DNA from: Hyphomicrobiaceae bacterium
Lineage (GTDB): Bacteria > Pseudomonadota > Alphaproteobacteria > Rhizobiales > Hyphomicrobiaceae
Assembly: GCA_021730785.1 (NCBI GenBank)
Contig: JAKFWF010000033.1
Span: forward strand, 1 to 64,000
Reading direction: 5' to 3'
Length of the DNA: 64,000 nt
In this document: positions 1 through 64,000 of the stretch, one piece after another
Numbering within the stretch: the first letter of the stretch is position 1
How the letters are laid out: each line of letters opens with the position of its first letter
Made by a program: the position numbers and the translations under genes
Notes under the pieces: model-generated
What the model was told of the DNA's origin: nothing
The model's database searches: none
The model's input: the letters and a program-made list of their open reading frames with translations, nothing else

Positions 1-126
1 TTCGCCGTCGGCCGTGCCGAGCACGATCCGCGCCCGCCACACGACCTTGGCCGGCGTGTTGCGATCCGCAATCGCTCGCTCGAGCCGCGCCCGGTCTTCC
101 GCCGTAACTGTGATCGCTGTTTTCAT
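1..126 (-). mobile_element. IS630-family transposase, N-terminal fragment cut by window edge
   Basis: The first 42 codons of a gene reading leftward out of the window. The peptide begins MKTAITVTAEDRARLER and continues with NTPAKVVWRARIVLGTADGE. This is the usual opening of IS630-type transposases, just ahead of the helix-turn-helix that binds the terminal repeats. The rest lies outside the window, so I cannot say whether the element is intact, and I could not define its terminal inverted repeat. It sits beside a repeat-bearing non-coding stretch and a toxin-antitoxin pair, which fits an accessory patch. It is too short to appear in the ORF track. Confidence 0.6.
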
Positions 127-274
127 GCCCACAGCTTGCCTGATTTGCCAAGCCATGGGAATCCAGAGTCAGTGACGGAACACTAGGATGTGAGTCGCCA
201 TTCGAATTAGCCAGATATTCCAGGTCCTTGAAAACTTCGCTCTGCGGATCAAATTCTCCACCTTCTCGACTTGA

Positions 275-415
275 CCGCGGAGGCGGCCATCCACGACAAC
301 GGGCCGCAAGCGTGGTGCCAAGTTGATAGGCAACGTGCGACACATGTCAGGAAACTCTCTAACTACCATAGGCTTGAACCTTGTCGTGGATGCCCGTCTA
401 CGCGGTAATGACGAA
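275..415. repeat. inverted pair of REP-like sequences
   Basis: The + strand near 381-415 reads CTTGTCGTGGATGCCCGTCT followed by ACGCGGTAATGACG. The complement of roughly 276-306 reads TTGTCGTGGATGGCCGCCTC followed by CGCGGTCAAGTCG. The two copies are imperfect and face each other across about 75 bases. They resemble the short intergenic palindromic repeats (GTGGATGCCCGC..CGCGGG..ATGACG) common in alphaproteobacteria. ORFs 169..369 and 323..616 are translations of this repeat and are not credited as genes. Nothing else is recognised between 127 and 610. Confidence 0.4.
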
Positions 416-610
416 AACTGCCGAGATTTGGCCGGACGAGCCCTTGGTTCGAAGCGGTCAACATCCCAGCGATACCCAAAACATGGACGGCAGTGGATAG
501 CTAATCCGCAATCTTCTCAGGCAGAAAAGCACGGGCGATTTGATCGAGCATCACAGAGTTCAGTCCGAATTCCGCCGGTTCCGGCGCTCGAGGCTGGATT
601 GGCGCTTTGC

Positions 611-943
611 TCATGACCCGCTCCTGCTTACGAGCGTCACGGTTCCCGGCGTCGCGGCGCTGATTGGGTCCCTCAGCTCCGGCAACAGCGCATCGAAGGC
701 AGCTGGCGACTGTTCGAGCAAGCGCAGGACGACGACCGCGATCGATCGACTGGAGATCATCTGCTGGAAGGTGAGGTTCCGGTCGCGGGTGACCAGAACA
801 TCATAGTTCTCCTGTACCGCAGCCAGCAGAGCGCCATCAGGGATCTGGTCGAGGCCTGCACTTTGAGCGGTCTCGACATCGAACTCGGTCAGCCCCCGAC
901 GCAGGCGATGAGGCACGCAGGCATCGAGCAGAACCTTGACCAT
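611..943 (-). CDS. DUF5615-family PIN-like toxin
   Basis: A 110-residue protein opening MVKVLLDACVPHRLRRGL, with the early acidic residue and basic segment of DUF5615 (Mut7-C/PIN-like) proteins. A later VLVTRDRNLTFQQM segment is the conserved D-R-N/D block of this fold. Such proteins are presumed ribonuclease toxins of VapC-like systems and act in the cytoplasm. The start lies 16 bases after the stop of the DUF433 gene, so the two form an operon with the antitoxin first. The length is normal for the family. Activity is inferred only. Confidence 0.75.
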   Translation of the reverse strand: MVKVLLDACVPHRLRRGLTEFDVETAQSAGLDQIPDGALLAAVQENYDVLVTRDRNLTFQQMISSRSIAVVVLRLLEQSPAAFDALLPELRDPISAATPGTVTLVSRSGS

Positions 944-959
944 ACCCCCCGCCGCCCGC

Positions 960-1199
960 TCATTCAGCTGCGTCCCGCAGCGCTACCGCCCGGTTTGCGA
1001 GATCGATTACGGCTACTGCATGCTCCCGCGACACGCTCGGGAAGTCGCCCAAGAACTCCTCCAATGTGTGACCGGCCTTCAGGTAATCGAAAAGCGCCTT
1101 TACGGCCACGCGACGACCCGTGAAGCAGGGTTCCCCTCCAAGCCAGTCGGTCGAGGTGGTCACAAGGGGTGTGGGCAGTTGATAGCTCGTATTGATCAT
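960..1199 (-). CDS. DUF433-domain antitoxin
   Basis: A 79-residue protein with the DUF433 signature: a start near STDWLGGEPCFTGRRVAVKALFDYL, then a hydrophobic and acidic helix (HTLEEFLGDFPSVSREHA). DUF433 proteins are small winged-helix or VapB-like DNA-binding proteins, usually encoded directly before a DUF5615 toxin, as here. It is expected to bind its own promoter and neutralise the downstream protein. The alternative overlapping reading (964..1215) has no family resemblance. Nothing is recognised between this gene and hisC (1200-1672). Confidence 0.75.
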   Translation of the reverse strand: MINTSYQLPTPLVTTSTDWLGGEPCFTGRRVAVKALFDYLKAGHTLEEFLGDFPSVSREHAVAVIDLANRAVALRDAAE

Positions 1200-1672
1200 G
1201 TGAGAAGCATAGCACAGTGGAACTTCAAACCCAACACATCTGAAATTGGTGAGACTAGACCGGAAACGCCAAATGCCTCAATGGCGGCGCTCAGTCATGA
1301 GCGCATCGGACGCCGCATTATTCAAGCCATTCACACTTGAGTTAGACGGATCTCAAACCATAGCTATGGGGAACACCGTAGATTTGTCCTATGTCCGTTA
1401 AGCGAGCCACTGCGTCACTGCCAGCTTTCGCATGGTGCACCTGCTCAAGTCGGCTGCGGATCAGGCCTCGCCGGCCCCGTCGCACCGCAGTCACACTCGA
1501 TGATGCCCGTGCACCTGCCAACCTGTTCGCCCCAACCTCGACAGGACCGCCTAACGTAAAGAGACTTGCCCCGACCCATCCCGCGCCATCGCCTCACCCG
1601 TTTGATTTCCCTAGCCCAGCGGCCTATTGCTGTCGCGTCAAACGCCCACCCCCGAAATCACGGTCGAAGTTC

Positions 1673-2779
1673 ATGAACGCTCGCGCGCCCCAGCCCCGTC
1701 CCGGCATCCTCGATATCCAGGCCTACGTGCCGGGCGAAAGCACCGTTCCAGGCGGCATGACGCCGATCAAGCTGTCGTCGAACGAGACGCCGATTGGCGC
1801 CAGCCCGAAGGCGATCGCAGCGTTCCAGGCGGAAGCCGGCCACCTGGAGCGCTACCCCGATGGCGCATCGACCAAGCTGCGCCAGGCACTCGCCCGCGTC
1901 TATGGCCTCAACGCCGACCGCATCGTGTGCGGCGCTGGCTCCGACGAAGTGCTGAACCTCGTCGCGCAGGCCTACCTCGGTCCGGGCGACGAGGCGATCT
2001 ACACCGCGCACGGCTTCCTCGTGTACCCCATTGCCATCCAGGCGCGCGGTGCGACGCCCGTGGTCGCTCCGGAAAAGGACCTGCGCACGGATGTCGATGC
2101 CATCCTAGCCCGTGTGACGCCGCGCACGAAAATGGTGTTCATCGCCAATCCGAACAACCCGACCGGCACCTACATCCCCTTCGACGAGGTGCGCCGCCTG
2201 CATGCGGGCCTGCCCGCCCACACCCTGCTGGTGTTGGACGCGGCCTACTGCGAATATGTGCGCCGCAACGACTATGAAGCCGGTCTGGAGCTGGTGGCGA
2301 CCACGCAAAACACGGTGATGACGCGCACGTTCTCGAAGATCCATGGGCTGGCTGCCCTGCGGCTCGGGTGGATCTATGCACCGGAAGCGGTCGCCGATGT
2401 CCTGAACCGGATCCGCGGGCCGTTCAACGTGTCGGCGCCCGCGATCGCCGCCGGCATCGCCGCGATCGAGGACCGTGGCCACCAGGAGGCGGCCATCGCC
2501 CATAACGAGCGCTGGCTGCCTTGGCTGCAGGGGGAACTGGAACAGCTCGGGCTGAAGGTCACGCCGAGCGTCGGCAACTTTCTGCTGGTCCACTTCCCGG
2601 CCGATCCCGCAAAGGGTGCGGCAAGCGCGGATGCATTCCTGAAATCGCGGGCGATCATCGTGCGCAGGGTGGCGGGCTACGGGTTGCCGAACGCCCTGCG
2701 CATCACGATCGGCACCGAAGCCGACAACCGCGCGGTCGCAGCCGCCTTGGGCGAATTCCTGAAGGCCAAGGCGGCATGA
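1673..2779 (+). CDS. hisC: histidinol-phosphate aminotransferase
   Basis: A PLP-dependent class I/II aminotransferase that converts imidazole-acetol phosphate and glutamate to histidinol phosphate. HisC-type enzymes beside tyrA often also transaminate aromatic keto acids. The ORF is open from 1391, but homology begins at [21 protein letters not shown], so I place the start at 1673, giving 368 residues, the normal length. Visible motifs are [12 protein letters not shown] near the N terminus, NPNNPTG in the middle, the DAAYCEY block, and the PLP lysine in [17 protein letters not shown]. The stop overlaps the tyrA start (ATGA), so the two are translationally coupled. This fits a role in tyrosine or phenylalanine synthesis as well as histidine. 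Confidence 0.92.
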
Positions 2780-3699
2780 CGAAACCGCTGTTCAAGCGCA
2801 TCGCCCTCATCGGCATCGGCCTCATCGGCTCGTCGATCAGCCATGCCGTGCGCCGGGCCGGGCTCGCGGCTGACATCGTCGGCCACGCCCGCACCGCCGC
2901 AACGCGCGACACCGCGCTTCGGATCGGCCTGATTACCGAGGCCTTTGCGACCGCTGCCGACGCCGTGCGGGGCGCCGACCTCGTCGTCCTGTGTGCTCCG
3001 GTGGGCGCCTGCGGTGCGCTTGCGGCCGAGATCGGACCGCATCTCGCGGCTGGCGCCATCGTCACGGATGTCGGGTCGGTCAAGGGTGCCATTGTGCGCG
3101 ACTGCGCCCCCCACTTGCCGGCCGGCGTGCACTTCATCCCCGGCCATCCGATCGCCGGCACCGAGCATTCGGGCCCCGAGAGCGGCTTTGCCGAGCTGTT
3201 CGACGGCCGCTGGTGCATCCTGACGCCGCCATCGGGCAGCGATCCGACCGCCGTCGACAAGCTCACTGCACTGTGGCTCGGCATGGGTGCCAAGGTCGAG
3301 ATCATGGATGCCGAGCACCACGACCTCGTGCTCGCGATCACCAGCCACGTGCCGCACTTGATCGCCTACACCATAGTCAACACGGCAGCCCATCTCGGCC
3401 GCGTGACCGACAGCGAAGTCATCAAGTATTCGGCCGGCGGTTTTCGTGATTTCACCCGCATCGCGGCATCCGATCCGACCATGTGGCGCGACGTGTTCCT
3501 CAACAACAAGGAGGCGACGCTGGAGATGCTCGGCCGCTTCTCGGAGGACCTCGCCGAGTTGCAGCGCGCCATCCGCTTCGGCGACGGCGACACGCTGTTC
3601 AAGCTGTTTTCGGACGCGCGCCAGATCCGCCGCGGCATCATCCAGGCCGGCCAGGACACCAGCGCCCCCGATTTCGGACGGCAGAAGGCTAAGAGCTGA
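2776..3699 (+). CDS. tyrA: prephenate/arogenate dehydrogenase
   Basis: An NAD(P)-dependent oxidative decarboxylase of prephenate or arogenate, in tyrosine synthesis. The 307-residue protein opens with the Rossmann motif [20 protein letters not shown]. It carries the family block [15 protein letters not shown], with the substrate-binding histidine, and the helical dimer domain beginning near [18 protein letters not shown]. There is no fused chorismate mutase or ACT domain. The start codon overlaps the hisC stop. Whether it prefers prephenate or arogenate cannot be read from the sequence. Confidence 0.92.
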
Positions 3700-3733
3700 G
3701 CCGAGCAGCATCCCGCCTGCGATCGAGCACCCG

Positions 3734-4414
3734 ATGACCGATCTTTGGATTTTCGGCTACGGCTCTTTGATGTGGCGGCCGGGCTTTGCCTATGTGGAAG
3801 CCGTGCGTGCGCGGTTGACCGGCTATCGGCGCTGCTTCTGCCTCTACACGACCAACCATCGCGGCACGCCGGCACGGCCGGGGCTCGTCCTCGGCCTCGA
3901 TCGCGGCGGGGTGTGCGACGGCGTCGCATACCGGGTCGAACCACAATTGGCGCGCGCAACCGTGGACTACCTGCGAGTGCGAGAACAGGCGAACGGCGTC
4001 TATCGCGAGGCGCACCTGCCGGTTACGCTGCAGGACGAACACAAGCGCGAAGTTCTGGCCCAGGCCTATATCGTCGAGCGGGCACATCCAGGCTATGTCG
4101 GCGCCCTGCCGCTCATCCAGCAGGCGCGGCTGATCCGTGGCGCGCGCGGCAAGTCAGGCAACAATCTCGATTATCTGATCAACACGCTCGCGCATCTCGA
4201 TACGCTCGGCATCGACGAGCCGGAGCTGCGCCGGGTGATGACGCTGGCCGGCCCGCATTTCGCACGGGGTGGTATGGAGGGCCTCGCGAGCCCACGGGTC
4301 GCCGCGCTGCTGAATGTGTGCCGCGCATTGCCATGCGACGCGCCGGTGTCGCGACCCGGCTCGCGCCGCCGCTTCATCTACCGCCGCCAGATCGCAGAGT
4401 GGCACAGCGGGTAG
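3734..4414 (+). CDS. ChaC-type gamma-glutamylcyclotransferase
   Basis: A 226-residue cytoplasmic enzyme of the ChaC family, which cleaves glutathione to 5-oxoproline and Cys-Gly. The substrate-binding loop is visible at the N terminus as WIFGYGSLMWRPGF. The catalytic glutamate lies in the DYLRVREQANGVYRE segment, and the C-terminal GKSGNNLDYLINTL block is typical. The start at 3734 was chosen because homology begins at MTDLWIFGYGS. The gene follows tyrA after 34 bases and may share its transcript, though no pathway link is evident. Confidence 0.88.
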   Translation: MTDLWIFGYGSLMWRPGFAYVEAVRARLTGYRRCFCLYTTNHRGTPARPGLVLGLDRGGVCDGVAYRVEPQLARATVDYLRVREQANGVYREAHLPVTLQDEHKREVLAQAYIVERAHPGYVGALPLIQQARLIRGARGKSGNNLDYLINTLAHLDTLGIDEPELRRVMTLAGPHFARGGMEGLASPRVAALLNVCRALPCDAPVSRPGSRRRFIYRRQIAEWHSG

Positions 4415-4602
4415 GGTTGGTTCGCTCAATTTGATCAATTTGCTTGCGTGCGCCAAAGGCCCGCGCCACTCTGGCGGCGGCCTGATCGGAAATTTCATTC
4501 CTGCGGCGGCAGTGCATGGTGCACAGCCCGCCTGGCCCACCGACAACCCTACCAGCCTACCAGCAACAACAAAAAGTGCATCAACCGGAGGACGACCCAC
4601 AC

Positions 4603-5994
4603 ATGACGTTTCGCGCATCAAGAATTGCGATCGGCGGCCTGGCGGCCGCTGCACTGAGCATTTCGGCGTTGACGACGGCGGCCTCCGCCCAGGAGACTGT
4701 GACGTTCTGGGCCAACAAGGGATTTTACAAGGCCGAAGATGATGCGCTTAATGCGGTCATCGACAAGTACCAGAAGGCGACCGGCGTAAAAGTCGATCTC
4801 TCGCTCTACAGCATCGAGGATTGCATCACGAAGACGGTCGGCGCGATCGAGGCCGGCACGCCGCCTGACGCCGCCTACTGCCTCACCTACGATTTCCGCA
4901 CCACCGGCAAATGGGCCTGGGAAGGCAAGATCGAGGATCTGTCCGATATCGTTGCGCCGATCAAGGGCGATTTCGTCGAGGAGGCACTCGCAACTACGTA
5001 TCTCGCCAACCAGAAGTCCGGCAAGAAGGCCTACTACGCACTCCCCTTCCAGCGCCAGACGATCCATATCAACTATTGGCGCGACATGCTGGAGGAGGCG
5101 GGGTTCAAGGAAAGCGACATCCCCACAACCTGGAACGAGTACTGGGGCTTCTGGTGCGACAAGGTGCAGGCGGGTCTGCGCGCCAAGGGCAAGCGCATCT
5201 ATGGCATCGGTCATCCGCTGTCGGTTGAAGCCTCCGACACGTTCTTCTCGTTCTTGATGGTTGCGTCCGCCTATGGCGCACAGATCGTCGACAAGGACGG
5301 CAAGATCACGCTGGACGAACCGAAGAACAAGGCGGCCATGGTCGAGGCCTTGAAGTTCTACACCTCGATCCACACCAAGGGCTGCACGCCGCCCGGCTCG
5401 ACCAGCTGGAAGGACCCGGACAACAACCAGGCCCAGCACGCCAAGCAGACGGTCATGACCCACAACGCCACGATCTCGATCGCGGCCAAGTGGCTGGATG
5501 ACTCGAACAATGCGTCGCTCACGCAGGAACAGCGCGATCAGGCCAAGATCAACTACGAGAAGCTGCTGGCGACCACCAGCTGGCCGAAGGGCCCGAACGG
5601 GCAGACCATCCCGAACCTAGCCGCCACCAAAACGGCCGTGGTGTTCGCGGACGCCAAGAACAAGAAGCGCGGCCGCGAGTTCCTCGCCTTCTTCGTCAAG
5701 GACGAGAATTTGCGTCCCTTCACCGAAGGCTCGCTCGGCCGCTGGTATCCGGCAACAACCGCTGCCACCAAGAGCACGTTCTGGACATCGGGCGATCCCC
5801 ATCGCGCGGTCGTGCACAAGCAGTTCTCCGAAGGTACGGTGCCGTTCCAGTTCGTCTATAACTTCAAGTTTACGACGGTGAATGCCGAGAACGTGTGGGG
5901 CAAGGCCATGAACCGCGTCCTGCAGGACAAGGTACCGGCCGAACAGGCTGTCGACGAGATGATCAAGCGCATCAAGGAAATCGCGACGCTTTGA
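4603..5994 (+). CDS. sugar-type ABC transporter substrate-binding protein
   Basis: A 463-residue periplasmic solute-binding protein of family 1 (CUT1-like). A cleavable signal peptide is clear: MTFRASRIAIGG, a hydrophobic core and a likely AxA site at TAASAQ. The mature part begins ETVTFWANKGFYKAEDDALNAVIDKY, the usual first lobe. The start follows a GGAGGA ribosome-binding site at 4587-4592. Two permease genes follow on the same strand. Ligand unknown; family 1 proteins usually take oligosaccharides, polyols or glycerol phosphate. There is no lipobox. Confidence 0.88.
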   Translation: MTFRASRIAIGGLAAAALSISALTTAASAQETVTFWANKGFYKAEDDALNAVIDKYQKATGVKVDLSLYSIEDCITKTVGAIEAGTPPDAAYCLTYDFRTTGKWAWEGKIEDLSDIVAPIKGDFVEEALATTYLANQKSGKKAYYALPFQRQTIHINYWRDMLEEAGFKESDIPTTWNEYWGFWCDKVQAGLRAKGKRIYGIGHPLSVEASDTFFSFLMVASAYGAQIVDKDGKITLDEPKNKAAMVEALKFYTSIHTKGCTPPGSTSWKDPDNNQAQHAKQTVMTHNATISIAAKWLDDSNNASLTQEQRDQAKINYEKLLATTSWPKGPNGQTIPNLAATKTAVVFADAKNKKRGREFLAFFVKDENLRPFTEGSLGRWYPATTAATKSTFWTSGDPHRAVVHKQFSEGTVPFQFVYNFKFTTVNAENVWGKAMNRVLQDKVPAEQAVDEMIKRIKEIATL

Positions 5995-6090
5995 CACGAG
6001 CTTGGGCTGGCGCCGCGTGGTTCCGCGGCGCCAGCCTGTCCCATGCCGTCACACGACACTGATGCTGCCTCCAGTTGCGAGGATCAGGCC

Positions 6091-6984
6091 ATGAGCATAT
6101 CTGCAACCCTGCCCGAGACCGATGTCGTCGAGGGCTCACCGGCCAAGCCCTGGAACAGCAATGGCTGGGTGTGGGCGGTCGCGCTGCTGGTGCCCTATGT
6201 GCTGATCTTTGCGGGCTTCGTCGCCTACCCGGTGATGTATGGCCTCTATCTCGGCTCTTCCCTCAAGAGCTACCAGGAGCTGTTCGCCGACCCGGCCTTT
6301 GCCACGGCGGTATGGAACACGGTGCTGTTCCTCGGCCTCGCCGTGAACCTGAAGTTTCTGCTGGCGCTCGGCCTGTCCGGCTTTTTCGCCCAGGACCGCT
6401 GGTGGGTTCGCATCCTGCTGGTGCTGTTCATCCTGCCCTGGGCGGTGCCGTCGATCCCGACCATCCTGTCGTTCCGCTTCATGCTCGGCACCGAGTACGG
6501 CATGATCAACACGCAACTGTTCAAGTGGTTCCAGATCGACGGGCCAGACTGGCTGAACAAACCCTCGCTCGGCTTTGCCAGCGCCTGCATGGTGCACATC
6601 TGGAAGTCGCTGCCGTTCTGGACGTTGATCCTGCTGACCGGGCGGCTCGCCATTGCCAAAGACCTTTACGAGGCCGCCAGCGTCGATGGCGCCTCGCGCA
6701 TGCAGCAGTTCCGCCACATCACCTGGCCCTCGATCGCGACGCTGTACCTGACCTCGACCATCCTTTCGACGATCTGGACGCTTGGCGACTTCAACAGTGT
6801 CTACCTGCTGACCGGCGGTGGTCCCGGCGACAAGACGCACGTGCTGGCGACGCTCGGCATCCGCTATCTGCGCATCGACAAGCTCGACCTCGGCATCGCC
6901 GCGATCATCACGGCCATGCCATTGGTGCTGCCGCTCGTCTACTTCATGGTGAAACGGCTGTCGCGCGGCCCCGAGGATACCTGA
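6091..6984 (+). CDS. ABC transporter permease, MalF/UgpA type
   Basis: A 297-residue inner-membrane permease with six or so hydrophobic segments, starting at WVWAVALLVPYVLIFAGFVAYPV. The cytoplasmic EAA loop that contacts the ATPase is clear: DLYEAASVDGASRMQQFRHITWP. I chose the ATG at 6091 over the upstream ATG at 6043 because a GAGGATC ribosome-binding site precedes it and the membrane domain follows closely. Its stop overlaps the next permease start by one base. It is one half of the heterodimeric channel served by the binding protein at 4603. Confidence 0.87.
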   Translation: MSISATLPETDVVEGSPAKPWNSNGWVWAVALLVPYVLIFAGFVAYPVMYGLYLGSSLKSYQELFADPAFATAVWNTVLFLGLAVNLKFLLALGLSGFFAQDRWWVRILLVLFILPWAVPSIPTILSFRFMLGTEYGMINTQLFKWFQIDGPDWLNKPSLGFASACMVHIWKSLPFWTLILLTGRLAIAKDLYEAASVDGASRMQQFRHITWPSIATLYLTSTILSTIWTLGDFNSVYLLTGGGPGDKTHVLATLGIRYLRIDKLDLGIAAIITAMPLVLPLVYFMVKRLSRGPEDT

Positions 6985-7823
6985 TGAACCGCACCTGGTG
7001 GTCCGAGGCCCGGCTGATCCTGATCGCGATTCCAATCGTATTATGGACGGTGATCCCGATCTATCATCTGTTGGTGCTGTCGATCTCCGACAAGGAGGCG
7101 ATGCTGGCCGGCCAGCTCTGGCCCGACAAACCGACGTTGCAGAACTTCGAGATCGTATTCGGGCAGAAGCACTATTACCTGCGCGACTTCTGGCGCCAGT
7201 TCGCCAACAGCGCGTTCGTGGCGCTGGCAACCGGCGTCATCACGCTGACGATCGCGACGTTCGCCGCCTTCTCGATCAGCCGCCTGAAGGCGCCGGGCGG
7301 GCGCATGATCATGAACCTCGCGCTCGCGACCTACCTGATCCCGGCCGCGTTTCTGGCGATCCCCATGTACAAGACCATGGGCAACTACGGCCTGCTCAAT
7401 ACGCAAGCCTCGCTGATCCTCGCCATGGTGGCGCTCGCCAGCCCCTACGCGATCTGGGTCTTGAAGCAGGCCTCCGACAAGCTGCCGGTTGAGCTCGACG
7501 AAGCGGCCCGCATCGATGGCGCCTCGACCATGCAGCTGTTCCGCCTGGTCTATGTGCCACTGATGGCGCCGTCGCTGGTGGCAATCGGCATCTACGCGCT
7601 ACTGCTCGCCTGGAACGAATATCTCTATGCGTTCCTGCTGCTCAGCTCCGAGAAGGATGTGCCGCTCGCCGTCGCCCTCGGCCTGTTCCTTGGCGCCGAC
7701 GACAGCCCTTGGACGGTGCTGATGGCAACGGGTTTCATCTACGCCCTGCCGCCCGCCGCCATCTACTACACGTTCCGCAAGTACATGGTATCGGGCCTGA
7801 CGGCGGGCGCGGTGAAAAGCTGA
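6984..7823 (+). CDS. ABC transporter permease, MalG/UgpE type
   Basis: A 279-residue permease and partner of the preceding gene. The first membrane helix is LILIAIPIVLWTVIPIYHLLVLSIS, and the EAA loop reads ELDEAARIDGASTMQLFRLVYVPLMAPS. The C terminus, PPAAIYYTFRKYMVSGLTAGAVKS, is the classic MalG-type ending. Start and previous stop share one base (TGATG). No ATP-binding subunit follows: the next gene is on the opposite strand. The importer probably borrows a shared ATPase of the MsmK/UgpC kind or one encoded elsewhere. Confidence 0.88.
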   Translation: MNRTWWSEARLILIAIPIVLWTVIPIYHLLVLSISDKEAMLAGQLWPDKPTLQNFEIVFGQKHYYLRDFWRQFANSAFVALATGVITLTIATFAAFSISRLKAPGGRMIMNLALATYLIPAAFLAIPMYKTMGNYGLLNTQASLILAMVALASPYAIWVLKQASDKLPVELDEAARIDGASTMQLFRLVYVPLMAPSLVAIGIYALLLAWNEYLYAFLLLSSEKDVPLAVALGLFLGADDSPWTVLMATGFIYALPPAAIYYTFRKYMVSGLTAGAVKS

Positions 7824-7855
7824 CGTTGCTATCGACCGAGACAGGGGCTGCGCCG

Positions 7856-8638
7856 TCACACCTTCACGTGCGGCTGCTTGTGCAGCGCGACGTAGCTGCG
7901 GTTCCAGGTCGGCGTGATCAGCACTTCGTTGATGCACACATGCGCTGGCAACTGGGCAATGTAACAGATGAGATCGCCGACATCGGCGGACTGCACCATT
8001 TTCGCCCGGTCCTCGGCGCTGACCGGGACCGGGCGCTTGTCGAGGATCGGCGTCGCCACTTCGCCCGGGCAAACGACCGTCGAGCGGATGCTGTTCACGC
8101 ATTCCTCGATATTGATCGAGTGGCTCATGGCGACCACACCGTGCTTGGCCGCAGTGTAGCCGGGTCCCGACAGCGGACTGACAAAGCGCCCGGCCATAGA
8201 GGCGGTGTGGATCAGAATGCCGCCGCCCTGCGCGCGCATCATTGGCAGGACCGCCGTCACGCAATAGAACGCACTCGACAGATTGCCGTGAATAACCTCG
8301 TCGACGCCGTCCGGCTGCAGCTGTTTCCAGCTCCGTTCCGCGATGTTGAGGCCGGCATTGTTCACGAGAATGTCGAGGCGACCGAAGGCAGCGTTGATGC
8401 CGTCTGCGATACGCACGACCGCTTTCGCGTCCATCAGATCGCCGGGCTCGATCGTGGCCCGGCCGCCGGCGGCCTCGATTGCACGTGCCACTTGTTCGAG
8501 CGGTGCGCTGCGGCGTCCCGTGAGGACGACGGTGGCGCCGGCACGGGCAAGTGCAAGGGCCGCCGCTTCGCCGATGCCACTGCCAGCTCCCGTTACCCAT
8601 GCGATCGACTTGTCGAGGCTGCGCATGTCTTGCTCCAT
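7856..8638 (-). CDS. SDR-family NAD(P)-dependent oxidoreductase
   Basis: A 260-residue classical short-chain dehydrogenase. Visible are the cofactor glycine motif TGAGSGIGEAAA, NNAG at the end of beta-4, a catalytic serine in HTASM, and the YxxxK pair in GPGYTAAKHGV. The residue after the glycine motif strand (LTGRRSAPLEQ) has arginines, which suggests NADP. Substrate cannot be assigned. It converges on the ABC permease operon across 32 bases without an obvious terminator, so the two need not be related functionally. Confidence 0.85.
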   Translation of the reverse strand: MEQDMRSLDKSIAWVTGAGSGIGEAAALALARAGATVVLTGRRSAPLEQVARAIEAAGGRATIEPGDLMDAKAVVRIADGINAAFGRLDILVNNAGLNIAERSWKQLQPDGVDEVIHGNLSSAFYCVTAVLPMMRAQGGGILIHTASMAGRFVSPLSGPGYTAAKHGVVAMSHSINIEECVNSIRSTVVCPGEVATPILDKRPVPVSAEDRAKMVQSADVGDLICYIAQLPAHVCINEVLITPTWNRSYVALHKQPHVKV

Positions 8639-8750
8639 GCTCCGTTGGCTCCCACCCGAACCCGGTGTTTGGCAAGCCTAGCAACGGGCACGCCCTGGGT
8701 GGCATGCCGATCCAGCGACACAGCTCTGCGTTGGTGCGCCTGGCCAGGCG

Positions 8751-9404
8751 CTACCGCTTGCCGCGAACGCCCGACAGCACATTCGGTGGCCGGGCGTCTT
8801 TGGCATCGAGCGACATCCACACCCGCGGATTGAGGTAGGACTGGCGCATCACATACCGATAGCCGGTGCTGGCCCAGGGCTTTACGGTGGCGACCTTGTT
8901 GTCGAGAACGAAATCGCCCTGTGCGACACGCGCGGTCAGGATCGCGTGGCCCTCGCCCTTCTCGTCGAACACCACCGTCATCAAAAGGCTGCTGATCGGC
9001 CAGCCGCGCTTGATCAGTATATGGCGTTTGAGCAGGGCATAGTCCTCGCAATCGCCGCGGCCGTTGGCGGGCAGCGTCCAGTGCTCATCAACGCCATAGA
9101 GCTCCTTGTCGGTGGCGGGTTCAATTGCGGTGTTGACGGCACGGTTGATTTCTTCGAGTTCGGCGAGGCGCTCGGGCGTCGCAACGAACCGTCCGTCTTC
9201 CGTCGGGCCGCTGGCGCACTCCTCCGGTGAACGGCTGCAGAAATCGACAAAGCCGTAGGGTGGGGCTGCCTGTCCGTAGACACGCATATATAGCGGAGCA
9301 GGTTCGCTGGCCCGCACCTTCGTGCCACTGGCCACGACGGCGGTGGGCGTCGATACCAGCAGGGATGCAGCCACGGCCGCGATTACACCGAAAACGCGCT
9401 TCAT
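8751..9404 (-). CDS. transglutaminase-like cysteine peptidase (BTLCP type)
   Basis: A 217-residue exported protein of the bacterial transglutaminase-like cysteine proteinase family (LapG-related). A signal peptide, MKRVFGVIAAVAASLLVSTPTAVVAS, supports the start at 9404 rather than 9452. The triad is visible: Cys in GRGDCEDYALLK, His in GEGHAILTAR, and Asp in FVLDNKV. LapG-type enzymes cleave surface adhesins when cyclic-di-GMP falls, and a PilZ-domain gene lies directly upstream on the same strand. That neighbourhood suggests, but does not prove, a cyclic-di-GMP link. Confidence 0.85.
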   Translation of the reverse strand: MKRVFGVIAAVAASLLVSTPTAVVASGTKVRASEPAPLYMRVYGQAAPPYGFVDFCSRSPEECASGPTEDGRFVATPERLAELEEINRAVNTAIEPATDKELYGVDEHWTLPANGRGDCEDYALLKRHILIKRGWPISSLLMTVVFDEKGEGHAILTARVAQGDFVLDNKVATVKPWASTGYRYVMRQSYLNPRVWMSLDAKDARPPNVLSGVRGKR

Positions 9405-9476
9405 CACTGAAACTCCAACACGGGAACACGAAAGAACAAGTGCGCGCGCCAAGGGTCGCGGCGGCCGGGAGGCGGT

Positions 9477-10142
9477 TCACCCAAACGAGCGCCGCAGCGC
9501 TTCAGGGTTCTGGATGTCGAGAAACTGGAGGCCGACGCCCTCGGCGTGGTGGCGCACGACGATCGCGCGCAGCTTGCCGAGTGTCACATGCGTGCCGAGC
9601 GCGGGCCGCTCGGCGATGGCGACCGACGCGCCAGAAATCGAAACGTCGATCACCCGCACATCCATGTCCTGGCTGTCGGCAACGCGCATGCCGGTCGTCC
9701 GCTCGCCGGAGGCGATGCGCTCGTGGCCGACGCGGCGAGCATCGATACCCTCCAGTTCACTGCGGTTGATCAACCAGGTGATCTGGGCGGCGAGCTTTTC
9801 GCGCTTATGCTGCGAGGCCGTGATTTCCAGCGCGAACGATTCAGCATCCGCGCGGGTTACGATGCCTTCGATGCCGCCCACTTCATCGAGATAGGCAACG
9901 ATGCGCTCGCCGACCGTAACGGAGACTGGGGCCGAGACCATCGCATCGCCGACGGAGAGCGACGTGACGCGGCAGGGAAACTCCTGCTTGTCGGCGCGCA
10001 TGAACCGGCCGAGCAGGCTCACTTCGAAGCGCACGTGGCGACGGCGGTCGGCCGCCAGCTGCGGTTCGCCTGGCGGGGGAGAAACCGCAGCCGCTTGCTT
10101 GCGCAAGCTGACGCGGACACTGGGACTGGCGGTCGAGGTCAT
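9477..10142 (-). CDS. PilZ-domain protein
   Basis: A cytoplasmic protein of about 221 residues with a PilZ cyclic-di-GMP-binding signature near the N terminus: RRRHVRFEVSLLGRF, then a D/N-x-S-x-x-G-like block at VTSLSVGDAMVSA. A second, weaker PilZ-like unit follows (DVRVIDVSISGASVAIAERPALG). The ORF opens at a GTG at 10217, but the ATG at 10142 has a better-placed AGG sequence and lies closer to the domain, so I prefer it with low certainty. Two tandem PilZ-like domains are common in alphaproteobacterial YcgR-like proteins without a YcgR domain. Confidence 0.8.
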   Translation of the reverse strand: MTSTASPSVRVSLRKQAAAVSPPPGEPQLAADRRRHVRFEVSLLGRFMRADKQEFPCRVTSLSVGDAMVSAPVSVTVGERIVAYLDEVGGIEGIVTRADAESFALEITASQHKREKLAAQITWLINRSELEGIDARRVGHERIASGERTTGMRVADSQDMDVRVIDVSISGASVAIAERPALGTHVTLGKLRAIVVRHHAEGVGLQFLDIQNPEALRRSFG

Positions 10143-10337
10143 GGGCACCTGCAGCGGCATGCGCGCACAAAGGGGTCTGCCGCCACACGAGGCGAAGTCA
10201 CGCGCGGGAGCACGCACTTCACGCCGCGCAGTAGCGCTAGCATGACCCTAACTGCAGGGATTTAACGCGGACCTAATGCGGTGCGTCTTATTGAAACGAT
10301 CGAAGGTGCCTGTGCCGATCGATCGTCCGCAGCACCG

Positions 10338-10976
10338 TCAACGCTCGTCCGACTCGGCCTTGGTCAGTCCACCTTCATAGACGCGAAACTGGCGCCGCTC
10401 GGAACGCACCAGTCGGGCGCCGCGCGTATGGGCAACGAAAGGCGCTTGCCCGTCGCCACGCGCCAGCATGGCATAGGGTCGCCCATCCGGCCAGATCGAC
10501 GACTGACTGGTCAAGATGCGTTCCTGAAGACGCGTTTCGCCGAGCCAGTCCGGGGGATTGATGCAACTGATGGAACCGACGATACGGTCGATGACCTGCG
10601 CCGTGTGGACGAGCGGCAGCATGATCGCCTCGAAACTTGCACGCCGGCCTTGGCCGTCCAACGCATCGAAGGTCAGCGTTCCAATACTGCCCTGGGTGGC
10701 GAGCGAGGCCAGCATGTCGGCTATTGCATGCTTGTCGGCGTCCTGCCACAGATCCAGGAAGTTGCTGCCGCGCAGCTCGAAACCGAGCGCCTCGATAATG
10801 CGCGTGCCAGCGAGGCGAAAGCGATAGCTGCTGCCTTCGACGCGCTCCAGGATGAAGGTCTCGGGCAGGACGCTGCCAATTCTGGCCGGCTCGATTTCGA
10901 AGCGGCGCGGGGCCAGGCGTTTACCACGGACCTCGTTCCAATAGCCAAAGAGGATCTGACTGGTACTGGTGTTCAT
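10338..10976 (-). CDS. PAS_5-domain protein
   Basis: A protein of 212 residues matching the PAS_5 family (PF07310) common in alphaproteobacteria: WNEVRGKRLAPRRFEIEPARIGSVLP, FRLAGTRIIEALGFELRGSNFLDLW, and a central block ending in IMLPLVHTAQVIDRIVGSISC. It has no kinase, cyclase or HTH domain, so its output is unknown. The start at 10976 (MNTSTSQILFGYW) is taken in place of the ORF start at 11003. Many family members sit near motility or cyclic-di-GMP genes, and here a PilZ gene lies just downstream on the same strand. Confidence 0.8.
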   Translation of the reverse strand: MNTSTSQILFGYWNEVRGKRLAPRRFEIEPARIGSVLPETFILERVEGSSYRFRLAGTRIIEALGFELRGSNFLDLWQDADKHAIADMLASLATQGSIGTLTFDALDGQGRRASFEAIMLPLVHTAQVIDRIVGSISCINPPDWLGETRLQERILTSQSSIWPDGRPYAMLARGDGQAPFVAHTRGARLVRSERRQFRVYEGGLTKAESDER

Positions 10977-11187
10977 GCGCCGTGCTTTCCGAACGCGCCT
11001 CATGCTGAGACGCTGCTTTGGGCTTATTCAGCAGGTTCCGTGCCAGCCCGTCGCGCCCACTGCCAATGTGCCGTCGTTTGGTCGCCGGCCATGTGGTAAC
11101 GTGTCCTAAAGGTTAATTTGCCAGCAGCCGCGCCGGTGCAGACCGGGACTTCAATCACCGCTCCACCAGGTCCAAGGGAAATCGCCA

Positions 11188-11904
11188 GTGTCGCAGGATC
11201 AGCCGGTATTCAATGGGCCCCGCGTGGTGCTGGCCGTGCTGGTGGTTCTTGCGGCGGTGCACGTCGCTCGCTCGCTCATCGGCGATGCCGACGACGAGTG
11301 GGTGATCCTGGCCAATGCCTTCATCCCTGCGCGCTATGCCGGGCGTATCCTGCCGGGCGGCGATATCGCCAAGGCGACCTCGTTCTTCACGCATATCGCA
11401 CTGCACGGCGACTTGACCCATCTCCTGATGAACTGCGGGTGGCTGCTGGCGTTCGGTACCATCGTCGGACGGCGCATAACGGCGCCGAGTTTCCTCGCGC
11501 TGTTGGCGGTAACCGGCGCAGCGGGCGCGGCGCTGTTCCTTGCCTGCAACTGGGCGCTCGCACAACCGATGGTCGGGGCGTCGGGCGCCATTTCAGGCCT
11601 GATGGGAGCCGCCGTACGTTTCATCTTTCTGCCCGAAGGCTTCGACCAGGCCAGCGGCGGGGCCGCGCGCACGCGCTGCATGACGCTTGCCGAGGTGCTC
11701 CGTGACAGCCGTGCCCGCCTCATGATCATATCTTGGGTGGTGATCAACCTGCTGTTCGGGCTGTTGCTGGGGCAGTTTTTCACGGCGGGCGGCATCGCCT
11801 GGGAAGCGCATCTGGGCGGTTTTTTCGCCGGACTGCTGCTGTTTGCGTGGTTTGATCGAGCACAGCCTGCCGGTGCCCCAACCGCTGATCCAGCCGTCCA
11901 TTGA
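11188..11904 (+). CDS. rhomboid-family intramembrane serine protease
   Basis: A 238-residue polytopic membrane protein. The rhomboid signature is complete: HGDLTHLLMN in the second helix region, the catalytic serine in VGASGAISGLMGA, and the catalytic histidine in WEAHLGGFFAGLLL near the C terminus. The start is a GTG preceded by AAGGGAAA. It cleaves membrane proteins within the bilayer, but the substrate is unknown. There is no extra cytoplasmic domain. The gene is divergent from the PAS gene and stands alone before the CBS gene. Confidence 0.88.
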   Translation: MSQDQPVFNGPRVVLAVLVVLAAVHVARSLIGDADDEWVILANAFIPARYAGRILPGGDIAKATSFFTHIALHGDLTHLLMNCGWLLAFGTIVGRRITAPSFLALLAVTGAAGAALFLACNWALAQPMVGASGAISGLMGAAVRFIFLPEGFDQASGGAARTRCMTLAEVLRDSRARLMIISWVVINLLFGLLLGQFFTAGGIAWEAHLGGFFAGLLLFAWFDRAQPAGAPTADPAVH

Positions 11905-12103
11905 CTGCGCCCCACGATCAGGCTTGCACCGGCCGCCAAACAGGCAGACGATCCAGGCTTCGACCGAAGGTCCAGGGCCGGGTTTGACACTCACGGCGGC
12001 CGGCTGGCTCTCTGGTGGCACATGGTTCAGACGACGTTTTTGCCCAGCCCCGCTTGTGCCGTCCAATGGCCAGACCGAACCGCTTCAGGCGAGGAACTGC
12101 GCT

Positions 12104-12535
12104 ATGAATGTTGCTGCCATCCTGAAGACCAAGGGCCGCTCGGTTGCGACGGCCACGCGCTCAGCCACCGTGCAAGAGGTTGCAAACCTGCTGGCCGCCA
12201 AACGCATCGGCGCCATCGTGATCGTCGACGGTGATGGCCCGGTCGCCGGCATCGTATCGGAACGCGATGTCGTCAAGGCCATCGCAGCCCACGGCGCGCG
12301 CTGTCTCTGCGAACCCGTCACATCGATCATGACGCACGAAGTGATCACCTGTGCACCGGGTGAAAGCCTCGACGAGGTGATGGCCACCATGACGTCGGGT
12401 CGGTTCCGCCATGTCCCCGTGGTGGAGGGCGGCCAACTGGTCGGCATCGTGTCGATCGGCGACGCGGTGAAGTTTCACATCGCCGAAGTGGAGCAGGAAG
12501 CGACCGCGCTCAAGAGCTACGTGCTCGCCGGCTGA
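12104..12535 (+). CDS. tandem CBS-domain protein
   Basis: A 143-residue cytoplasmic protein made of two CBS domains, roughly residues 10-65 and 75-135. Motifs include VATATRSATVQEVANLLAAKRIGAIVIVD, GIVSERDVVKAIA and IMTHEVITCAPGESLDEVMATMTSGRFRHVPVV. CBS pairs bind adenine nucleotides and sense energy state. There is no fused enzyme domain, as in many stand-alone alphaproteobacterial CBS proteins. It ends 12 bases from the convergent patatin gene. Confidence 0.88.
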   Translation: MNVAAILKTKGRSVATATRSATVQEVANLLAAKRIGAIVIVDGDGPVAGIVSERDVVKAIAAHGARCLCEPVTSIMTHEVITCAPGESLDEVMATMTSGRFRHVPVVEGGQLVGIVSIGDAVKFHIAEVEQEATALKSYVLAG

Positions 12536-12547
12536 CCCGACTTCGCA

Positions 12548-13531
12548 TCAGCGTGCCGCGGTCAGCTGGCTTGCCGGCTGTGCGCGCGGCGTTGGCGTCG
12601 TAGTTTCCAGCGCCCGGCGCACGCCGATTTCGCGGACGATGTCTTCGATCTCCCGGCGCGCGGTCATATGGCCGCGCTCGATCAATTCGTCGGCACGGTG
12701 GAAATCGAACATGCCGATGCCAGTGAGCCGCGGGCTCAGCAGCGCGTCGGGCGGGTCGCCGGCTAGTCGTGAACGGGCGATGCGGTTCTGCACGATGTTG
12801 AAGGCATCGACCATCACGGTCGAAATTCCAGGCGCGTTCTCGCCCTTGCCGAAGAACTGGCGTTGCAGCAGCTTGCGCACGGACGTGCCCGAACCCGCGT
12901 CGGCGACGGGCTCGATCTCGGGTTCGTTGGCATCGTCGGCACCCGCATCGAGATTGGCCAGTACCGCGCCCAGACCATACATGTCGGCATTGAGGTTGAC
13001 GGCGATCACATAGCGCGCGCCCAGCGCCCGACAGACGCTGATCGGCACCGGGTTGACGAGGGCGCCATCGAATAGCCAGCGCTTGTTGATGTTGACCGGC
13101 TTGAAGATGCCCGGCAGCGCGTAGGACGCCCGCATGGCCGACGCGAGCCGCCCGCGCGACAGCCACACTTCGTGGCCGGTGCCGATCTCGGTTGCAACTG
13201 CGGTGAAGGGGCGTTTCAGATCCTCGATTTTGCACTCGCCCAAGGCTTCGTCCAGACGGTTGCACAGGCGCTGGCCGGTGATCAGTCCGGAGCCGGACAG
13301 GTTGAAATCGAGGTAGCCGAACACCTTGCGGCGGGTCAATTCGCGGGCGAAGTGCTCGAGTTCGTCTAGGCGCTCGGCCACATAGCAGCCACCGACCACG
13401 GCGCCGATCGATGTGCCGGCGATGATGTCGGGTACGATGCCGGCTTCGGCTAACGCGCGGATGACACCGATGTGCGCCCAGCCCCGTGCCGCTCCGCCAC
13501 CCAGCGCCAGCCCGATTTTGGTCTTCGCCAT
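12548..13531 (-). CDS. patatin-like phospholipase (RssA type)
   Basis: A 327-residue serine lipase-like protein of the patatin family. The oxyanion loop GLALGGGAARGWAHIGVIRAL, the nucleophile elbow GTSIGAVVGG and the catalytic dyad aspartate in LFDGALVNPVP are all present. The start at MAKTKIGLALGG (13531) is preferred to the ORF start at 13582 because the domain begins immediately after it. The C-terminal region (MFDFHRADELIERGHMTARREI) is normal for the RssA group. It has no signal peptide or outer-membrane domain, so it is cytoplasmic. Confidence 0.87.
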   Translation of the reverse strand: MAKTKIGLALGGGAARGWAHIGVIRALAEAGIVPDIIAGTSIGAVVGGCYVAERLDELEHFARELTRRKVFGYLDFNLSGSGLITGQRLCNRLDEALGECKIEDLKRPFTAVATEIGTGHEVWLSRGRLASAMRASYALPGIFKPVNINKRWLFDGALVNPVPISVCRALGARYVIAVNLNADMYGLGAVLANLDAGADDANEPEIEPVADAGSGTSVRKLLQRQFFGKGENAPGISTVMVDAFNIVQNRIARSRLAGDPPDALLSPRLTGIGMFDFHRADELIERGHMTARREIEDIVREIGVRRALETTTPTPRAQPASQLTAAR

Positions 13532-13788
13532 CGTCTTAGCTCCTGCGACGCCGCGGGGGTTTCGGTTTCCAGCGTACGCCACCCCGTGCCAGCCGTCGGA
13601 CTATCGGCGGCTTCGGCACTGCGCAGGTGTGTCCGAAGGTCCCTCGCGCGACGGTTGCGCCTTCGGGAACCAGGGAAGCAAAGGCCGTGCCGGTGGCCAG
13701 GACAGTCCACGCGTCAGGACGAGGTTAACCAGAAAACATTTAAGGCGAGGTTCCCGGGAAACAAGTCGGAGAGAAAAATTTGGCGGCC

Positions 13789-14238
13789 TCAGGAGGTCGG
13801 CGGCAGTGGCTTTGTACCGCTCGGTTTCAGCGCAAAGGGCCCTTCGGCCGAGGGTTGCAGGTCCACGGCCCGGTAAAAGCACGACCGGGCGCCCGTATGG
13901 CACGCAACGCCGGCCCCCGCCAACCGGGCGACGACGAGGAGCACGTCCTGGTCGCAATCGACTCGTATGTCCTCGACATGCAGAACATTGCCGCTTTCCT
14001 CGCCCTTCAACCATAGCTTGCGGCGCGAGCGGCTCCAGAAGTGCGCGGTGCGGGTGGCAAGCGTGCGCTCGAGCGCCACCGCATTCATCCAGGCGAACAT
14101 CAACACCTGGCCGGTTTCCGAATCCGACACGATCGCCGGGATGAGGCCTTCCGCATCGAACTTGGGCATGAACAGCATGCCCCCCTCCACCTCCGCTCTC
14201 GACGCTTGGGGAGGAAAAATCGCCGACCCCGTCGTCAT
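13789..14238 (-). CDS. hisI: phosphoribosyl-AMP cyclohydrolase
   Basis: Catalyses the third step of histidine synthesis, opening the adenine ring of phosphoribosyl-AMP. The 149-residue protein has the family core GLIPAIVSDSETGQVLMFAWMNAVAL, FWSRSRRKLWLKGEESGN, the metal-binding VDCDQD block and the zinc cysteines in ACHTGARSCFYR. It lacks the HisE domain, as usual in alphaproteobacteria. Its start overlaps the folE stop by four bases, a folE-hisI pairing seen in related genomes. The two reactions are chemically similar cyclohydrolases. Confidence 0.92.
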   Translation of the reverse strand: MTTGSAIFPPQASRAEVEGGMLFMPKFDAEGLIPAIVSDSETGQVLMFAWMNAVALERTLATRTAHFWSRSRRKLWLKGEESGNVLHVEDIRVDCDQDVLLVVARLAGAGVACHTGARSCFYRAVDLQPSAEGPFALKPSGTKPLPPTS

Positions 14239-14906
14239 CGCTCGCTCCCCTGGCCGCCGCGCGCCAGCATCAGGAACCGATTGGCACGCGCGTCATCGGT
14301 GGCAAACAGGCCGCTGAACTGGGTCGTGATGGTTGCAACTCCGGCGTGGCGGATGCCGCGCGCGGACATGCAGCTGTGTTCGGCTTCGAGCAGCACCGCA
14401 ACGCCACGGGGCTTCAGGGCGCTATCGATTGCAGCTGCAATCTGCGACGTGAGGTTTTCCTGCGTCTGCAGCCGATGGGCGAGGACTTCGACGACGCGGG
14501 CGATCCGCGACAGCCCGACGATCGGCCCGTCGGGTATGTAGGCAACGTGGGCGTGCCCCTGGAACGGGGAAACGTGGTGCTCGCAATAGCTCGTGAATCG
14601 GACGTCGCGCAGCATCACGATGTCGTCGTAGGCGGACGCATTCTCGAAGGTCGAGCCCTGCAACAGGGCGATCGGATCGTGGTGATAGCCTTCGAAGTAC
14701 TCGAGAAAGGCCTCAGCCACCCGTCGCGGTGTCTCTGCTAGCGCCGCGCGCGAGGGATCATCCCCCGCCCAGGCGAGCAAGGTGCGCACCGCATCCTCGG
14801 CCTCTTCGCGGGTCGGGCGCGGGGGCGGCGGCGGCGCCTGGCCGTGCGCCTCGTCCGTGCGCCCTGCCTTCGGCAGCCGAAACCGTTCGGCAAATGATGT
14901 CGTCAT
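14235..14906 (-). CDS. folE: GTP cyclohydrolase I
   Basis: Converts GTP to dihydroneopterin triphosphate, the entry to folate synthesis. The 223-residue protein has the zinc and active-site blocks FTSYCEHHVSPFQGHAHVAYIP, GLSRIARVVEVLAHRLQTQE and LEAEHSCMSARGI. The ORF opens at 15065, but homology begins only at EEAEDAVRTLLAW and the ATG at 14906 gives the usual length, with a proline-rich leader (APPPPPRPTREE). It is the first gene of a folE-hisI operon, divergent from the IscU-like gene. Confidence 0.92.
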   Translation of the reverse strand: MTTSFAERFRLPKAGRTDEAHGQAPPPPPRPTREEAEDAVRTLLAWAGDDPSRAALAETPRRVAEAFLEYFEGYHHDPIALLQGSTFENASAYDDIVMLRDVRFTSYCEHHVSPFQGHAHVAYIPDGPIVGLSRIARVVEVLAHRLQTQENLTSQIAAAIDSALKPRGVAVLLEAEHSCMSARGIRHAGVATITTQFSGLFATDDARANRFLMLARGGQGSER

Positions 14907-15070
14907 CGCTGCTCCCCGCCGGTTCGAACCCTGGATTGCGGTATTCGGCACCGCGGGCACTCGAAGTTGCTGTCTGTCAGCGCTATATAGTGGTGTGTGT
15001 CGCCCGGAATTCCAACCGTGTTCGCCCGCAGCGGTGAACAATCCGGGCGCCGAAACGGCGGACACGTACC

Positions 15071-15535
15071 ATGGCGGAACTGAGCGAACTGTACAATGCG
15101 AAAATCATGGCACTGGCGGCTGCCATTACGCCGGCTGCACGCCTGCCGCAGCCGGACGCCACCGCCACCGCGCACTCGAAGCTGTGCGGCTCCACGATCA
15201 ACGTCGATGTGATGGTGCGCGACGGCGTGGTAAAGGCCTATGGGCAGTCGGTGAAAGCCTGCCTGCTCGGCCAAGCGGCGGCGTCCGTGATGGGGCGCGA
15301 GATCATCGGCACTTCGGCGGAGGAACTGCGCGCCGTGGGCGCCAGCATGCGCGGCATGCTGAAGGGGACGGGCTCGATTCCAGCAGGCCGCTGGGCGGAT
15401 CTCGCGGTCCTGGCACCGGTCCGCGACGTAAAGGCGCGGCACGCCTCGACCCTGCTGGTGTTCGATGCTGTGGAAAAAGCGCTCGACCAGATCGAACAGG
15501 TGCCTGCCGACGCAACCACCGTGGCCGTGCCGTGA
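15071..15535 (+). CDS. IscU/NifU-N-like iron-sulfur scaffold protein lacking the third cysteine
   Basis: A 154-residue protein with the NifU N-terminal/IscU fold: ELYNAKIMALAAAI, then HSKLCGSTINVDV with a first cysteine and SVKACLLGQAAASVM with a second. In classical IscU a third ligand follows near the C-terminal VR..R..C segment. Here the sequence is VRDVKARHASTLLVF, with no cysteine. It may therefore hold a cluster differently or have another role. The gene's stop overlaps the yidD start (GTGA), and the folE operon is divergent. This arrangement recurs in alphaproteobacteria. Confidence 0.8.
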   Translation: MAELSELYNAKIMALAAAITPAARLPQPDATATAHSKLCGSTINVDVMVRDGVVKAYGQSVKACLLGQAAASVMGREIIGTSAEELRAVGASMRGMLKGTGSIPAGRWADLAVLAPVRDVKARHASTLLVFDAVEKALDQIEQVPADATTVAVP

Positions 15536-15846
15536 CCCCGGATGCTGGCGGCCGGTTGGCGAAAGTCCTGCTGAAGGCGCCGGTGCATGCCTATCGGTGG
15601 ACGCTGAAGCCCCTGATCGGAAATGGCTGCCGCCACCTGCCGACATGCTCGACCTATGCCCTCGACGCGATCGACCGCAACGGCGCCTGGCGCGGCGGGT
15701 GGCTTGCTTTGTCGCGGATCTGCCGGTGCCATCCCTGGGGCACGGCCGGTTTTGATCCCGCGCCCGACATCACCGGGTCCGCGCACCGCTGGCAGCCCTG
15801 GCGCTACGGCCAATGGCGGGAGCGGCAGCTGCGGCGATCACCGTGA
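15532..15846 (+). CDS. yidD: membrane protein insertion efficiency factor YidD
   Basis: A 104-residue protein missing from the ORF track as a separate entry because it starts at GTG inside a longer ORF. The reading begins VTPDAGGRLAKVLLKAPVHAYRW and contains the family hallmark CRHLPTCSTYALDAIDRNGAWRGGWLALSRICRCHPWG. YidD assists YidC in inserting inner-membrane proteins. The GTG overlaps the preceding stop, so it is translationally coupled to the IscU-like gene. The C terminus is basic, as usual. Confidence 0.88.
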   Translation: MTPDAGGRLAKVLLKAPVHAYRWTLKPLIGNGCRHLPTCSTYALDAIDRNGAWRGGWLALSRICRCHPWGTAGFDPAPDITGSAHRWQPWRYGQWRERQLRRSP

Positions 15847-15860
15847 CAGCGGGCAACGTC

Positions 15861-16697
15861 CTATCTCAGCCGGGCTAGCCGTTCAGCCGCGCCGCCCGAA
15901 CCGAGCGCATGGGCGCGCATGTACCACTGGCGGGCGAGACCAGCGTCCGGCTGCACGCCGACCACGCCGAGGCGGGCGAGTTCCTGAGCATCGAACGTGC
16001 CGGCCAGAACCATCGCGGCATCGGCCGAACCGAGGTCGCTCGCCCGTTCCAGCAGGCCGCGCGCTGCAGCAATCGCACCCGACGACAGCTGCGCCAGGGC
16101 GCGCTCGTGCATCCGCTGGGCTTCCGCACGGGCATCCTCCGACATCACGCGGGCAGCCACGCTCACAGCCGGGCCGGGAACTGGGGTCGCCGCCCGCACC
16201 GGCGTCTTCAGCAGCGGGCCGACGGAACTCGGCTCCAACTGCGGGCTGACAAAGCGCACGGGCGTCACAATGAGCATCGAGCGTTGCTCCGCAAGCACTC
16301 GGCCATCGATCGAGACCAGCGTGACGGTAATGTCGCTCCGTGCTTCCACGCCGCCTGGCACCTTCAGCCGCAAGTTGGCGAGACCGTCGAGCGGCACCGC
16401 CCAGGAACCAGCCACGATCTGGTGCCCCTCGGATGGTTCGATGGCCGGCGGCAGGCCCTTGATCCGCACGAACGTGTTGGGCGGCAGTACCGCGCCCGGC
16501 GAAACCTTGACATCGAGCCTTGAACTGGTGCCCGGCTCGCTGTGCAGTTGCGGCGGTAGTTCGAGGGTCACGGGCACCTGTGCTGCGGCGGCACCGGTAC
16601 AGCCCCACAGTGTGGCGATGACGGCCGCTCCGCGTCGTGCGGCGGGACAGACCAGCTGCCGCAAGCCAGTGCTACCTCGCCGCTGCAGTGCGCTCAT
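15861..16697 (-). CDS. exported Sel1-like repeat protein
   Basis: A protein of 278 residues with a signal-peptide-like N terminus (LVCPAARRGAAVIATLWGCTGAAAAQ). A beta-rich central domain follows without a recognised family (residues 40-170). The C terminus has Sel1/TPR-like helices: ALAQLSSGAIAAARGLLERASDLGSADAAMVLAGTFD and AGLARQWYMRAHALGSGGAAERLA. The ATG at 16697 overlaps the stop of the TAXI gene by four bases, so the two are coupled. Sel1 repeats mediate protein-protein contacts; a partner is likely the adjacent TAXI protein. Confidence 0.7.
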   Translation of the reverse strand: MSALQRRGSTGLRQLVCPAARRGAAVIATLWGCTGAAAAQVPVTLELPPQLHSEPGTSSRLDVKVSPGAVLPPNTFVRIKGLPPAIEPSEGHQIVAGSWAVPLDGLANLRLKVPGGVEARSDITVTLVSIDGRVLAEQRSMLIVTPVRFVSPQLEPSSVGPLLKTPVRAATPVPGPAVSVAARVMSEDARAEAQRMHERALAQLSSGAIAAARGLLERASDLGSADAAMVLAGTFDAQELARLGVVGVQPDAGLARQWYMRAHALGSGGAAERLARLR

Positions 16698-17926
16698 GGC
16701 TTTTGCGTCCGGTTCCACTCGAGGAACCTGGCGAACAAGCGTTCCTGCTCGGCCTTATCGTTTGGCGCGGCGCGGGCCGCCTGCTGGCGCGCGAGCGTCG
16801 GATCAATCGCCGGCGTCGGCGCGATCGCGCTCGACGTGATGCCGCGCGGCTTGGCTGCTTCCAGCCGGTCGAGCCGGGCCTGCATCGGCGCAAAGCGCTT
16901 CCAGCCGGGCACCGTCGCCGCGAGGTTCACGCTTTTCCAGCTCGGATCATAGGGCGCCACCTGCAGCTGCGGCAGCCGGTCGAAGAAGCGATCGACAAAG
17001 CGGGCAATGCGCCGGTAGCGATCGCTGTCCGTTGTCGCGTTGTATACGGCCAGGATCACCGGCACCGCGATCGTCGCCACCTTTTGGCCAGCGGGAATGA
17101 GCTTTGGGTATTCCGTGTGCTCAAGGTAAGCCGGCAAGTAGAATTCCTCGAGCGCGCGGGCGTACTCGACCGGCAGTAGCTTGAAGCCCTCGGGCCAGGT
17201 TGGCTGGGCGATCGGCTGGGCGGGCTTCGTCGTGACGAACACGACGGCTGCCACATCCTCGGTCCTGGTCATGGCGGCCATCACTTCGCGGTGCGGCTCG
17301 AACTGCTTGATCACCTGGATGCCGAGGCGGTCGAAAACGATCGGCCCGGTGTAGGCGGCGGCAGTCCCGGCAGTATTGAAGTTGACGCGCTTGCCGGCGA
17401 GCTCTTTCAGTGAATTGATGCCCGGCCGCACCAGCACGTGCATCTCGGCGACCGACAGGTTCGCAACGTAGGCGAGCCGCTTCTCGATGTTCCTGATCTT
17501 CCGCGTGGTCCGATAATGCTCGAGGATATCACCGTAGACGATCGCGCCGTCCACGCCCGGCAGATAGAGGATGTCCGACAGATTATCGAACACCCCTCGG
17601 GTGACGATCGGCACGACGCGCAGGTTGTCGCCGTCATCCACCACCTGCGCGATCTCGGCTGAGAGCCGCAACGGCGTGCCCTCGATGCGGCCGGCAGCGA
17701 TGCCGACCACCCAGTCATAGCTGGGCCCGCGTTTCAACTGTGCCGAGGTAACCGACTGTTCGCGCGTCGACGGGCGGGCCTGCTGCTGCTTTGCTGGAGC
17801 GGCCACAGCGGGCGGTGATTTCAAATCCGAGACGGGCGAGGAACCTTGTGCGGCAGCCGAGGCGGCCAGCGCCACCAGCACCGCGACCGAAACAGCCGTC
17901 ATCAGGACTTTGCGATGAATGGGCAC
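16694..17926 (-). CDS. TAXI-family TRAP-type solute-binding protein
   Basis: A 410-residue exported protein: signal peptide MPIHRKVLMTAVSVAVLVALAASAAAQ, a Q/A/P-rich linker, then a TAXI-type periplasmic binding fold (DWVVGIAAGRIEGTPLRLSAEIAQVV, VPIVTRGVFDNLSDILYLPGVDGAIVYGDIL, GKRVNFNTAGTAAAYTGPIVFDRLGI). The C-terminal extension of about 70 residues after the binding domain is unusual and rich in A/P/R. No TRAP permease gene is adjacent. It is flanked by a coupled Sel1-like gene downstream and an exported DsrE-like gene upstream, so it may be a sensor or assembly protein rather than a transporter component. Confidence 0.8.
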   Translation of the reverse strand: MPIHRKVLMTAVSVAVLVALAASAAAQGSSPVSDLKSPPAVAAPAKQQQARPSTREQSVTSAQLKRGPSYDWVVGIAAGRIEGTPLRLSAEIAQVVDDGDNLRVVPIVTRGVFDNLSDILYLPGVDGAIVYGDILEHYRTTRKIRNIEKRLAYVANLSVAEMHVLVRPGINSLKELAGKRVNFNTAGTAAAYTGPIVFDRLGIQVIKQFEPHREVMAAMTRTEDVAAVVFVTTKPAQPIAQPTWPEGFKLLPVEYARALEEFYLPAYLEHTEYPKLIPAGQKVATIAVPVILAVYNATTDSDRYRRIARFVDRFFDRLPQLQVAPYDPSWKSVNLAATVPGWKRFAPMQARLDRLEAAKPRGITSSAIAPTPAIDPTLARQQAARAAPNDKAEQERLFARFLEWNRTQKP

Positions 17927-17968
17927 GCGTCACCTCGTTACAACGTCGATTGGTGGTCCTGGAGCGGT

Positions 17969-18466
17969 TCAGGGTTTGATGTAGGCGTAGCCTTGCCCCT
18001 GCAGCTCGATCAGCCGCACCACGCCCGAGGGCACGATTTTGGCTTCCGGCAATAGCCTGATGTCGATGCCTTCGGCTTTGGCCATGCCATCGCGCGTGTT
18101 GGCGCAGGCGGCGAAGGTGATGCCTGGTTCCTCGAGGGCGAGGGCGGAAATGCGCTGCTTCACCGGACTCTTGTCGTCGCGCAGCATGTGCAGGCCCGGG
18201 CCATAGGTTACGATCTCAATGGTGACCGGCTTCGACAGCGCGCGATAGTGCGCGATGATGTTTTGCGCATTGTTGAGCGCGAGGTTCATGACCGCCGGCT
18301 CGTTCTGATTGACGTGCAAGGCGACCAATTGCGGCTCGGCGCCCGGCGTGGTTCTGGCCGCAGCGGTGCGTGGTGTGGTCGTGCCGGCGGTCTGGGCCAG
18401 CGCACCGGCGGCAATGATCAAAAGCGCCAGTGCCGTCGTGCCAATGTGCAGAAATCTGGTCGTCAT
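17969..18466 (-). CDS. exported DsrE-family protein
   Basis: A 165-residue protein with a signal peptide (MTTRFLHIGTTALALLIIAAGALAQ) and a DsrE/DsrF-like fold: LVALHVNQNEPAVMNLALNNAQNIIAHYRAL, IEIVTYGPGLHMLRDD, FAACANTRDGMAKAEGIDIRLLPEAKIVPSGVVRLIELQGQGYAYIKP. The conserved cysteine in FAACANT is the position that handles sulfur in DsrE-type carriers. It lies 42 bases upstream of the TAXI gene on the same strand, forming a three-gene exported set. Confidence 0.8.
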   Translation of the reverse strand: MTTRFLHIGTTALALLIIAAGALAQTAGTTTPRTAAARTTPGAEPQLVALHVNQNEPAVMNLALNNAQNIIAHYRALSKPVTIEIVTYGPGLHMLRDDKSPVKQRISALALEEPGITFAACANTRDGMAKAEGIDIRLLPEAKIVPSGVVRLIELQGQGYAYIKP

Positions 18467-18731
18467 GTCGGTTCCCGTTGTCCGTGAAGCCTCAGCGCCA
18501 AGCGGGGCAACCCACCCTGCCGCCTTGGGATTGATGTTGTGCTAGTCATGCTCACATTGCGGCCACTTGGCGGCAGCGCACCGCCTTGTCCACCGCCGTA
18601 AACTGCCAGCAGGCCTGCGCGGCAGACAGGGGGGAGGCCAACACAGGCGATCCATGGCGCGTTGCGGTGGCGCTCGGCGTGCGAAGCCGCTACACACGTC
18701 CCCGAGCAATCGAACCTGCAGGATGCCGCCC

Positions 18732-19922
18732 GTGGCTGAAACCGAGATCCGCAACTTCAACATCAACTTCGGCCCGCAGCATCCTGCTGCCCACGGCGTG
18801 CTGCGCCTCGTCCTCGAATTGGACGGGGAAGTCGTGGAGCGGGTCGATCCGCACATCGGCTTGCTGCATCGCGGCACCGAAAAACTCATCGAGCACAAAA
18901 CCTACCTGCAGGCCATCGGCTACTTCGACCGGCTCGATTACGTCGCGCCGATGAACCAGGAGCACGCCTTCTGCCTCGCCGCCGAAAAACTGATCGGGCT
19001 CGAAATTCCCCGCCGCGCGCAGCTGATCCGCGTGCTCTATTCCGAGATCGGCCGCATTCTCTCGCACCTCCTCAACGTCACCACGCAAGCCATGGACGTC
19101 GGCGCGCTGACCCCGCCGCTGTGGGGCTTCGAGGAACGCGAGAAGCTGATGGTGTTCTACGAGCGCGCCTCGGGCAGCCGCATGCACGCGAAATACTTCC
19201 GCATCGGTGGCATCCACCAGGACCTTCCCGAGAAGCTCGTTGAAGACATCGCCGCCTGGATCGATCCGTTTCTCAAGGTTGTCGACGACATCGACACGCT
19301 GCTGACGGGCAACCGCATCTTCAAGCAGCGCAATGTCGACATCGGCGTGGTGTCGCTGGAAGACTGCTTTGCCTGGGGTTTCTCGGGCGTCATGGTGCGC
19401 GGCTCTGGCGCGACATGGGATTTGCGCAAGTCGCAGCCCTACGAGTGCTATGCCGAGATGGACTTCGACATCCCGATCGGTAAGAACGGTGACAACTACG
19501 ACCGCTATTGCCTGCGCATGCAGGAGATGCGCGAGTCTGCGAAGATCATGCGGCAATGCTGCGCTAAATTGATGTCGCCCGAGGGTCGTGGCGCGATCAC
19601 GGCTGCCAACAAGAAAGTGGTGCCGCCAAAGCGCGCCGAGATGAAGCGGTCGATGGAAGCGCTCATCCACCACTTCAAGCTCTACACCGAGGGCTTTCAT
19701 GTGCCCGAGGGCGAAGTGTACACCTGCGTCGAGGCGCCCAAGGGCGAGTTCGGCGTCTATCTCGTTTCGGACGGCTCCAACAAGCCCTACCGCTGCAAGA
19801 TCCGTGCACCCGGCTTCCCGCACCTGCAAGCCATGGACTTCATGAACCGTGGCCACATGCTGGCCGACATCAGCGCGATTTTGGGTTCGCTCGACATCGT
19901 GTTCGGGGAGATCGATCGGTAG
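18732..19922 (+). CDS. nuoD: NADH-quinone oxidoreductase subunit D, stand-alone gene
   Basis: The 49-kDa-type subunit of respiratory complex I, normally in the peripheral arm beside the quinone site. The 396-residue protein matches from its first residues ([32 protein letters not shown]) to the last ([12 protein letters not shown]), with [34 protein letters not shown] intact. The start is decided by the ribosome-binding site: AGGA at 18720-18723 is eight bases before the GTG at 18732 but overlaps the ATG at 18723. No other nuo gene is present in the window: exported-protein genes lie to the left and toxin-antitoxin genes to the right. It is therefore an isolated copy. Confidence 0.92.
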
Positions 19923-19936
19923 GGGGTGGGAACTGC

Positions 19937-20185
19937 CTACCTGACCTCATCGCCCTCGGCCGCACGTTCGTCCTTGCCGGCCTGCTCCAGAATTGCCAGG
20001 GCGTCGGCGGGATTGCCACGGGCAGCTCGGGCTTTAAGGTATTCGATTGTTCGCAGTGCGGCGATCTTTTCCGCAACTGCAACGTTGATGAACTGGTTGA
20101 GCGTTGTGCCTTCCTCAGCCGCGAGCGATTCAGCTTGGGACTTGAGGCTGGCCTGAAGCCGCAGCGCATAGTTTGAAGTCGTCAT
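19937..20185 (-). CDS. HicB-like/ribbon-helix-helix antitoxin
   Basis: An 82-residue protein: MTTSNYALRLQASLKSQAESLAAEEGTTLNQFINVAVAEKIAAL. The segment ALRLQASLKSQAESLAAEEGTTLNQFINVAVAEKI is a ribbon-helix-helix domain as in HicB C termini and Arc-like repressors. It is coupled (ATGA overlap) to the PIN gene immediately upstream, so the toxin is translated first. The longer ORF start at 20359 runs back through the toxin gene and is rejected. The likely role is neutralising the PIN protein and repressing the operon. Confidence 0.78.
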   Translation of the reverse strand: MTTSNYALRLQASLKSQAESLAAEEGTTLNQFINVAVAEKIAALRTIEYLKARAARGNPADALAILEQAGKDERAAEGDEVR

Positions 20186-20610
20186 GATTTGTATCCCTTG
20201 GCTTTGCCCCAGGCGTCTCCCGGGCGAGTGACATTGATGCCAAAGCGTTCTGCTCCGGTGTAGTCGCGCACGTTGAATGTCAACAGCTGGTCCGCACGTC
20301 CAAATACTGCGGTCTCTAAGACCATCTCGTCGTTCGGATCGCGTAGCAATGGCCGCCAAATGCTAGCAATCTCAACGTGCTCGGCAACACTGCATAGCCC
20401 ATCCAGAAACCTACGGTTCAGCACCTCGTCCAACCCGATAGCTTGCAGTTGTTCCGGCCGGGTCAGCACGGCTTCATATTCCAAGATCAATGGCACCGAG
20501 ATCAACGCGATATGTTCGCCGCGCAGTGCCAACTCCAAACAACTCCGCGACGCCCCATTACGGCTGCGGAATGCAGCGACCATGACATTTGTATCAAATA
20601 CGATCCTCAC
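20182..20610 (-). CDS. PIN-domain toxin
   Basis: A 142-residue PIN-type ribonuclease of the COG1569 (putative toxin) group: MRIVFDTNVMVAAFRSRNGASRSCLELAL, with the first acidic residue in FDTNV, a central E in LILEYEAVL, and PNDEMVLETAVFGRADQLLTFNVRDYTGAERFGI carrying the other acidic residues. These residues coordinate Mg2+ in VapC-like nucleases. It precedes and overlaps its antitoxin, the reverse of the usual vapBC order but common for this subgroup. Confidence 0.82.
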   Translation of the reverse strand: MRIVFDTNVMVAAFRSRNGASRSCLELALRGEHIALISVPLILEYEAVLTRPEQLQAIGLDEVLNRRFLDGLCSVAEHVEIASIWRPLLRDPNDEMVLETAVFGRADQLLTFNVRDYTGAERFGINVTRPGDAWGKAKGYKS

Positions 20611-20730
20611 TCAACGAGTGAGTCATATCGCAGGAGATATGACAATAGATTCTTTGACTCCGACTCCCGCAGCGCGTGCGCCCCCAACAACGTCATTTGC
20701 TCAGTGCCGAACTCCCGCTATCCTACCCCC

Positions 20731-21285
20731 ATGACCATCCATCAGAAATTCCGCATGACGGTTGCGCAGTTCCTGGTTTGGGCGGAGTCCCAACCCGGCC
20801 GCTACGAGCTTGTGGACGGGGAGCCGATCCGCATGGCGCCAGAACGGGCACGTCACAATAAGGTCAAGTATCGCGTTTGTCGGGCGATCGACGATGCGCT
20901 GGCGCAGTCCAGTCTCGACTGTGAGTTTTTCACTGACGGCATGACCGTCGAGATCGAAGGAGGGCGCAGCTACGAACCCGATGCTGCGGTCCAGTGCGGC
21001 GTCAAGCAGGACCTAGACCAGACCGTTCTGGCAGCTCCCTTGATCGTGGTTGAGGTCGCGTCGCCAACGACCGCGAAACTGGATGCCGGCAACAAACTGC
21101 TCGACTATTTCAAGGTGCCAAGCATCCAGCACTATCTGATCCTCGTTCCTGAGCGCCAGGCCGTCATCCACCACCAGCGGGACGGCGCGGGCATCCGCAC
21201 CACGCTGGTCACGGCCGGCAACGTGCACCTCGACCCGCCGGGCCTCGTGTTGCCGATCGCCGGCCTGTGGCCAATCGAAGCCTGA
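20731..21285 (+). CDS. Uma2-family (DUF820) putative endonuclease
   Basis: A 184-residue protein of the Uma2/DUF820 family, with a PD-(D/E)xK nuclease-like fold. Motifs are FLVWAESQPGRYELVDGEPIRMAPE, FTDGMTVEIEGGRSYEPDAAVQCG and PLIVVEVASPTTAKLDAGNKLLDYFKVPSIQHYLIL. The acidic residues of EPDAAV and VEVASPTT are those expected at the active site. The cellular role is unknown; the family is abundant in cyanobacteria and sporadic elsewhere. It sits between a toxin-antitoxin pair and dnaN, so acquisition by transfer is plausible. Confidence 0.82.
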   Translation: MTIHQKFRMTVAQFLVWAESQPGRYELVDGEPIRMAPERARHNKVKYRVCRAIDDALAQSSLDCEFFTDGMTVEIEGGRSYEPDAAVQCGVKQDLDQTVLAAPLIVVEVASPTTAKLDAGNKLLDYFKVPSIQHYLILVPERQAVIHHQRDGAGIRTTLVTAGNVHLDPPGLVLPIAGLWPIEA

Positions 21286-21329
21286 GTCTGGCACACGGGA
21301 GTTTCGTCCGCCAGATTGTCCCAGTTCAC

Positions 21330-21357
21330 GAATCCAGTCATGTCGCAAGCTGGATTC
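21330..21357. repeat. 8-bp perfect inverted repeat in the Uma2-dnaN gap
   Basis: GAATCCAG at 21330-21337 and CTGGATTC at 21350-21357 can form a hairpin with a 12-base loop. There is no T-run after it, so it is not a typical terminator. It resembles the half-sites of intergenic REP-like elements of alphaproteobacteria (CTGGATTC...). It lies about 100 bases ahead of the dnaN start. Confidence 0.35.
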
Positions 21358-21455
21358 TGGGGATGGTGCGGCTGGCACACCGACCCTGCTCGCCTTTTGT
21401 TGCTGGACGGTGTTACAACTTCGCCACGTGCAGTGTGACAGACTTGAGGATTGAT

Positions 21456-22562
21456 ATGCGGCTGGTGATTGAGCGTGGCGAACTATTGCGGGCTCTCGGG
21501 CACGTCACAAGCGTAGTTGAGCGCCGGACCACCATTCCGATCCTGTCGAACGTGATGCTGAAGACCGCCGGCGCCAGCGTCGAGTTCAAGGCGACCGACC
21601 TCGAGCGCGAGGTGATCGAGCAGGCCAACGCCGAGGTCACGCAGCCAGGCGCCGTCACGGTGCCAGCCCATATGCTGCACGACATCGTGCGCAAGCTGCC
21701 GGACGGGGCGCAGGTCGAACTGAAGCGCGAGCCGGACAAGGATCGCCTGACGCTCACATCGGGCACGTCGCGGTTTGCCCTGCAGGCGCTGTCGGCCGAA
21801 GATTTCCCCGACCTGTCGCCAGGCGAGATGACGCACAGTTTCGAGATCGGCGCGTCCGAACTGAAGCGGCTGATCGACAAGACCCGCTTCGCCATCTCGA
21901 CCGAGGAAACCCGCTACTACCTGAACGGCATCTACCTGCACACGGCTGGCCATGCCTTGCGCGCGGTTGCGACCGACGGTCACCGCCTCGCCCAGGTCGA
22001 GTTCGAGATGCCGGCGGGCGCCGACGGCATGCCGGGCATCATCGTGCCCCGCAAGACCGTGAACGAGTTGCACCGCCTGCTGGAAGACACCGGCGCCAGC
22101 GTCCAGGTCGGCGTCTCGAAGGCGAAGGTTAGGTTCGAAATCGGCACCGTAACGCTGACCTCGAAGCTGATCGACGGATCGTTCCCCGACTACGACCGGG
22201 TGATCCCGAAGAACAACGACAAGGAGCTGCACGTCTCGAACGCTGCCTTCAAGAGCGCCGTCGATCGGGTGTCGACGATTGCCAGTGAGCGCGGTCGGGC
22301 GGTGAAGTTGGCACTCGACGCCGACAAACTTACGCTGTCGGTCAACAACCCCGAAGGCGGCAGCGCGACCGAGGAAATCGATGTCGGTTATAAGGCGGCC
22401 GCCATGGAAATCGGCTTTAACGCCCGCTACCTGCTCGACATCGCCGGCCAACTCGAGAGCGATGACGTGGTGTTCAAGCTCGCCGATTCAGGCTCGCCAA
22501 CCGTCGTGCGCGACAGCGCGGATGCAACCGCGCTCTACGTGCTGATGCCGATGCGGGTGTGA
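21456..22562 (+). CDS. dnaN: DNA polymerase III beta subunit (sliding clamp)
   Basis: A 368-residue processivity clamp that forms a ring around DNA. The N terminus MRLVIERGELLRALGHVTSVVERRTTIPILSNVMLKT is diagnostic. So are LPDLSPGEM-like and TRFAISTEETRYYLNGIYLH in domain 2 and the C-terminal YVLMPMRV. The ORF is open from 21267, but homology begins at the ATG at 21456, which follows GAGGA. It is the first gene of dnaN-recF-gyrB. dnaA is not upstream: a Uma2 gene is, so the classical dnaA-dnaN order has been broken. Confidence 0.95.
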   Translation: MRLVIERGELLRALGHVTSVVERRTTIPILSNVMLKTAGASVEFKATDLEREVIEQANAEVTQPGAVTVPAHMLHDIVRKLPDGAQVELKREPDKDRLTLTSGTSRFALQALSAEDFPDLSPGEMTHSFEIGASELKRLIDKTRFAISTEETRYYLNGIYLHTAGHALRAVATDGHRLAQVEFEMPAGADGMPGIIVPRKTVNELHRLLEDTGASVQVGVSKAKVRFEIGTVTLTSKLIDGSFPDYDRVIPKNNDKELHVSNAAFKSAVDRVSTIASERGRAVKLALDADKLTLSVNNPEGGSATEEIDVGYKAAAMEIGFNARYLLDIAGQLESDDVVFKLADSGSPTVVRDSADATALYVLMPMRV

Positions 22563-23743
22563 GTGCCGCGCCTGCCATGTTGGAGCAACCCGCTGCCGCC
22601 AGCTGGGTCGAGCGGCTGACGCTGACCAACTTCCGCAACTATGCGTCGGCCGAGTTGCAGGTGACGGCGACGCCCGTCGTGCTGCTCGGGCACAACGGCG
22701 CGGGCAAGACCAATCTGCTGGAAGCCGTGTCGCTGCTGGCACCGGGACAGGGGCTGCGGCGAGCAGCCTATGGCGACCTCGCGCGGGCCGGCGGACGGGG
22801 CGACTGGGCGGTGGCCGCCCGCGTCGTGACGCCGGCGAGTACCGTCGAGATCGGCACTGGCTTGCAGCCGGGCACTGCCACATCTGCCGCCTCGGGTCGC
22901 ATCGTGCGCATCGACGGGGTTGCCCAATCGGGCTCCGGCGCACTTGCCGACTACCTCGACATGGCCTGGCTGACGCCCGCCATGGACGGCCTGTTCACCG
23001 GCCCTGCCGGCGACCGCCGCCGTTTTCTCGACCGCCTGATCCTGTGTTTCGATCCGGGCTATCGGACGCGTGCCGCCCAGTTCGAGCGCGCCATGCGCCA
23101 GCGCAACCGCCTGCTGGAAGATGACGTGCGCGAAGCGTCGCGCTTCTCAGGCCTGGAGCAGATCATGGCCGAGACCGGGGTTGCCATCGCAGCCGTCCGT
23201 GCCGAGGCGGTGGCGGGCCTCATCGCGACCATTGCCGCGCGCCGGCAGGCCAATCCGACGTCGCCGTTTCCGTGGGCGGCCATTGCCCTCGACGGCCACC
23301 TTGAACAGATGCTGCGCGAACGGCCGGCGATCGAGGTGGAGGATGCCTATGCAGCACTCCTCGCCCGCGGCCGCGAGCGGGACCGCACCGCCGGCCGCAC
23401 GCTGGAAGGGCCGCACCGCGCCGACCTCCTCGTCACGCACGGCCCGAAGCAGCAGCCGGCGAAACAATGCTCGACCGGCGAACAGAAGGCGCTCCTGACC
23501 GGCCTCGTCCTGGCGCACGCGCAGATGCTGGGCCAGCGTCTCGAGCGCGGCGCGCCGATCCTGCTGCTCGATGAAATCGCGGCCCACCTCGACGATCTGC
23601 GGCGGGCGGCGCTGTTCCAGGAAATCATCGATTTGCGCCTGCAGGCCTGGATGACGGGTACGGATCGTCACGCCTTCGCGGGGCTTGCCGGCCGGGCCAC
23701 TTTCGCGGTCGTCGACGATGGCTCGATTGTGGTCAGCGGCTGA
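22559..23743 (+). CDS. recF: DNA replication and repair protein RecF
   Basis: An SMC-like ATPase that loads RecA at single-strand gaps. The 394-residue protein shows the Walker A motif LLGHNGAGKTNLLEAVS, the signature motif QCSTGEQKALLTGLVLAHA and the Walker B motif ILLLDEIAAHLD. The GTG at 22559 overlaps the dnaN stop (GTGA), and an ATG at 22577 is an alternative start. Family homology begins at VERLTLTNFRNY, so both fit. It is translationally coupled to dnaN. Confidence 0.93.
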   Translation: MSAAPAMLEQPAAASWVERLTLTNFRNYASAELQVTATPVVLLGHNGAGKTNLLEAVSLLAPGQGLRRAAYGDLARAGGRGDWAVAARVVTPASTVEIGTGLQPGTATSAASGRIVRIDGVAQSGSGALADYLDMAWLTPAMDGLFTGPAGDRRRFLDRLILCFDPGYRTRAAQFERAMRQRNRLLEDDVREASRFSGLEQIMAETGVAIAAVRAEAVAGLIATIAARRQANPTSPFPWAAIALDGHLEQMLRERPAIEVEDAYAALLARGRERDRTAGRTLEGPHRADLLVTHGPKQQPAKQCSTGEQKALLTGLVLAHAQMLGQRLERGAPILLLDEIAAHLDDLRRAALFQEIIDLRLQAWMTGTDRHAFAGLAGRATFAVVDDGSIVVSG

Positions 23744-23784
23744 GGCTCGCGCATCTCCCATAACTCGCTGCAATTGTTGCATAA

Positions 23785-26349
<2,565 letters not shown>

Positions 26350-26370
26350 GGGGGAGAATTATCTTCCCCC
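26350..26370 (+). terminator. possible gyrB terminator hairpin
   Basis: Immediately after the gyrB stop, GGGGGAGA and TCTTCCCCC flank a short AT loop, giving a strong stem with one bulged base. No T-run follows, so if it stops transcription it may need other factors. The only alternative use I can see is mRNA end protection. Confidence 0.35.
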
Positions 26371-26607
26371 AGCCTGCGGAAGCATAGGCGAGCCCGCGCA
26401 CTCGTAGGGTGCAATAGCCCTCTTGCGTATTGCACCGTTGCACCCAGCGAACCAGCCAAGTGCTACGCATACTTTTCCCTGTCGCGTCGCACTTGCGCTG
26501 ACGCGCCGGCGTGACTTATCGGGCTGCATGCCGCGCAATTTCAAGTACCGCCATCGCTGCGACCAAGTCCAACGCTCGATCCCGCCGCAGCGTTGACGAC
26601 GAGCGGA

Positions 26608-26681
26608 TGGAGCGGGCGAAGGGAATCGAACCCTCGTCAACAGCTTGGGAAGCTGCCGCATTACCATTATGCTACGCCCGC
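26608..26681 (-). tRNA. tRNA-Gly (anticodon CCC), CCA encoded
   Basis: The complement reads GCGGGCG TA GCATAATGGTAATGC G GCAGC TTCCCAA GCTGT TGAC GAGGG TTCGATT CCCTT CGCCCGC T CCA. The acceptor stem pairs over seven bases. The D arm, a five-base anticodon stem with loop TTCCCAA (anticodon CCC) and the T arm with TTCGATT are all present. The discriminator is U and the CCA tail is genomic. It reads GGG glycine codons. It lies on the strand opposite gyrB in a 400-base gap that otherwise holds nothing I recognise. Confidence 0.93.
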
Positions 26682-26747
26682 GCGGAGGCGATCATAGCAT
26701 AACCGCAGGCGAAGAGAAGCGGGTGCTCCGGGCAGTTAGCGCGTTAT

Positions 26748-28556
26748 CTATCTTCGCGCCTGCCGTCGGCGGCGCTTGCGGGCCTTGCGGTTGCCAGTCT
26801 TCATGCCTGCCATGGCGCATGGCGGCGCGGACGGCGGCGGGCTGACCGGTTGGTCTGCTGCGTCCGGCAACGGGGCGGCATCATCCTGATCCGACGCCTT
26901 GCGAGCAAGTGCAAACCGCAGTGTCGGCTCCGCTGGCGGTGGGGCGTGCGGTTGTGGCACCGGCAAGTAGGGTGTCACGAGGTGAGCAGCAGCCCACCGG
27001 AAGGCCGGCGCTTGCTCGGGCGGCTGATGCGGCGCCGTCGGTGGCGGCAGGATTGCAGAGGTCGCCTCGCCGACATCGGAGGCCGGCAGCGACTGCGTTT
27101 CAACCGGCGCCGGCGCTGGGAATGTCGCGACCACTACGGAATCGACAGGCGGAGGCGGCGCCGGCACCACAACCGCCGCGACCTCTATCGCTTCGGCAGG
27201 CGGGGACGCTGCCGGCGTCGGCACCGTGACAGCCGCCACTTCGACGGCTTCGGCAGGCGCAGGCTGCGGCGCAACCGCTGGCAGTTCCTCCGGCGCCGGA
27301 CAGTTCCGCTGAAACGTCCTGAACCCGTTCGCCGTCACGCGATTGGCCACCGGCAGCCGCCGCAACGTCGCCTGCAGGGCGGTGGCTGCCTCCCGATCCG
27401 CTCCGATTTGCTCCACCACGCGATGGCCGGCGCCGCCCGCCATGTCGACCCAGGTCGGCACGAAGCCCGCAGCCGACAGGCGGGCCCGCCCGCCCTCCGG
27501 CCGCACTAGCTCCAGCAGTGCGATGATGCCGGACCGCTGCGCCGCGCCCGGCTGATTCGAGACGAAGTTGCCGGTCGAATAGACGACGAGGCCCTCGCGT
27601 CCGTCCGCCGTTTCGATGCGCTCCCAGGGCTGCAGGATGTGCGGGTGCGTGCCGATCACCGCGCTGGCACCGGCAGCAATCGCCGCGCGGGCATAGGCGC
27701 GGTCGGATGCGAGCGGCGTCGGGCTGCCTTCGAGCCCCCAGTGCGGGGTGACGATAACGGCATCGATCGCGGGGTCGGCTGCGGCCCGCTCGATCTCGCC
27801 CATCACCACGTCGCGGTCGCGATAGCACTGCAAGACCTGGTTGTGGCGATCGGGCATGCCGTTGGTGCCATAGGTGCAGGCGAGCCAGGCGACGCGAAAG
27901 CCCTTGGTTTCCGTGATCGCCATCCAGCTGCCGGCCAGCCGACCGGGCGTGTCGGTGCGCCGCCGCGTGCCGGTGTAGCCGATCCCGGCCGCCTCCAGCG
28001 CGTCGATGGTGCGGTCGATGCCGAGTGCTCCACGATCGGCCGCGTGGTTGTTGGCGGTCGACAGGACCTTGAATCCGGCGGCCTTCAGGTCGGTCAACGC
28101 ACTCGGATGCGTGTTGAAAATCAGCGCGCCGGGCACGGTGCCATAGGTGCGGCTGTCGACGACGCGGCCGGGATCCTTCACCACTCCGCCGCCGGCCGCG
28201 ACCGCGTGGGCAGCGGGACCTTCGAGATTGCCGTAGGTGATGTCGGCGCCCTTGAGGACGCCCTCGACGCTGGAGAAGAAGCGGCGGAAGCTCGCGTTCG
28301 GCGCCAGTGCCTGGCGCTGCAGCGCTTCGTGGAACAACAGATCGCCGACGCTGGCGATCACGATACGGTCGCCTTCGGTGCAGGCGCCCGCGAACGTCAG
28401 GGGCTGCGGACCAGCGGTTGCAGTGGGGGTCTTCAAAGGTCGCGGCGTCTTCGTGCCGGCCCCGGCCGACCCATGCGCCAGCACCAGCACGAGCAGGCCG
28501 ACGACGCAGGGGACGCTGTACCTTGGAGTGCGCACGGTGATGCCTCGCCACGCCAT
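26748..28556 (-). CDS. CapA-family protein with long repetitive C-terminal tail
   Basis: A 602-residue exported protein. After a signal segment (SVPCVVGLLVLVLAHGSAGA) comes a CapA/PgsA-like metallophosphatase-fold domain (residues about 60-385): IVIASVGDLLFHEALQR, ITYGNLEGP, LSTANNHAADRGALGIDRTID, VIVTPHWGLEGSPTP, VIGTHPHILQPWE, YSTGNFVSNQ. Such proteins take part in poly-gamma-glutamate or capsule handling. The last 200 residues are low complexity, with near-duplicate units (AEAVEVAAVTVPTPAASPP and AEAIEVAAVVVPAPPPP), then a proline-rich stretch and a very basic end, GNRKARKRRRRQARR. No pgsB/pgsC genes are nearby. Confidence 0.82.
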   Translation of the reverse strand: MAWRGITVRTPRYSVPCVVGLLVLVLAHGSAGAGTKTPRPLKTPTATAGPQPLTFAGACTEGDRIVIASVGDLLFHEALQRQALAPNASFRRFFSSVEGVLKGADITYGNLEGPAAHAVAAGGGVVKDPGRVVDSRTYGTVPGALIFNTHPSALTDLKAAGFKVLSTANNHAADRGALGIDRTIDALEAAGIGYTGTRRRTDTPGRLAGSWMAITETKGFRVAWLACTYGTNGMPDRHNQVLQCYRDRDVVMGEIERAAADPAIDAVIVTPHWGLEGSPTPLASDRAYARAAIAAGASAVIGTHPHILQPWERIETADGREGLVVYSTGNFVSNQPGAAQRSGIIALLELVRPEGGRARLSAAGFVPTWVDMAGGAGHRVVEQIGADREAATALQATLRRLPVANRVTANGFRTFQRNCPAPEELPAVAPQPAPAEAVEVAAVTVPTPAASPPAEAIEVAAVVVPAPPPPVDSVVVATFPAPAPVETQSLPASDVGEATSAILPPPTAPHQPPEQAPAFRWAAAHLVTPYLPVPQPHAPPPAEPTLRFALARKASDQDDAAPLPDAADQPVSPPPSAPPCAMAGMKTGNRKARKRRRRQARR

Positions 28557-28747
28557 GAGGACGTGGTCACTATGTCACGATAAATCACAGCCTATTCAAT
28601 GTATAGCGGCTGCTGACTTACTCGCAACATTGCAATGACCTGGCGGCCGGCGCCGCTCGCGGACTGTCGCCTCCCGCAGGAGGATACCAGCCGCGCATCA
28701 GGGATCGCGTGCGTGCGATCGACGAGACACGAAACCGGCAATCGCCA

Positions 28748-29536
28748 TTACTTCGACAGCACGGCCATGTCCTTGAGGCCACCCTTCAGGCCAGCAATCT
28801 GGCCGATGGCTTTCGCCGCGCCGGTCGCCAGATCGACCGCGTGCAGCGTGGTGCCGGCGATCAGCCAGGCGGTGTTGCCGCCCTTGCCATCCGACTGGAT
28901 ATCGAACGCTATCCCACCATCGACGGCGACGCCGAGCTTGCCGACCGTGTTGAGGATGCCATCGTTGGGCGGAGCCTGCTTCACGAGCGTGCCGGCGGCC
29001 ACGTCGATGTCGTAGAGCGCGGTCTCCTTGGTGCCAGCGAAACTGTTGGTGTAGGTGGCGGCACCGGCCTTGGGCGCGGTGGCCTTCATGACATCGGCCT
29101 CGGCATACTTGAGACGGCCGTCGACGGTCGCCTTGCCATCCTCGACGTTGATGCGCAGGCTAGTGCCGTCGGCGGCGATGAGGCGCATGCGATCGGCAAC
29201 CGGATTGAAGTCGACCGAGATTGCCATGCCGGCGGGAACCTTCTCCGAAACCTGCGATTTCTTCGCAGTCTTGCCGGTCATCACGTCAATCGTGACGATC
29301 GCGCCATCGATCGTGACGCCATAGAGCAGGCCATCGATGGGGCGCACGTCGATGCCGACGAGGGCGGCATCGAGTTCGACCGTCTTGGTGACCTTCATGG
29401 CAACCGTATCGATGTGCACGAGCGACTTGTCGCCAGTGAGGCCGGCCAAGGTTTCAGCGCTGGCGCCGCCCGCAATGGCGGCGACGAGAGTGATGGACGA
29501 CGTGAAAATTGCCATGCGGCGGACATTGAAAATCAT
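28748..29536 (-). CDS. DUF4394-domain exported protein
   Basis: A 262-residue protein with signal peptide MIFNVRRMAIFTSSITLVAAIAGGASAE and a DUF4394 body: LAGLTGDKSLVHIDTVAMKVTKTVELD, LVGIDVRPIDGLLYGVTIDGAIVTIDV, ISVDFNPVADRMRLIAADGTSLRINVEDG, AYTNSFAGTKETALYDID-like repeats. The fold is probably a beta-propeller. The ATG at 29536 follows AAGGAAGAG; the longer ORF is rejected. It lies downstream of a fasciclin gene and a sigma/anti-sigma pair, suggesting it is part of their regulon. Function unknown. Confidence 0.85.
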   Translation of the reverse strand: MIFNVRRMAIFTSSITLVAAIAGGASAETLAGLTGDKSLVHIDTVAMKVTKTVELDAALVGIDVRPIDGLLYGVTIDGAIVTIDVMTGKTAKKSQVSEKVPAGMAISVDFNPVADRMRLIAADGTSLRINVEDGKATVDGRLKYAEADVMKATAPKAGAATYTNSFAGTKETALYDIDVAAGTLVKQAPPNDGILNTVGKLGVAVDGGIAFDIQSDGKGGNTAWLIAGTTLHAVDLATGAAKAIGQIAGLKGGLKDMAVLSK

Positions 29537-29592
29537 GGACTCTCTTCCTTTGGGTTCGACTGGGATTGAAAACCGAATCTGGAATTCGAAGT

Positions 29593-29673
29593 GACCCCGC
29601 CTGGAGCCGGGGACACCAGGCGGGGTCGGCACCAACCGAACCAGCCACGGGTTGAGGCAGCGTGGGCTGGTTC
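29593..29673 (-). promoter_or_regulatory. two tandem hairpins between fasciclin and DUF4394 genes
   Basis: Read on the transcribed (minus) strand. The first stem is GAACCAGCCCACG / CGTGGCTGGTTC (29661-29673 with 29638-29649, one bulge). The second is a perfect 12-bp stem GACCCCGCCTGG / CCAGGCGGGGTC (29616-29627 with 29593-29604, 11-base loop). Neither is followed by a T-run. They may attenuate or protect the downstream DUF4394 message, so that the two proteins are made in different amounts. Confidence 0.5.
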
Positions 29674-29696
29674 AGAAGGATCCTCGCGCTGATGGC

Positions 29697-30296
29697 TCAG
29701 CCCGGCAGCAACACGGTGTCGACCACGTGGATGACGCCGTTCGACTGGAACACGTTGGCGATCGTGACCGCCGCCTTGTTGCCCTTGGCATCGACGATGG
29801 TCAGGCCTGACTTGCCGTTGCGCACCACCGTCAGCGACGCGCCGTTGACGGTCTTGAGGCCAGCCTTGCCGCCGCCAGCATCGACCTGCTTGGCAAGGTC
29901 GGCACCACTCAAGCGGCCGGCCACCACGTGATAGGTGAGGATGCCGGTCAGCTGGCCCTTGTTCTCAGTCTTCAGCAGCGTCGGCACCGTGCCCTTTGGC
30001 AGCTTGTCGAACGCCTTGTTGACAGGCGCGAACACCGTGAAGGGTCCAGCCCCACTCAGCGTGTCGACGAGCCCTGCCGCCTTGACGGCCGCAACCAGCG
30101 TGGTGTGATCTTTCGAATTGACCGCGTTCTGAATGATATTTTTCGACGGGAACATGGCCGCGCCACCGACGGAGACCGTCTTTTCGGCAGCTGCTGTCTG
30201 GGCCGGTGCCGGATCGACGAGTGCAACGGCGAGCCCGAGCGCGCACACGGCGGTGGCCAGTCTGGTTCCAAGTTTGGTCGTGAGAGCCTGTAACAC
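29697..30296 (-). CDS. secreted fasciclin (FAS1) domain protein
   Basis: A 199-residue exported protein: a signal peptide ending near DPAPAQTAAAE, then one FAS1 domain with the typical blocks FTVFAPVNKAFDKLPKGTVPTLL, LTGILTYHVVAGRLSGADLA and VNGASLTVVR, ending in NGVIHVVDTVLLPG. FAS1 domains serve in cell adhesion or surface interaction; mycobacterial MPT70/MPT83 are of this type and depend on SigK. The start is GTG with GGAGGA upstream. The sigma and anti-sigma genes lie upstream on the same strand, an arrangement analogous to mycobacterial sigK-rskA-mpt70. Confidence 0.88.
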   Translation of the reverse strand: MLQALTTKLGTRLATAVCALGLAVALVDPAPAQTAAAEKTVSVGGAAMFPSKNIIQNAVNSKDHTTLVAAVKAAGLVDTLSGAGPFTVFAPVNKAFDKLPKGTVPTLLKTENKGQLTGILTYHVVAGRLSGADLAKQVDAGGGKAGLKTVNGASLTVVRNGKSGLTIVDAKGNKAAVTIANVFQSNGVIHVVDTVLLPG

Positions 30297-30343
30297 CGAG
30301 GAAGTCCTCCACTGCTGTTTCCTCCCGACGGGGAGTTGGTGGA

Positions 30344-30370
30344 GTTACGGGCGGTCACAGCAAAGGTTTC
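30344..30370 (-). promoter_or_regulatory. candidate ECF sigma promoter ahead of the fasciclin gene
   Basis: On the minus strand GAAACC (30365-30370) is separated by 15 bases from CGTAAC (30344-30349), about 50 bases ahead of the fasciclin start. The GAAAC box with a CGT-type -10 is typical of ECF sigma promoters in general. I could not find the same pair ahead of the sigma gene itself, so assignment to this sigma factor is tentative. Confidence 0.35.
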
Positions 30371-30386
30371 AAAAAAGTTTACACGG

Positions 30387-31109
30387 CTACTTCGTCACCT
30401 GGATCAGCTTGGCGTGAAACAGCACCGGGCCGGTGGGCTTGTCGGTGGGCGAGCCGCCGGCCGGCTCCAGGCTGACCGCAAAGGTCGCGGCCTCGATCAC
30501 CTTGCGGTCGAAGCTCACAAGTACCGCCCTCGGGCTCAGATCCGTTTCGGTTACGAGGCCGAGCGAGCGCACGCCCGGGAACGACGCATGCGCCATCCAC
30601 AGCTGGTAGCTCTTGTCGGGCAGGGCTTCGGCCGCCACGGGGCGAACGGTCAGCAGCCGGGTTTCGAGGTCGACCGTGACGAGGAACGAGGGCGACGCAT
30701 CGTCCTTCTGCATGACGGCGACGAAGGTGCGCGGCAGTGCGGCGCGCTGGGTTTCCCGCACGGCGAGCGTGCCACCAAGCGCGATTGCCGCCAGGGACGC
30801 AGCAATCGCCGCCATGCGCCAGCGGCCGATGCGCTGCCGCAACGCCGTCACATCGACCGGCGTCGTCATCGCCGTCATGCGATCGAGCCGCTCGACACGC
30901 TCTTCGATGCGCTTGAACGTGCCCGATGGCGGCTCCACGGCCGGGATCAGATCGACGAGCGGCCCAAGGCGTGCCTCCCAGGCGGCGATGGCGGCATCGA
31001 GCGCGGGCTCGCGGCGGCGGCGCGCGGCAACGGCTGCCCGCTCGCTCGGGTCGAGGGTGCCGAGCGCATATTCCGCCGCGATTGCATCGATGTCGCTGTC
31101 GTCCGTCAT
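30387..31109 (-). CDS. anti-sigma factor, RskA type
   Basis: A 240-residue single-pass membrane protein. The cytoplasmic N terminus DIDAIAAEYALGTLDPSERAAVAARR is the sigma-binding region of RskA-like factors. One membrane helix follows (MAAIAASLAAIALGGTLAV), then the periplasmic domain with SYQLWMAHASFPGVRSLGLV and AVSLEPAGGSPTDKPTGPVLF, the RskA (DUF) signature. The ATG at 31109 overlaps the sigma stop (ATGA), so I prefer it to 31121. It should hold the adjacent sigma factor inactive until a periplasmic signal arrives. Confidence 0.88.
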   Translation of the reverse strand: MTDDSDIDAIAAEYALGTLDPSERAAVAARRRREPALDAAIAAWEARLGPLVDLIPAVEPPSGTFKRIEERVERLDRMTAMTTPVDVTALRQRIGRWRMAAIAASLAAIALGGTLAVRETQRAALPRTFVAVMQKDDASPSFLVTVDLETRLLTVRPVAAEALPDKSYQLWMAHASFPGVRSLGLVTETDLSPRAVLVSFDRKVIEAATFAVSLEPAGGSPTDKPTGPVLFHAKLIQVTK

Positions 31110-31654
31110 TTGCCCAGACACGATTTGAGTTGCGCTAGACTCCTATGCAGCCACGTCTTGATAGTCGCGACCGGGCTGCCGAAACGCTGGCTCAGCGCTT
31201 CGCGGCTCTCGCCCCGGTAATAGGCCATCAGCACCATTTCGCGCTTTTGCGGGTCGAGCGCCTCCAGGCACTTCAAGAGCCGCTGCAAATCCTCGTTCCG
31301 CTCGATGCCGGTGATGGCAAGTTCTCCCGGGTCCGCCATATCCATGGCTTCGGGCGTGTCCTCGATCGACACCGGCTTGACGCGACGCACTTCGTCGAGC
31401 GCCCGATTTCGCGCGATCGCCGCCATCCACGAGATGGGTGAAGCGCGCGTCGCATCGAAATCTCCGGCCTTTTGCCAGATGCGCACGTAGACCTCCTGCA
31501 GCACCTCCTCGGCAATGTCCCGTCGGTTCAAGATACGCAAAATAATGCCGAAAAGTTTCGCCGACGTCGCGGCATAGAGCTTCGCGAATGCGTCGCGGTC
31601 GCCGCGCGCGGTGCGGGCGAGGTAGTCCGTCAGATCGCGCGCAGTGGTGGTCAC
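31106..31654 (-). CDS. ECF RNA polymerase sigma factor, SigK type
   Basis: A 182-residue group IV sigma factor. Region 2 reads YAATSAKLFGIILRILNRRDIAEEVLQEVYVRIWQKAGDFD, with SPISWMAAIARNRALDEVRR; region 4 reads VLMAYYRGESREALSQRFGSPVATIKTWLHRSLAQLKSCL. It is coupled to an RskA-like anti-sigma gene and followed by fasciclin and DUF4394 genes. The set resembles the SigK-RskA-MPT70 arrangement; the likely targets here are the two exported proteins downstream. The inducing signal is unknown. Confidence 0.88.
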   Translation of the reverse strand: MTTTARDLTDYLARTARGDRDAFAKLYAATSAKLFGIILRILNRRDIAEEVLQEVYVRIWQKAGDFDATRASPISWMAAIARNRALDEVRRVKPVSIEDTPEAMDMADPGELAITGIERNEDLQRLLKCLEALDPQKREMVLMAYYRGESREALSQRFGSPVATIKTWLHRSLAQLKSCLGK

Positions 31655-31758
31655 TCGAGGTCGGACCGGAATTGGATGGAGCGCTCAGGCATGGAACCGT
31701 CACTCAGGCCACAGCCGCACGGACACGTCAACCGGCACATCGAACTGCGTTGACGCTC

Positions 31759-32760
31759 TCATCGCGACAGCGTCAAGCCGCGGTGCTGGAGTACGCCGCG
31801 GGCGATGGTCGGATCATCCGTTATAAGGCCATCGACGCCAAGCGCGATCACCGAGGCGATGTCCGTTTCACCGTTGACCGTCCAGGGCAGCACCTTCAAC
31901 CCGAGCGCCTGCGCCTCGGCCACGTTCTCAGCCGTCAGATTGCGCCAGAACGGCGACCACGTGCTGCAGCCTGCGGCCTTCGCCGTGCGCGGGATCGAGT
32001 TGCCGTGGGCTGCCGGATCGAAGCCGCCGAGCCAGCGCGACGGACCAGTTGCGGTCGCCGCAATCGTGTTCAGGCCCTTGGCCTCGATCGTCAGGCAACT
32101 CGTCTCGATCTCGGGCGCGAGCTTGCGGGCGGCAATCAGCGTGCGCCAGTCGAACGACTGGAGGGTGGTGCGCTGTTCGAGTTTGGCTGCGCGCACCGCG
32201 GTGACGACCAGTCGGGCGAACGTCTCGGGGTCCGGCGTTTCGACGGCGGCGTCGGGCGTGATCTTGGTCTCGATGTTGAAGCGCGGAGTTTTGCCCGAGG
32301 CAGCGGCCAACGCAAATAGTTCGTCCAACGTCGGAATGCTGGTGCCGTCGACCGGCGTTTGGTTCGGAAACTGCCGGGCGTAGGGGTGGGCCGGATCGAT
32401 GCGTCCAACGTCATAGGCCTTGAGTTCGGCGAGCGTGAGCGCGCGGATCGCCGGGCCCTTAGCCGGCAGCCACTGGCCGGATGCGTTGCGCGTGAGGGCA
32501 GGGTTCAGCGCCGGATCGTGGGATAGGACGAGGACATCGTCGCGCGTAACTGCAAGGTCCGTCTCGAGGGTGGTAACGCCGATCTCGAGGGCCAGCGCGA
32601 ATGCCGGCAACGTGTTCTCCGGCGCCAGGGCGCGGGCACCGCGATGCCCTTGCAGGTCGAAGGCCAGGGCGGGGCACGATTGGCAACCCAGCACCGCGGC
32701 CCCGACCAGCGCCACCAGCACCCAAAGCCGTGAACGGCGCATGCCCGGTGTGCGGCTCAA
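31759..32760 (-). CDS. glycerophosphodiester phosphodiesterase
   Basis: A 333-residue exported GDPD-type enzyme that hydrolyses glycerophosphodiesters to glycerol 3-phosphate and alcohol. The N terminus is hydrophobic, with a lipobox-like LVALVGAAVLGC, suggesting a lipoprotein. Active-site motifs: QGHRGARALAPENT, LETDLAVTRDDVLVLSHDP and FNIETKI. The C-terminal VNGETDIASVIALGVDGLITDDP is also diagnostic. Its start overlaps the stop of the PhoD-like gene, so the two phosphoesterases are co-translated and probably act together in phosphorus scavenging. Confidence 0.9.
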   Translation of the reverse strand: MSRTPGMRRSRLWVLVALVGAAVLGCQSCPALAFDLQGHRGARALAPENTLPAFALALEIGVTTLETDLAVTRDDVLVLSHDPALNPALTRNASGQWLPAKGPAIRALTLAELKAYDVGRIDPAHPYARQFPNQTPVDGTSIPTLDELFALAAASGKTPRFNIETKITPDAAVETPDPETFARLVVTAVRAAKLEQRTTLQSFDWRTLIAARKLAPEIETSCLTIEAKGLNTIAATATGPSRWLGGFDPAAHGNSIPRTAKAAGCSTWSPFWRNLTAENVAEAQALGLKVLPWTVNGETDIASVIALGVDGLITDDPTIARGVLQHRGLTLSR

Positions 32761-33869
32761 AACGGCACCACGCGATCGGCCAGGGTCTGCCCCTTCAAGC
32801 CCAGCAGCGACACTGTCAGCTTGCGGTTCGTCCAGTCGAAATCGAGAACCCCGAAGTTCTCAGCCACGTATACGTCGGTGACCAGCGGGGCGACGCGCGC
32901 ATCGCGGTTCGGGCCAGGCGGCGGGATGTTGAGCGCGCTCGACGTGATTTCGACGATCTCGCCTCCGGCGTTCTGCGCACTGTAGATTGCAGCGCCATGC
33001 CGGTCACCGGACAGCACCACGATTTTGGCGGGTCCACGGGCGCCGGCAAGGGTGCGCAGGAAGCGCTCGCGCTCGTGTGGAAAATTACCCCAGCGCTCCC
33101 AGCCGTGGCCTTCGGCCAGCACCTGGACACTCGACACGATCAGCCGCAGATCCGCCGGCTGCTGTAGCTCGGCTTCGAGCCACGCCCACTGCTCGGGCCC
33201 GAGCATCGTCTTCGACGTGTCCGGGTCGGGCTCATAAGGTCCCCAGTGCGGGAAGTCGCTGGTCTTGCGCTTGAGGGCCGAGCGGAACGACCGCGTGTCG
33301 AGCAGGATGATCTGCACGCGCTTGCCCTCGGGCCCATAGGTGCGGCTGAAGTGCAGGCCCTGTTCTGGCGGGCGCGGCGGCGTCGCACCCCAGAACTCAT
33401 AGAACAGCTTGGCCGCCATGTGCTTATGCGGAAAATCAGCCCCACCATCGTTGCGGCCGAAATCGTGGTCGTCCCAGATTGCCACCATCGGGAGCTTCGC
33501 CCGGGCCACGCTGAACTCGGGGTGTATGGCCTGCATGGCGTAGGCGGCCTTCAGTTCGGCGGCCGTTTCGTCACGGAAATCGCCGTACACGTTGTCGCCC
33601 ATCATCAACATCATCTGCGGCTTGGCCTTGATGATATCGTCCCAGATCGGCTGTGGTCGCGCCTGATGCAGACACGAGCCGATCGCGATGCGCTCGAGCG
33701 TCGTCGCGGTCGACAGCGCCGCCGCCCGTTCCACGGCCCGGCTGGCAATTGTCGGCACCAGCAAAGCCACCACCGCAATCAACAGGGCACCAAAGCGCTT
33801 GCCCATCATCGCGGCCGACGCGCTCCCGCGCCTGTTGCCCTTGAGTACTTCTGTGCCGATGCCATGCAT
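32757..33869 (-). CDS. PhoD-like metallophosphatase (alkaline phosphatase D family)
   Basis: A protein of about 370 residues with an N-terminal hydrophobic export segment (FGALLIAVVALLVPTIASRA). The PhoD-type domain shows IAIGSCLHQARPQPIWDDI, MMLMMGDNVYGDF, MVAIWDDHDFGRNDGGADF, ILLDTRSFRS, VSSVQVLAEGHGWERWGNF and VLSGDRHGAAIYS. These are the metal ligands of alkaline phosphatase D. Starts at 33884 (GTG), 33869 and 33809 (ATG) are all possible; none has a strong ribosome-binding site. It is coupled to the GDPD gene. Confidence 0.85.
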   Translation of the reverse strand: MHGIGTEVLKGNRRGSASAAMMGKRFGALLIAVVALLVPTIASRAVERAAALSTATTLERIAIGSCLHQARPQPIWDDIIKAKPQMMLMMGDNVYGDFRDETAAELKAAYAMQAIHPEFSVARAKLPMVAIWDDHDFGRNDGGADFPHKHMAAKLFYEFWGATPPRPPEQGLHFSRTYGPEGKRVQIILLDTRSFRSALKRKTSDFPHWGPYEPDPDTSKTMLGPEQWAWLEAELQQPADLRLIVSSVQVLAEGHGWERWGNFPHERERFLRTLAGARGPAKIVVLSGDRHGAAIYSAQNAGGEIVEITSSALNIPPPGPNRDARVAPLVTDVYVAENFGVLDFDWTNRKLTVSLLGLKGQTLADRVVPF

Positions 33870-34142
33870 GCTGCCGCCGATCACTTTTGATTACCCAGGA
33901 TGTCGCCACGCTGGCATGCCCAGTTGAGGATTGCACCATGACAGGGCGATGAAGCCCTTGTTGACGGGCGCCAACGGCCACTGCCGGTACTTGGCCACCC
34001 CACGGACAGACAGCAATTTACCGTCGCTTAACCTTGCCAATCCATAACAATACCTTGGCGATTTCCGCGTTTCGCCACAGTCCGCGAGCAACTAATCCGC
34101 TCGTTCATTGTTGCCGTTTGCTGAGACGGGGGTCTGGCAGTT

Positions 34143-35567
34143 ATGCGTTGTGTTGAGTTGGCCAGGGCCGGCCGTTGCCGGTCTGCAGGCTTTGTCCGAG
34201 TTGCTATGGCCGCTGGCGTGTTGCTGTGCGCGCCCCTCGCTGCCGTCGCGCAGACGGCCGCTCCCTTGCAGCCGAGCGTGCCGGTCCTGCGCACCACTCC
34301 ACAATCGATTTCCGCGACGACGGCGGTCGCTGCAAGGCCCGCCGCGCCGAATACCGACCTTGCAGCCGCCGTCGATACCGTGAAGGGCGACACGAACCGC
34401 ACGCGCTTCGTCATCGGCCTGGAAAAATCGACCGAGTTCCAAGTGTTTTCCCTGTCGAACCCGTACCGCGTCATCGTCGACATGCCGGACGTCAAGATGC
34501 AGCTGCCGGCGCAGACGGGTGACACACCGGTCGGGCTCGTCAAGTCGTTCTACGGTGGACTGTCGGCGCCCGGCAAAACCCGCGTCGTCATTTCCATGAC
34601 GGCCGCCGTCATCGTCGAAAAAGCCGAAATCGAGAAGGCGCGGGACGGCAAAGCCCTGCGCCTTGTGCTCGATATCATCCCGGCCGATCCAAGCTTGCGC
34701 AACCAGCCGCGCAAGCCACTGAAGGCTGCTGCTCCGCCATCGGCACTCGGGGCCGCGCCCGTGAACGCGCTCGCGCCCTCGGCCTGGTCGGCGAACGTGC
34801 AGCCGCCCCTGCCGAAGCCGGCAGTGCGGCCCGAACTCAAAGCCCAAAAGAGCGCCAAGCCGGTGATCGTGATCGACCCTGGCCACGGTGGCCACGACCC
34901 CGGCGCGTCAAAGTTCGGTGCGATCGAAAAGGACGTGGTGCTGGCGTTCTCCCTGGCCTTGCGCGACAAGCTGAACGCGACCGGTCGCTACAAGGTGTTG
35001 ATGACGCGCGACACCGACACGTTCGTCGAACTCGATGCGCGCCGCGACTTCGGCGAAAAGAACAACGCCGCACTGTTCATCGCCGTGCACGCCGACTATG
35101 CCGGTGCCCAGGCGCGAGGAGCGACGATCTATTCGCTGAAGGACGGCGTCGCCAAGGATCTGAAGCGCTCCGCCAAGGGCGAGGTTTCAGCCAATGTCCT
35201 GTCGGCCGACGAACTCGCCGCCGTCAAGCGCCACGACCACGACGGCAACGTGCAGGCCGTGAAGAGCATCCTCGCCGACTTCGCCGAGCGCGAGGTGGAG
35301 ACCAACAAGAGCCGCACCAATGTGTTCGCCCGCTCGGTCATCGATTATCTGGGCAACTCGACCAGTTTGCAGAACAATCCCGATCGATCGGCTGCGTTCC
35401 GCGTGCTCAAGACCGCCAAGGTGCCAGCCGTCCTGATCGAACTAGCCTACGTGACGAACCGCCAGGATGCGGCGAACCTCAAGTCCGACCAGTGGCGCGA
35501 CAAGGTCTCGGGCTCGATTCTGACCGCGGTCGAAAACTACTTCTCGAACCAGCTCGCGCGCATGTGA
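34143..35567 (+). CDS. amiC: N-acetylmuramoyl-L-alanine amidase with AMIN domain
   Basis: A 474-residue periplasmic enzyme that splits septal peptidoglycan. After a signal peptide (MAAGVLLCAPLAAVAQ) comes an AMIN domain (about residues 80-175: RFVIGLEKSTEFQVFSLSNPYRVIVDMP). A linker and an Amidase_3 domain follow (about 240-470): VIVIDPGHGGHDPGASKFGAIEKDVVLAFSL, FIAVHADY and VPAVLIELAYVTN, which supply the zinc ligands and catalytic glutamate. The AMIN domain targets the division site. Downstream is a clear terminator. No EnvC/NlpD activator or PBP1a gene is adjacent. Confidence 0.92.
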   Translation: MRCVELARAGRCRSAGFVRVAMAAGVLLCAPLAAVAQTAAPLQPSVPVLRTTPQSISATTAVAARPAAPNTDLAAAVDTVKGDTNRTRFVIGLEKSTEFQVFSLSNPYRVIVDMPDVKMQLPAQTGDTPVGLVKSFYGGLSAPGKTRVVISMTAAVIVEKAEIEKARDGKALRLVLDIIPADPSLRNQPRKPLKAAAPPSALGAAPVNALAPSAWSANVQPPLPKPAVRPELKAQKSAKPVIVIDPGHGGHDPGASKFGAIEKDVVLAFSLALRDKLNATGRYKVLMTRDTDTFVELDARRDFGEKNNAALFIAVHADYAGAQARGATIYSLKDGVAKDLKRSAKGEVSANVLSADELAAVKRHDHDGNVQAVKSILADFAEREVETNKSRTNVFARSVIDYLGNSTSLQNNPDRSAAFRVLKTAKVPAVLIELAYVTNRQDAANLKSDQWRDKVSGSILTAVENYFSNQLARM

Positions 35568-35584
35568 TTGCGCCATAGGCAACA

Positions 35585-35624
35585 AAAAGCCGGCCCTAGC
35601 GCATCAGCGACAAGGCCGGCTTTT
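35585..35624 (+). terminator. rho-independent terminator of amiC
   Basis: AAAAGCCGGCC, an 18-base loop and GGCCGGCTTTT form a perfect stem ending in a short T-run, directly downstream of the amiC stop. The A-rich upstream arm makes it potentially bidirectional. Confidence 0.85.
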
Positions 35625-36777
35625 GATTTTCGTGGCCGGTTCACCAGGCTCGCACGACCCGACCGGCGTGGATGAGATCACGCCCTACTTGGCGGATGCT
35701 TGTGTTTGTGTTGCCAACGCAGCAAATCTCCGCGGTGCGTACCTGGTCTCCCAGGCCCCTGTGAACCATCGATCGAATGCAATCGACCAAGGGCGGACTG
35801 TGGATGAAGGCTCTTCAGCATGGGCCACTCCATCTTTGCTGCTAGGCGCAACACCGAGACAATCGAACAGCTCGCAGTCTCGCAAAGGGCGCAGCTGTGC
35901 ACCCTCGGGCGAAATTGGTTCACTGCTTCTTGTCGTGTGCTGCTGTTCAGGACGGGAACGCGGACCCCCCGCGCGGGTTGGTACGGCCGACGCCTCGAGT
36001 AGCGGTCCCGTCCGGGTCCGCCTCGCGTGCAGCCGGTTCGAAGTGCCGGCTTCCACAAACGATCCGTGAATTTCGCGGCGATGCTTCAAGGCGATGATTG
36101 CCCTCAGCCCTGACGCGCACTTCGCGAGGGTGCAAAACTTCCAACGGGAAGCTTGACCCACGGTGGAATAACCCTCCACGACAACACTTATAGGTGATTC
36201 GTGTGTCTCCATTCGAACAGCCGCGGTCACCCGCGCGATCTGGCGCCGTTGTTGCTGCAGCGCAACAATCATTGGGGGCGTGGTCGTTACATGGGACAAA
36301 AATCCAGCAGTCAGCTGCCGGAAGGAGCTGGTCGAATGGGTGCGGACAGCGGTTGCCGGGGTGCACATGCCCGAAGTGTACGGGGGCAGGGCTTTAAACT
36401 TCACCCAACAGACAGTGTTAAAATACCGTTACCGAAACGCTGGCGAACAGACATCATAAAACGAAGCGCATTCTTGCGCTGTCGTGGCGCATCGAGTGCA
36501 CAGGTTTATCATTCGAATTCCTAAGGATAATCCGGACAATAATTCCACCTTTACTCGGTTTCCCGGAATTTGGCGTGCCCGTTTGCACGACAAATGTCCG
36601 GGACCTTCACCTGGATGCGGCAAGGCTCATGCGTCGGCCAAACCCTTGACGGGCGAAGTTGCCGGATATTTGCCCCGCGAAGGCTGCGGGACAAATTCCG
36701 AGAAACCGACTGCGCAGGAGGAGTGATTTCTCCGTCCACAAAACGCGATGTTGTTTTTTGTCGGAACATCCTGAGTC
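35625..36777. other. 1.15-kb gap without a recognisable gene
   Basis: Both strands carry open frames (35623..36069 +, 35685..36404 -, 36484..36726 +), but none gives a protein I recognise, none has a convincing ribosome-binding site, and the longest two are antisense to each other. Base composition is less GC-rich from about 36400 to 36780 than in neighbouring genes. I see no tRNA-like or obvious structured RNA. It may be decayed coding sequence or hold an unrecognised small RNA or the 3' region of rpoH. Confidence 0.5.
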
Positions 36778-37692
36778 TTAGCGCCCGGCGGTCACGGCTG
36801 CCGGTTGGGTGAACTGGGAAGCGGCTTTTGCCGCCGCCTGCACCGCCTTCTGCACCTTCTCGAAAGCCCGCACCTCGATCTGCCGTATGCGTTCGCGGCT
36901 GACGCCGAATTCGGCCGACAGATCCTCCAGCGTGGCTGGATCCTCGGCGAGGCGTCGCGCCTCGAAGATCCGCCGCTCGCGGTCGTTGAGCTGCGCCATG
37001 GCCTTCGTCAGATGGCCGCGACGCTGATCGAGCTCTTCGTTTTCGGCGAACCGCTCGCCCTGGTCGGGCGTGTCGTCGACCAGCCAATCCTGCCACTCGC
37101 CGCCGCCTTCCAGATCGGCTCGCATCGGCGCGTTGAGCGAGGTGTCACCGCCGAGGCGACGGTTCATCGACACCACGTCTTCTTCGGGCACTCCGAGCTT
37201 GGTTGCGATCGCCTTGACGTGTTCGGGCTTGAGATCGCCCTCCTCCAACGCCTGCAACTGGCCCTTCGTGCGGCGCAGGTTGAAGAACAACTTTTTCTGG
37301 GCAGCCGTCGTGCCCATCTTCACCAGGCTCCACGAGCGCAGAATGTATTCCTGGATCGAAGCGCGGATCCACCACATGGCATAGGTCGCAAGGCGGAAGC
37401 CCTTGTCCGGCTCGAACCGCTTGACCGCCTGCATAAGGCCGACGTTGCCCTCGGAGATCACCTCGCCGATCGGCAGGCCATAGCCGCGGTATCCCATGGC
37501 GATGCGGGCGACGAGCCGCAGGTGCGACGTGACCAGTCGCTCGGCCGCGTCCGAGTCCGTATGCTCGCGCCAGCGCTTGGCCAGCATGTACTCTTCGTTC
37601 GGCTCCAGCATGGGGAACCGGCGGATCTCATCTAGGTAACGGGCGAGACCAACTGAACCACCCGCCAACATGGGAAGTGTTCTGGTTGCCAT
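36778..37692 (-). CDS. rpoH: RNA polymerase sigma-32 (heat shock) factor
   Basis: A 304-residue heat-shock sigma factor. Region 2 reads RLVTSHLRLVARIAMGYRGYGLPIGEVISEGNVGLMQAVKRFEPDKGFRLATYAMWWIRASIQEYIL. The RpoH box QKKLFFNLRRTKGQ follows it, and region 4 ends with FGVSRERIRQIEVRAFEKVQ. All features of RpoH are present. The divergent neighbour is rluD, the standard alphaproteobacterial arrangement. Upstream sequence on its own strand (37693-37966) is AT-richer but I do not assign a promoter. Confidence 0.95.
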   Translation of the reverse strand: MATRTLPMLAGGSVGLARYLDEIRRFPMLEPNEEYMLAKRWREHTDSDAAERLVTSHLRLVARIAMGYRGYGLPIGEVISEGNVGLMQAVKRFEPDKGFRLATYAMWWIRASIQEYILRSWSLVKMGTTAAQKKLFFNLRRTKGQLQALEEGDLKPEHVKAIATKLGVPEEDVVSMNRRLGGDTSLNAPMRADLEGGGEWQDWLVDDTPDQGERFAENEELDQRRGHLTKAMAQLNDRERRIFEARRLAEDPATLEDLSAEFGVSRERIRQIEVRAFEKVQKAVQAAAKAASQFTQPAAVTAGR

Positions 37693-37966
37693 CTGATTTT
37701 CAGCGCTTTCCCCCGAGGTGGAGGAGAGCAGACTGCTCCTCTGTTACAGATTATTACAGCTTGTGAAGTGCAAGCATGGCCGAAGCGAGGCAGCTTTCGA
37801 CTACCAAGCCGATGTTAACAATCTAGAGTTGCACAGCGCTGTCACACCGCACCTACTCCCCATGGGCTGGAAACGCTCTCTACCTATTCGCAGACCAAAG
37901 CGGCCAGCGGCGGTCGCCGAACGCATTGTTCGGGTTTCTTGAACTTAGGAACGCGCATCGGCAGTT

Positions 37967-38965
37967 TCAAGGACCGGCCAATGCCGTCATCAGCACTGAA
38001 AGGTCTGCCGGGGAGGGGCTGACAAAACGCAGCTTTTTGCCCGTGACCGGATGAACGAAGCCAAGGACAGCGGCATGCAACGCCTGTCGACCGAGTTGAT
38101 CGAGGGCGAGCGCAGCCGGCGCCAGCAGCTTGGCGCGCCGCGTGGCAAAGCCTCGGCCATAAACCGGATCGCCCAGCAGGGGATGCCCGATATGGGCCAT
38201 GTGCACGCGAATTTGATGGGTCCGGCCGGTTTCGAGGGCGAGGGTCAGCAAACTCGCCATGTCGCCGAACACCTGCTCGACTTCATAGTGCGTGACGGCA
38301 GCGCGACCACGCGGCGCCCGCACAACAGACATACGCGTGCGATGCGTTTCGCTCCGCCCGAGATTAGCTTCCACTCGCCCGCGCGGCTGGTCGAGTTGGC
38401 CCCACACCACGGCCGTATAGTGCCGCTCCAGCCGGCCATCGAGACCGTGGCTCGCGAACTGCTGTGACAGGCCGGCGCGGGCGGCATCGGTCTTGGCGAC
38501 CACCATCAGCCCCGAGGTCTCCTTGTCGAGGCGGTGCACAATGCCCGGCCGGCGCACGCCGCCGATGCCGGACAGGCTGTCGCCGCAGTGGGCGATCAGC
38601 GCATTGACAAGCGTCCCCTCCGGATTGCCGGCCCCCGGATGCACCACGAGCCCGGCAGGCTTGTCGATCACGAGCAGGTGCTGGTCTTCGAACACGACCA
38701 CGAGGTCCATGGCCTGGGGTCGAGGCTCTGCCGCAACCGCCGCCGGCACCGTGACCGTCATCCGGTCACCGGCCTTGACCTTGCGCGCGCCGTCGGTGAC
38801 GGGACCGGCCGCGTCGTGCACGACGCCAACCTTGATCAGCGCCTGCAGACGGGCACGGCTGAACTGCGGCAAATGGGCCGACAGCGCACGATCGAGCCGC
38901 TGGCCAGCGTCCGCCGCACTGAACTCGACGGCGTGGGTATCGAGTGTGTCGGGAGCGTCCATCAT
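37967..38965 (-). CDS. rluD: 23S rRNA pseudouridine synthase RluD
   Basis: Makes pseudouridines 1911, 1915 and 1917 in helix 69 of 23S rRNA. The 332-residue protein has an N-terminal S4 domain (GQRLDRALSAHLPQFSRARLQALIKVGVVHDAAG) and the catalytic domain with the active aspartate in GIVHRLDKETSGLMVVAKTD. HYEVEQVFGDMASLLTLALETGRTHQIRVHMAHIGHPLLGDPVYG is also diagnostic. It is transcribed in the same direction as rpoH, which lies 274 bases downstream, and is divergent from the DUF6476-like gene. No feature is recognised in the 274-base gap apart from the rpoH leader. Confidence 0.93.
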   Translation of the reverse strand: MMDAPDTLDTHAVEFSAADAGQRLDRALSAHLPQFSRARLQALIKVGVVHDAAGPVTDGARKVKAGDRMTVTVPAAVAAEPRPQAMDLVVVFEDQHLLVIDKPAGLVVHPGAGNPEGTLVNALIAHCGDSLSGIGGVRRPGIVHRLDKETSGLMVVAKTDAARAGLSQQFASHGLDGRLERHYTAVVWGQLDQPRGRVEANLGRSETHRTRMSVVRAPRGRAAVTHYEVEQVFGDMASLLTLALETGRTHQIRVHMAHIGHPLLGDPVYGRGFATRRAKLLAPAALALDQLGRQALHAAVLGFVHPVTGKKLRFVSPSPADLSVLMTALAGP

Positions 38966-39028
38966 CGGCGTGCCATCGGCGAAACGAGGGGCGGCTGGGC
39001 GAAGCGTATTGTCGGCGCGGGGCCAGTG

Positions 39029-39448
39029 ATGCTACGCCGCGCCATGACCAAGCCCTCCGCCAAAACGCCCGCCCAAGACGACGATGCATCGCCCCCGCCG
39101 TCGTTGCTGTCGGGCGTGCAGCTGAACGACCCGCAGACCCGGGCACTGCGGATCGCGGTCATCGTCATGGGTGTGTTGATCGTCATGGGTCTGGTGGCTC
39201 TCATCGGGCGCATCATATACCTGGTTGCGCGGCCGAGCGGACAAATTACAAGCGGGGTGGCCGCGATGGCGCCGCAGATCCAGACGGCACTGCCGGCCGG
39301 CGCTGTGATCAAAACTGTCGCCCTCACTGGCGACCGCCTCGCCGTCCATTATGAAACCGCCGCTGGCAGCGGCATCGCCATCATCGACCTGGCGAGTGGT
39401 CGAACTTTGAGCCGCATCCAATTTACCCCGGAAGCGCCGATCAGGTAG
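39029..39448 (+). CDS. DUF6476-like single-pass membrane protein
   Basis: A 139-residue protein with a charged, proline-containing N terminus, one membrane helix (IAVIVMGVLIVMGLVALIGRIIYLVA) and a small periplasmic domain ending GIAIIDLASGRTLSRIQF. Small proteins of this kind, which I recall as DUF6476, are typically found divergent from rluD in alphaproteobacteria. Two starts are possible, 39029 and 39044 (MTKPSAKTP). Function unknown; the placement beside rluD and rpoH is conserved. Confidence 0.7.
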   Translation: MLRRAMTKPSAKTPAQDDDASPPPSLLSGVQLNDPQTRALRIAVIVMGVLIVMGLVALIGRIIYLVARPSGQITSGVAAMAPQIQTALPAGAVIKTVALTGDRLAVHYETAAGSGIAIIDLASGRTLSRIQFTPEAPIR

Positions 39449-40195
39449 CAGTTGACGAGTTCGCGATAGTGCTGGGCATAGCTCATTTCAATTGCGCGCC
39501 TTGCCGCGGCGCTGATCTGCGGCATAGCGGCGGCAACGGCGCCCACTCTGCGACATAGCATCGAGTGGGGCGCGGCAAGAAAGCCTTGCACCACCACCGC
39601 GACATGCGGGCGCCGATAGCGTAGTTGAATATTCGACAGGACTGCCTGGAACGGATCATCCTGATCGCTCCGATGTTTCAGCTGCAATCAGCCAACTGAT
39701 ATATTATCAATGCGGTGACGCCGATGCTCCGCTTTCGCACGCGTTGGCGCCGCCGCCGCCAGGGATGATGTCGACCGAACCGTGGGTTGGTTCGAACGCA
39801 CTGGTCCGGCGCGACACTGCACCAAAGGCCATTGCCGCGTCCGATCGCCGTGCACCCGGTGTTTGCCAGCAAACACTTACCGCGGATCAAGCGGATTAGG
39901 CGCGGCAACCGGTGTTCAAATCAGAATGGTAACCGCGAGTGTAACCGGGAACAACAACGGACTGGCGATGGCACTCCATTGCGTCGAAAGCGTCCCGGAT
40001 GGCAGGTAAGCAGCACGGCGGGCCGCCTTGGAAGTACCACTTGTTCATCCGTCGGGCATATTAAGATTTACGACGGAACGCAACGAAAACGTGGATTTGA
40101 TAGCGCAAACCTCATATTGAGACTTGAATTGAGTGCAAAACTATTGCACAGCTTTGCACCTGAACTATTTCAGACAGAAAAGGAAACAGCAAGCA
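39449..40195. other. 750-base gap ahead of the H-NS gene
   Basis: No gene is recognised here. ORF 39349..39687 (-) overlaps the end of the DUF6476-like gene by 100 bases and its translation matches nothing I know. The stretch near 39700 (TGATATATTATCAATG) and the last 150 bases before the H-NS gene are AT-rich, as expected for a promoter bound by H-NS itself, but I cannot place -35/-10 boxes with confidence. Confidence 0.45.
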
Positions 40196-40510
40196 ATGGC
40201 TATCCCTGCCGTCGACAAATTGACACTCAAGGAATTGCAGGAACTACGCATCCGCGTCGAGAAGCAGATCGTTTCGGCCCAGGAACGCGAGCGGACCGCA
40301 TTGCGCGCCAAGTTCGAATCGATGGCCAGCGACGCCGGTTTCGGCCTGTCCGATCTGTTCGGCAGCCGATCCACCAAGGGCAAATCGGTTGCAGCAAAGT
40401 ATATGAACCCGGACAATCCTGCCGAAACCTGGAGCGGTCGCGGTCGCAAGCCGAAGTGGCTCGCCGCGAAACTCGATAAGGGCAAGAAACAATCCGATTT
40501 CGCGATCTGA
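40196..40510 (+). CDS. H-NS family nucleoid protein (HvrA type)
   Basis: A 104-residue DNA-binding protein. The N-terminal half is a coiled-coil oligomerisation segment (LTLKELQELRIRVEKQIVSAQERERTALRAKFESMASDAG). The C-terminal half holds the H-NS DNA-binding block KYMNPDNPAETWSGRGRKPKWLAAKLDKGK, with the GRGRKPKWL minor-groove hook. HvrA-like proteins in alphaproteobacteria regulate photosynthesis and nitrogen genes and silence AT-rich DNA. A purine-rich AGGAAA ribosome-binding site precedes the ATG. It is monocistronic. Confidence 0.92.
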   Translation: MAIPAVDKLTLKELQELRIRVEKQIVSAQERERTALRAKFESMASDAGFGLSDLFGSRSTKGKSVAAKYMNPDNPAETWSGRGRKPKWLAAKLDKGKKQSDFAI

Positions 40511-40700
40511 ATTCTTTGCGTCGTATTTCAAGACGCGATTGATCATGGCATTGCATTGAGCAGCCAACGACGGACGTTCGTCCGTGCCGCGCCGCATTGG
40601 TGATTTCCACAGTCGCTGCGCAGACGTGTTTGTCATGAAGTATGAGATGTTCAAAATCCGGCCGGCGATGCTTGAATCGCCGGCCAGCGTTGCGCTGAAT

Positions 40701-42227
40701 TCAATGCTGCAGAGAAAATAATTTTTGCAAAACCTCGGATAATCGACCAGCCAAGTCCTCTGCGATCAGCCCTGGTCCGAACGATGTCGCGCAGGCGCCG
40801 TGCATCCACACCGCGGCACTGGCCGCATGCCATGCCGGCATACCTTGCGCCAATAGTCCGGCGATAATTCCGGCAAGCACATCGCCGGCACCTGCGGTCG
40901 CCAGATAGGGCGGCGCGTTGCAATTGATGGCGGCCCGACCGTCGGGATCAGCGATTACCGTGTCGGCGCCTTTCGATATAATGACGGCCATGGAGGTTCT
41001 TGCCGCTTGCCGCGCAGCCTCCAGTTTTGCAGCCGGCAGTGCTGCGAACAGCCGCCTGAATTCTCCCTGGTGCGGCGTCAGGACCGTCGCCTGGCCGCGA
41101 TCGTGATGCGCCTGGATCATCGCGAACAGCTCAGCTGGGTCATCGGCAAACGAGGTCAGCGCGTCGGCATCGAGAACGACGGCCGCCTTAGTGGTGAGGG
41201 CGATTTCGACCATCCGGCGCGTGTCCTCGCCGACACCGCAGCCGGGACCGATGACGAGTGTGGTGATCCGCGCGTCGGCCATGATGGTGGCGAGCCCCTC
41301 GGGCACATCGAACGGCGCCACCATGACCGCGGTCAGATGGCTTGCGTTGACCACGACGGCATCTTGAGGCGAGGCAACCGTCACGAGCCCCGCTCCCGCC
41401 CGCAGCGCCGCGTACGCTGCCAGCCGCGCAGCGCCCGTTCGCGCCGGAGGTCCGGACACGACGACCACGTGGCCGCGCGCATACTTGTGATCCTCCGCTC
41501 CGGGCACAGGGAACGCATGGCGCCACAGCGCGGGCTCGTTCCGACATGTCTGCGGGCCGATTGAAGCGAGCAGCGCGGGCGCAATGCCGATGTCGGCGAC
41601 GGTCAACGCGCCGCACAGCCGACGGCCCGGCAGCAGCAGGTGGCCGGGTTTCGCACGAAAGAACGTGACGGTGCGCGTCGCCTTATAAAGGGCGTGCGAC
41701 GGCTGGCCATCCGGCCCCAACGGCGCGTTCCCGGTGCTGCCGTCGAGCCCGCTCGGCACGTCGACCGCAAGGATCGCGGGTCCCCCTGACAGCGCGCCCA
41801 GCTGCGCGACGAGCGCTGCCGCCTCGCCCTCCAGCGGCCGCGACAGGCCGGCGCCGAACAACGCGTCGATGATCAGATCGCAGCTGTCGAGGGCAAGCTG
41901 CGAGCACTCCTCGACGCCCCCCGACCAGCGCCGCGCCATCGCGGCCGCATCGCCCTTCAGCCGGTCACGCTCGACCAAACATGCGACAGCAACATCGAAC
42001 CCGCGCAACTGCAGCAGCCGCGCCGTGACGAAGCCGTCGCCGCCGTTGTTGCCAGGGCCGCACAGAATGGCAATTCGCGCAGGCGGCCTGACCATGGCCT
42101 CGGCTGCGTCCGCAACCGCCCGGCCGGCCGCCTCCATCAGATCGAGCGAACTGACGCCTGCCGCCACCGCCAACCGGTCCACCTCGGCCATCTCACGCGT
42201 GGTCAGGAGGGCGTACTCCTTCAACAT
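40701..42227 (-). CDS. nnrDE: bifunctional NAD(P)H-hydrate epimerase / ADP-dependent dehydratase
   Basis: A 508-residue repair enzyme for hydrated NAD(P)H. The N-terminal YjeF_N epimerase domain (residues about 1-215) shows LMEAAGRAVADAA, CGPGNNGGDGFVTARLL, IIDALFGAGLSRPL and VDVPSGLDG. The C-terminal carbohydrate-kinase-like dehydratase domain (about 230-500) shows HKYARGHVVVVSG, RAGAGLVTVA, LTPHQGEFRRLF and the ATP/ADP-site block ATAGAGDVLAGIIAGLLAQG. The start at MLKEYALLTTREMAEVDRLA (42227) is preferred. It is divergent from glnB. Confidence 0.93.
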   Translation of the reverse strand: MLKEYALLTTREMAEVDRLAVAAGVSSLDLMEAAGRAVADAAEAMVRPPARIAILCGPGNNGGDGFVTARLLQLRGFDVAVACLVERDRLKGDAAAMARRWSGGVEECSQLALDSCDLIIDALFGAGLSRPLEGEAAALVAQLGALSGGPAILAVDVPSGLDGSTGNAPLGPDGQPSHALYKATRTVTFFRAKPGHLLLPGRRLCGALTVADIGIAPALLASIGPQTCRNEPALWRHAFPVPGAEDHKYARGHVVVVSGPPARTGAARLAAYAALRAGAGLVTVASPQDAVVVNASHLTAVMVAPFDVPEGLATIMADARITTLVIGPGCGVGEDTRRMVEIALTTKAAVVLDADALTSFADDPAELFAMIQAHHDRGQATVLTPHQGEFRRLFAALPAAKLEAARQAARTSMAVIISKGADTVIADPDGRAAINCNAPPYLATAGAGDVLAGIIAGLLAQGMPAWHAASAAVWMHGACATSFGPGLIAEDLAGRLSEVLQKLFSLQH

Positions 42228-42376
42228 TCGAACTCCCAGCAGGCGCAACGGTTTCGCCTAATATTCAGTCAATTTGCATAACTAATGGGCAATTGCTGCC
42301 TGCGTCAGCAGCCCCAACTTCGACATTGACGATCTAAACCCTTGCGCTGGCTGCACTTCATCTTTCACTTACCAAC

Positions 42377-42392
42377 TGGCACGAGCCATGCT
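42377..42392 (+). promoter_or_regulatory. sigma-54 (-24/-12) promoter of glnB
   Basis: TGGCACGAGCCATGCT matches the RpoN consensus TGGCACG-N4-TTGCA at nearly all positions, with GG and GC separated by exactly ten bases. It lies 60 bases ahead of the glnB start. NtrC-controlled sigma-54 promoters upstream of glnB-glnA are known in Azospirillum and Rhodospirillum. I found no convincing paired NtrC sites further upstream. Confidence 0.8.
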
Positions 42393-42448
42393 TAACTGAT
42401 TGGACGAGACGAAGCATCAGGGCAACTTTGCCCTCCGGCCGGGCGTGA

Positions 42449-42790
<342 letters not shown>

Positions 42791-42905
42791 TCTCACGCTT
42801 TCCGCGAAGGCATCGATCGAGCGCTGGCATCCGCTCGCGCCGATCGTGTGCATTTGCGGGCATTCGTTTCCATGACCCAACAGTAGGAAAAACAGGGGAG
42901 TTGCA

Positions 42906-44315
42906 ATGATCTCTAGTGCCGACGTCCTGAAGATGATCAAGGACAAGGATATCAAATTCGTCGACCTGCGGTTCACCGACACCAAGGGTAAAATGCAGCA
43001 CGTGACGGCAGAGGCCAGCTGCATCGATGAAGGCGTGTTCGCCGACGGCTATGCCTTCGACGGCTCGTCGATCGCCGGCTGGAAGGGCATCGAAGCCTCC
43101 GACATGACACTAAAGCTCGATGCCGGCACTGCCCACCTCGACCCGTTCTTCGCCCAGACCACGCTCGCCATCTTCTGTGACGTGATCGAGCCCTCGACCG
43201 GCCAGCTCTACGAGCGCGATCCCCGCGGCATCGCCAAGAAGGCCGAAGCCTACATGAAGTCGACCGGCATCGGCGACACCGTGTTCTTTGGCCCCGAAGC
43301 CGAGTTCTTCATCTTCGACGACGTCAAGTTCACGGCCGACCCGCACCATGTGTCGTTCAAGCTCGACTCGACCGAGTTGCCCTCCAACATGGGCACCGAC
43401 TACGAGATGGGCAACCTCGGCCACCGTCCACGCACCAAGGGCGGATACTTCCCCGTGCCCCCGATCGACAGCTGCCAGGACATCCGCTCGGAAATGCTGA
43501 CCGTGATGGCCGAGATGGGCGTCGAAGTCGAAAAGCACCACCATGAGGTGGCGGCGGCCCAGCACGAACTGGGCGTCAAGTTCGGCCCCATGATCAAGAT
43601 GGCCGACGGCATGCAGATCTATAAGTATGTCTGCCACAACGTCGCCCAGGCTTATGGCAAGTCGGTCACCTTCATGCCAAAGCCCATGTATGGCGACAAC
43701 GGCTCGGGCATGCACGTGCACCAGTCGATCTGGAAGGGCGGCCAGCCGATGTTTGCTGGCAACAAATACGCCGACCTGAGCGAAACCTGCCTGTTCTACA
43801 TCGGCGGCATCCTGAAGCACGCCAAGGCACTCAATGCCTTCACCAACCCGCTGACCAACTCCTACAAGCGACTGGTGCCGGGCTATGAAGCGCCCGTGCT
43901 GCTCGCCTACTCGGCGCGCAACCGCTCGGCATCGTGCCGCATTCCGCACGTGACGAGCCCAAAGGCCAAGCGCATCGAGATCCGCTTCCCCGATCCCGGC
44001 GCCAACCCCTACCTCGCGTTCGCCGCCATGCTGATGGCCGGCCTCGACGGCATCCAGAACAAGATTCATCCGGGCGAAGCCATGGACAAGAACTTGTACG
44101 ACCTGCCGCCGGCGGAACTCGCCAAGATCCCGACCGTATGCGCCTCGTTGCGTGAAGCGCTGCACAGCCTCGACAAGGACCGCAGCTTCTTGAAGGCCGG
44201 CGGCGTATTCACCGACGACATGATCGATGCTTACATTGAGCTGAAGATGGTCGAAGTTGCGCGCACCGACATGACGCCACACCCGGTCGAGTTCGACATG
44301 TATTATTCGGTGTGA
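42906..44315 (+). CDS. glnA: glutamine synthetase type I
   Basis: The main ammonium-assimilating enzyme, making glutamine from glutamate, ammonia and ATP. The 469-residue protein is typical GSI-beta: [92 protein letters not shown], and the adenylylation site in [11 protein letters not shown] strong terminator follows. It is co-regulated with glnB. Confidence 0.96.
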
Positions 44316-44344
44316 ACCGACGGTAGTGTAGCGAATTGTTTCGA

Positions 44345-44375
44345 GGGGGCGACCGCAAGGGCGCCCCTTTTTTTT
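44345..44375 (+). terminator. rho-independent terminator of glnBA
   Basis: GGGGCG and CGCCCC, flanking a 10-base loop, form a GC-rich stem followed directly by eight thymines, 30 bases after the glnA stop. Confidence 0.9.
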
Positions 44376-44376
44376 G

Positions 44377-44652
44377 CGTTGTGCCCGCAGTGATGAGGGC
44401 TCTGTCCTCATGACTGCGAACGGAACGGCAGGCTGAGGCGGCACGGACATGGGCCGGTTCCCGAGCGCAGCCCACCTCGAGCGCCGGCCAAAACCCAGTC
44501 AGGTCAAACGCCTCGTCGCCAAGCTCACCAATCTCGGTTATGCCGTTGAAATCAAACCACTGGCAGCCTGAACCGTGGCTTGTTTCTTTCTAGCGCGTAG
44601 GGGGCTGAGGACCTCGTCGGGATGCTCGATGGGCTGAAAGTCTTATCGAAGT
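44377..44652. other. 275-base gap with a possible transposase-tail remnant
   Basis: An ATG at 44449 opens 40 codons ending at 44571: MGRFPSAAHLERRPKPSQVK, then RLVAKLTNLGYAVEIKPLAA. The last 25 residues look like the C-terminal tail of some transposase-type proteins, but I cannot name the family, and no upstream coding portion is present. Treat as an unproven gene remnant. Confidence 0.25.
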
Positions 44653-45741
44653 TCACCCGAGCTTCAAGCCGTCCGCCACTGCAGCTGCAATGGCGCCGTA
44701 AGCTGCGGCCTGCGGGCTGTCGGGCTCGGTGACGACGATCGGCAAGCCGCTGTCGGCGCGCTCGCGGATGGCAACGTCAAGCGGGACTTCGCCGAGAAAC
44801 GGCACGGCGAGCTTCGCCGCCTCCACCCGCGCGCCGCCATGGCCGAAAATGTGGTGGCGCTTGCCGCAGTCGTCGCACACGAAATAGCTCATGTTCTCGA
44901 CCAGCCCGAGAATGGGTACACCGACGGAACGGAACATGTCGACGCCGCGGCGGGCGTCGATCAGGGCGAGGTCCTGCGGCGTCGACACGATGATCGCACC
45001 GGACAGGGGAGCCGATTGGGCGAGCGTCAGTTGCGCGTCGCCGGTGCCGGGCGGCATGTCGACGATCAGGATGTCGAGCGCTCCCCAGGCGATGTCGCGC
45101 AGCATCTGGGTGAGTGCGGACGCGACCATCGGCCCGCGCCATACCAGCGCCTTATCGACGTCGACCACGAAGCCGATGGACATGACCTTGCAGCCGTAGG
45201 CATCGAGCGGGCTCAGCGTGCGCCCCTCGACGATGGTGGGACGGCCCTTGATGTTGAACAGCTTCGGCATCGACGGGCCGTAGATGTCGGCATCGAGAAC
45301 GCCGACGATGAGGCCGCGGGCACGCAACGCGAGCGCCAGGTTGCAGGCGGTGGTCGATTTGCCGACGCCGCCCTTGCCGGAGGCAACCGCGACAATGCGC
45401 TTGACCTGCCGCAGATTGGGAAAGCGTGGCGGCGGCGCCACCTCGGACGGTTTTGGGCGAGGCGTAGAGGTGGGCTTGGGCGGCGAGGGCGAAGCAGGTG
45501 AAGCTGCACGTTCGGAGGTCAACGACACGAGCGCGAGGGCGACGCCAGGTAGGCCGGCGAGCAACGCCTCAGTGCGTGCGCGCACGGATTCCCAGGCGCT
45601 CGCATTGCCCTCGGCAACAGTTAAAGAAACGAGCACCCGGTCGCCCTTGACGACGATCTCGGGCGCGACCGCGAGTGCCTCGCCAGCCGGACCGCGCAGG
45701 TTTGACAGGGCAGTGACAATCGCCTCGTGAGTGATCGCCAC
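44653..45741 (-). CDS. Mrp/ApbC-type iron-sulfur carrier ATPase
   Basis: A 362-residue P-loop protein of the Mrp/NBP35 family that carries or inserts [4Fe-4S] clusters. The N-terminal 80 residues correspond to a MIP18-like domain; the ATPase domain has the deviant Walker A motif VASGKGGVGKSTTACNLALAL, IVDMPPGTGDAQLTL, and the bridging CxxC in MSYFVCDDCGKRHHIFGHGG. The start is the GTG at 45741 (VAITHEAIVTALS); the ORF extends to 45936 without homology. It shares direction with the formate dehydrogenase operon upstream, so it may supply clusters to that enzyme. Confidence 0.9.
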   Translation of the reverse strand: MAITHEAIVTALSNLRGPAGEALAVAPEIVVKGDRVLVSLTVAEGNASAWESVRARTEALLAGLPGVALALVSLTSERAASPASPSPPKPTSTPRPKPSEVAPPPRFPNLRQVKRIVAVASGKGGVGKSTTACNLALALRARGLIVGVLDADIYGPSMPKLFNIKGRPTIVEGRTLSPLDAYGCKVMSIGFVVDVDKALVWRGPMVASALTQMLRDIAWGALDILIVDMPPGTGDAQLTLAQSAPLSGAIIVSTPQDLALIDARRGVDMFRSVGVPILGLVENMSYFVCDDCGKRHHIFGHGGARVEAAKLAVPFLGEVPLDVAIRERADSGLPIVVTEPDSPQAAAYGAIAAAVADGLKLG

Positions 45742-45823
45742 GGGACGCCTCACAAGCACGAACTCTGGTGTGAGCCGAACGTGGCCGCCACGCCAAATCG
45801 CAGTGGCCTGGATCGGTTCAATC

Positions 45824-45979
45824 TCAACTCTTGGGCGCATCCGAGTGGTGCGGGTCGATGCGCGCGCCGGTCGGACTCGTATAGGCGGTCTCGGACGAGC
45901 GCTGCAGTTTCTCCAGCACGATCGAGGCACCGACACTGATACCGATGACGGCCAGAACTGCGGCGAGGAAGGCTTTCAT
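45824..45979 (-). CDS. 51-residue single-pass membrane protein of the fdh locus
   Basis: The ORF track shows this as the tail of a longer ORF; the ATG at 45979 has a GGAGAGACGT ribosome-binding site. The protein is one N-terminal membrane helix (MKAFLAAVLAVIGISVGASIVLE), then a short polar tail ending SDAPKS. It lies 11 bases after the cytochrome subunit gene and 82 before the Mrp gene. Similar tiny helices accompany many respiratory complexes, so it may be an accessory subunit of the formate dehydrogenase. No function is known. Confidence 0.65.
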   Translation of the reverse strand: MKAFLAAVLAVIGISVGASIVLEKLQRSSETAYTSPTGARIDPHHSDAPKS

Positions 45980-45990
45980 GACGTCTCTCC

Positions 45991-47007
45991 TTATTCGCCG
46001 GGTGCAGGTGCATGCCCGCCGGAAATGTCCTTCGGGCGGCTCTTGGCGACCCTGTCGACCCACAGGCTGTGATGCTCACGCGCCCAGTTGAGATCGACGC
46101 GACCTTTGCCCATGGCGTCGAACGCACCCTCCATGCCGACCGAGCCGATGTAGATATGCGCAAAGATGATCGCGACCATGATCAACCCGACGAGGCCATG
46201 TATTACGGTGGCGAGTTGCAGGCCGCCGATGGCGATCTCGATTGGCTTGAACATCATCAGATAGCCCGATACGGCAAGTGCTGCCCCGCCGAGCACGGTC
46301 GACCAGAAGATGATCTTCTGCCCGCCGTTGAAGCGCTCCGCCGGCGGATGGCCAAGCCCGACCAGCCCGCCGCCCTGGGCGAACCAGCGCAGGTCGCGCA
46401 AACTGGGCACGTTGTCTTTCACCCACATCACGAACATCAAGATTATGCCGAGCGCGAAGGCGAAGCTCACGTAATTATGGACGAACTTACCGACCTGCGT
46501 GAGCCCGGTGAAGGCGTCGGGCCCGATGATGGGGAGTAACAGGGTTTTGCCGAACACCAGGTTGAGGCCGGTCAGGCCAAGCGCGATGAACGAGACTGCG
46601 GACAGCCAGTGGGCGAATCGCGACATACTGCCGAAGCGCAAAATCGTCTGACCTGACGGCCCGGTCGAAATCGCGATGCGACCGCGGATCAAATAGAACA
46701 GCGACAGTAGCAGCAGCATGCCGACGATGGCGTAGCCACCGACGGTTGGCAGCGTCTCTTGGCGGAATGTCCGGAACTCCTTGCCGGCCGGCTGGATCAG
46801 ATTGCCTGCGCGCGCATCGGGGATCGAGATGCGGCCCGACACGGTATCCGTCGAGCCGGGCTTGAGGGCGTCCAGCAGCTGCTTTTCCTTGACCGAGCTT
46901 GCCGTCGGGTTGACGGACGTCGGCTGTTGGGCGGCGGCCGGACCAGCCAACAGCGCGGCAAGCGCCAACAGCGGCAGCAGGTGTCTAAGCGAGGTGGTCA
47001 AGGTCAT
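45991..47007 (-). CDS. formate dehydrogenase cytochrome b556 (gamma) subunit
   Basis: A 338-residue membrane subunit that passes electrons from the iron-sulfur subunit to quinone. A signal-like segment is followed by four or more membrane helices. Haem-ligating histidines are evident in SMSRFAHWLSAVSFIALGLTG, GKFVHNYVSFAFALGIILMFV, and ATVIHGLVGLIMVAIIFAHIYIGSVG. The C-terminal GAFDAMGKGRVDLNWAREHHSLWVD is diagnostic of FdnI/FdoI-type proteins. The start is MTLTTSLRHLLPL. It is part of the fdh operon, 209 bases after the beta subunit, with a palindromic repeat between them. Confidence 0.92.
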   Translation of the reverse strand: MTLTTSLRHLLPLLALAALLAGPAAAQQPTSVNPTASSVKEKQLLDALKPGSTDTVSGRISIPDARAGNLIQPAGKEFRTFRQETLPTVGGYAIVGMLLLLSLFYLIRGRIAISTGPSGQTILRFGSMSRFAHWLSAVSFIALGLTGLNLVFGKTLLLPIIGPDAFTGLTQVGKFVHNYVSFAFALGIILMFVMWVKDNVPSLRDLRWFAQGGGLVGLGHPPAERFNGGQKIIFWSTVLGGAALAVSGYLMMFKPIEIAIGGLQLATVIHGLVGLIMVAIIFAHIYIGSVGMEGAFDAMGKGRVDLNWAREHHSLWVDRVAKSRPKDISGGHAPAPGE

Positions 47008-47045
47008 ATCTGTCTTTCCTGCAGTCAACGTGAAACTCGCATCAT

Positions 47046-47151
47046 GTAGGTTGGGTTAGACCGGCCCCCTTGCCGGTCGTAACCCAACAACTTCGGGCAC
47101 CACCCGTGTGATGTTGGGTTACGGCGCAAGGGGGCGCCTAACCCAACCTAC
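47046..47151. repeat. 106-bp nested palindrome (GTAGGTTGGGTTA family) inside the fdh operon
   Basis: GTAGGTTGGGTTAG at 47046-47059 and CTAACCCAACCTAC at 47138-47151 are exact reverse complements. Within each half a further TTGGGTTA/TAACCCAA pair occurs, so the core appears four times in alternating orientation. The inner parts (GGCCCCCTTGC and GCAAGGGGGC) also pair. This looks like a short mobile palindromic element (REP/MITE-like) of a type seen in many proteobacterial genomes. It lies between the genes for the beta and cytochrome subunits. Confidence 0.85.
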
Positions 47152-47216
47152 GTTCTTTACCGGCGCTCCGTCGCATCCGGCCGGCTCCGCGCAGCGGAGT
47201 CGAATGCGACAATCAA

Positions 47217-47813
47217 CTAAGTCGCGATGTCTTCCTTGTAGGCCGTCTTCCAGCCCCAGGCACCGGAGCCATAGCCGCGCTTGGCGACCCGCTCCTTGTA
47301 GATCTGGGCGATGATCTCGCCGTCGCCGGCGAGCAGCGATTTGGTCGAGCACATCTCGGCGCACAGCGGCAGCTTGCCCTCGGCGAGGCGGTTGGCCCCG
47401 TAGGCCACGTACTCGGCCTTGGTGTTGTCGGCTTCCGGACCACCGGCGCAGTAGGTGCACTTGTCCATCTTGCCGCGGGAGCCGAAGTTGGCGGTCTTGG
47501 GGTACTGCGGCGCGCCGAACGGGCAGGCATAGAAGCAATAGCCGCAGCCGATGCACAGCTCCTTCGAGTGCAGCACCACCGCGTCGTCGGTCGTGTAGAA
47601 GCAGTCGACCGGGCACACCGCGGCACAAGGAGCGTCCGTGCAGTGCATGCAGGCCATGGATACCGAGCGCTCGCCCGGCTTGCCGTCGTTGATCGTCACC
47701 ACGCGGCGGCGGTTGATGCCCCACGGCACGTCGTTCTCGTTCTTGCAGGCGGTGACGCAGGCGTTGCATTCGATGCAGCGGTCGGCGTCGCAGAGGAACT
47801 TCATTCTAGCCAT
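47217..47813 (-). CDS. formate dehydrogenase iron-sulfur (beta) subunit
   Basis: A 198-residue ferredoxin-like protein that relays electrons from the catalytic subunit to the cytochrome. Four [4Fe-4S] motifs are visible: CIECNACVTACKNE, CMHCTDAPCAAVCP, CIGCGYCFYACPFG and, in the last part, CTYC.. with LCAEMCSTKSL. It is shorter than the E. coli FdnH protein and lacks the C-terminal membrane anchor, matching the Fdh3B type. It lies 90 bases after the catalytic subunit gene. Confidence 0.92.
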   Translation of the reverse strand: MARMKFLCDADRCIECNACVTACKNENDVPWGINRRRVVTINDGKPGERSVSMACMHCTDAPCAAVCPVDCFYTTDDAVVLHSKELCIGCGYCFYACPFGAPQYPKTANFGSRGKMDKCTYCAGGPEADNTKAEYVAYGANRLAEGKLPLCAEMCSTKSLLAGDGEIIAQIYKERVAKRGYGSGAWGWKTAYKEDIAT

Positions 47814-47903
47814 AGCTCAACTCCTTAGCGGCGCATGGCGCCCTGGGTGTTCCGCGCGTGGCGGCCGGCTGCCCGTTGTAGGGAAGTCGCCACGCGCCAC
47901 GTT

Positions 47904-50897
47904 TCAAGCGGCGCGGATCTGACAGAGCGTCACTTTGCCCTCGTGCATCGCCGTGACCGGATCGAAGCCGTAGGTGGTGACGATGTTGACGCTCTCGCCG
48001 AGCACGATCGGGTCGGTGCCGGCGGGATAGTTCTTGCGCTGGTCTTCGCCCTGGTAGTGACCACCGAAGTGGAACGGCATCCAGGCAACACCGCGGCCGA
48101 CGCGTTCGGTAACGAGCGCCTTGACCTTCACCTTCGAGTTATTCTCAGGCCCGTCGACCCACACCCAGCCACCTTCGACGATGCCGCGGGATGCCGCATC
48201 CGCCGGATGGATCTCGACGAACATGTCCTGCTGCAGTTCGGCCAGCCACTTGTTGGAGCGGGTTTCCTCGCCGCCACCCTCGTATTCGACCAAACGGCCG
48301 GATGTCAGGATGATCGGGAAGCTCTTGGCCACGCCCTTGTCGACGGCCGCCTTCTGCACCGAGAAGCCCGCGTTCAAGACACGGAACGAGCGGAAGTCGG
48401 GCCGGGTCGGATACTTCGCCACGAGGTCGATGCGCGGCGAGTAGATCGGCTCACGATGGACCGGCACCGGATCGGGCAAATTCCAGGCATTGGCGCGGGC
48501 CTTGGAGTTGCCATAGGGTGCGCAGCCGTGGGCGATCGCCACGCGCTGGATGCCGCCCGACAGATCGATTGCCCAGGACACGGTGCCTGGCGTGTTGCCG
48601 CCGATCTTGGTGATGGTGGCGAGTTCGGCCTCCGTCAGGTCCTTGTCCCAGCCGAGCTTCTGCAGCACGGCATAGGTGAACTCTGGATAGCCGTCCTTGA
48701 TCTCTGAGCCGAGCGAGTACGAGCCCTCGGCCAGCATGTTCTGCTTGGTCTCGACCTCGGTCTCGACGCCGGCTGCGTCCTTTTGCTTGGTCTTGATGAC
48801 ACGCTCGGTGCCAAAGCGCGCACGGAACGTGCCGCCGCCGTCCTTGACGTGCAGGTTGGTGTTGTACAGCAGCGGCGAACCAGGATGCTTGTGGGCCGGC
48901 GTACCCCAGCACGGCCAGGGCAGACCATAGTGTTCGCCGGCAATTTCCGCAGGCGCATCGGCCTTCGCCTTCAGGGTCACGATGTCGAAGTGGTCCTGGT
49001 TCTTCATGTGCGTCTTGATGCGTTCAGGCGACTGGCCGCTGTAGCCAGTCGAGAAGCCGCCGCGATTGATCTCGCGCAACACCGATTCGGCTTCCGGCTC
49101 GTCGCCGAACTTGCCTTTCACCAACTTGATGTTCTTGAACATCTTGTCGGCGTAGCCAAGCCGCTTGGCGAGTTCATAGATCGCCCAGTAGTCGTTGGCG
49201 GATTCGAAGATCGGCTCGACGATCTTTTCGCCCCACTGGATCGAACGATTGGAGGCCGTGCGTGACCCCTCGCACTCCAGGCTGGTCGAGATCGGCAGCA
49301 GGTAGGTGCCGTTCTTGCGGCCGGCGAGCGACACGAAATTGGTCGGGTGCGGATCGGCGACCACGAGCAGCTCAAGGGCTGCGAGACCTTTCACCATCTC
49401 GGGCATGCGCGGCACGGTGTTGCCGCCGTGGCCGAAGATGATCGCAGCCTTCAGATTGTCGCGCTGGTCGATCTGGTCCTTCGGCACGGTGACGGCGTCG
49501 AACCAGCGGGTCGACGGGATGCCCGGCAAGGTGCGGAAGTTAATCTTGGTGTTGTTCGGCCCGTCCTTCTTGTCGAAGCGGCTGTCGAGCCATTCGAAGT
49601 CCACTTCCCAGACGCGTGCCCAGTGCTTCCAGGCGTTGTCGTCGAGGCCGTAGTAGAGCGGCAAGGTGATGACGTCGAGGCCAAGGTCGGTCGCGCCCTG
49701 CACGTTGGTGTGGCCGCGGAAGATGTTGGCGCCGGTGCCGGGCGCGCCGACGTTGCCGGTGGCGAGCAGCAAGATGCAGTAGGCGCGCACGTTGGCGGTG
49801 CCGACCGTGTGCTGGGTCGCGCCCATGCACCAGATCAGGGTCGAGGGCTTCTCCTTGGCAAACAACTCGGCGACGCGCTTCAATTGGGCGCCGGGAACAC
49901 CGGTGACGTCTTCAACCGTCTTGGGGTCCCACTTCTTTGCTTCGGCGCGGATCTCATCCATGCCGTTGACGCGTTGGGCAATGAAGTTCTTGTCCTCCCA
50001 GCCGTTCTCGAAGATGTGCCACAACAGGCCGTAGATCACCGGGATGTCGGTGCCCGAGCGGATGCGCACATACTCGGTCGCATGTGCGGCCGTGCGTGTC
50101 ATGCGCGGATCGATGACGATCAGGTTGGCGCGGTTGGTTTCCTTGCCGGTCAGCACGTGCTGCAGCGATACCGGATGCGCTTCGGCCGGATTGCCGCCCA
50201 TGATGATCATGGTCTTGGCATTGCGGATGTCGTTGTAGGAGTTGGTCTGCGCGCCGTAGCCCCAGGTGTTGGCGACGCCGGCAACCGTGGTCGAGTGGCA
50301 GATGCGGGCCTGATGGTCGACCGAGTTGGTACCCCAAAAGGCTGCCATCTTGCGATAGAGGTAGGCGCCCTCGTTGGTGAATTTGGCCGAGCCCAGCCAC
50401 CACACCGACTCGGGTCCCGACTTCTCGCGGATCTCCAGCATCTTGGTCGAAATTTCATCCAACGCCTGCTTCCAGGACACCCTCTGGTACTGGCCGTCGA
50501 CGAGCTTCAGCGGGTACTTTAAGCGGCGGTCGCCGAACACGATCTCGCGGATCGCGGCGCCCTTGGCACAGTGCGTGCCGCGGTTGATCGGGCTGTCGTA
50601 GGACGGCTCCTGGCCAACCCACACGCCGTTCTGCACTTCCGCCGTCACCGTGCAGCCGACGGAGCAGTGCGTACAAATGTTCTTCTTGATGTCGAACGGC
50701 TTGGCGAAATCCATGGGTGTGACGGCCTGTGCCGGCTGCACCGTGGCAGCGCCAAGCGTACCGACGGCGGCAAGGCCGGTTGCTGTTATGCCGGCATTGC
50801 GCAGGAAGGCACGGCGGTCGAGCGGGGCTGCACCAGATACAGTCATGGGTGCCGGGCGCGAGCGGCGGGTGGTCTTATCGAGGCGTTTGGTCAGCAT
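47904..50897 (-). CDS. formate dehydrogenase catalytic (alpha) subunit, cysteine type
   Basis: A 997-residue molybdenum or tungsten bis-MGD enzyme that oxidises formate to CO2. A Tat signal is visible (LDRRAFLRNAGITATGLAAVG), so it is exported folded. An ATG at 50846 (MTVSGAAPLDRRAF) is a shorter alternative start. A [4Fe-4S] site reads CTHCSVGC (Cys75-78-82) with GTHCAKG (Cys110). The active-site residue is Cys200 in DHQARICHSTTVAG, where E. coli FDH-N has selenocysteine. The C-terminal molybdopterin-binding domain starts near FPIILTSGRLVEYEGGGEETR. It belongs to the Fdh3A group. fdhD and cofactor synthesis genes are not in the window. Confidence 0.94.
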   Translation of the reverse strand: MLTKRLDKTTRRSRPAPMTVSGAAPLDRRAFLRNAGITATGLAAVGTLGAATVQPAQAVTPMDFAKPFDIKKNICTHCSVGCTVTAEVQNGVWVGQEPSYDSPINRGTHCAKGAAIREIVFGDRRLKYPLKLVDGQYQRVSWKQALDEISTKMLEIREKSGPESVWWLGSAKFTNEGAYLYRKMAAFWGTNSVDHQARICHSTTVAGVANTWGYGAQTNSYNDIRNAKTMIIMGGNPAEAHPVSLQHVLTGKETNRANLIVIDPRMTRTAAHATEYVRIRSGTDIPVIYGLLWHIFENGWEDKNFIAQRVNGMDEIRAEAKKWDPKTVEDVTGVPGAQLKRVAELFAKEKPSTLIWCMGATQHTVGTANVRAYCILLLATGNVGAPGTGANIFRGHTNVQGATDLGLDVITLPLYYGLDDNAWKHWARVWEVDFEWLDSRFDKKDGPNNTKINFRTLPGIPSTRWFDAVTVPKDQIDQRDNLKAAIIFGHGGNTVPRMPEMVKGLAALELLVVADPHPTNFVSLAGRKNGTYLLPISTSLECEGSRTASNRSIQWGEKIVEPIFESANDYWAIYELAKRLGYADKMFKNIKLVKGKFGDEPEAESVLREINRGGFSTGYSGQSPERIKTHMKNQDHFDIVTLKAKADAPAEIAGEHYGLPWPCWGTPAHKHPGSPLLYNTNLHVKDGGGTFRARFGTERVIKTKQKDAAGVETEVETKQNMLAEGSYSLGSEIKDGYPEFTYAVLQKLGWDKDLTEAELATITKIGGNTPGTVSWAIDLSGGIQRVAIAHGCAPYGNSKARANAWNLPDPVPVHREPIYSPRIDLVAKYPTRPDFRSFRVLNAGFSVQKAAVDKGVAKSFPIILTSGRLVEYEGGGEETRSNKWLAELQQDMFVEIHPADAASRGIVEGGWVWVDGPENNSKVKVKALVTERVGRGVAWMPFHFGGHYQGEDQRKNYPAGTDPIVLGESVNIVTTYGFDPVTAMHEGKVTLCQIRAA

Positions 50898-50948
50898 GGG
50901 CAGTTCCCCAAAAATTACGGTGGCGTGCGGGCGGGATGGCGGCAGCCG

Positions 50949-51158
50949 TCACAGGTAGCGGTTGGTGGCGTAGAATTTCTTGACGTGTGCGCTCTCGCGA
51001 TAGCGGGCTTTTTTCTTGTCAGTGGTGCTTTCGGCGGCCAGCGCCGGGCTCGTCGTGGTGACGCCGGCTGCGACCGTGGCAGCACCTGCTGCCCCCGTGC
51101 CGATGCCTTTGAGGAAGCCGCGGCGGTCGAGGGTGGTGTCGGTCTTGGACTTGGCCAT
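50949..51158 (-). CDS. formate dehydrogenase region Tat-target small protein
   Basis: A 69-residue protein: a twin-arginine signal (TLDRRGFLKGIGTGAAGAATVAAG) and a short mature tail, KKKARYRESAHVKKFYATNRYL. This matches the family described as formate dehydrogenase region TAT target, found beside FDH catalytic subunit genes. Role unknown; it may chaperone or be a tiny subunit. It is 51 bases upstream of the catalytic subunit gene and 17 bases after the TorD-like gene. The start at 51158 removes the poorly supported extension to 51179. Confidence 0.85.
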   Translation of the reverse strand: MAKSKTDTTLDRRGFLKGIGTGAAGAATVAAGVTTTSPALAAESTTDKKKARYRESAHVKKFYATNRYL

Positions 51159-51175
51159 GTGTGGTCTCCGGTCGT

Positions 51176-51955
51176 TCAAGCAGCGATTGCAAGGGCGCGG
51201 GTTTCGATATCGATCCAGTGCCGGCCGACATCGGCAACGGCACGGTAGAACTTGGCGGACGGGGCAACGGCAATGTCAGCAAACAGTCGCGGTACCCAGG
51301 TCTCGATGTGGGCGGCAAAGAACGCGTCCTGGGCGGTGATCGGCACTCGATAGGTGCCATCGATCATGCCGGCCATCGCGTCAAACAGGGTGGCGATGTT
51401 GTCTTCGGGTTCATGCAATCCGGCGCGACGCTCGATGCCGAAGCGTTCCAGATCCTGGCGGACGGCGGCCAATGGCCGCTCGTGCAGGAAGCCCGCGAGG
51501 TAGAACGAGGCATAGGGCAGCACCTCGCCGCGACCGACGCCGACGAACAGCTTGAAGAACTCTTCACCCGCCCGCGCCTCGGTCGTGGCGCGGGCCGCAT
51601 CGGCCAGCGCGATCCAGGCGAAACCAAGTGCCGAGGCATCGCCGGTGACCTTGGCGACCTGATCGAGCAGCGCCTGCTTCGGTGGCCTGGCCAGCAGGTT
51701 CGCCAGCAGCAGGTAGCCCCTCGCGCGCGCCAGATCGATGTCGTCGAGTTCGACTGCCGGCGCCTTCGGATCATTGAACAGGTCTGGACGCAGGATGTTT
51801 CGCGACACGCCGGTCGCCGCTTCGATGGCCGTGACGCGATCGGCTGGCACGCGCTTCCAGCCGGAAACGGAGGGCTGGGCAATTTCGAGCGCACGGGCCA
51901 GGGCGCCGATACCGCCCGCCGCATCTATCGCTCGCTGTAAGCCTTGATCGCGCAT
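51176..51955 (-). CDS. HTH (YdaS/Cro-like)-TorD fusion chaperone
   Basis: A 259-residue protein with two parts. Residues 1-60 form a Cro/YdaS-like helix-turn-helix: LQRAIDAAGGIGALARALEIAQPSVSGWKRVPADRVTAIEAATGVSRNILRPDLF. Residues 75-255 are a TorD/DmsD-like redox-enzyme maturation chaperone: YLLLANLLARPPKQALLDQVAKV, FFKLFVGVGRGEVLPYASFYLAGFLHERPLAAVR, HEPEDNIATLFDAMAGM. TorD proteins bind the Tat signal of molybdoenzymes until cofactor is loaded. The DNA-binding fusion suggests a chaperone that also reports enzyme maturation to its promoter. The adjacent Tat substrates are the FDH alpha subunit and the small Tat protein. Confidence 0.85.
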   Translation of the reverse strand: MRDQGLQRAIDAAGGIGALARALEIAQPSVSGWKRVPADRVTAIEAATGVSRNILRPDLFNDPKAPAVELDDIDLARARGYLLLANLLARPPKQALLDQVAKVTGDASALGFAWIALADAARATTEARAGEEFFKLFVGVGRGEVLPYASFYLAGFLHERPLAAVRQDLERFGIERRAGLHEPEDNIATLFDAMAGMIDGTYRVPITAQDAFFAAHIETWVPRLFADIAVAPSAKFYRAVADVGRHWIDIETRALAIAA

Positions 51956-52162
51956 TCGCCCCTAGCCACATTTTTGATCAGTCAATTTGATCAGTCGAAC
52001 GGCCGCTCTTGGTGGCGGTGCCGTAGGATCGACCTCTCCGTGCTAGCAGGCGCCGTAATTCATAGGAAGTACCTATGCGACATAAAACAGACTTGTGATC
52101 ATTCCAGAACAATCGGCCGAGCCCAATCAGTTAGCACATGCAGCAATACTCAGGAGCATGAG

Positions 52163-52819
52163 CTACGTGGGCAACGCCCCGCCGTGACGACGGCGCGTGG
52201 GCTGTTTGGCGAGTTTGGTGTCACGCTGCGAAGCATCTGAAATTTGAGCATTTTCCACTGGCTCCGTGGCGGGCGCTGGTGCATCAGCCGGGACTGGCAC
52301 AGCCAACGCGACTTGCGGGCCGCTGGGGTCACCGGCCGCCGCATGGGTCGTTTCAATCTGTTGCGGTGCAGCATCCTGATCGGATGCGCTGACGGTCGCG
52401 GCGTCCGCAGTGGTGGTTTTTTCTACGAGCACCGTCTGCGTCGCCTGCGCCATCCACACGCTGATGTCGGTGCCCTCGGCCAGATCCTGGAACAACCCGG
52501 GAATACCGCCCGGCGCGTTGAAATCCCACTGGTTCTCGGCCACCTCGACGAAGTCGCGGATCGCCGGGTCGAGCGCCCACATGCGGCGCAGCGCCAGCTT
52601 CTGCAACGCTTCCGGCACGCCCTTGCGCAGAAAGCCGGTGATGTCGCTGTCCACGGTCAGATCTTCGATCCTGGGCAGTTTGGTGAGGTCGACCTCGGGT
52701 TCGGGTTCTGGCGCGGCGGCTTCCGGCGGCGGCATGGGCGCGGTCTTTGGCCGTGCGGCGTCCTGTTTTTGGCGGGCCCAGCGGGTGAGAAACGATTCGT
52801 CCGGCCGGTCATTGCTCAT
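52163..52819 (-). CDS. DUF3306-domain protein
   Basis: A 218-residue protein. The central DUF3306 block LPRIEDLTVDSDITGFLRKGVPEALQKLALRRMWALDPAIRDFVEVAENQWDFNAPGGIPGF-type is clear (GIPGLFQ here). An N-terminal DESFLTRWARQKQDA, a P/A/E-rich linker and a disordered A/T/P-rich C terminus flank it. The family occurs next to formate dehydrogenases in proteobacteria but its role is unknown. The start overlaps the DUF3305 stop by four bases. A gap of 207 bases separates it from the TorD-like gene. Confidence 0.88.
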   Translation of the reverse strand: MSNDRPDESFLTRWARQKQDAARPKTAPMPPPEAAAPEPEPEVDLTKLPRIEDLTVDSDITGFLRKGVPEALQKLALRRMWALDPAIRDFVEVAENQWDFNAPGGIPGLFQDLAEGTDISVWMAQATQTVLVEKTTTADAATVSASDQDAAPQQIETTHAAAGDPSGPQVALAVPVPADAPAPATEPVENAQISDASQRDTKLAKQPTRRRHGGALPT

Positions 52820-53319
52820 GACGGCTCCTCGCCGGTCGATCCATCGCGCCAGCGCACGTCGTGCGGACGGTTATCACGCTTGCGCTTGATGATCGGCCGC
52901 TCGACGTGATGGCCGGCGATGAAGGCCGCGACCACGCCCGCGATTTCCACCGGCATATCAACGGTTTCGACGATGTTGTTGCCGGCTTCGGTCGCACCTT
53001 CCCCTTCGGCCGGGTCGGCGGTGACGAGCGCCACGTGAATGGGCGGCGCATCGCCCTCGGCACGCATCACGACCCACAGTTTCGGCGTGCCACTCGCCAG
53101 ATTGTCGCGATAGTTGGCGGTGTCGGTAGAATACAGGCTGATTGGGAATTCACCCGCGTAGAAGCGCGTGGCATCCGCGTTGCCACCGAGCGGGGTCCAG
53201 GGCGCGACCTCGGGTGCGGCGGGAAAAATCGTCACCGGCCGCCACGCGACGCCGCCCCACGCGCCGCTCAAGCGGCGGCGTTCGACGACGAGACCGACCG
53301 TGATCTGCTCTTCGATCAT
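52816..53319 (-). CDS. DUF3305-domain protein
   Basis: A 167-residue soluble protein: ITVGLVVERRRLSGAWGGVAWRPVTIFP, FYAGEFPISLYSTDTANYRDNLASGTPKLWVVMR and MPVEIAGVVAAFIAGHHVERPIIKRKRDNRP. These are the DUF3305 signature segments. The gene overlaps its neighbours by four bases on both sides, indicating translational coupling and stoichiometric production. DUF3305-DUF3306 pairs associate with fdh loci; no biochemical function is known to me. Confidence 0.88.
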   Translation of the reverse strand: MIEEQITVGLVVERRRLSGAWGGVAWRPVTIFPAAPEVAPWTPLGGNADATRFYAGEFPISLYSTDTANYRDNLASGTPKLWVVMRAEGDAPPIHVALVTADPAEGEGATEAGNNIVETVDMPVEIAGVVAAFIAGHHVERPIIKRKRDNRPHDVRWRDGSTGEEPS

Positions 53320-54338
53320 GCGCGCTTCTCGGCAATGGGGAGTCCGGTGACGAGGTTCTGCGGCTTGACGCGGATGATGCGGTTCGTGGTCATGCCGAGG
53401 ATGAGATAGGTCGGGTGCCCCTTGACGCGATCGAGCATATCGCCCGCATCATCGAACGTCAGGCTGAACAGCGCGACGATGCGCTCACGCCCCTGCTCGG
53501 GCGGCTCATCGCCGGCCCACAGTGCGTTGCCGATGCGCGTGCCCTCCTGGTCGAGACCGGCAAACCACTGCCAATCGGCGCGCTCCAGCCGCTCGATCGC
53601 CTCGACCTTGACGGCGAGGCCATGCATGTGCCGCACCCACCGCTCGATCACCTCGGCGAAGGCGGTCCGGGCGCGCTGGCCGAACCGGAAGTCCATGACC
53701 ATGTGATGAGCGTCGCTGTGATCGAAGTAGTGATCGGCGTTGTCGGCCGTCATCACATCGAGGTTGCGCGCCTTGGCATCGCCGAACACGGCGACCAGGG
53801 GCGATGAATGATCGGTGACGTTGGTGCCGTCGACCAGTTCCTCGTCGGCCAGTAGCATGATGCCGTCCTTGATGGTCAGTCGCTGGGGCCGGAACAGGAG
53901 TTCGGCCGCCCGCAAGATCAAGGGATCAGCCTCGCCATCGAGCATGTTGCGGGCGATCACATGCACCAGTTGGGCGAGGAACAGCGGCGGGACCGCTACT
54001 TTCGGCGCCCGCACCAGCTTCAGATAGGCAGCTTCAAGGGTCGGCGCCGCCAGCAGCGCATCGCGGAAGGACACGAGGAACTGCCAGTTCTCGCGCGCGT
54101 CACGATCGGCGATGTCGCGGATCTCGGCCGGCACAACCGCCGCACGGGGCGTGCGCGCGAGCTTCTGGTACACGGCGCGCTCGACGATGCAGGCGTCGTC
54201 CGGCGGCATGACCTCGGGGCGGGCGAGGTAGACCTTCAGGAACTCGTCAGTGACGATGAGGCGGCCGTGCTCGTCATGGTCGAGCAGATGGTGGCCGCTG
54301 GACAGCCAGAAATCGCGCACATGTTCGTCGTCGCTCAT
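53316..54338 (-). CDS. DUF6352-like protein of the fdh locus
   Basis: A 340-residue cytoplasmic protein: MSDDEHVRDFWLSSGHHLLDHDEHGRLIVTDEFLKVYLARPEVMPPDDACIVER at the N terminus, followed by a helical body (YQKLARTPRAAVVPAEIRDIADRDARENWQFLVSFRDALLAA) and a VIERWVRHMHGL-type C terminus. I recall this family as DUF6352. It contains no cysteine motif or nucleotide-binding motif. The start at 54338 overlaps the DUF6505-like stop (ATGA). Function unknown; the position within five overlapping genes implies a joint role. Confidence 0.72.
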   Translation of the reverse strand: MSDDEHVRDFWLSSGHHLLDHDEHGRLIVTDEFLKVYLARPEVMPPDDACIVERAVYQKLARTPRAAVVPAEIRDIADRDARENWQFLVSFRDALLAAPTLEAAYLKLVRAPKVAVPPLFLAQLVHVIARNMLDGEADPLILRAAELLFRPQRLTIKDGIMLLADEELVDGTNVTDHSSPLVAVFGDAKARNLDVMTADNADHYFDHSDAHHMVMDFRFGQRARTAFAEVIERWVRHMHGLAVKVEAIERLERADWQWFAGLDQEGTRIGNALWAGDEPPEQGRERIVALFSLTFDDAGDMLDRVKGHPTYLILGMTTNRIIRVKPQNLVTGLPIAEKRA

Positions 54339-54907
54339 GGTTTTGCCGCCCGCGCCGCCGCGGTGAGATCGAACGTATCGTCGGCGGTCTCCGCGGCGGC
54401 GTCGTCTTCGACCAGGGCGAAGGCGCCGGCACTGCACGGCATGGCGGTCGCCTGTTTGGCGTCGGCCGCGTGAAACGTGCGGAACTGCTCGGAAATGCTG
54501 CCATCGGCGGTCAGCGTGCGGTGGACGGCGACCAGCGTCTGCACCGGATGCTGGGCGAGGCTCTCGGCAAAGGCGATCTCGTCCGCGGCGGCGGCCTGGG
54601 CGGCAGTGAGATCGGGCGCATCGTGGGCATCGAACAGGTGGCGGGCCAGGGCCAACATCGCGTCATGGCGCTCATCGGGTGTCGCCTCGACCACCACCGC
54701 CAACGTCGACCAGCCGAATGTCGAGAGGCCGAGAAAGCCCGAGCGGAACGCTTGTTTCGGCCGCCCGTGCAAGATTGCCGGGTTGTCGTCCCAGAACTTG
54801 AACGTGCCGGTTACCGCCCATTCGCCGGCCGCGGCTGCGCGCTCGAACACGAAGGTGTCCGAGGCATCGAGGCGGAGGGTGCGCAGCAGTTTCGTCGTCA
54901 CAGCCAT
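54335..54907 (-). CDS. DUF6505-like protein of the fdh locus
   Basis: A 190-residue soluble protein: LLRTLRLDASDTFVFERAAAAGEWAVTGTFKFWDDNPAILHGRPKQAFRSGFLGLSTFGWSTLAVVVEA, then a helical segment (ERHDAMLALARHLFDAHDAPDLTAAQAAAADEIAFAESLA). I recall this as DUF6505. The gene overlaps the ligase-like gene by ten bases and the DUF6352-like gene by four. No catalytic residues can be named. Confidence 0.7.
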   Translation of the reverse strand: MAVTTKLLRTLRLDASDTFVFERAAAAGEWAVTGTFKFWDDNPAILHGRPKQAFRSGFLGLSTFGWSTLAVVVEATPDERHDAMLALARHLFDAHDAPDLTAAQAAAADEIAFAESLAQHPVQTLVAVHRTLTADGSISEQFRTFHAADAKQATAMPCSAGAFALVEDDAAAETADDTFDLTAAARAAKP

Positions 54908-55638
54908 GGGTCACCGGTGGCGGGGTCCAGCCATTGGGGCGTCGCCAGTGCCGCCGTCAAGGGCCGCCGCGCGGTATCCTTGTGGCCGGGCAGTTGTCGC
55001 TCGATCAGATCGCCGTTTTTGTCGATGCGGTGGCGGATGCCGGCCGTTTTCTGCAGGCGCGCGACGTAGCGATCGGCAACGCTGGTGAAGCCCTTGGCGT
55101 TCCAGCCGTCGAAGGCTGCCATCAAATGCCGCGCGAAGCCCTCGATGATGCGGTTGCCGTCCATCATCTCGAAGCCCTCGCTCGCGAGGCTGGTGCCGCG
55201 TTTGAAGCTCGTGTCGGCGGTCATTTCGACGATGCTGCGCACATGCACACCGAGCACGAGCCAGTCGGGCGCCTCTGTCTCAATCGAACCGGGTGCCACC
55301 GCCAACCGGCAGCCGCCGATGATGCCGCCGTCGAGTATGATCGTATCGGGCCAGCCGAACACCAGCGGCTTTTCCGGCGGGCAATGCAGGGCGAGCGCGT
55401 CGGCCGCCGCATTCATGCCGGCGTACAGCGCACCGCGCGCTTCCGCGAGCGGTTGCTCAGGCTCGAGCACCACGGCCGCCTCGATGCCGTCGAACCGGCA
55501 AACCCACACCAGCGTGCCAGCGCCACTGTCCGCTGCGATCGCCTGTGCGTGGCCAAACGCATCGCGGAATTCGCGCAGGGGCACGGCCTGGAAGCCTGGC
55601 GGCAGATCGAGGGCGTGGGGGGCTGCGTGCATACTCAT
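54898..55638 (-). CDS. biotin/lipoate ligase-like protein with DUF4444 tail
   Basis: A protein of 246 residues with a BPL/LplA/LipB-like fold: LDLPPGFQAVPLREFRDAFGHAQAIAADSGAGTLVWVCRFDGIEAAVVLEPEQPL, MNAAADALALHCPPEKPLVFGWPDTIILDGGIIGGCRLAVAPG, IVEMTADTSFKRGTSL. The C-terminal part (RIIEGFARHLMAAFDGWNAKGFTSVADRYVARL..) is a DUF4444-type tail. It lacks the GRGRxG motif of true biotin ligases, so it may bind rather than transfer a cofactor. ATGs at 55638 and 55632 are both possible. It is the first gene of the overlapping accessory set and is divergent from the ferredoxin gene. Confidence 0.75.
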   Translation of the reverse strand: MSMHAAPHALDLPPGFQAVPLREFRDAFGHAQAIAADSGAGTLVWVCRFDGIEAAVVLEPEQPLAEARGALYAGMNAAADALALHCPPEKPLVFGWPDTIILDGGIIGGCRLAVAPGSIETEAPDWLVLGVHVRSIVEMTADTSFKRGTSLASEGFEMMDGNRIIEGFARHLMAAFDGWNAKGFTSVADRYVARLQKTAGIRHRIDKNGDLIERQLPGHKDTARRPLTAALATPQWLDPATGDPWL

Positions 55639-55685
55639 CTTGCACATTTCTATATTGTGGCCGACACAGCGGCAACACTCCTCAC

Positions 55686-57782
55686 ATGAAGTCGCCAATG
55701 GCCACACCGAAATCCGACCCCACGCGAACGATCCTGCTGTGCTCCTGCGAGGGCACCATGCCCCTCGATGCCAAAGGCGTGGCCAAGGGCAGTGGCAACG
55801 TCAAAGTGGTCACCGCGACGCATCTGTGCGGGCCGGAGCTCGATAAGTTCCGTGCGGCCGCAGCGAAAGGCAACGTGACCGTCGCCTGCACCGCCCAGCG
55901 CGCACTGTTCGAGGATGTGGCCGAGGACGACGCGCTGCCAGCCGCCCTCACGTTCGCCAACGTCCGCGAGACTGCCGGCTGGTCGAGCGAAGCGGCCCAA
56001 GCCGCACCGAAGATGGCCGCTCTTCTTGCCATGGCGGCGGTTGCCCAACCGGCGCCGACCGCGGTGACGTTCGAGAGTGCCGGTGTCACGTTGATCTACG
56101 GGCCGGGGCAGGTAGCGCTCGATGCGGCAGCCGCGCTGAAGGATCGCCTCGACCTAACCGTTGTGATGTCGGACGCCGGCAGCGGCACGCCGCCGGCAGT
56201 CAACGAATTCCCGGTTCTGCGCGGCCGCATCAAGTCCGTGCAAGGCCACCTCGGCGCCTTTGCGATCACCATCGACTCGCTCGCGGTCGCCGCCCCCTCG
56301 TCACGGCGCACATTCACGTTCGGCCCGGCACGCAATGGCGCGGTCTCGAAGGCCGACATCCTGATCGACCTGTCCGGCAGCCCAGCCCTCGTCACCGCAC
56401 CCGAGCTACGTGCCGGCTACCTGCGCGCCGATCCGACCGACGCGGCGGCGGTCGCCAAGCTGCTGTTAAAGGCGGCCGACCTCATTGGAACGTTCGACAA
56501 ACCGCGCACAATCGACTTCAAGGCCGAATTGTGCGCCCACGCGCGGTCAAAGAAGGTCGGCTGCACGCGCTGCCTCGATCTGTGCCCGGCCGGCGCCATT
56601 GCACCCAACGGCAACGCCGTTGCGATCGACCCGCACATCTGCGCCGGCTGCGGACAGTGTGCTGCGGCGTGCCCGACCGGGGCCGCAAGCTATGCCGTGC
56701 CTGCCGTCGACGTCCTGCTGCAACAGATCCGTGCCGGCGCCCAGGCCTATTTCGATGCCGGCGGTGGCAGCGGTGTCGCGCCGATCCTGCTGCTACACGA
56801 TGCGGCGCACGGTGCCGCCCTGGTCGATGCCGGCGCGCGTTTCGGCGACGGCCTGCCGGCCCACGTGATCCCCGTGTTGCTCAACGAAGTGACCCAGGTC
56901 GGCCTGGAGACGATTGCTGCCAGCGTGGCCTATGGTTTCCGCGCCGTGCGCCTGCTGACCCGCGCCCGTCCGCGCCACGACATCGCCGGCCTGCGTGCCA
57001 CCGTTGAAACCGCGACCCGCATCCTCTCGGGCCTCGGCTACGGCACGGATGCCGTCGGCATCATCGAGACCGACGATCCGGATGCACTGGGCGAAAGTTT
57101 GCGGATGCCGCGGCCGCCGGTCGCGCCGTTGGCACGGGCGACATTCCTGCCGCTCGGCGCGAAGCGCGATCTCATGAAGCTTGGGCTGCGCGAGCTGCAT
57201 CGCATGGCGCCAGCACCTCAGGCTCGCATCGAACTGGCCAAGGGCGCAGCTTTCGGCGGTCTTGCGATCGACACGGCGAAGTGCACGTTGTGCCTCGCCT
57301 GCGTGTCGGCCTGCCCGGTGAGCGCGCTCGGTGACGCGGCCGACCAGCCTCTCCTGTCGTTCGACGAAAGCCTATGCGTGCAGTGCGGGTTGTGCGTTGC
57401 GACTTGCCCCGAGACGGTGATCAAGCTCGCGCCCCGCATCGATTTCGCAGCGTTCGACGCCGGCCGGGTGACCATCAAGCAGGAAGCACCGTTCCACTGC
57501 ATCAGCTGCGGCAAGGCGTTCGGCGTCAAGTCGACGATCGACCGCGTGACGGCGAAACTGAAAGACAAGCACTGGATGTTCACCGGCGAGAACAGCGCGC
57601 GGCTCGAGCTGATCCAGAAATGCGACGACTGCCGCGTCGAAGCGATGACCAACGCCAAGTTCGATCCCTATGCCGCCAAACCCCGCCCGCCGGCCAAGAC
57701 GACGGAAGACTATCTGAAGGAACGCGAACTGGCCGAGCGCGAAGCCGCCATGAAGGCCAGGATCGACAAAGGCGAAGTGTGA
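55686..57782 (+). CDS. 698-residue multi-cluster ferredoxin-like protein of the fdh locus
   Basis: A large cytoplasmic iron-sulfur protein. An N-terminal region with CSCEG and further single cysteines (residues about 20-70) leads into a domain of unknown fold. A first ferredoxin unit follows (about 290-330: GCTRCLDLCPAG and CAGCGQCAAACPTG). A second central region ends in another ferredoxin unit (about 530-575: CTLCLACVSACP and CVQCGLCVATCP), and a final pair of CxxC motifs (HCISCGKAFG, KCDDCR) suits a metal knuckle. In all, four [4Fe-4S] motifs are visible. It is divergent from the ligase-like gene with a 47-base gap. It probably carries electrons or sulfur for formate dehydrogenase maturation or use. 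Confidence 0.82.
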   Translation: MKSPMATPKSDPTRTILLCSCEGTMPLDAKGVAKGSGNVKVVTATHLCGPELDKFRAAAAKGNVTVACTAQRALFEDVAEDDALPAALTFANVRETAGWSSEAAQAAPKMAALLAMAAVAQPAPTAVTFESAGVTLIYGPGQVALDAAAALKDRLDLTVVMSDAGSGTPPAVNEFPVLRGRIKSVQGHLGAFAITIDSLAVAAPSSRRTFTFGPARNGAVSKADILIDLSGSPALVTAPELRAGYLRADPTDAAAVAKLLLKAADLIGTFDKPRTIDFKAELCAHARSKKVGCTRCLDLCPAGAIAPNGNAVAIDPHICAGCGQCAAACPTGAASYAVPAVDVLLQQIRAGAQAYFDAGGGSGVAPILLLHDAAHGAALVDAGARFGDGLPAHVIPVLLNEVTQVGLETIAASVAYGFRAVRLLTRARPRHDIAGLRATVETATRILSGLGYGTDAVGIIETDDPDALGESLRMPRPPVAPLARATFLPLGAKRDLMKLGLRELHRMAPAPQARIELAKGAAFGGLAIDTAKCTLCLACVSACPVSALGDAADQPLLSFDESLCVQCGLCVATCPETVIKLAPRIDFAAFDAGRVTIKQEAPFHCISCGKAFGVKSTIDRVTAKLKDKHWMFTGENSARLELIQKCDDCRVEAMTNAKFDPYAAKPRPPAKTTEDYLKERELAEREAAMKARIDKGEV

Positions 57783-57970
57783 GCAGGGCAGGGGTGCGCC
57801 CATTACTCACTAATGGAGGGGCGAGCACCGCTTCCATACAGACTGGCGTTGCCCTTCGGCGTGTCAGCAAACCATGCTGGCTCCCTATCCAGCGCCTCGA
57901 AGATGATCCGCATTTTTGAAACAGAATTGGTCAAAACATATCGATATTGATATGCGAGTCATGGCGCTAG

Positions 57971-58285
57971 ACAGTTGCGACGCTCAAGGCGCTGGTGGAC
58001 TCCAAGATGGAAGCGCTGCCAACTGATATGCGGGCACGACTGGTGCGACTTTCCAATTTGATCGAGGACCACGGTCTCAACGCTTTACCTCGGGACGCTT
58101 TCGATCATCTCGAAGATTAACCCTGGGACCTGCGTATCAGAGGACGAGATGGTATTTCTCGCGCCATCTATGTGACTGCATCTGGCCAACGTGTCGTCAT
58201 CGTAAGAGTGTTCATCAAGAAACCGCAGAAATCGCCGATCAACGAATTCAGGCTGGCCCGCGAGCGGGCGAGGGACGTGCCATGA
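57971..58285 (+). pseudogene. HigB/RelE-type toxin, broken by an in-frame stop
   Basis: The frame reads TVATLKALVDSKMEALPTDM, RARLVRLSNLIEDHGLNALP, RDAFDHLED, then TAA at 58118-58120. It continues in the same frame as PWDLRIRGRDGISRAIYVTA, SGQRVVIVRVFIKKPQKSPI, NEFRLARERARDVP. This is a nearly full-length phage-derived Gp49/HigB toxin (LEDxxWELRIRGxDGIxRAIYV..) cut after two thirds. No good start codon exists after the stop at 57968-57970. The last codon overlaps the antitoxin start (ATGA). It is absent from the ORF track because of the stop. Confidence 0.82.
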
Positions 58286-58578
58286 ACAGGATCACGGATC
58301 TCCATAAGCAGTGGCTGCGCGATGAGGACTACCGTCGGAACTACGATGCGCTCGAAGAGGAATTCGCACTCGCTTCTGCGCTTATCGCTGCCCGGTCCAG
58401 AGCGGGCCTGACACAAGACCAGTTGGCCGAGAAAATGGCGACATCGCAAAGTGCCGTCGCGCGGATGGAGAGTGGGCGCTTCATTCCATCCGGTAGCACA
58501 CTCAAGCGGTTTGCGAGGGCAACCTGGACGCGACTGCGCATTTCGTTCGAACCGGTGAAGGCGCCAAACCAGGGGTGA
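58282..58578 (+). CDS. XRE-family antitoxin (HigA-like)
   Basis: A 98-residue Cro/CI helix-turn-helix protein: EFALASALIAARSRAGLTQDQLAEKMATSQSAVARMESGRFIPSGSTLKRFARA. It follows and overlaps the degraded toxin frame, the usual higBA order (toxin first). Its own frame is intact, so it may persist as a repressor or as an antitoxin for other copies. The last residues (RLRISFEPVKA) are typical of this antitoxin group. Confidence 0.85.
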   Translation: MNRITDLHKQWLRDEDYRRNYDALEEEFALASALIAARSRAGLTQDQLAEKMATSQSAVARMESGRFIPSGSTLKRFARATWTRLRISFEPVKAPNQG

Positions 58579-58625
58579 GCAGACGTGAGTGGACGGTATG
58601 GGTGCAAGCCGAGGTCCGCCCCCGC

Positions 58626-59318
58626 TCAAACATCCTCCGCGCGGTCCACGTACACGAGGCCGGCGGCTTTCAGCGCGGGGCGCATGTTGTACATGTCGAG
58701 GCCGGCTTCGCGGGCAGCCAGACGCGTGCGCTTCTCGCCTTCGGCCGCTTCCCGCTTCTGGCCGGCTGCTGCGACCGTGCCAGCCTGCAGGCGCGGGATC
58801 ACGACGACGCCGTCATCGTCCGCCACCACCACGTCGCCCGGATTGACGAGCGCGCCGGCGCACACCACTGGCACGTTGACCGAACCCAACGTCGCCTTCA
58901 CCGTGCCCTTGGCCGATATGGCGCGCGACCAGACGGGGAATTTCATCTCGGTCAGGGTCTTCACGTCGCGCACGCCGGCATCGATAACGAGGGCCGCGCC
59001 CCCGAACGCGCGCAGCGACGTCGCCAGCAGGTCGCCGAACATGCCGTCGGTATTGTCACCGTTGATCGCGACCACCAGGATGTCGCCCGGCCGCACGAGT
59101 TCGATCGCCACATGCAGCATCCAGTTGTCGCCGGGCTGGGCGAGGACCGTGACCGCCGAGCCGGCAACTTGCGCGCCGGCATAGATCGGCCGCATGTAGG
59201 TGTTCATCAGGCCAAGCCGGCCGAACGCCTCGTGCGTCGTCGACACGCCAAGCTCGCGCAGCGTCGCGATGGCGCCCGCGTCGGCACGATCGATAGTCCG
59301 AACGACCACATTTTTCAT
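58626..59318 (-). CDS. RraA-like 4-carboxy-4-hydroxy-2-oxoadipate aldolase (LigK/GalC type)
   Basis: A 230-residue enzyme of the RraA/LigK family. In the protocatechuate and gallate 4,5-cleavage pathways this fold splits 4-carboxy-4-hydroxy-2-oxoadipate to pyruvate and oxaloacetate. Key segments: [36 protein letters not shown], and [18 protein letters not shown] with the catalytic Arg-Asp pair. The C-terminal [11 protein letters not shown] is also typical. The start at [16 protein letters not shown] (59318) overlaps the stop of the GalB-like gene. An RNase E regulator role is less likely in this context. Confidence 0.82.
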
Positions 59319-60049
59319 GCGAGCACCTCGAGCGCTTCGGGAAACAGCCGTTGATATGCTTCGCCGTATGTCATTGCCTTGCCTGAGTTGCGGCCGCCCT
59401 GCATGCCACGGTTCAAGGCGACGCGCTCGTAGTAGGCCCACAGGTGCTTCTGCGCGGCCAAAATCTCGAAGGCTTTGCGCTTCACCTCCCACACTTCGTC
59501 GATGTTGAGGATCACGTTCGGCTTGAAGTTGCACTGCTCCGGCTGGTGCGGCTCGAACAGGAACACGGGCGGGGCAGCATAGGCGCGGTTCGGATCGGGC
59601 TTATGACCGGCAGCCTGAGCGATGATGCGCGCTTCCTGGGCGAACCGCGCCGCCTCCGGGTGGTCGACGTTGTAGGGGTCTTCCAGCGCATGCGTGAGGA
59701 CGAACGCCGGGTTCAACGCGTGGAACACGTCAATCGTGCGGTCAAGCATGGCGGGCGTGGTGCGCAGGGGATAGTCGCCCGCATCGAAGAACTCGATCTC
59801 GGCACCGAGCATGTGGGCCGCAGCCTCGGCTTCGGCCCGGCGCTGCGCCTTCACCTCGGCCATGGTGACGCCGGCCTTCTTCCAGGCGAACTGGCTTTCG
59901 CCACGTTCGCCGTAGGACAGGCACAGAATCTTGATGCGGTAGCCCTTGCGCGCGTGCAGTGCGATGGCGCCGCCCGCCCGCCAGACGAAGTCGCCGGGGT
60001 GGGCGGTGATGATCAGGCCGGCCTTGGGAGGAATGGGAGGAGATGACAT
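59315..60049 (-). CDS. PIG-L family hydrolase, 4-oxalomesaconate hydratase (GalB) type
   Basis: A 244-residue zinc-dependent protein of the LmbE/PIG-L family. The metal motif reads [21 protein letters not shown], with HPGD in place of the usual HPDD, a form seen in GalB-type 4-oxalomesaconate hydratases. Other motifs: [39 protein letters not shown] and [22 protein letters not shown], the third metal-binding part. GalB precedes GalC/LigK in the pathway, and this gene overlaps the LigK-like gene. A sugar deacetylase is the alternative, less supported reading. Confidence 0.82.
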
Positions 60050-60138
60050 GGCGACCCCCTGTCGAAGTACTTTGACGCGTAAACGTTCCTCCCCGATTAT
60101 CTGGCGCAATCGCCAGACTTTCGCAAACGGAACCTCGC

Positions 60139-61062
60139 ATGCTCGATTCCCCGCTCACGATTGCACTCGGCAACTACGGCATCACGCAGCCGCTGAAGCA
60201 GGGCGAGGTCGATTTGGGCCGTCTGCGCCTGAACTTCGCCGCGGTCGAGCCGATCACGGCCGGCATGCGGGCCATGGTGCGCTCGCTCGATTTCGACATT
60301 TGCGAAATGGCGTTCACCACCTACTTGTGCGCACGCGACCTCGGCGTGCCGATCACGGCGATTCCGGTGTTCGTGACGCGCAACTTCCACCACTGGGCGG
60401 CATTCAAGACGCAGCGTTCGGGCATCAAATCGCCGAAGGACCTGGAAGGCCGGCGGGTGGCGATCAACCGCGGTTACACTGTCACGACGGGGCTGTGGAT
60501 CCGCGGCATCTTGCAGACCGAGTATGGCGTCGATCTGGGCAAGATTACTTGGGTGCCAACCGACGAGGAGCACGTGGCGCAGTACGCGTACCCAGCCAAC
60601 GTCGATCTCTCGCGCCGGGGCAAGGCCATCAGCGAACTGCTGCTCCACGGCGACTGCGACGCGGCGATCGGCGACGTGAAGTCGGACTCGGCCGAGATTA
60701 CGCCGCTGATCCCGAACGCGCGCCAAGCGGGGTTCGACTACTTCCACCGCACCGGCATCTATCCAGTCAACCACGCCGTGGTGGTGCGCAACGCGGTGCT
60801 GGAAGCGCATCCGTGGGTGGCAGCCGAGCTGATGGCAGCCTTCACGCGGGCGCGCGGCATCTACTATGACCGTCTCGCCTCGGGTGCGGCGACCGCTCCC
60901 CTCGACAAGGCGGCGATCGAAGTGCGCAATGCGCTCGGCATCGAGCCGTTCCCGTTCGGCATCGACGCCAATCGCGTGAGCCTCGAAGCGGTTGCGACGT
61001 TTGCCGCTGAGCAGTCGATCACGCGGCGGCGCAAAACGGTCGCCGAGATGTTCAGCGCTTAA
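60139..61062 (+). CDS. 4,5-dihydroxyphthalate decarboxylase-like protein (PBP2 fold)
   Basis: A 307-residue protein with a periplasmic-binding-protein type 2 fold but no signal peptide, so it is cytoplasmic. The opening PLTIALGNYGITQPLKQGEVDLGRLRLNF resembles Pht5-type 4,5-dihydroxyphthalate decarboxylases. So do MVRSLDFDICEMAFTTYLCARDLGVPITAIPVFVTRNFHH and DLEGRRVAINRGYTVTTGLWIRGILQTEYGVDL. Such an enzyme would make protocatechuate, the substrate of 4,5-cleavage, consistent with the GalB and LigK-like genes next door. A solute-binding or thiamine-precursor role remains possible. Confidence 0.72.
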   Translation: MLDSPLTIALGNYGITQPLKQGEVDLGRLRLNFAAVEPITAGMRAMVRSLDFDICEMAFTTYLCARDLGVPITAIPVFVTRNFHHWAAFKTQRSGIKSPKDLEGRRVAINRGYTVTTGLWIRGILQTEYGVDLGKITWVPTDEEHVAQYAYPANVDLSRRGKAISELLLHGDCDAAIGDVKSDSAEITPLIPNARQAGFDYFHRTGIYPVNHAVVVRNAVLEAHPWVAAELMAAFTRARGIYYDRLASGAATAPLDKAAIEVRNALGIEPFPFGIDANRVSLEAVATFAAEQSITRRRKTVAEMFSA

Positions 61063-61783
61063 GTCGGTCGCCAACGGCGCCACCGGATCCAGCACCCGGC
61101 AGACGCGCTTCGAACGCCATGCGACGCTGATTGTGGCCGAGATTGCGATCGAGGCGCCGCGCCGCATAGCCGTGCGAGGAGAGCAACTGCACGATTTCAG
61201 ACTGCGAATAGGTCTTGAGCTGCAGTTTCGATCGGATGGTGCGATAATCCGAGAACGCCGTTTTGATCAATCCCGTCACCGCAGCCGGCAAGAACCCCTC
61301 CCGGCCGGCGAAGCTCAGCAGAGCCCACGCATCATGCACCATGCCGACGTCCGGCGGAATGACGTCACCAATGATCAACGCCCCGCGCGGCGATAACATT
61401 CGCTGGCAGTTTGTGAGCAATTCGCTCAGCTCACTCGGCTGCAAGTACTGGATGACGGAAATGACCGTGATCAGGTCGATGCTGCCCGCCTCGATGCCAG
61501 CGAGGCCGTCGGGCGAGAGCACCGTGATCTTGCCATGCCCAGCGTATCGTTCGGACAGGCGCTGGCGCACCGAGGGTGCGGCGTCCCACAGCAGGAGCTT
61601 GGCACTTCGCTCGGCTACGAGATGCGCGCGCGTTGCATCGCCGCAGCCGAAGTCCAGCACGCAGCCCGACGCATCGGCAACGAACGGCGCGATGCAGGCC
61701 GCCACCACCGCATCGTGCGCTTGTTGATGCCGCGCCGAAACGTAGATCGTCGGCTTGCCGTTCCAGTAGTCGACCCAGTTCAC
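61052..61783 (-). CDS. SAM-dependent methyltransferase
   Basis: A protein of 243 residues from the GTG at 61783, which follows GGGAGAT; the ORF itself starts at 61831. Motif I reads VLDFGCGDATRAHLVAERSAKLLLWD and motif III-like SIDLITVISVIQYLQPSELSELLTNCQRMLSPRGALIIGDVIPP. The opening NWVDYWNGKPTIYVSARHQQAHD hints at a class that methylates small molecules or polyketide-like acceptors; the substrate is unknown. It converges on and overlaps the decarboxylase-like gene by 11 bases. Confidence 0.78.
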   Translation of the reverse strand: MNWVDYWNGKPTIYVSARHQQAHDAVVAACIAPFVADASGCVLDFGCGDATRAHLVAERSAKLLLWDAAPSVRQRLSERYAGHGKITVLSPDGLAGIEAGSIDLITVISVIQYLQPSELSELLTNCQRMLSPRGALIIGDVIPPDVGMVHDAWALLSFAGREGFLPAAVTGLIKTAFSDYRTIRSKLQLKTYSQSEIVQLLSSHGYAARRLDRNLGHNQRRMAFEARLPGAGSGGAVGDRLKR

Positions 61784-61852
61784 GTGGCGATGATCTCCCT
61801 GGCCGCGGTTTGCGGCGGACGACGACGGCAAATTCCAAGGCGCTGCGCACCA

Positions 61853-62974
61853 CTAGCCGGTCGGCTCGTCATGGCGCTCCCGGGCATAGCGAACGAGCGC
61901 CAGGAAGCGGTAGATGCCGTGCACGAACTTGCCGTAGGGCAGCGACAGGAACAGCGCGAACACGACGCCGAGGTGGATCGCCAGCAGCAGTCCCATGGCC
62001 GGCGTTGAGCGCAGGACCAGCAGCAGCAGGCCAGTGATGCTCGTCAGGAACAGCATGACGAGGAACGCCGCATCCATGCCGGCCCGCGGCTCATCGCGCA
62101 TCTGCGGATCGCGCCGCCACTTGGCCGCCAGCAAGCCGACCGGACCGACCAGCAGCCCAATGCCGCCAAGGGTGCCGAGGACGACCGGCAAGTCGTACCA
62201 CGGATAGGGCGCCTCGAGCCCGCGCAGGTAGTGATAGAGCGTTGCCGTCGAAGTCGAGGCGAAGCACAACAGGAAGCCGTAGAACGTCAGGTGATGATAG
62301 AAGCGCCGGCTGTCGGTTGGGCGCTCATCTTCGTTGTAACAGCCAACGCCGCCGCCATCGAGATAGCGCAGCGAGCCGGCATCGCGCACCGCCGACAGCA
62401 GCGGCTTGGGTTGGCTGAGCGTCGCGGCCGGCTCGCCGATGTCGCGCCAGAAGGCACGTGCGCCCATCGCCAGGGCCAGGAGGGCGTATAAGAACACGGC
62501 GCCGAACAGCAACGCCATCGTGTTGTGCGGCATGAGCTTGTAGAAGGAGCCAGGTCCGGTGTGGGCCGCAAACAGTACGCGCGCGTCGTTCCAACCGATG
62601 AAGCCTGTGACAAACGCGGTAACGGCCAGTGCTGCAAGCACGCTGATCGCGAGCCCATTGCGGTCGAAGACGGGGCGCAATGCGGCCGGCCAGGCGTAGG
62701 CGCGATAGGACTGAGCCCGAACCTCAGCCAAGGTCTGAGGCACGTTGACGTTGAACTCGTGCGGCGGCGAGAACTGGCAGTCGACATAGCAGGCGCCGCA
62801 GCCGTGACACAGGTTGGCGAGGTAGTTCAGATCGCCGTCGCCGAACGAACGCCTGAGCTCCATGGCCGGAAACACCGCGCACAGCCCCTCGCAATAGCGG
62901 CACGAGTTGCACACCGTCATCAGTCGGTCGGCTTCGGCGAGCGCCGCCGTGGCGTGGCTTTCACTTTGCGACAT
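61853..62974 (-). CDS. TcuB-like 4Fe-4S membrane protein
   Basis: A 373-residue protein. Two N-terminal ferredoxin motifs, CNSCRYCEGLCAVFPAM and CHGCGACYVDCQFSPPHE, precede a cytochrome b-like membrane region of about six helices (LAISVLAALAVTAFVTGFIGW, MALLFGAVFLYALLALAMG, LTFYGFLLCFASTSTATLYHY). TcuB transfers electrons from the FAD enzyme TcuA to the membrane in tricarballylate oxidation. The start at 62974 overlaps the TcuA-like gene by 14 bases. Confidence 0.88.
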   Translation of the reverse strand: MSQSESHATAALAEADRLMTVCNSCRYCEGLCAVFPAMELRRSFGDGDLNYLANLCHGCGACYVDCQFSPPHEFNVNVPQTLAEVRAQSYRAYAWPAALRPVFDRNGLAISVLAALAVTAFVTGFIGWNDARVLFAAHTGPGSFYKLMPHNTMALLFGAVFLYALLALAMGARAFWRDIGEPAATLSQPKPLLSAVRDAGSLRYLDGGGVGCYNEDERPTDSRRFYHHLTFYGFLLCFASTSTATLYHYLRGLEAPYPWYDLPVVLGTLGGIGLLVGPVGLLAAKWRRDPQMRDEPRAGMDAAFLVMLFLTSITGLLLLVLRSTPAMGLLLAIHLGVVFALFLSLPYGKFVHGIYRFLALVRYARERHDEPTG

Positions 62975-64000
62975 GTGCCGCTGCTCCCTGGCCGGCGATG
63001 CGGCCGAACACACTGCCAATCGTCATGCCGATGCCGGCTGCATAGCCGCGCCCGAGCACATTGCCGGCCATGATCTCGCCAGCGGCAAACATGTTTGCCG
63101 ATGGCCCGCCGTCGCGCAGCATCATGCGTGCACTGCGGTCAACGCGGGTGCCGAGGTAGGTGAACGTGATGCCCGGACGCACGGGATAGCCATAGAAGGG
63201 TGCTTTTTCGATTCTGCGTGCCCAGTGTGTTTTCGGCGGCGTCAAGCCATCGGTGCGGCAATCGTCGAGCGTGGTGTGATCGAAGCTGCCGGGCCGCACC
63301 GCCGCGTTGAAATCGGCAACCGTCTTCTCCAGCACGGCCGCATCCAGACCGAACTTGGCCGCAAGCTCGGCAAGCGAACCGGCGGCAATGGCCGGATATA
63401 GCGACGGCATGAAGAGTTCAAGCGAGGACGCATCGAAGATGATGTAGGCGATCTGGTCGGGTTGGGCTGCCACCAGCCGGCCCCAGATGGCGTAGCGCTT
63501 GGGCCAGACCTCTTCGCCCTCGTCGTAGAAGCGTTGCGCCTGCTTGTTGACGACGATACCGAACACCACGCAGTCGAGCCGGGTGATGATGCCGCCATCG
63601 AACTTCGGCGCGCGGGCATCGATCGCCACCGCATGGCATTGGGTGGCATCGCCGACCGGCTGGACGCCGCGCTCCAGCAGCATTTTCAAGACGGTGCCGC
63701 GGTTATAGGGCGTGCCGCGAATGAGGAAGTTGTCGGCAGCCGGCCCCCAAGATTCCTTCAGCCACTCGATGTTGGCCTCGAAGCCGCCGGATGCTGCCAC
63801 CAGCGTGCGACCCTTGATCGTGATGCGGCCGTCGCCTCGTTTGATCGTCGCCGAGCGGAATTCGCCGCGCGTGATGTCGAGGTCGACGACTTCGGCATCA
63901 TACAGCACTTCGACGCCGAGTTTCTCGGCCGTCAGATACAGCGCGTTCAGCATGGCGCGTCCGCCGCCGAGGAAAAACGAGTTGGTGCGCCCCAGCGACA
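62961..64000 (-). CDS. TcuA-like FAD-dependent dehydrogenase, 5' end beyond the window
   Basis: The C-terminal 340 or so residues of a flavoprotein of the fumarate reductase/tricarballylate dehydrogenase family. The frame stays open to the right edge (SLGRTNSFFLGGGRAM at the edge). Motifs: LVAASGGFEANIEWLKESWGP, GGIITRLDCVVFGIVVNKQAQRFYDEGEEVWPKRYAIWG, and ANMFAAGEIMAGNVLGRGYAAGIGMTIGSVFGRIAG, the FAD-binding C-terminal signature. It is coupled to the TcuB-like gene. The true substrate may be an aromatic-pathway tricarboxylate such as oxalomesaconate, given the neighbours, but that is inference. Confidence 0.85.
   Translation of the reverse strand, partial: SLGRTNSFFLGGGRAMLNALYLTAEKLGVEVLYDAEVVDLDITRGEFRSATIKRGDGRITIKGRTLVAASGGFEANIEWLKESWGPAADNFLIRGTPYNRGTVLKMLLERGVQPVGDATQCHAVAIDARAPKFDGGIITRLDCVVFGIVVNKQAQRFYDEGEEVWPKRYAIWGRLVAAQPDQIAYIIFDASSLELFMPSLYPAIAAGSLAELAAKFGLDAAVLEKTVADFNAAVRPGSFDHTTLDDCRTDGLTPPKTHWARRIEKAPFYGYPVRPGITFTYLGTRVDRSARMMLRDGGPSANMFAAGEIMAGNVLGRGYAAGIGMTIGSVFGRIAGQGAAAHVAK

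Follow-up and report, generated by a model that had tools for sequence, protein, structure and literature searches.

HdrA is counted among the ancient bifurcators that work with flavin. In its type Ia fusions with MvhD (HdrA2 of methanogens), an N-terminal iron-sulfur domain is followed by a Rossmann/thioredoxin-reductase core, a C-terminal ferredoxin and then MvhD, and a classification of archaeal HdrA groups the types by their thioredoxin-reductase domains (PMC12054007). HycF of E. coli formate hydrogenlyase has a Cys4 site with a single metal ion, tentatively assigned as iron, facing an acidic patch on FdhF; the redox state of this site has been proposed to tune FdhF binding (PMC9474812). 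Another protein, FdhE, has been described as systematically associated with periplasmic formate dehydrogenases (FDHs) (PMC10609526). A survey of TorD-fdh operons noted fer4, DUF3305 and DUF3306 genes within them and reported fdhD/fdhE in trans in the genomes concerned (PMC4464133). In V. cholerae, the 'iron-sulfur cluster-binding protein' VC1516 shares its regulation with the FDH chaperone VC1515, its function being given as unknown by the authors (PMC5816637), and fdh3 of Methylobacterium has been described as periplasmic (PMC12180729).

The window studied here, meaning the whole stretch of 64,000 nucleotides, has, on its minus strand, a complete formate dehydrogenase locus of the FDH3 type, and divergent from its biotin/lipoate-ligase-like gene lies the gene for a 698-residue protein (Table 1), at which neither a promoter nor a terminator signal stood out. 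The same gene order is annotated on Sinorhizobium and Bradyrhizobium plasmids and is rearranged in Sagittula; homologues at all three loci are named merely '4Fe-4S binding protein', the generic name under which the family already stands in databases. Full-length homology, 20-24 conserved cysteines and neighbouring DUF3306, DUF3305, TorD and FDH3 genes identify the protein as a member of a widespread, uncharacterised family of FDH3-locus 4Fe-4S proteins in Pseudomonadota. VC1516 and the fer4 genes of TorD-fdh operons belong to the same type of locus and are likened to this family by locus and annotation. Single-sequence scans against Pfam, NCBIfam and PHROGs returned generic ferredoxin matches alone, a pattern scan of contigs for the ferredoxin parts returned archaeal loci only, and a viral fold library gave no match.

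Table 1 Features of the formate dehydrogenase locus and of the 698-residue protein, in window coordinates
Feature	Coordinates	Strand	Remarks
Mrp/NBP35 iron-sulfur carrier ATPase	44653..45936	-	Adjoins FDH genes
FDH gamma subunit, cytochrome b561-type	45991..47028	-	
FDH iron-sulfur subunit Fdh3B	47217..47813	-	
FDH catalytic subunit FdhA	47904..50897	-	Tat signal RRAFLR
Small FDH-associated Tat-signal protein	50949..51158	-	RRGFLKG; syntenic 70-codon gene in relatives
TorD/NarJ-type chaperone	51176..51955	-	N-terminal Cro/YdaS-type HTH
DUF3306 protein	52163..52819	-	
DUF3305 protein	52816..53319	-	
DUF6352 protein	53316..54437	-	Profile match from residue 42; true start may be internal
DUF6505 protein	54335..54907	-	
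Biotin/lipoate-ligase-like protein	54898..55707	-	Longest ORF; true start probably further in
Gene under study, 698 aa + stop: flavin-free HdrA-MvhD-HycF-like iron-sulfur protein	55686..57782	+	Open from ATG to TGA
HdrA N-terminal iron-sulfur domain, residues 12-120	55719..56045	+	C19, C21, C48, C68; F-x-NIRE-x3-W; PDB profile match to HdrA alone, E 1e-4
Shrunken thioredoxin-reductase-like (former FAD) domain, residues 121-275	56046..56510	+	First G of GxGxxG and G-x-x-G-x-F kept
Ferredoxin unit 1 (HdrA C-terminal ferredoxin), residues 276-337	56511..56696	+	
MvhD/FlpD-like domain without cysteine, residues 338-480	56697..57125	+	Foldseek 5odh_D; hhalign
Ferredoxin unit 2, HycF-like, residues 521-588	57246..57449	+	
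HycF-like Cys4 single-metal site (predicted), residues 589-660	57450..57665	+	C605, C608, C646, C649; invariant R650

All 24 cysteines of the protein occupy ligand positions. Four lie in the N-terminal domain, eight in each ferredoxin unit (C283, 293, 296, 300 / 319, 322, 325, 329 in unit 1; C533, 536, 539, 543 / 564, 567, 570, 574 in unit 2) and four in the trailing pairs C605/C608 and C646/C649, and unit 2 begins 204 residues after unit 1. The first motif reads C-x9-C-x2-C-x3-C against the classical CxxCxxCxxxC, and, compared with the HdrA ferredoxin, unit 1 has a loop of seven residues. Homologues were collected from relatives, Pseudomonadota-wide genomes and plasmids, and 52 of them were aligned. 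Nineteen of the 20 cysteines in the ferredoxin units and C-terminus, both trailing pairs included, are kept in 52/52 homologues and the twentieth, C322, in 50/52; the four N-terminal ones are kept in 50/50 of those retaining that domain. Cysteine conservation in the family is thereby confirmed to lie far above chance. A preliminary description of this gene, made from its letters alone, had seen two 2[4Fe-4S] units some 200 residues apart, two trailing CxxC motifs and a cysteine-bearing N-terminal domain, and each of these is confirmed. The predicted content is up to five [4Fe-4S] clusters and one metal ion. Two shorter homologues (L048 and L051, ~545-575 aa) have no N-terminal HdrA-like domain and have one unit 1 ligand, C322, replaced (CHGAGSC), which suggests a modified cluster; not every cluster is therefore required.

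An AlphaFold model of the protein (mean pLDDT 92.5, pTM 0.86) was searched with Foldseek, and the best seven matches were all HdrA chains, with E-values from 6e-12 to 1e-8. A profile of residues 10-275 compared with all PDB sequences likewise gave HdrA as its sole match at E<0.5 (E 1e-4); the match takes in the N-terminal domain, the G-x-x-G-x-F motif and the first part of the Rossmann core. Using hhalign, residues 12-463 were collinear with residues 8-756 (of 793) of an archaeal HdrA-MvhD fusion at a probability of 98.6 and E 5e-16, and the reversed template control returned nothing. A profile search of the middle region against the PDB found nothing credible, and its MvhD nature is known from structure and hhalign: residues 338-480 adopt the MvhD/FlpD fold (PF02662) at a similarity below Pfam detection, with Foldseek matches at 1.9-3.4 Å rmsd and a TMt of about 0.7 overall, the match to 5odh_D superposing at 1.9 Å over 114 columns (TMt 0.71) with a high probability and a weak E-value of 0.05-0.16.

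After HdrA, Foldseek ranked HycF of E. coli formate hydrogenlyase (E 8e-7, TMt 0.63-0.72). Residues 520-655 match HycF, and hhalign aligned the C-terminal end with it at 98.4% through the four C-terminal cysteines; the hhalign scores of the MvhD and HycF C-terminal regions lay above those of 100/100 column shuffles. As in HycF/HyfH, a 2[4Fe-4S] ferredoxin is followed by CxxC...CxxC, a predicted metal site, whereas the N-terminal membrane-associated extension is missing and the region forms part of a soluble fusion. The spacing within the Cys4 site is C-x37-C against C-x34-C in HycF, Arg122 of HycF is replaced by Lys or Thr in most family members, and an invariant Arg follows the last cysteine. 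The protein scores 50.6 on the NCBIfam HycF profile, against a cut-off of 204, and neither the window nor the annotated relatives have the hyc/hyf-type neighbours of a HycF that serves as a complex-I-like membrane hydrogenase subunit. When the C-terminal profile was compared with the PDB, many zinc fingers were returned, but these are tandem 'EKPYxCxxCGKxF' repeats in which the first CxxC alone was matched, and they were rejected.

We therefore regard the protein, with high confidence, as an HdrA-MvhD-HycF mosaic in both architecture and ancestry. The earlier label of a large ferredoxin undersells the protein, and the suggested structural comparison with HdrA was well chosen. NfnB and Rnf proteins, proposed alongside it, compare much more weakly in Foldseek (NfnB/NfnI at E 0.02-0.04, RnfB over 45 columns only); beyond a single ferredoxin motif there was no fold or sequence match, and membership of these families was discarded. 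That the whole layout is known from no characterised protein also stands, and no report of the HdrA-MvhD-HycF composition of the family was found in the literature searched.

The order of domains up to MvhD is that of the type Ia fusions, and the N-domain cysteines with the NIRE motif, as well as the pairing of a four-cysteine N-terminal iron-sulfur domain with a C-terminal 2[4Fe-4S] ferredoxin, are those of HdrA. However, the protein differs from HdrA-MvhD in its HycF-like extension and in having neither the dinucleotide motif nor the MvhD cluster ligands. The flavin domain has shrunk from ~430 aa in HdrA to ~150 aa, and in the hhalign alignment ~280 aa of the HdrA FAD domain have no counterpart. 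Among the homologues the first G of GxGxxG is present in 52/52 and the second in 17/52, while the third position is A in 48/52. An FAD-binding thioredoxin-reductase domain as in HdrA was looked for and not found in the protein, which for this reason is not filed as HdrA; and since the published types are defined through their thioredoxin-reductase domains (PMC12054007), a form that lacks the flavin and ends in a HycF part falls outside them. Residues 330-532 are free of any cysteine, and because the MvhD domain thus has none, the [2Fe-2S] cluster of MvhD/FlpD has been lost with its ligands. Given the shrinkage of the FAD domain and the loss of this cluster, flavin-based bifurcation is not possible in the known way. 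No HdrB or HdrC partner subunits were seen in the annotated neighbourhoods of Sinorhizobium, Bradyrhizobium and Sagittula.

The ferredoxin inserted in HdrA is also gone from the branch to which the protein belongs. Four relatives (L047, L049, L050 and L052), which form one clade with a support of 0.99 in an unrooted tree, keep an inserted ferredoxin at the HdrA-homologous place (probability 99.2), and the model of this group is closer to HdrA (Foldseek E 6e-16). A gain of the insert in this clade was considered and set aside, as its position and the collinearity with HdrA favour retention in the unrooted tree. It looks as if HdrA was reduced stepwise in the lineage of the 698-residue protein, as far as a tree without a root may suggest.

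Genome co-occurrence was assessed across 299 sampled Pseudomonadota genomes. The family is present in 42 of these and DUF3306 in 41, all among those 42; every DUF3306 genome thus has the gene (41/41), and the two lie <5 kb apart in 40/41. The single carrier without DUF3306 (G276) has a divergent match with an internal stop. The association with formate dehydrogenase proposed in the preliminary description is hence real, DUF3306, a marker of the FDH cluster, being present in 41/42 carriers. FdhE was found neither in the protein's own genome nor in 40/42 carrier genomes, and the sample does not bear out the in-trans fdhE of the published survey (PMC4464133). An anticorrelation between FdhE and the family was not significant (Fisher p = 0.20). 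FdhD is present in the own genome as a single gene (C1:151710-152408) on a different contig from the FDH locus. The protein resembles FdhE in its predicted cytosolic location, in CxxC pairs of the kind that hold single metal ions and in its coupling to periplasmic FDH (PMC10609526), yet it matches neither the FdhE profile (PF04216) nor the FdhE fold.

The topology of the enzyme constrains where the protein could act. FdhA has a Tat motif in 4/4 loci examined, and FdhC combines a signal peptide with the transmembrane segments of a cytochrome b. The 698-residue protein lacks membrane segments and any recognisable export signal of the Tat or Sec type, as is generally the case for its homologues. 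Because FdhA is exported and the protein has no signal, the two most likely meet before export only. We infer that this flavin-free relative of HdrA stays in the cytosol and there helps FDH to mature, or proofreads it, ahead of export, and give this reading a probability of about 0.5. It would act on periplasm-bound FDH while the enzyme is still in the cytoplasm and awaits Tat transport, the MvhD domain of the protein serving as a cofactor-less scaffold. By analogy with HycF on FdhF, the Cys4 site may dock on nascent FdhA; we propose this because the HycF Cys4 ion adjoins the FdhF interface. The cluster chain could then exchange electrons with freshly loaded FdhA(B) during cofactor loading or proofreading, and the TorD chaperone would release redox-competent FDH alone for export. 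Together with TorD, DUF3305 and DUF3306, the protein may serve where E. coli uses FdhE, and it would in that sense replace FdhE. A more specific form of this proposal, in which an electron-bifurcating HdrA-MvhD unit of archaeal type, stripped of its flavin and given a HycF-type FDH-docking end, became a dedicated redox maturase or proofreader that tests FDH before export independently of FdhE, is put forward tentatively, as possible rather than probable.

The same conserved cluster ligands could instead serve steady-state electron transfer, with cytosolic FdhAB, or the protein alone, passing formate electrons to a soluble acceptor such as a ferredoxin or an NAD system, in the way that HdrA/MvhD serve the formate dehydrogenase of methanogens. 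HdrA and MvhD occur in the Methanospirillum FDH-Hdr complex (7bkb and 7bkd, among the structural matches), and HycF sits beside the FDH module in formate hydrogenlyase. An electron hub linking FDH to a soluble partner had been suggested earlier, and its link to FDH survives; its topology does not agree with a signal-bearing FdhA and FdhC and a signal-less protein, the FAD site and the MvhD [2Fe-2S] cluster are lost, and the annotated clusters of Sinorhizobium, Bradyrhizobium and Sagittula share no conserved gene for a soluble acceptor. We consider it unlikely, although a hub that works on nascent FDH before it leaves the cytoplasm is conceivable.

Storage and transfer of [4Fe-4S] clusters rather than electrons, to FdhA/FdhB and together with Mrp/NBP35, would suit the requirement of FdhA and FdhB for about five clusters and the Mrp/NBP35 gene that adjoins the FDH genes in the window and in Sagittula. 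That gene does not adjoin the locus in Sinorhizobium or Bradyrhizobium, however, and eight-cysteine ferredoxin folds normally bind their clusters tightly, which makes a donor role rather less probable still. FdhB is signal-less too and is presumed to hitch-hike on FdhA, and some relatives have c-type cytochrome/WD40 genes close to the locus, so the protein might be carried into the periplasm with FdhA as an extra subunit that transfers electrons to cytochromes there; but its size (about 70 kDa), the cytosolic location of HdrA/HycF-like domains elsewhere and the position of its gene in the accessory half of the locus, divergent from the FDH genes in alphaproteobacteria, make this very improbable. 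The least credible reading has the protein sense redox state and control the gene cluster, together with the HTH-TorD chaperone, instead of acting on the enzyme. It appeals to the cysteine-rich sequence and to the DNA-binding domain fused to TorD in the window, but the protein has no output domain and is conserved in Sinorhizobium and Sagittula, where TorD is without the HTH.

A widespread bacterial branch that has lost the flavin and kept its cluster ligands shows that the HdrA scaffold can be put to a different use. FdhE plays no part in making many periplasmic formate dehydrogenases, a gap in the account of these molybdoenzymes for which the protein, with DUF3305 and DUF3306, is a concrete candidate replacement. 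The comparison with HycF further leads us to predict that the Cys4 metal site of formate hydrogenlyase, so far unexplained, serves in FDH docking and that two unrelated systems share this element. The family could potentially help in expressing FDH3-type enzymes for CO2/formate conversion.

Other genes in and around these loci are of separate interest. The HTH of the TorD homologue at 51176-51955 matches PF15943 (8e-14) and PF14549 (3e-7), and the fusion is also found in Bradyrhizobium (L054) and is absent from TorD of Sinorhizobium and Sagittula; such a chaperone could double as a transcriptional regulator. A WD40 beta-propeller gene follows the 4Fe-4S gene in two relatives (L053:14033-15328 and L054:14051-15340) and is annotated as a c-type cytochrome in Bradyrhizobium. 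Elsewhere in the window, a TcuB-like tricarballylate utilisation 4Fe-4S membrane protein is encoded at 61853-63019 on the minus strand (TIGR02484, above cut-off), and beside it lies a flavoprotein-like ORF (62961-63953) that is perhaps TcuA.
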